A stretch of 24,459 nucleotides of DNA from the NCBI GenBank assembly GCA_026770585.1, contig MU646490.1:483117-507575 (forward strand). Direction: 5' to 3'. Of this stretch, positions 1 to 24,459 are shown in pieces. The notes beneath the pieces are model-generated. The model made no database searches. It was not told the origin of the DNA and saw only the letters and a program-made list of their open reading frames with translations. Position 1 is the first letter of the stretch. The number at the start of each line of letters is the position of its first letter. The DNA is from Baffinella frigidus. Lineage: Eukaryota > Cryptophyceae > Cryptomonadales > Baffinellaceae. The position numbers and the translations under genes were made by a program.

Positions 1-219
1 GTCTTGTTCGTGCGCTGATGCGTCAGAGGCGGAATGGTCCACGTCGGAGCGGTCCATGTCGGAAGCCTCGGCGTCGGAGGCGTCACTGCCAGAACGCCGC
101 TCGTCTGAGCGATCAATGTCGGAGTGATTCAGGTCCGAACGCTCGATGTCTGCACCCTCGGCGTCGGGGTATCCGATGGAAGAACGGAGGTGGACGCCCG
201 CCGTCTCGACGGCGGCAGC
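1..219 (-). CDS. exon 37, Ser/Asp-rich tail, runs off window
   Basis: Acceptor TCGCAGCAG|GCT, phase 0, open to the left edge (73 codons). Encodes AAAVETAGVHLRSSIGYPDA and then a repetitive acidic run built of S-D units such as IERSDLNHSDIDRSD and EASDMDRSDVDHS. Likely an unstructured acidic cytosolic tail, possibly phosphorylated (inference). The acceptor region is tandemly duplicated (about 214-372). Confidence 0.6.
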
Positions 220-3200
220 CTGCTGCGACGCGCGAGTCAGTCTGCCACGACGCCGGTTTCTGCTCCGAAGAGACATGCCACTCTACACGAGGCTACCCAT
301 GGGAAGCAGCCTGCTGCGACGCGCGAGTCAGTCTCGACAGCGGTTCTTGCTCCGAAGAGACATGCCACTGGTGAACCGGTGTCGGCGAAAGAAACTTAAC
401 AGGACCTGTACCTGATGAACGCAACACTCGGGAGACTACGCGGAACCGCAGACGCAGCACCAGATATCCGGTGTAACGTGACAACAACTGCTGACTTTTG
501 GCTTGGTTTCTCAGAAACAATCCAATAATTGACTTCGGGTGGTTCTCCGTAGTGTTCTGAGTGGTGAACCGGTAATGCAGGGGAAGGAGGGGTCGGTCCT
601 AGCACAAATGGTGGGATTTGAATGGAGCAACGCGGGGGTCAGTTACCATCTGCAGGAGATTACCCAGCACCACGGATCACTTGACTGAACCGCACAGGTT
701 TTGTATCAGGACGAGAACTAACCTAGGTAGGCCGAGAACCGCGAAACGCTGGATTTAGTGAACAGTCGTGAGTGGGAGTCACACCCGACGCGAGGCCATC
801 CAGTTGCTGGATGGTCGGGGGGAACTATGTCGGGAGTCCCCCTCCCCTACCCACACCTGGCGCCCGTGTCTCACGCAACACCGCTCCGGAAGCAACGATC
901 ATGGTAAGACAAGAGCTCGAGGCAGGCCCGTCCACGAATCCTCTACGTTTCTGGTTGAGCAGCTTGTCAAGTGCCGGTTTCTTTCGCCGCCACCGGTCCA
1001 ACAAAGCCATCCCGCAGGGGGTCTCAGAATGTGGCCATGCTGGTCTTGTAATCAATCATTTCTCTCTCTATGTCGGCAAGCGGCAACCCAAGTGGGGCAG
1101 GGTTCGACTTTGAGGTTGATGGTGTTGGGTTCTGGTTCCAGGTTTCAGGGTGTAGGGTTGAGGGGTGACCAGCGGCGGTAACTTGTCATCCATTGACGAA
1201 TACCGCTCCACCGCGCGGCCCAGATTCACTGCGGACACGGCTTTAAATTTAAACCTTTGGATTCAATAAAAAATTCTACACGAATGCTTTTCAGTATTAC
1301 TAGTCAAACTCGTTGTGTATAGTAAATTTCGTTACTAGAAAGTTTTAAATTAAAATCGTTTCCCTGTGAGACTGACTGCCAGCCCCGACGAACCACGAAT
1401 GTCGAATGTCAGGAACCACGAATGTCGAAAGTCAGGGCGAGAGGGGCTTCCAGTGTCATGATTGAGGGGCGTTCAGCGTGAGGAAAAGGAGAAGAAAGCA
1501 TCACACGCACGACCACGGACAGGCGAGGTTCGGTGCAGGGAGAGGAGAGGCGAGCGGGCAGGCGCAGACAGGTGAGGAGCACCTGAGCCAACACCACTAG
1601 CCACGACTCTCACCCCCAGCATGAGCTTTCCGCTCCCTGAACACGCGCAGCTTTCCGGTCGTGCGATCCGATCATTGAACCACACGAACCTCTGGGAGGC
1701 GACACGCGAGAGCAGAAGATGCTCGAGAGAGTCACCTACCCAGAGTGATATATCACCAAGTATACAACGCATACCAAACACAAAAAGAGAGGCGGCTGGC
1801 AGACCTTATCCGGGGAAACCTATTTTTCTTTCATTTGATTCCAATGAAAATTACTACACGAATACTTGAATATTACTAGTAAGAACGGATTGTGTAGTAA
1901 TTTTCATTGCCATGAAATGAAAGAAAAATAGGTTTCCCCGGGTAAGACCTGCAGTGAGATGCGGGCTCGGCTCGGTCGCTCTGGGCATCTCCCGTTCAGG
2001 GCTCGGCGGCGCCGCTGCGGCTACCCCCCTTGCAGGGTCCGAGGGGCTCCGAGAAAACGCAGCATACTCCACGCTCGGATGGCGCTTGAGGGCCGACTTG
2101 AGGCGGCCGCCGTTGGCAGCGACCAGGGCGTTGGGCGGGGTCCCGAGGTTGAGCGAGAGGGATGGCCCCAGGGTGCGGCTCGTGACGAGATGTTTGGAGA
2201 TTGAGAAGGCCCGGAAGGTTGAGTCCTCCCCCGCCCCGCCGTTCGACCCACCTGCCGTGTCAGCGTTCGTGTCAGCTTTTGTGTCAGCAGCGCTTTCATG
2301 TCAGCAGCGCCTCCGGTATCCTTCGCCGTCACCAGTTCCAATCCCCCCCCCCCCCTTATCGCTGCGAGGGGGGGGCGACTCCTGCTCGAGCAAACTCATC
2401 TCGAAAGATAACTGAATCAGTTCCCTAATTATCGTTTTCATTTAACTAGGGAGGCCTAATTGAATTTACCTCGCCTTGACTAATTTCTCCAATTCAACCT
2501 CCTATTGCAAAGGAACGGATTCGGTTATCTTCCGAGATGAAAACAGTGAGGGGGGGGGCAGGGGGATCATAACACCCGCATCCTCCCGGACCCTACAGTA
2601 TACCTATGGTCCTACGAGAGTCCTGGGGGGGGTCGCGGCTCCTTATAAGCAAGGCAATCCTGTGCAGTATCTCACGGGGGGTGGGGGTGGGGGTGGGGGT
2701 GGGGGGGGAGGTGGTACCGTGCGGCGCCATGGCCCCCAGGTCGTGCGGCTCCATGGCCCCCAGGTCGTTGGGCGGGGATGGGATCTTGATGGAGTCGCTA
2801 GATGGAACCCTTCGAATGGTTTCGTTGTCCGCGCTTCCCTTGGATGCGGTCCGCCCCATTTTGATTGCCTGTCGCATGGGGGGGGGGGGGGCGTCAGGAC
2901 TCGGCCACTCAGCACCCAGAGGGATCCCACCTGCTGCCTGCAGAACCTCAAAAAGAAGCGCACACGCAAGGAGAATGTACCTGAAAATACGGTAGGTGTA
3001 TCCCTTAACTGGCGAGCTGGTCAAATTTGACCCGCAAGAGGTCCTAGGCAGGTCCGAGGGCCCTACCGTAGGGCGTATGCACCTACTCACCACTTGAGGG
3101 ATAGTTGAATGTCGAGTTGGGATTGGTGGCGCACGGCGATCGCAATGGTGGTCTTTGCCCTTGCGACACAGGACGCGAGGCTCACTCACGGCGGGTACGG

Positions 3201-4605
3201 GTACCAGACCGGGTACGGGTACCAAGTCGGATTCCGTAGGGCGCTACGGTAGGCGACACCGTAGCGCCCTACGGAGTACCCGTACCCGGCCTAGGAATTG
3301 TTGGTGTGGTGCCGCAGAGAGGGGGGTGTGCGCAGCTACAGGTGACTCCCCGTGCCTATCTACACCTTCTCCTGGTGACAAACGCTGCCCGGTGCAGTTT
3401 CCGTCCTGGTCAACACCCTGGTTGATTTCAGTCAACCGTCGTTGGTTCGTGGCGAGAGAGAGAGAGAGAGCGAGCGAGCAAGCGAGAGAGAGAGCGAGCG
3501 AGCGAGAGAGAGAGAGAGTGAGAGAGAGAGGACCAGCATCAGGCCATCTTGTAGACCTTCCCCAGAGCCTTTCTGCGTTGTCTCCAGATCGGTTGATTTC
3601 AGTCAACACCCGTTGGTTCGTGGATGGGGCGGGTTTGACCAGCACGCCATTCTGCAGGCCTTGCAGGCTTTCAGCGGAGCGTTTCGGCGTCGTTGTCTCC
3701 GGGTCTTCCTCGGCCTCAGTCAACCGTCGGTTCAGTCAACACTCGTTGCTTCGTGGATGGGGCGCCTTTGAGAGAGAGAGATCGAGCGGGGGAGAGAGGG
3801 AGATAGAGGGAGAGAGAGGGAGAGCGAGGGAGATAGAGAGAGAGAGAGAGAGAGAGACAGACCAGCATGCCATTCTGCAGGCCTTGGAAGCCTTCAGTCG
3901 AGCCTTTCGGCGTGGTTGTCTCCGGGTCCTCCTCGGCCATCAGCTGATCTTTCTCTGCCTGCTCATCTCCGAGTGCCTGCCACACGAAAATGGGCAACGA
4001 AATTTACTACACACGTGCTTTACTATTACTAGTTGGAGCCTTCTGTGTAGTAAATTTCTTTGCCAATTTTCATGAAATGAAATTATATCTCCGGATTGGA
4101 TTCCTTGCCTGCTCGTCTCCCAGCGCCTGCTCGTCTCCAGGCGCCACCCAGAGAGAAAGAGAGATACGTTGATTGGATACCGAGAACCCAGACTGGATTG
4201 TAAAGCAACTGCTGCAGAAGGGGCGCATGACCTCTCTCTCTAGGTTCGAGCTTCTGCTCAGAAACAGCCTCGGTGGAGGCGCATACACGGCGGCCGTGTT
4301 GCTAGTAAAAAGCATCTCTCTCGGAGCAGACTTTAGAGTGCTGGTGACAGTGTGGTTCGTAAGAAGGTATCCCTTTAGTAGGCTCATGCACCCTACCGTA
4401 GGGCCCTGGGAACTGCCTGGGACCTCTGGGCGGTCAATTTGGACCGCTTCGCCACTGAAGAGATACGCCTACCCACAAGGCCAGCACCATATATATACAT
4501 ATACATATATATATATATATAGAGAGAGAGAGAAAAAAAAAGAGAGAGAGACGTTGGCTTCTCTTTATCCGGCGGCTCTTCTCCGGTTACCCGTAGCAGA
4601 GGATC

Positions 4606-4653
<48 letters not shown>

Positions 4654-4831
4654 AGGGGGGAGACTGTATTGCGCTGGCAACGCCCAACGAAACTCGACTG
4701 AAAGTGGCGCGCACCTTCATAGGGGCTCCAACCGAGAGCATTTAGTGCTCTCCCTTGCAGTATGGATAGCACGTGTTCCTACTGCAACGCAAGAGTTCAA
4801 GCTTGCTGGGGGCGCGAACCTTTTGCTCTCC

Positions 4832-4865
<34 letters not shown>

Positions 4866-7800
4866 GTCTCTCTCTCTGTCTATAACACACACACACACTC
4901 TCTCTCTCTCGCTCGCTCTCTCTCTCTCGCGCGCGCGCGCGCTCTCTCGGGTGTGGTTCTCTCACCGTAAGCTTCTGGTGCTCAGCCTTGTAGTAGGCAT
5001 AGAACTTCTTCCCGGTCGAGCGGGGCAGAGCCAGCGCCATCCGGCACCCCACCACCTGCCACCGCAAGGAAAGTCACCAACCACTACATACATCGCGTGT
5101 GCCTAAAGTCATCGACTACTACATACATCGCGTGTGCCTGAGGGTTTGACCGCCAAGAGGTCCTAGCCAGGTCCTGGGGTACCACCTGACAGCCATAACA
5201 CATACTCCTTTATTACCCTCAGGTTCGGGCTGGCTCCCTCCTTTCAGAGAGACACCACCACCAACCCTCCCGGGAGGCCCAAATCGACGATTTTAAAATC
5301 TTGGATTTCCCCTACGGAGGGGTCGGATTCGACCCCTCTGCCCGAAGGAAATAGCTCAAAACAGATCGTCGATTTGGTCTGACCGTGAGGGTTGGTGGCA
5401 GCGTGCCAACGTCTCAGTCACCCCCCTCCGTCCCTACCACATCCTGTAACGTGTTCAATCGCGTACCGAATCGGGGATCGCTTTGTTACCGGGAAGAGGA
5501 TGTATGTGAGATAAAAGGCTGAACCGTTTGAGCCGTTGACCGCTGGGAATTTGAACGGTGTTCAAATGATACTGTGCCAGGTTGGAGGCGAGAGGACGAG
5601 AGGGCTTTACCCCTGGCTGGACCAAGGTGATGACGCGCACGGTCTTGAGGGTCATGACGATCAGAATGATGTTCAGCAGCCTGGTTTAGTGTTAAGCGTT
5701 TAGTGTTTAGTGTTTAGTGTTTAGGGTTTATGGTTTGGGGTTGAGGGTTTAGTTTAGGGCTTAGGGTTTGGGGTGTGGGGTTTATGGTTTAAGGTTTATG
5801 GTTTATGGTGTATGGTGTATGGTTGAGGGTTGAGGGTTGAGGGTTTGGGGATGACGCGTTGAAAACGACGATGCCCGTTACCGTCATCGCCGCGTAATCC
5901 CCAAACCCTGAACCCTGAACCTCAAACCAGAAACGCCGTGCTGCCATACTCGGTCATCGACGCCAGGGCACAAGTAGAAGTTTTACACACACTCGTTCGC
6001 GCTAAAAGTGAATAGATGGCTTATCATTGCAGACTTCAAAAAAACCACCCGCCATCAAAGAGCTCCAATTCCCATGACTTTGACGTGGTCCCCGGTAGAA
6101 TGAAGTTGAGTCGGACAGGGTTCGGGGGGTACGCGTTGACAACAGCGTCGATGACCGTCACGGTCGTCGCCGTGCTGCCGAACTCTGACACCTGAGACAG
6201 TGTTTCAGGATTAGAGTTGAGGGTTCAGGGGTTTAGTGTTGCCGAACTCTGACACTTGCGTTGGGGTGTGAGGTTTAGGGTTTAGGGTTTAGGGTTTAGG
6301 GTTCGGTTTACGGTTTAGGGTGCAGGGTTCAGGGTTCAGGGTTCAGGGATGTGTTGAGAGTGTCACGTGTTGAGATGTTCAGTGTCGGGAGTTCATGGAA
6401 TTCGGTGTTAAGAGTTGGGGTTTGGTGTTCAGGGGTTATTCTAGCTCTGCCCCACTTGGATTCGGGCTCCTCATAAATTCACCCCACCCAAATTTCACAG
6501 GTCAACTTTGACCTCCCCCCCGTGAAATTCACCTGTAAGGGGGGGGGGCGAATTTATGGGAAGCCCAAATCTAAGTGGGACAGAGCTAGTTATTGTGGTT
6601 GGAGGTACCTTGCCTACGTAGATCCTTACCATTTCGGAGAAGAACGGGACCGCCTGGTTTAGGGTTTGGGCTTTGGGGTTAGGGTTTAGGGTTTAGGGTT
6701 CAGGGTTTAGGGTTTAGGGTTTATGGGTTAGGGTTTAGGGTTTAGGGTTTAGGGTTTAGGGTTTAGGGTTTAGGGTTTAGGGTTTAGGGTTTAGGGTTTA
6801 GGGTTTAGGGTTTAGGGTTTAGTGTTTAGGGAGAGGGGAGCAGGGAGATAGGAGAAGGAAGAAGGGAGAAGGGAGAAGGGAGCAGGGAGCAGGGAGAATG
6901 GAGGATGGAGAATGGAGAATGGCGAATGGTGTAGGGTTTGGGGAGGAGGGCCATGCCTCGCGGAACACAGCCTTGAGGGTCTAGGGTTTAGGATTTTGGG
7001 TTTTGGGTTTAGGGTACAGGGTTTAGGGTTTAGGGTTTAGGGTTTGAGGTTTGGGGTTGAGGGTTTAGTGTCTAGTGTTTAGTGTTTAGGGTGTAGGGAG
7101 AAGGAATAAGGGAGAAGGGATGCGGATCAGGGGGGTTGCCTCGCGGAACACAGCCTTGAGGGTTTAGGGTTTAGGATTTAGGGTTTAGTGTTTAGGGAGA
7201 GGGGAGCAGGGAGATAGGAGAAGGAAGAAGGGAGAAGGGAGCAGGGAGAATGAAGAATGGAGGATGGAGAATGGAGAATGGTGTAGGGTTTGGGGAGGAG
7301 GGCCATGCCTCGCGGAACACAGCCTTGAGGGTCTAGGGTTTAGGGTTTAGGTTTCAGGGTACAGGGTTTAGGGTTTAGGGTTTGGGGTTTGGGGTTGAGG
7401 GTTTAGTGTCTAGTGTTTAGTGTTTAGGGTGTAGGGAGAAGGAAGAAGGGAGAAGGGATGCGGATCAGGGGGGTTGCCTCGCGGAACACAGCCTTGAGGG
7501 TTTAGGGTTCAGGGTTTAGGGTTTAGGGTTTAGGGTGTAGGGTTTCGAGACTAGGTTAGAGTGTAGGGTTGAGGGATGAGGGGGCTTGCCTCGCGGAAGA
7601 CAGCCTCGTGCACGAACATCACCGATCGCTTCTCCTCCGACGTCTGCCGAAGACCAACACCCTCACACGTCAACACCAATTCCCTGACTAGCCGTATACA
7701 CTATACTAAACACTAAACACTAAACCCTAAAGCATAAAACCCTATGACGTGTGGGAGCATTGCTCCGCGGGCACCAGTCAAGAGGAATTTGCTGATTAAG

Positions 7801-10393
7801 CGTATCCCTCAAGTGCCACAGGGTGAATATTCACCCGAACTCGCCCTAGGCAGGTCCTAGGGCCCCACCGTAGAGCGTATGAGGCTACTGGTGGCGAGTA
7901 GTGGCCACTTGAGCAGGCCCTTGGGCTCCTATCACACCATCTGTTTGCACGCGGACCACGCCTAGCTTCTCCCCTTGCAAGTCTGCGAGAGAGACACCTC
8001 ACTGGCTACCACCATATCGACCCCCCCCCCCCCCCCAACGGAAGCTAGCCACGCCAGGGCACTCGAAACATCCTCTTTTGATATTTTTGAAGGGAAATGC
8101 CTTGAACTCTTAAGTCAGCGACGACAGATCTGTCGTGGATAAGGCGTCGGTTCCCTCAATCATTCTGGCGTGGAGGTTTCATCAGGGCCTAGAGGGAGGT
8201 GACGCGCACTTCGCACGATGGTATGGCATGGGTTGGCACCAATGATTCGGGCCCTACTCCACAGCACTCCGTATACTCAGTCACCTAGGAAACGTTGAGC
8301 GGCCTGCGTTCGTGTACCATTCTTGCCGTAACAGTATGGCATGGTTTCACGAAGGTTGGGCACCACTCCACAGCACACTGTATAATGATGACCTACTAAA
8401 AAACCGTTGAGCGGCCTCAACCAAAAGTCATCTCCCTGCTCTCACCGTAGAAAGCGTGTAGTCATTGTCAGCAATCTGCCCCAGAGGAATCGCCGAGGCT
8501 CTCCGCCCCGGAGCAATCCACACAGCGGACTTCGAAGGGATTTTGAATAACCCCTAAACGATAAGACCTATGACCCTACGGTGAGCAACACGTAGGGACA
8601 CAGGGGGGTTCCTACGGATAAAGTAACGGAAATATGGCCCGATTTGGGGCGAAAATGGCTTGGTAGCCTAGTACTCTCACCTTGGAAAGGGTGTAGTCAT
8701 TGTTTGCCATCTCCTCCAGAGGAATCGCAGAAGCCAGGCGAGACATCCGCCCGAACTCCGTCCCGAAGTTCCAGAAGTTCATCGCTGGTTTCGGGTTTAG
8801 AGTTGAGGGTTTGGGGTCCAGGGTTTAGGGTTCAGAGTTCAGGGTTTTATGGTTGAGGGTTGGGAGAAATGCGCCCGAACTCCGTTCCGAAGTTCCAGAA
8901 ACTCATGGCTGGTTTGGGGTTTAAGGTTTCGGGTTTAGGGTTAGAGTTTAGGGTATAGGGTTTAGGGTTTAGGGTTAAGGGTTTAGGGTTCAGGGTTTAG
9001 GGTTTAAGGTTTAGGGTTTAGGGTTCAGGGTTTAGGGTTTTGGATTTCGGGCTGAGGGCTTCTGATTTCTGATTTCTGGTTTTTAGGGTTTTGGATTTAT
9101 AGTTCAAGGTTTAGGGTTCAGGGTTTAGGGTTTAGGGTTTAGGGTTTGATGTTTACGGCCCGTCTTCCAGCCGACGACAGACGGAGTGTAGACTGTGCGA
9201 TCTGTGTGGTAGAATTTTTCGACCTGGGTTAGGGGTTAGGGTTTAGGGTTTAGGGTTTAGGGTTTAGGGTTTAGGATCTAGGGTTTAGTGTTGGGTTTAG
9301 GGTTTAGGATCTAGAGTTCAAGGTTCAGGGTTCAGGGTTTAGGGTGTAGGGTTGGGTTTAGTGTTTAGGGTTCATGGTTTAGGGTTTAGGGTTTAGGGTT
9401 TGAGGTTTAGGGTTTAGGGTTTAGTGTTTAGTGTTTAGTGTTTAGAGTTTCAGGTTTCAGGTTTAGGGTTTGAGGTTTAGGGTTTAGGGTTTAGGGTTTA
9501 GTGTTTAGAGTTTCAGGTTTAGGGTTTAGGGTTTAGGGTTTAGGGTTTAGGGTTTAGGGTTTAGGGTTTAGGGTTTAGGGTTTCGAGTTTCGTGTTTCGT
9601 GTTTAGGGGTTACGTCATCGGCGTTGATGGCCTTGAAGTTGACTGAGTGGTCTTTCATGAGCTTTTGCATCACCTGTTTGAGGGGGTTGGGGGGTGAGGG
9701 TCTAGTTTCCGTTACTCAAAGTTGGAGGCAAGGGTCTAGTTGTCGTTACTCAAACTCCGTTACTCAAAAAACAAGTTTGGAGTAACGGAGGTTCTCTTCT
9801 GCGTTGAGACGTTCCCACTTGCGCCTTTTGTCTCGGTGGACAGCGCTCTTGGGTGGAGTTCATGTTTCATGTTTCATGTTTCATGTTTCATGTTTCATGG
9901 TTCACGGTGCAGGGTTCACGGTTTGGGGTGGAGCAATGAGGGATTGGGGGTTGGGTGTAGGGTTGTGGAGTGCAGGGTGTAAGATATAGGAGGGTTTGGG
10001 GCTCAGGGTTGAGGCAAGTTTGGGGTTTGTGGGGGTTCCCACCTCGAGCTAGAACAAGCACGATTGCCAAAACCCTTTTCTACTTTATTTTTTTTCAGGC
10101 GGGGTGGTCACGTTGCTCACTGTTTAAGCGTGAGTAACGTGACCACCTCGCCTGAAAGCGGGACATCTAGAAAGAAACAGGTTTTAAATAAAGCTCCTCT
10201 TCCAGCCGCGAGAGGCCATGGTTTGGGGTCATGACCAAGTCGTTTTTCAAAGTGACGGATGCAGCTGCTGCGGAGTTCCCCGCATGCGCCGCCATCATCA
10301 GAGAGCGCAGCCTGGGTTAGGGTTTGGTGTTTAGAGTTTGGGGTTAAGGGTTTAGGGTTTAGGGTTTAGGGTTTGGGGTTGAGGGTTTGGGGT

Positions 10394-10425
<32 letters not shown>

Positions 10426-13400
10426 GTTTCAGGGTTTAGGCTTTGGGGTGTAGGGTTTAGTGTTGAGTGTTGAGTGTTTAGTGGGGTTTGGGGTGTAGGG
10501 TTCACCAGAAGCCCGAGTTGACAGCAAGCGCGCGAAAGAGCCCCGAAACGTCAATCAGTCCAATGTTGTCCTGGTGTAGGGCTTAGGGTTTAGGCTCTAC
10601 TTTAGACGTGACGGTGGTCAATCAAAAGTTGCCGTAAGGGTAGAATCCCTGGTTTTCCAGGGATTCCGCCAAAAGTTGACCCACGCCCAATGGGGGTTGA
10701 CTTTTGCTATTGACCCTCTTCAGGTCTAGCGTAGTTAGGGGAGCCCCGAGACGTCGATCAGCCCGATGCTATCCTGGTTTAGGGTTTGGGGTTTGGGGTT
10801 TGGGGTTTGGGTTTTGGGGTTTGGAGTTTGGGGTTTGGGGTTTGGGGTTTTGGGTTTGGGGTTTGGGGTTTGGGGTNNNNNNNNNNGTTTGGGGTTTGGG
10901 TTTTGGGGTTTGGAGTTTGGGGTTTGGGGTTTGGGGTTTTGGGTTTGGGGTTTGGGGTTTGGGGTTTGGGGTTTGGGGTTTTGGGTGTGGGATTTTGGTT
11001 TCAGGGTTTAGGGACCAGGGACCAGGGTTGAGAGTTTAGGGCTTACGGTTCAGGGTTTAGGGTTTGGGGTCTAATGTTTAGGGTTTAAGGTTTAGGGTTT
11101 AGGGTCCTGCCGGAGATATGGGAGAGTTTGCAGAGGTATCTCGCCCATCAGACAACGCTTCCTCCGAGGGCCCTACAGTAGGCCTATGCCTAGGGCCTTA
11201 TGCTGGTCCTAGGGGGGGGGGGCATTTTCTTGTGATGGAGGTACCCCTGTACTTTCAAGCCCTCAGCGAGGAATTGCTGATGCTAAGCAAACCTTCTCCA
11301 GCCTGTGCTTCGACAGTCGCGTGGCCATTTTTGACCAAAACGCATTTGGTCAAAAAACTCACACGTGGCCATTTTTGACCAAAACGCATCAGCCTATCGC
11401 GATTTGCTCAGTAGACCAAGGCCTTGGTCGGATAGTGAGGGGGCAAACCGATCTTTTCAATTCGGGTACGAATCCAAAAAATGGTACGAGTCGTGTCCAA
11501 CTTGGGGCTAGAATGCACAAAACTGCAGTCTAGCATTAATTACCCGATCCATCTGCCCCCTCGCTATCCGACCAAGGTCAATTCAAAACACCCAGATATG
11601 ATCAGTGGGCTCACGCAGAGCGGAGACTGCTCGGGAGACCTGATCTTGCTTGCTGAGAGAGAGAGAGGGGGGCAGAGAGGGAGGACGGGAGAGAGAGGGA
11701 GAGAGAGAGAGAGATGGAGAGATGGAGGAAGGGAGAGAAAGGGAGGGAGAGAGAGGGAGGGAGGGAGGGAGGGAGGGAGAGAGAGAGAGAGAGAGGAAGG
11801 GGGAGAGAGGGAGGGAGTGGGAGGGAGCGAGCGAGAGAGAGGAAGCGAGCGAGAGAGCGAGATCGAGGGAGGGAGGGAGGGAGGGAGGGAGAGAGGGCGA
11901 GAGAGACCTGAGCGCCCGCGCTGAAGAGGACGAGATCGATCATGACAAACCCGACAGCCGAGATGATCAGGATGAATAACACGCACACCTGCCAGAGAGA
12001 GAGAGAGAGAGAGTGAGTGAGAGAGATAGAGAGCGAGAGAGAGAGCGAGAGATAGAAAGAGAGTGAGAGTGAGAGATAGCGCGAGAGAGAGATAGCGAGA
12101 GAACACGTACGCCTGCACCCCAGCGGACCAGAGCTCAGCCCCGCTAGTGGCTGCACATCTTGAGTCCGTGAACTCACTTGAACATTCGTGAATTCACGCG
12201 AATTTGAAGCCCGATCAAACAACTTGGACGCATAGCCGCTAGGCCATCTGCAAGCGAGCGGTCGTAGGGGCTACATGACCTACCGTAGTACTGTATGCTA
12301 ATTTTGTAGCGTATGCTAATTTTGTAGGGTAAGCTAATCTGTATGCTAATTTTTAGGTTTCAGGGCTTGACGTGCAGGAGTTCGGTTTGCAGGACCCCTA
12401 CCGGACCAGACTCAGCCCCGGAGGGCGCCAGGGATCAACACCAAAAATCTTGATCAACAACATTTTGTGCCGAAATTGGAGCCGTTCTACGGGAATTGGA
12501 GCCATTCTATGAGAATTGGAGCCATTAGATCCGTCAACCTTCGAGAAGGGAACAGTCCATCTAAACGTAATCCATAGGCCCCATGGATTAAATACCGTAA
12601 GGGCAGAGGGGGGTTCCCACGGACAAGGTAACGGATTTGGAGACTGGATTTCCGGCTCTGGCTTTTGATTCTGTGCCAACGTCGGTCGACAGCGGAACTG
12701 GATCCCCGGCGAGAAAATCGAGGCACAATCCAGGCACCTTGCACCCTACCGTCATGGGAGGAGAAATGTGGTTCGCAGCTAGGGTACAGTTTCTCCGCCA
12801 TGGCTGAGAGTTTACCCGAAATGGCTGACGCTATTCCGTCGATGTTATCCACTTCGGAGGGGATTCGGGGCGACGGCGTGAGGAATATACCATGCCGCGG
12901 GTCTGTCTGGAGGGCGCGAAGGGTGGGATAGAGTATGCCCTCCGAAGTGGATCAAATCGAGGATGGAGCTTGATCCATTTCCTTCGGCGGAAGGTTCGAA
13001 TTCGATCCTTCCACCAAAGGAAACGGCTCAAGCTACACCGTCGATTTGATCCACGTCGGAGGGGATGAGGGGCGGCGGGGTGAGGAATGTACCATGACGC
13101 GGGTCTGGAGGGCGCGAAGGGTGGCAAACTCCATCCCGACAATGTCTGAGCGCCACGACTGCATGAACCTGCCCCGCGCGACACTTTTCAATATCGGGTA
13201 CACTTGCCAACATTCTCTCTGCCACTACACAAATGCCCCCTTGTAAGAGCAAACGGTTTTGAATAGGCCCCTCTAGCATTCTCGTGTGGAACCCACCACG
13301 CACGCTCGTTTCACGTGGATCCACGAAACGCCCCTTCACCATTGGAGCATTGTTGCTTCAGCCATTTGATCTGTCATCGTAATTGAACATGAGTGGCTGT

Positions 13401-16400
13401 GGCGGCCCCTCTAGCATTCTCGAGTGGGGGGGCGCTGCGGCGGTACTTGAGAATGTTGCTGTGGGCGTCGTTTTCGGATGACACGGACAACACCACGCCG
13501 ACGGAGCAAATCGTCTTTTCTTCTTCCCTTGATTTCTGCCACAGGTCGTCGGAATCCGACGACCTCCACTACATTTCACAGGTATAGACATACGCGGGTT
13601 GCTCCCACTCCGAGGACTGGTGGGTGGCGGTACTTGAGAATGTTGGTGCGGGCTTCGTTTTCGTATGACACTGGTTGGAATACCCTATCCTGGTACAAAG
13701 GTTTACAACCCAACATGTACACGGGGCCATCTAGCATGCTCGAGTGGGGGGGGCGCTGCGGCGGTACTTGAGAATGTTGCTGCGGGCGTCGTTTTCGGAT
13801 GACACGGACGACACCCCGTCAGCCATCCCGGCGTCCATCTCTTCATCGGTGTTCCCCCTCCCACCTTCGTTCTCCAGAACCGCGGCCTGCTCCAGGCCAG
13901 CGGGTTACCAACTGTCATTCTCCACAACCACTGCCTGCTTCAGGCCACAGGGGCGAGGAACGTCTCCGAAGCAGCCCGTTTCGTACGGCGCATAGACGTT
14001 TGTATCACTCAACTTAAGGCCCACGGGCCTACGTAGGACCCGTATCGAGAGGGTTACAACGCCAGAATATGGGAGGGGGTTGATTCAATGGAGAGCGTCA
14101 CACAAGACGCGTGTTGACTTTTGAAAACCACTGCACTGAGGAAAAGTTGACGTTTGGCGACCCCTTCCAAGACTCTGGCGTGGTAGGAATGCGACACTGT
14201 GGGTAGTCAGGATGGAACGCTGTGGGTAGTCACGAGGGGGGGGGGGTGTTGCCAGCGTGTGCAGCTTGGCGGCGGCCTTGATGTCGTTGATCACGGTGTC
14301 GGTGAAGTGCGCGTACGAGAGGATCACAGAGACAGAGTGCGGGAACTTCTCCATGAGCCAGCGGTACTCCGACTTGGCGTCCTCGATCGCCAACTCGTAG
14401 TCGTGCACGCACCGAACCATGTCCTCGATCGCGGCGGGCGACGGGCGCCCGTATGCCGACGACCCTGACTTCTCCTCCTTGAGCACCAGATTCCAGAACT
14501 TCTTCATCAGCGATAGGCAGGTCTGGTGCGACCTGGTGAAGGGTTTGGGCTTTAGCGTTCAGCGTCCAGCGTTTTGGGTTTCGCGTTTGGGATTGAGGGG
14601 ATACTTGCGCGCCGTGGTCATTCTGGAGTCAAACTCCATGAGGTTCACAGCGTTCAAGGACCCCCCCTGCCCGAGGCTCGAGCTTACCTGCTTTCGGAGT
14701 CGGGTTTACGGATTTGGGTCAGGGATCAGGGATTAGGGAATATGGTTGAGCGTTTAGGGGTAGGGTTTAAAGTTATGTGGTGACCGAGTCCTGGGTTGCG
14801 CGGCGGATGACGGCGTAGAGGTGGAAGGCGCGATCCAGGCGGATGCCCTTGTTGTCCAGGATCTTCTTCTGCTGGTCGTTCGCCTGTCACACAAGGAATG
14901 CCGTTTCTCAGATATGTTGGTTAACAACCTTGTCAGTTTGACATTCTTTCGCCGTCGCCCGTTCAATGTAGTCCGCGCGCGCGCTCTCTCTCTCTCTCAT
15001 GCTGAACAGACACACACTGTGTTCCTACCACACACACCAAATTCTCTTACCGAAGGGCATACCACATTCAAAAATAGCCCCGATGCGCAACCCCGAAGAG
15101 CGCTGCCCACCGAGACACAAGTCGAGAGTGCAACGCCTCAAAGCAAAAGTGGAACTTCCGTTAACTTAAGTAACGGCGGAGACCTGCCTGGTGTCGTGAA
15201 AGATGAAGCGGAGCACGACGAGCTGGAACAGAAGAAGATCCAGGCAGTCGGGGTGCTCCGCGATCGCCTTCCCCACCTGCGTCGTGTTTCGGGTTCAGGG
15301 CGTGGGGTGTGGCGTTTCGGTTCAGGGTTTAGCATTCAGGTTCAGGGTTTGGTGTTCAAGGATAAGGAGCTCAGGATCAGGGTTTACAGTTGAGCCATTG
15401 GGGATGAGGGTGTAGGGGTCAAGTGCAAGTGCAAGACTCGCGTTCTGGTGATCCGTGTGCCGGATTCAGATTTCGGGTTTCGGGTTCCGGGGGTCAGGTT
15501 TCGGGTCCCGGGTCCCGGGTCTCGGGTCTCGTGTCTCGGATTTCGGGTTTAGTGTTCGGGTTTCGGGTCTCAGATTTCGGGTTTGTGGTTTGGGGTTTCG
15601 GGTGCGAGGTTTGGGGTTTCGGGTCTCGGATTTCGGGTTTCATGTTTCGGGTTTCGGGTTTTAGGTTTCGGGTCTCGGGTCTCGGGTCTCGGGCAACCAG
15701 GAAGTTGAGGAACGGAAGGTCCTCCTCATCGCGCCTCGCCAGCAGCCGCCTGCTTCCGGGTTGATAGTTTAGGGTTTCGGGTTTCGGGTTTGGGATTTGG
15801 GGTTTGGGGTTTGGGATTTGGGGTTTTGTGGTTTGTGGTTTGTGGTTTGTGGTTTGTGGTTTGTGGTTTGTGGTTTGTGGTTTAGGGTTTAGGGTTTAGG
15901 GTTTAGGGTTTAGGGTTCAGCGCCTGCAGCAGGCGTACGCGCCTCCCCCCGTTTTGAACGTCAGCCTCACCTGGTGTCGGGGGTTGCGGTCGGGTTTAGC
16001 GTGAGTGTAGGGTTGAAGGCTGAGTTTAGCGTGAGGTTGACGTGAGTATTGGGTTGAGCGTGAGTGTGGGGTTGAAGGCTGCGGGAAGGTTGCGGGTCGG
16101 GGGTAGAGGGAAGGTGACACCTCAACCTTCCCTTAGTTAAGGGAAGGTTGAGGGTTGAGGGTTCAGGGAAGATTGAGGAAAGATTGGGGGTTCAGTGTTC
16201 AGTGTTCAGTGTTCAGTGTTCAGTGTTCAGTGTTCAGGGTTCAGGGAGGGTGCAGCGTTGAAGGAAAGGGGGCAACCTCAGCGTTGAAGGAAAGGGGGCA
16301 ACCTCCCACTCGGTGTCGAAGAAGGTCTGGTAGAGAGAGCGCGACTTAGGACGATCGACGGCCGAGAAGGTAGACTTGACAGACTGGGCGCCTTCGATGA

Positions 16401-19400
16401 AGGAGGCTGCATCGTTGTTCCGCGACCGACCCAGCCCGCCGCCTGCACACCCACAAAACTATTCATTAATTGCTTTTGGCCCAACGGAATTTGCTACACA
16501 AATGCTCTACTTTACTTTTATGAGCACATCGTGTAGTAATTTTCGTTACCCAAAAGCAATTAATTAATACTTCTTTGGAGATTAGCCTGCGCATCCCCAC
16601 TTGGCAGCGGCCGAGTTCCTTTTCACCATGAATTCAAGGTGAAATTCCGGTTAGAATTCAGCGCAATGGATAAGATTCTGGCACAAATAGTTGAGATGGA
16701 CTGCATCCGTGAAGACCTCGGTGGCTGCTGCTAAGTGGTCAGGAGGGGGCGCGCCGTTTATCCAAGTGAAAGCACCGTTAACGACCGTTCACGGAGGCCA
16801 GAGCGCCCTTCATTAAGGGGAGTATCGCGTTCATCGACTGTGTAGCACGACAGAGGAAAGCTCAGGCTGCGTGCAGGAAGAGACTTGGGGGCAGGTAATG
16901 AGACCACCTCCCCGAGCGGTCGCCGCGCTCCGAAGCCCTCCTGCGATCGAGCAGCGCCGCACCTTACCCTTACTTACCCCGCTGGGGTCCGCACGCCCCC
17001 CACTAGCCCCCTTTTCGCGGCCGCGCCACGTGCCACAAAGCGGGCTACGAAGGAATTTTCGGCCCATTTCGGGCCGAGTTTCCGTTACCTTATCCGTAGG
17101 AACCCCCCTTTGCCCCTACGGGTTACCTACCGTAGGGTCCTAGGCCTTATCGCTTAGGGGTTATTCAAAATCCCTTGGAAGTCCGGTGTGTGGATGGTCA
17201 AGTGATAAAGCATGGGAGCGTACCCTTGCCCCGGTCTCCGAATTCGGAAGCGCTCTCGTTATCCAGAAGCGACACCTCGTACTCCGCGTGCAGCCGATTC
17301 AAGAACCTGCAGTCGGGGTTCGGGTTTCGGAGGCTGTGTTTCGGGAGCAGCGTTGTGGGTCCAGGGTTTCGGGTTTCGAGCGAACTCATGCAGAAACACT
17401 TTTGCTTTATAAACTCGGATTCAATCAAAAGTACTACACGTTTGCTTTAATATTACTAATAAAGATCGCTCTGTGTAGTAAATTTCATTGAACCTAGTGT
17501 ATAAATTCAAACTGTTTCCATGTGAGGACGTACCGGCGAATGGTGTGGATGCGCCACCAGGTTGCGTTTCGGGTGCAGCCACGCGTGGACATTCTCCGAG
17601 TGGTCATTTTCCTCTCAGGAAAGAAGAATTTTCGAAAAGTTGGTACAAATTCCGTGTGAACTGACTTGTTCTCCCAGGTCGCCAGAACACTCTTGCGTGC
17701 AGTGTTTTGGGTGCAGTGTTTCTCCTAGACCCTAGACCCTAAACCCTAAACCCCTAAATCCGAAAAAAGGTTGGAGCGAACGCACCGGTCCATGGTGTGG
17801 ATGCGCCACCAGACGATGGCGACACCCGCCACAAACGCCAGCGGCGAAATCGCGATGAGCACCCACTCCAGAGTCTGCCGCCCTTCCCACCCGGGCGCCA
17901 CGGAGGAGGTCGCGATCCTGCAGTACCGTTTCGTGTAAGAGAGAATTTATTGATTACAAGACCAGCGTGGCCACATTCTAAGACCTCCTGCGTTTGTTTT
18001 GGTACTGCCAGGATCAGGAGTTGTCTCACAAATATAAGGTTCTTTCGACGCCAGCTTCCACCAAACCTTTTCAAAGCCTCCATTTCTTCGGATTGACAGT
18101 AAAGGTATTGTTTCATCTTTCATCCTCTAATTTATAAGTGAGGTAACTGCCCACATAGTAAATGGACAATCAATGGTATAAAGATGAAGCACATGAGGTG
18201 GTGTGGATGGTGCACTGCGTTTGGGGGTCGTGCACGGGCTGTCTAGGCGCATTGTGCAAACGGGTTAGTCAAGCCGCTTGTTGGGGTAGTCAAGCCTCTG
18301 GTTAGCCGAAGGGGGTGGGAGGCCGACCCGCAGAGGCAGAGCCAGAGGACATGGGCGTGGATGCCCCCGCGAAACTTGTTGGAGTAGCCGCACTGGAACG
18401 GCAGCTTTATGAGGTGGTACCTGCCAGTTTGGAGACAATGGGGGCACCACCATTTACAGATCAGCGATCCCGGCCGCGGCAAGCTGAGGCTCAGTGCCGT
18501 GACACCCGTGGGGGCAGAGGCCCACTTTCGCCAGGAAGAGCAGCAGAAGCAGCTGAATTCCGGGTGTGTGGCCGAGTACGCGTCTGCACTATCGGCTTCG
18601 TTTGCTGCGTTTATTGGAGTTGAACACACTCATGTCTGAAGAAAGGGTGGCAGGGCCAGAAAACGCGTGCGGGGGGGCGGGGAGAGCGAGAGGAAAATGG
18701 ACAACGTGCGGGGAGAGAGCCCCGCTTCGTTACGCAAGCTTCCAGCCCTGATGGGCTTTTTGGGACCTGAAGCGGATCAAATCCCCTCTACACTCACCCC
18801 CTTTTCAGACTTTGAAACATTTCAGGCCTCGAAAAAGGATTTGATCCGCTTGAGGGCCCAGAAAAGCCCTCCAGGGCTGGAAGCTCGCGTGACGACGCTG
18901 AGAGCAAGGGTCCGCCGAAGTCGCTCAAATCGAGGCTGGAGAGTTAGCCATTTTCTTTGGGGGAAGTGTGAATTCTAACCTTCCTCCAAGGAAATGTCTC
19001 AATTGCCATCCTCCATGTGAACAACTTCGGGGGGCGCGTGGAGTTTGGGCGGGATTCAATTGGGTGCGGACCAGAAAACGCGGGCGGCGAAGAGCGAGAG
19101 GAAGATGGATAGCGCCAAGGGAGATAGCCCCTCTGAGAGGAACGGGAGCAGTACCGCCGCCACCTTTGCGTTTAGGGTTTAAGGTTTATGGTTTATGGTT
19201 TATGGTTTATGGTTTATGGTTTATGGTTTATGGTTTATGGTTTATGGTTACGGTTTATGGTTCATGGTTTGGGATTTCGAGTTTATGTTTTATGTTTTAT
19301 GGTTTATGGTGTATGGTGTATGGCTTATGGTTTAGGGTTTGGGGTTGAGGAGAACAGTGGTGATCTTCGTTTGAGAGAGAAACCACGTGGGTGCAGAGCA

Positions 19401-22339: not shown

Positions 22340-22843
22340 CCTGAACTCACCACGCACCCTCCCTAACGTCAGCCACCTCCCCTCCAAGCAAGAGGAGACC
22401 CTTGCTCCAAGTCCGCTCCAAGGTCGAACAACGTTCCCCGGTCTTGAACTCAAAACACACTGACTCTGAAAGTGGTGTGTCGATCTCAAAAACTCGTGGC
22501 CCCTATTTGTGATGACACACACGTGATGCCTCGTGAACATCACGCGGTGACAACGTAAGTAACAAGGAGATTTAACCTCAAGTTAATCATCACCAGTAAG
22601 TTGCCGTATTTCCCGCCCTGAAAGAGATCATATGACTTAAGAAATTGGTTGTCAGAGGAAGTTGACTTACTTGAAATGTTCGTCACGGACCTTTTGATTT
22701 TAAAATCAAAAATGAGGTGTTTATGATGAGTCAAATGAAGAAGAGCACGGCTCTGGCCTGGGGGCCCTTTTGAAGTCAGAGGCAAGCCACATAGTGAAAT
22801 TCGTGTCACGCGGGAAGCCTGCCGGCTGGGCTCGCTCCGCCCA

Positions 22844-22960
22844 AAAATCTCAACACCACCCCCAAACCCCCTGCGGCGCAAGCGAGGCGAAGAATCGCCT
22901 GCCCGGCGATTCTTCGCCTCGCTTGCGCCGCAGGGGGTTTGGGGGTGGTGTTGAGATTTT
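22844..22960. repeat. perfect 56-bp inverted repeat with 5-nt spacer
   Basis: Left arm 22844-22899, spacer tgccc, right arm 22905-22960, all 56 positions pairing. The centre reads gaatcgcc-tgccc-ggcgattc. It would fold into a long GC-rich hairpin in DNA or RNA. Confidence 0.95.
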
Positions 22961-23445
22961 CGGGCGTCGCCCTTAAAGTTTAGGCCTCCGGCGACCCCTG
23001 CGGGGGGCTTTTTTTGTCGAAAAGGGTGGACGCGACAGCCTGTAGGACATGGTATCACGGAAATCTCCGTCTGCCCGTTCCAACGTTTGAACTTGGACGT
23101 GACCGTTCGAAAACGTCTGGTTCCGGTCAAGAAATGGATCACGACTCTCGTGGAAGGTCCTTTCCAACTCAGAAACGACCGGAAATCCGGTCGAGTGGAC
23201 TTTTCTGGTACAAAACCAGGACGTGACCTGGTACAAAACCGGATGCGCGCGCGCCTGCGACACAGGAGTGCGAAGACACACTCCGAAATTCATATTCACG
23301 CATTTCGGTTACGTTTAGATGGACTTTTTAGGTACAAACTCAACGGAAGGATAGGGTTGGCCTGCGAAACCACAGAAATTTATGCTGACGCCCGTGCAGT
23401 TGCCTAGAAGGCCCTAAAGGGCCCCATTATGACTGCATAACACAG

Positions 23446-23545
23446 CTGTGTAGTAATTTGATCCAATTTGGGGGGCGTTCCTGGTCAACGTCCCCCAAAT
23501 TACTACACACCCGACACAGCTGTGTTAAATGTGTAGTAAGAATTT
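23446..23545. mobile_element. diverged family A relative with GTGTAGTAA ends
   Basis: gtgtagtaattt...ttggggggcgtt / aacgtcccccaaattactacac forms a stem, followed by another gtgtagtaagaattt. The arm tips match family A, but the centre is different, so it may be a separate element. Confidence 0.5.
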
Positions 23546-23918
23546 CTTTAACCGTCCTTGTCGTTTTCAAACCCCTCAACGTTTGGATGTGAAACGGCTT
23601 CAAACGTTGTGTTTTACGACGAAATTTCAAACGTTTGCATAAATCTCAAATAAATCCCAATAAAGATGCCTCCCAAATTCAGTGCTTGTCGTAAAGAGTG
23701 CGACTTTACTACTGTTACTGGTCATCAAAGAAACACTTTGCGAACATTGTTGTGGTCTCATTAATAGAAGGACGAATGTCCCCTGGTCATCCAGCACGCA
23801 CGGACTTTGAATTTGTCCTTTTCAGTTGCGTCGCGTGCGTCGAGATTATGTACGACCACAACGGAGGAGTAAAGGAGCAACGGGGGGGGAGGGGGGGATT
23901 GGAGAAAGAAACGAGAGG

Positions 23919-23981
23919 ATGGACGCGTCACTGAAGGCTGCCAAGGACAGCATGTTCAGTCTCCTGTACATGATCACGGAA
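23919..23981 (+). CDS. exon 1 of a second, divergent TmcB-like gene (5' end only)
   Basis: Encodes MDASLKAAKDSMFSLLYMIT then E, against MSFESMKDHMFGLFFVLTE on the minus strand: shared KD, MF, L and TE positions and the same hydrophobic pattern. This suggests a head-to-head paralogue reading out of the window. The 3' boundary is unclear: there is no GT right after GAA. Either a GC donor at GAAG|GCGCTG (23982) or the GT at 24008 could be used. I could not find an equivalent of exon 2 before the window ends. Confidence 0.6.
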
Positions 23982-24459
23982 GGCGCTGAACAGAGACCCA
24001 CAACCAGGTCCCAAACCCTCAAAGCGCAACGTCCCTGCACCCCCCCCCCAGTTCTGTCGGCTAACTCTTGCACTTGGGACGCACATCCAGGTCACTCCCC
24101 CAATAGCGTCCGCCAACGCCCCAGCTCGCTGAATGGCACTTGGTCCCGTCACCCTCGCCGTGTGGGCCAGCTCCAGAGCGAGCCTGAGTTCTAAGGGCTA
24201 ACTCTCTCTTCATCCTTCGAAGCAGGGTGTGGGGCCTGCTCTCGCTCACTGTCGAAATGTAAGGCGCCCCTCCCGGCGATTGCGTTTCTAAAGGAGAAAG
24301 CACCCAGCCCGAACCGTTTGCTCGCAGAACCCTCCACCACGCCCTGACTGGGATTCGCGGTGAGCAGGCTGCAAGTCGTCCGCGTGATTACACACGTCAC
24401 CTACGGGTGGACGCACGAATCACAGGCAATGGCGCGCTGGTGCCCCCCCCCCCCCCCCC
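23982..24459 (+). other. presumed first intron of the plus-strand gene, no feature recognised
   Basis: No exon with a second-exon signature, no telomere-like array and no clear inverted repeat was seen. The window ends in a run of 17 C, which may be a genuine homopolymer or an assembly edge. Confidence 0.4.

Follow-up and report, generated by a model that had tools for sequence, protein, structure and literature searches.

Telomere-type heptamer arrays of common orientation in introns of the cryptophyte Baffinella frigidus

Results

A TmcB-type gene interrupted by heptamer arrays

The window, the whole 24,459-nucleotide stretch of the 382 Mb genome of Baffinella frigidus analysed here, contains a TmcB-type gene on its minus strand (Table 1). 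The gene gave a Pfam TPR_TmcB match (4.2e-10), and all five relatives found in a protein search belong to the cryptophyte B. frigidus. Our exon numbering is that of a preliminary description made from the sequence alone. Donors are GT in 25 and GC in 5 of the 30 modelled introns, and all 30 acceptors are AG, classes imposed by the gene model itself. A B. frigidus transcriptome peptide of 113 residues matches the model with zero mismatches and crosses four of the 30 junctions, which is the extent of the transcript-derived support; it also revealed the exon at 15924-15970, missing from the earlier exon list. One of these junctions spans intron 15750-15923, about 87% of which is array, which supports the earlier proposal that the arrays act as intron sequence. 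The introns of this gene qualify as spliceosomal, with precise removal at these four junctions and GT or GC...AG ends in the model. Among the transcript peptides we found none covering exons 21-29, and Rfam at the gathering threshold gave no match within the window.

Table 1. Gene, exon, introns and arrays located in the window
Feature	Position	Strand	Details
TmcB-type multi-exon gene	5618..22340	-	31 modelled exons, possibly incomplete at either end; gene model, Pfam, B. frigidus homologues and their tblastn on the window
Exon 13b	15924..15970	-	P0001 VRLTFKTGGGAYACC (tblastn) and junctions
Intron, 174 nt, GC-AG	15750..15923	-	TRF array cover 0.87; removal supported by transcriptome peptide
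Intron with degenerate heptamers	15971..16302	-	9 C-like, 0 G-like; removal supported by transcriptome peptide
Intron 25/26	9224..9613	-	TRF array cover 1.00; 42 C-like, 0 G-like
Intron 23/24	10312..10505	-	Cover 0.96; acceptor CCCTAACCCAG|G
Intron 26/27	8785..9156	-	Cover 0.86; acceptor CCCGAAACCAG|C
Intron 28/29	6654..7589	-	Cover 0.77; 72 C-like, 0 G-like; acceptor CCCTAAACCAG|G; GC donor
Intron 30/31	5681..6048	-	Array 5683-5850 stops 2 nt before acceptor
Intron 8/9	19164..19513	-	Array 19170-19340, CATAAAC type, stops 6 nt before acceptor GCAAAG|G
Intron 22/23, 1337 nt	10571..11907	-	40 C-like units, TRF cover 0.25; equivalent paralog position uninterrupted
Intron 14/15	15277..15697	-	Cover 0.53; CCCGAAA/CCCGAGA type; 8 AG within array
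Exception in intron 27/28	7705..7744	+	TRF array, short, G-rich on sense strand
Exception in intron 11/12	17693..17758	+	TRF array, short, G-rich on sense strand

At least three heptamers occur in 19 of the 30 introns, which together hold 327 CCCTAAA-like and 18 TTTAGGG-like units on the sense strand. Exact TTTAGGG occurs 101 times on the plus strand of the window and 6 times on the minus strand, against an expectation of about 1.5 per strand under equal base use. As the preliminary description had stated, nearly all arrays share one orientation relative to the gene: 14 of the 16 telomere-type arrays detected by TRF are C-rich on the sense strand, although the 16 are not all independent, since some of those between 6656 and 7555 belong to a repeated block.

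Heptamers of CCCTAAA type were also said to lie directly before eight exons. This is correct for exons 9, 23, 24, 26, 27, 29 and 31, where the units are partly variants such as CACTAAA and where, at exon 9, the run ends in CAAAG as described. It does not hold for exon 25, whose acceptor, ...CCCCTCAAACAG, is C-rich and closes a 598-nt intron with six CCCTAAA-like units and without a TRF telomere-type array. Array acceptors otherwise end in CAG as claimed; the following G fails at exon 27, which reads CCAG|C rather than CAG|G. The array at 19170-19340 falls just beyond the range that the preliminary description covered.

Unit composition varies between and within arrays, and in intron 15750-15923 (CCCTAAA)5 is followed chiefly by CCACAAA and CCCCAAA units. 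In most window arrays the sense strand carries very few AG or GT dinucleotides and the opposite strand many; for 16 arrays of any heptamer the densities are 0.97 AG and 0.49 GT per 100 nt. Adjacent units are identical variants 118 times, compared with 34.7 +/- 4.8 in shuffles (28 arrays, 744 units), which supports growth of the arrays through local duplication of units. We observed no depletion of AG- or GT-creating changes in the units, with 9 of 30 G-changes in genic-sense arrays and 6 of 39 in arrays elsewhere, a comparison set that may itself be partly intronic. This result is at odds with strong selection acting on individual units. Upstream of the acceptor, the stretch free of AG had a median of 54.5 in array-ended introns (n=12) and 25 in the others (n=18), a trend that was not significant (p = 0.06).

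Arrays in other genes and across the genome

The strand bias extends to other genes, the point on which the preliminary description had staked its interpretation. From 108 kinase matches we selected 20 stretches between neighbouring matches and analysed 15 of them, cut to the intron; they were chosen blind to repeats, with C662, C18, C231, C131 and C1237 omitted for size only, and some, whose matches contain stops, may be pseudogenes. Nine of the 15, on nine contigs, contain arrays and six are array-free. C-rich sense strands were found for 14 of the 15 arrays and for all nine array-bearing introns, with 268 C-rich and 19 G-rich units in total. Kinase intron L055 ends in CCCTAAACCAG exactly within VTLW|YRAPELL, the joined exons reading VTLWYRAPELL. 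In L069, an intron of 372 nt that consists almost entirely of array is flanked by exon ends that join to read SADLKTLKL. Ab initio gene orientation and Pfam on ten open frames of further stretches were too weak to be used. The single strong match among them is RuvX on the plus strand of L048, where the only array found lies 1.7 kb off and has its G-rich sequence on that same strand. On the minus strand of L021 there is a weak RCC1 match (E 0.03), where a 575-base array is C-rich and a short array is opposite.

Genome-wide, exact (CCCTAAA)3 occurs 53,120 times (27,288 + 25,832), whereas the backward-read pattern occurs 27 times (14 + 13), and the repeats are therefore not due to chance. The sequence (CCCTAAA)2 ending in CCAGG was found 450 times, compared with 32 for a single permuted ending, CCGGA, which contains a CpG. 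Together with the VTLW|YRAPELL junction, this bears out the earlier claim that arrays run into 3' splice sites. Arrays followed by GCAGGH within 20 nt gave 1952 C-rich and 671 G-rich matches; some arrays were counted more than once, and many of the G-rich matches have GCAGG as an in-register array variant. Arrays are also present on contigs of a viral collection.

Discussion

Our results suggest that degenerate TTTAGGG-type arrays are widespread in the spliceosomal introns of B. frigidus, that the pre-mRNA carries their C-rich strand, that arrays at the 3' end supply the sequence before the AG, and that splicing sets their orientation; we regard this as probable. The strand bias was seen in the window gene and in nine kinase introns, ten loci in all, and selection by splicing appears to explain it best. 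The unit CCCTAAA lacks both GT and AG, while every TTTAGGG heptamer of an array supplies one of each, and its RNA might fold into G-quadruplexes. For these two reasons G-rich copies would be expected to interfere with splicing and disappear, and C-rich copies, being neutral or usable, to be kept. As a candidate branch point, CTAAA in the unit is an imperfect match to the consensus CURAY, whereas the variant CTAAC matches it. The first units may have arrived via telomerase at breaks, or by slippage from the intron's own signals.

The preliminary description went further than intron sequence, splice-site ends and strand bias, which stand, and proposed that telomeric repeats were caught at double-strand breaks in genes and turned into new introns wherever the C-rich strand happened to be splice-competent. 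We find this plausible but rather doubtful. It would account for introns 9224-9613, 10312-10505 and 15750-15923, which consist of array over almost their full length, and insertion at breaks with the involvement of telomerase has been documented in mammals (excerpts of PMC2246262). Capture was not borne out at the intron boundaries, where direct repeats share a mean length of 2.37 in the 30 introns, three of them entered with uncorrected boundaries, and 2.38 in mismatched pairs. Introner-type target duplications were likewise rejected, as the boundary repeats are no longer than the control.

A paralog on the same contig, at C188:307272-310661, allowed seven intron sites to be compared, inferred for the paralog from exon-by-exon matches rather than its sequence letters. 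Six are common, with 0 to 4 units each in the window, and intron 10571-11907, the sole unit-rich intron compared, is absent from the paralog. This contrast favours capture, but it is one case that could be gain or loss, and TRF arrays make up only 25% of that intron. Because the six common introns are array-poor, the paralog is not a sign of arrays growing in old introns; it raises the odds of intron gain and lowers those of our best explanation. It is plausible, though rather doubtful, that telomere-type DNA is a continuing source of new introns, its units being seeded in genes and enlarged by duplication. Copies read as C-rich RNA would then be splice-ready, as they combine pyrimidines and a CTAA resembling a branch point with a lack of GT and AG before the CAG at their end.

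Capture is further weakened in that TTTAGGG is only a putative telomere motif of B. frigidus, and 'telomere-type' denotes here a likeness to the plant-type TTTAGGG. Of 20 contig ends, 10 are readable (the other 10 read N), and none of these finishes in an exact TTTAGGG array, although such arrays are clear at internal sites across the genome. This would fit a non-telomeric origin, in which the C-rich sequence of branch points and pyrimidine tracts at the ends of introns expanded by slippage into a telomere-like heptamer, as would the many local variants, the strong identity of adjacent units and the acceptors adjoined by several arrays. We consider it unlikely, given that the exact plant-type motif dominates the triple-unit counts, that one contig end closes with 57 bases made up of TTGAGGG-type units and two others with degenerate units, and that arrays reach 816 nt on contig C1, where exons were not searched for.

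The orientation could instead be mutational, with transcription-linked events (R-loops, replication-transcription conflict or strand-specific repair) favouring the growth or survival of arrays whose template strand is G-rich. The bias does hold for intron arrays far from splice sites, and the AG/GT-creating changes, no rarer in sense arrays than elsewhere, point the same way; the excess of arrays meeting CAG|G exactly is not predicted by mutation alone, and we judge this account distinctly improbable. An assembly artefact or chance is barely credible, despite a 10-N gap within one window array, since many contigs carry arrays, the array-bearing kinase introns are spread over nine of them and, a strong counter-argument, the transcriptome peptide supports the junctions.

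In the literature searched we found no description of telomere-type repeats as oriented intron sequence. As far as the excerpts of the papers cited below extend, mammalian interstitial telomeric sequences (Nergadze et al. 2007, PMC2246262) are likewise tandem telomere-type repeats at internal chromosome sites, but the B. frigidus arrays differ in being very abundant, intronic, of one orientation and run into splice sites. Introners (Gozashti et al. 2022, PMC9860276; Amoebophrya, PMC7789003) also form introns nearly end to end from repeated sequence in several genes. In contrast, the arrays described here are tandem heptamers rather than a dispersed unit, with no target duplications above control; a text search of PMC9860276 gave no mention of telomeres, cryptophytes, Guillardia, Baffinella, tandem repeats or minisatellites. 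In the chlorarachniophyte Amorphochlora amoebiformis introns are swollen genome-wide by tandem repeats, as here, and half of a described set of 26 inserted introns contain [AT]n (PMC12730881). Its repeat is [AT]n and its telomere TAACCC, and the excerpts of that paper describe no strand-oriented telomere-type intron arrays. The force that we propose for array orientation is of the same kind as the selection acting against spurious splice signals in polypyrimidine tracts (PMC10946897), although that work, in its excerpted part, deals with base composition and the B. frigidus case with repeat arrays.

The arrays of B. frigidus link telomere repeats and intron evolution. With tens of thousands of exact copies, this genome offers a testbed for what introns need, and the abundance of one orientation of the heptamer beside the scarcity of its reverse makes those requirements testable. 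If some of the arrays are new introns, they would represent an intron source distinct from transposons and from duplicated exons.

Arrays as spliced intron sequence

A piece of the minus-strand window gene matches the Pfam family TPR_TmcB (4.2e-10). A protein search returned five relatives, four labelled Baffinella frigidus, a cryptophyte, and one from transcriptome MMETSP0987 (taxid 697907, B. frigidus), which we take to be strain CCMP2293. On this basis the genome is treated as that of B. frigidus or of an alga very closely related to it. Genome searches (382 Mb, 1364 contigs; the window is C188 483117-507575) using two of the annotated relatives gave best matches of 80% and 77-78% identity, and own loci of the annotated relatives were not seen. 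The gene was modelled by dynamic programming with 31 exons. Its homologues then led us to drop exon 13447-13563, insert exon 13b (15924-15970) and adjust some of the ends. Variants of ENDA.SNILKYR are coded repeatedly beside exon 19 (13434-13475, ~13552-13671, 13768-13886), where the exon end is partly duplicated in tandem.

Counting heptamers with at most one mismatch from CCCTAAA or TTTAGGG, 19 of the 30 introns hold three or more. Summed over all 30, the sense strand carries 327 CCCTAAA-like versus 18 TTTAGGG-like units, of which introns 1-7 contribute two and one. Fourteen of 16 telomere-type arrays identified by TRF in the gene are C-rich on the sense strand and two are G-rich; array cover reaches 0.86 to 1.00 in four introns. 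AG and GT are very few on the sense strand of most arrays and usually many on the opposite strand, the sense-strand exceptions being 15471-15693 (8 AG) and 8911-9612, which spans exon 26 (11 AG, 6 GT). At 6828-7458 arrays of a different heptamer (GGGAGAA type) adjoin telomere-type arrays, and by eye a ~350-base block with both types seems to be repeated.

The MMETSP0987 peptide P0001 (480 aa) matches exons 11-12-13-13b-14 without mismatch over residues 368-480 (113 aa), backing four junctions. One of these removes intron 15750-15923, which reads GCGCTGAA(CCCTAAA)5 followed by units that are predominantly CCACAAA and CCCCAAA, with GCAG at its end. The peptide thus crosses a removed, mostly-array intron, bearing out the proposal in the preliminary description that such repeats act as intron sequence. 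Its first part is similar to the window gene, not identical, and P0001 is probably an assembly chimera of a paralog-like part and an exact window-gene part.

The window also holds small hairpin elements centred on CTACACA/TGTAGTAA, within introns and outside the gene, that resemble small non-autonomous transposons.

Hairpin elements in the window
Feature	Position	Identification
Hairpin (inverted repeat)	1818-1945	by eye
Hairpin (inverted repeat)	3990-4085	by eye
Hairpin (inverted repeat)	16465-16565	by eye
Hairpin (inverted repeat)	17400-17520	by eye

Strand bias and acceptors in other genes

Gene orientation was set independently of the repeats through 108 Pkinase matches with known strand, and 15 stretches lying between neighbouring matches were sampled. 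Nine contained arrays, 15 in all, and six had none. On the sense strand 14 arrays were C-rich and one G-rich (268 C-like and 19 G-like units; by two-sided sign test, p = 0.001 when arrays are counted and p = 0.004 when stretches are), so the predicted strand bias extends to other genes. In one kinase stretch (L055) a 406 nt GT-AG intron with acceptor CCCTAAACCAG joins exon ends to give VTLWYRAPELL, which we take to be a conserved kinase motif; in another (L069) a 372 nt GC-AG intron, nearly all array, gives SADLKTLKL.

Exact (CCCTAAA)3 occurs 27,288 + 25,832 times in the genome and the same pattern backwards 14 + 13 times. (CCCTAAA)2 is followed by CCAGG 229 + 221 times and by CCGGA, an ending of the same letters and the sole control, which holds CpG, 18 + 14 times, a 14-fold difference. 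GCAGGH lies within 20 nt after CCCTAAACCC in 1108 + 844 matches and after TTTAGGGTTT in 362 + 309. The array-to-acceptor enrichment seen with CCAGG versus CCGGA supports the further suggestion in that arrays run into 3' splice sites.

Elsewhere, genome stretches L006-L013 (G000:C1:185687-189998) contain telomere-type arrays of 366, 736 and 816 nt in uniform orientation, and contig C25 ends in 57 bases of TTGAGGG-type repeats (2944-3000 of its last 3000 bases, L048). The four contigs examined of five from the viral collection IMG/VR (L001, L003, L004 and L005), which may be viral or misfiled algal sequence, carry heptamer arrays of ~67-109 bases away from their tips.

Array growth and intron origin

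Neighbouring identical variant units number 118 against 34.7 +/- 4.8 after within-array shuffling of units (28 arrays, 744 units, window and nine kinase stretches); arrays therefore expand by local duplication, whatever the seed.

Direct repeats at the window intron boundaries were not above the control of mismatched pairs, 7.6% of which share at least five bases. By eye, GCAGGCG is common to both ends of the corrected intron 15750-15923, a single case.

A paralog lies on the opposite (+) strand at C188:307272-310661, ~178 kb from the modelled gene, its intron sites being judged from match breaks rather than from its letters. Matches are interrupted near window introns 15/16, 16/17, 17/18, 18/19, 19/21 and 21/22, six common introns holding 0 to 4 heptamer units in the window. 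The site of intron 22/23, with 41 units (40 C-like, 1 G-like), falls within one unbroken match of 51 to 52 residues, which goes two residues beyond the intron 23/24 site and then stops. Intron 22/23 may have been gained, the single candidate here for such an event, or may have been lost from the paralog. Since the shared introns are array-poor and the absent one rich in units, the comparison gives no demonstration of arrays growing in old introns.

Possible basis of the orientation

We found no description of strand-biased telomere-type intron arrays in the portions of the literature searched; PMC9860276 held no term match on telomeres or cryptophytes, and parts of PMC12730881, PMC7789003, PMC10767889 and PMC2246262 were also consulted. 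A test of unit changes gave no support for selection on single units, and it is therefore possible that the orientation has a mutational cause. Splicing of a mostly-array intron, orientation bias at ten loci and enrichment of arrays up to acceptors are supported. A G-rich strand would give GT and AG every seven bases, and the C-rich strand may be retained as the one silent for splice signals.
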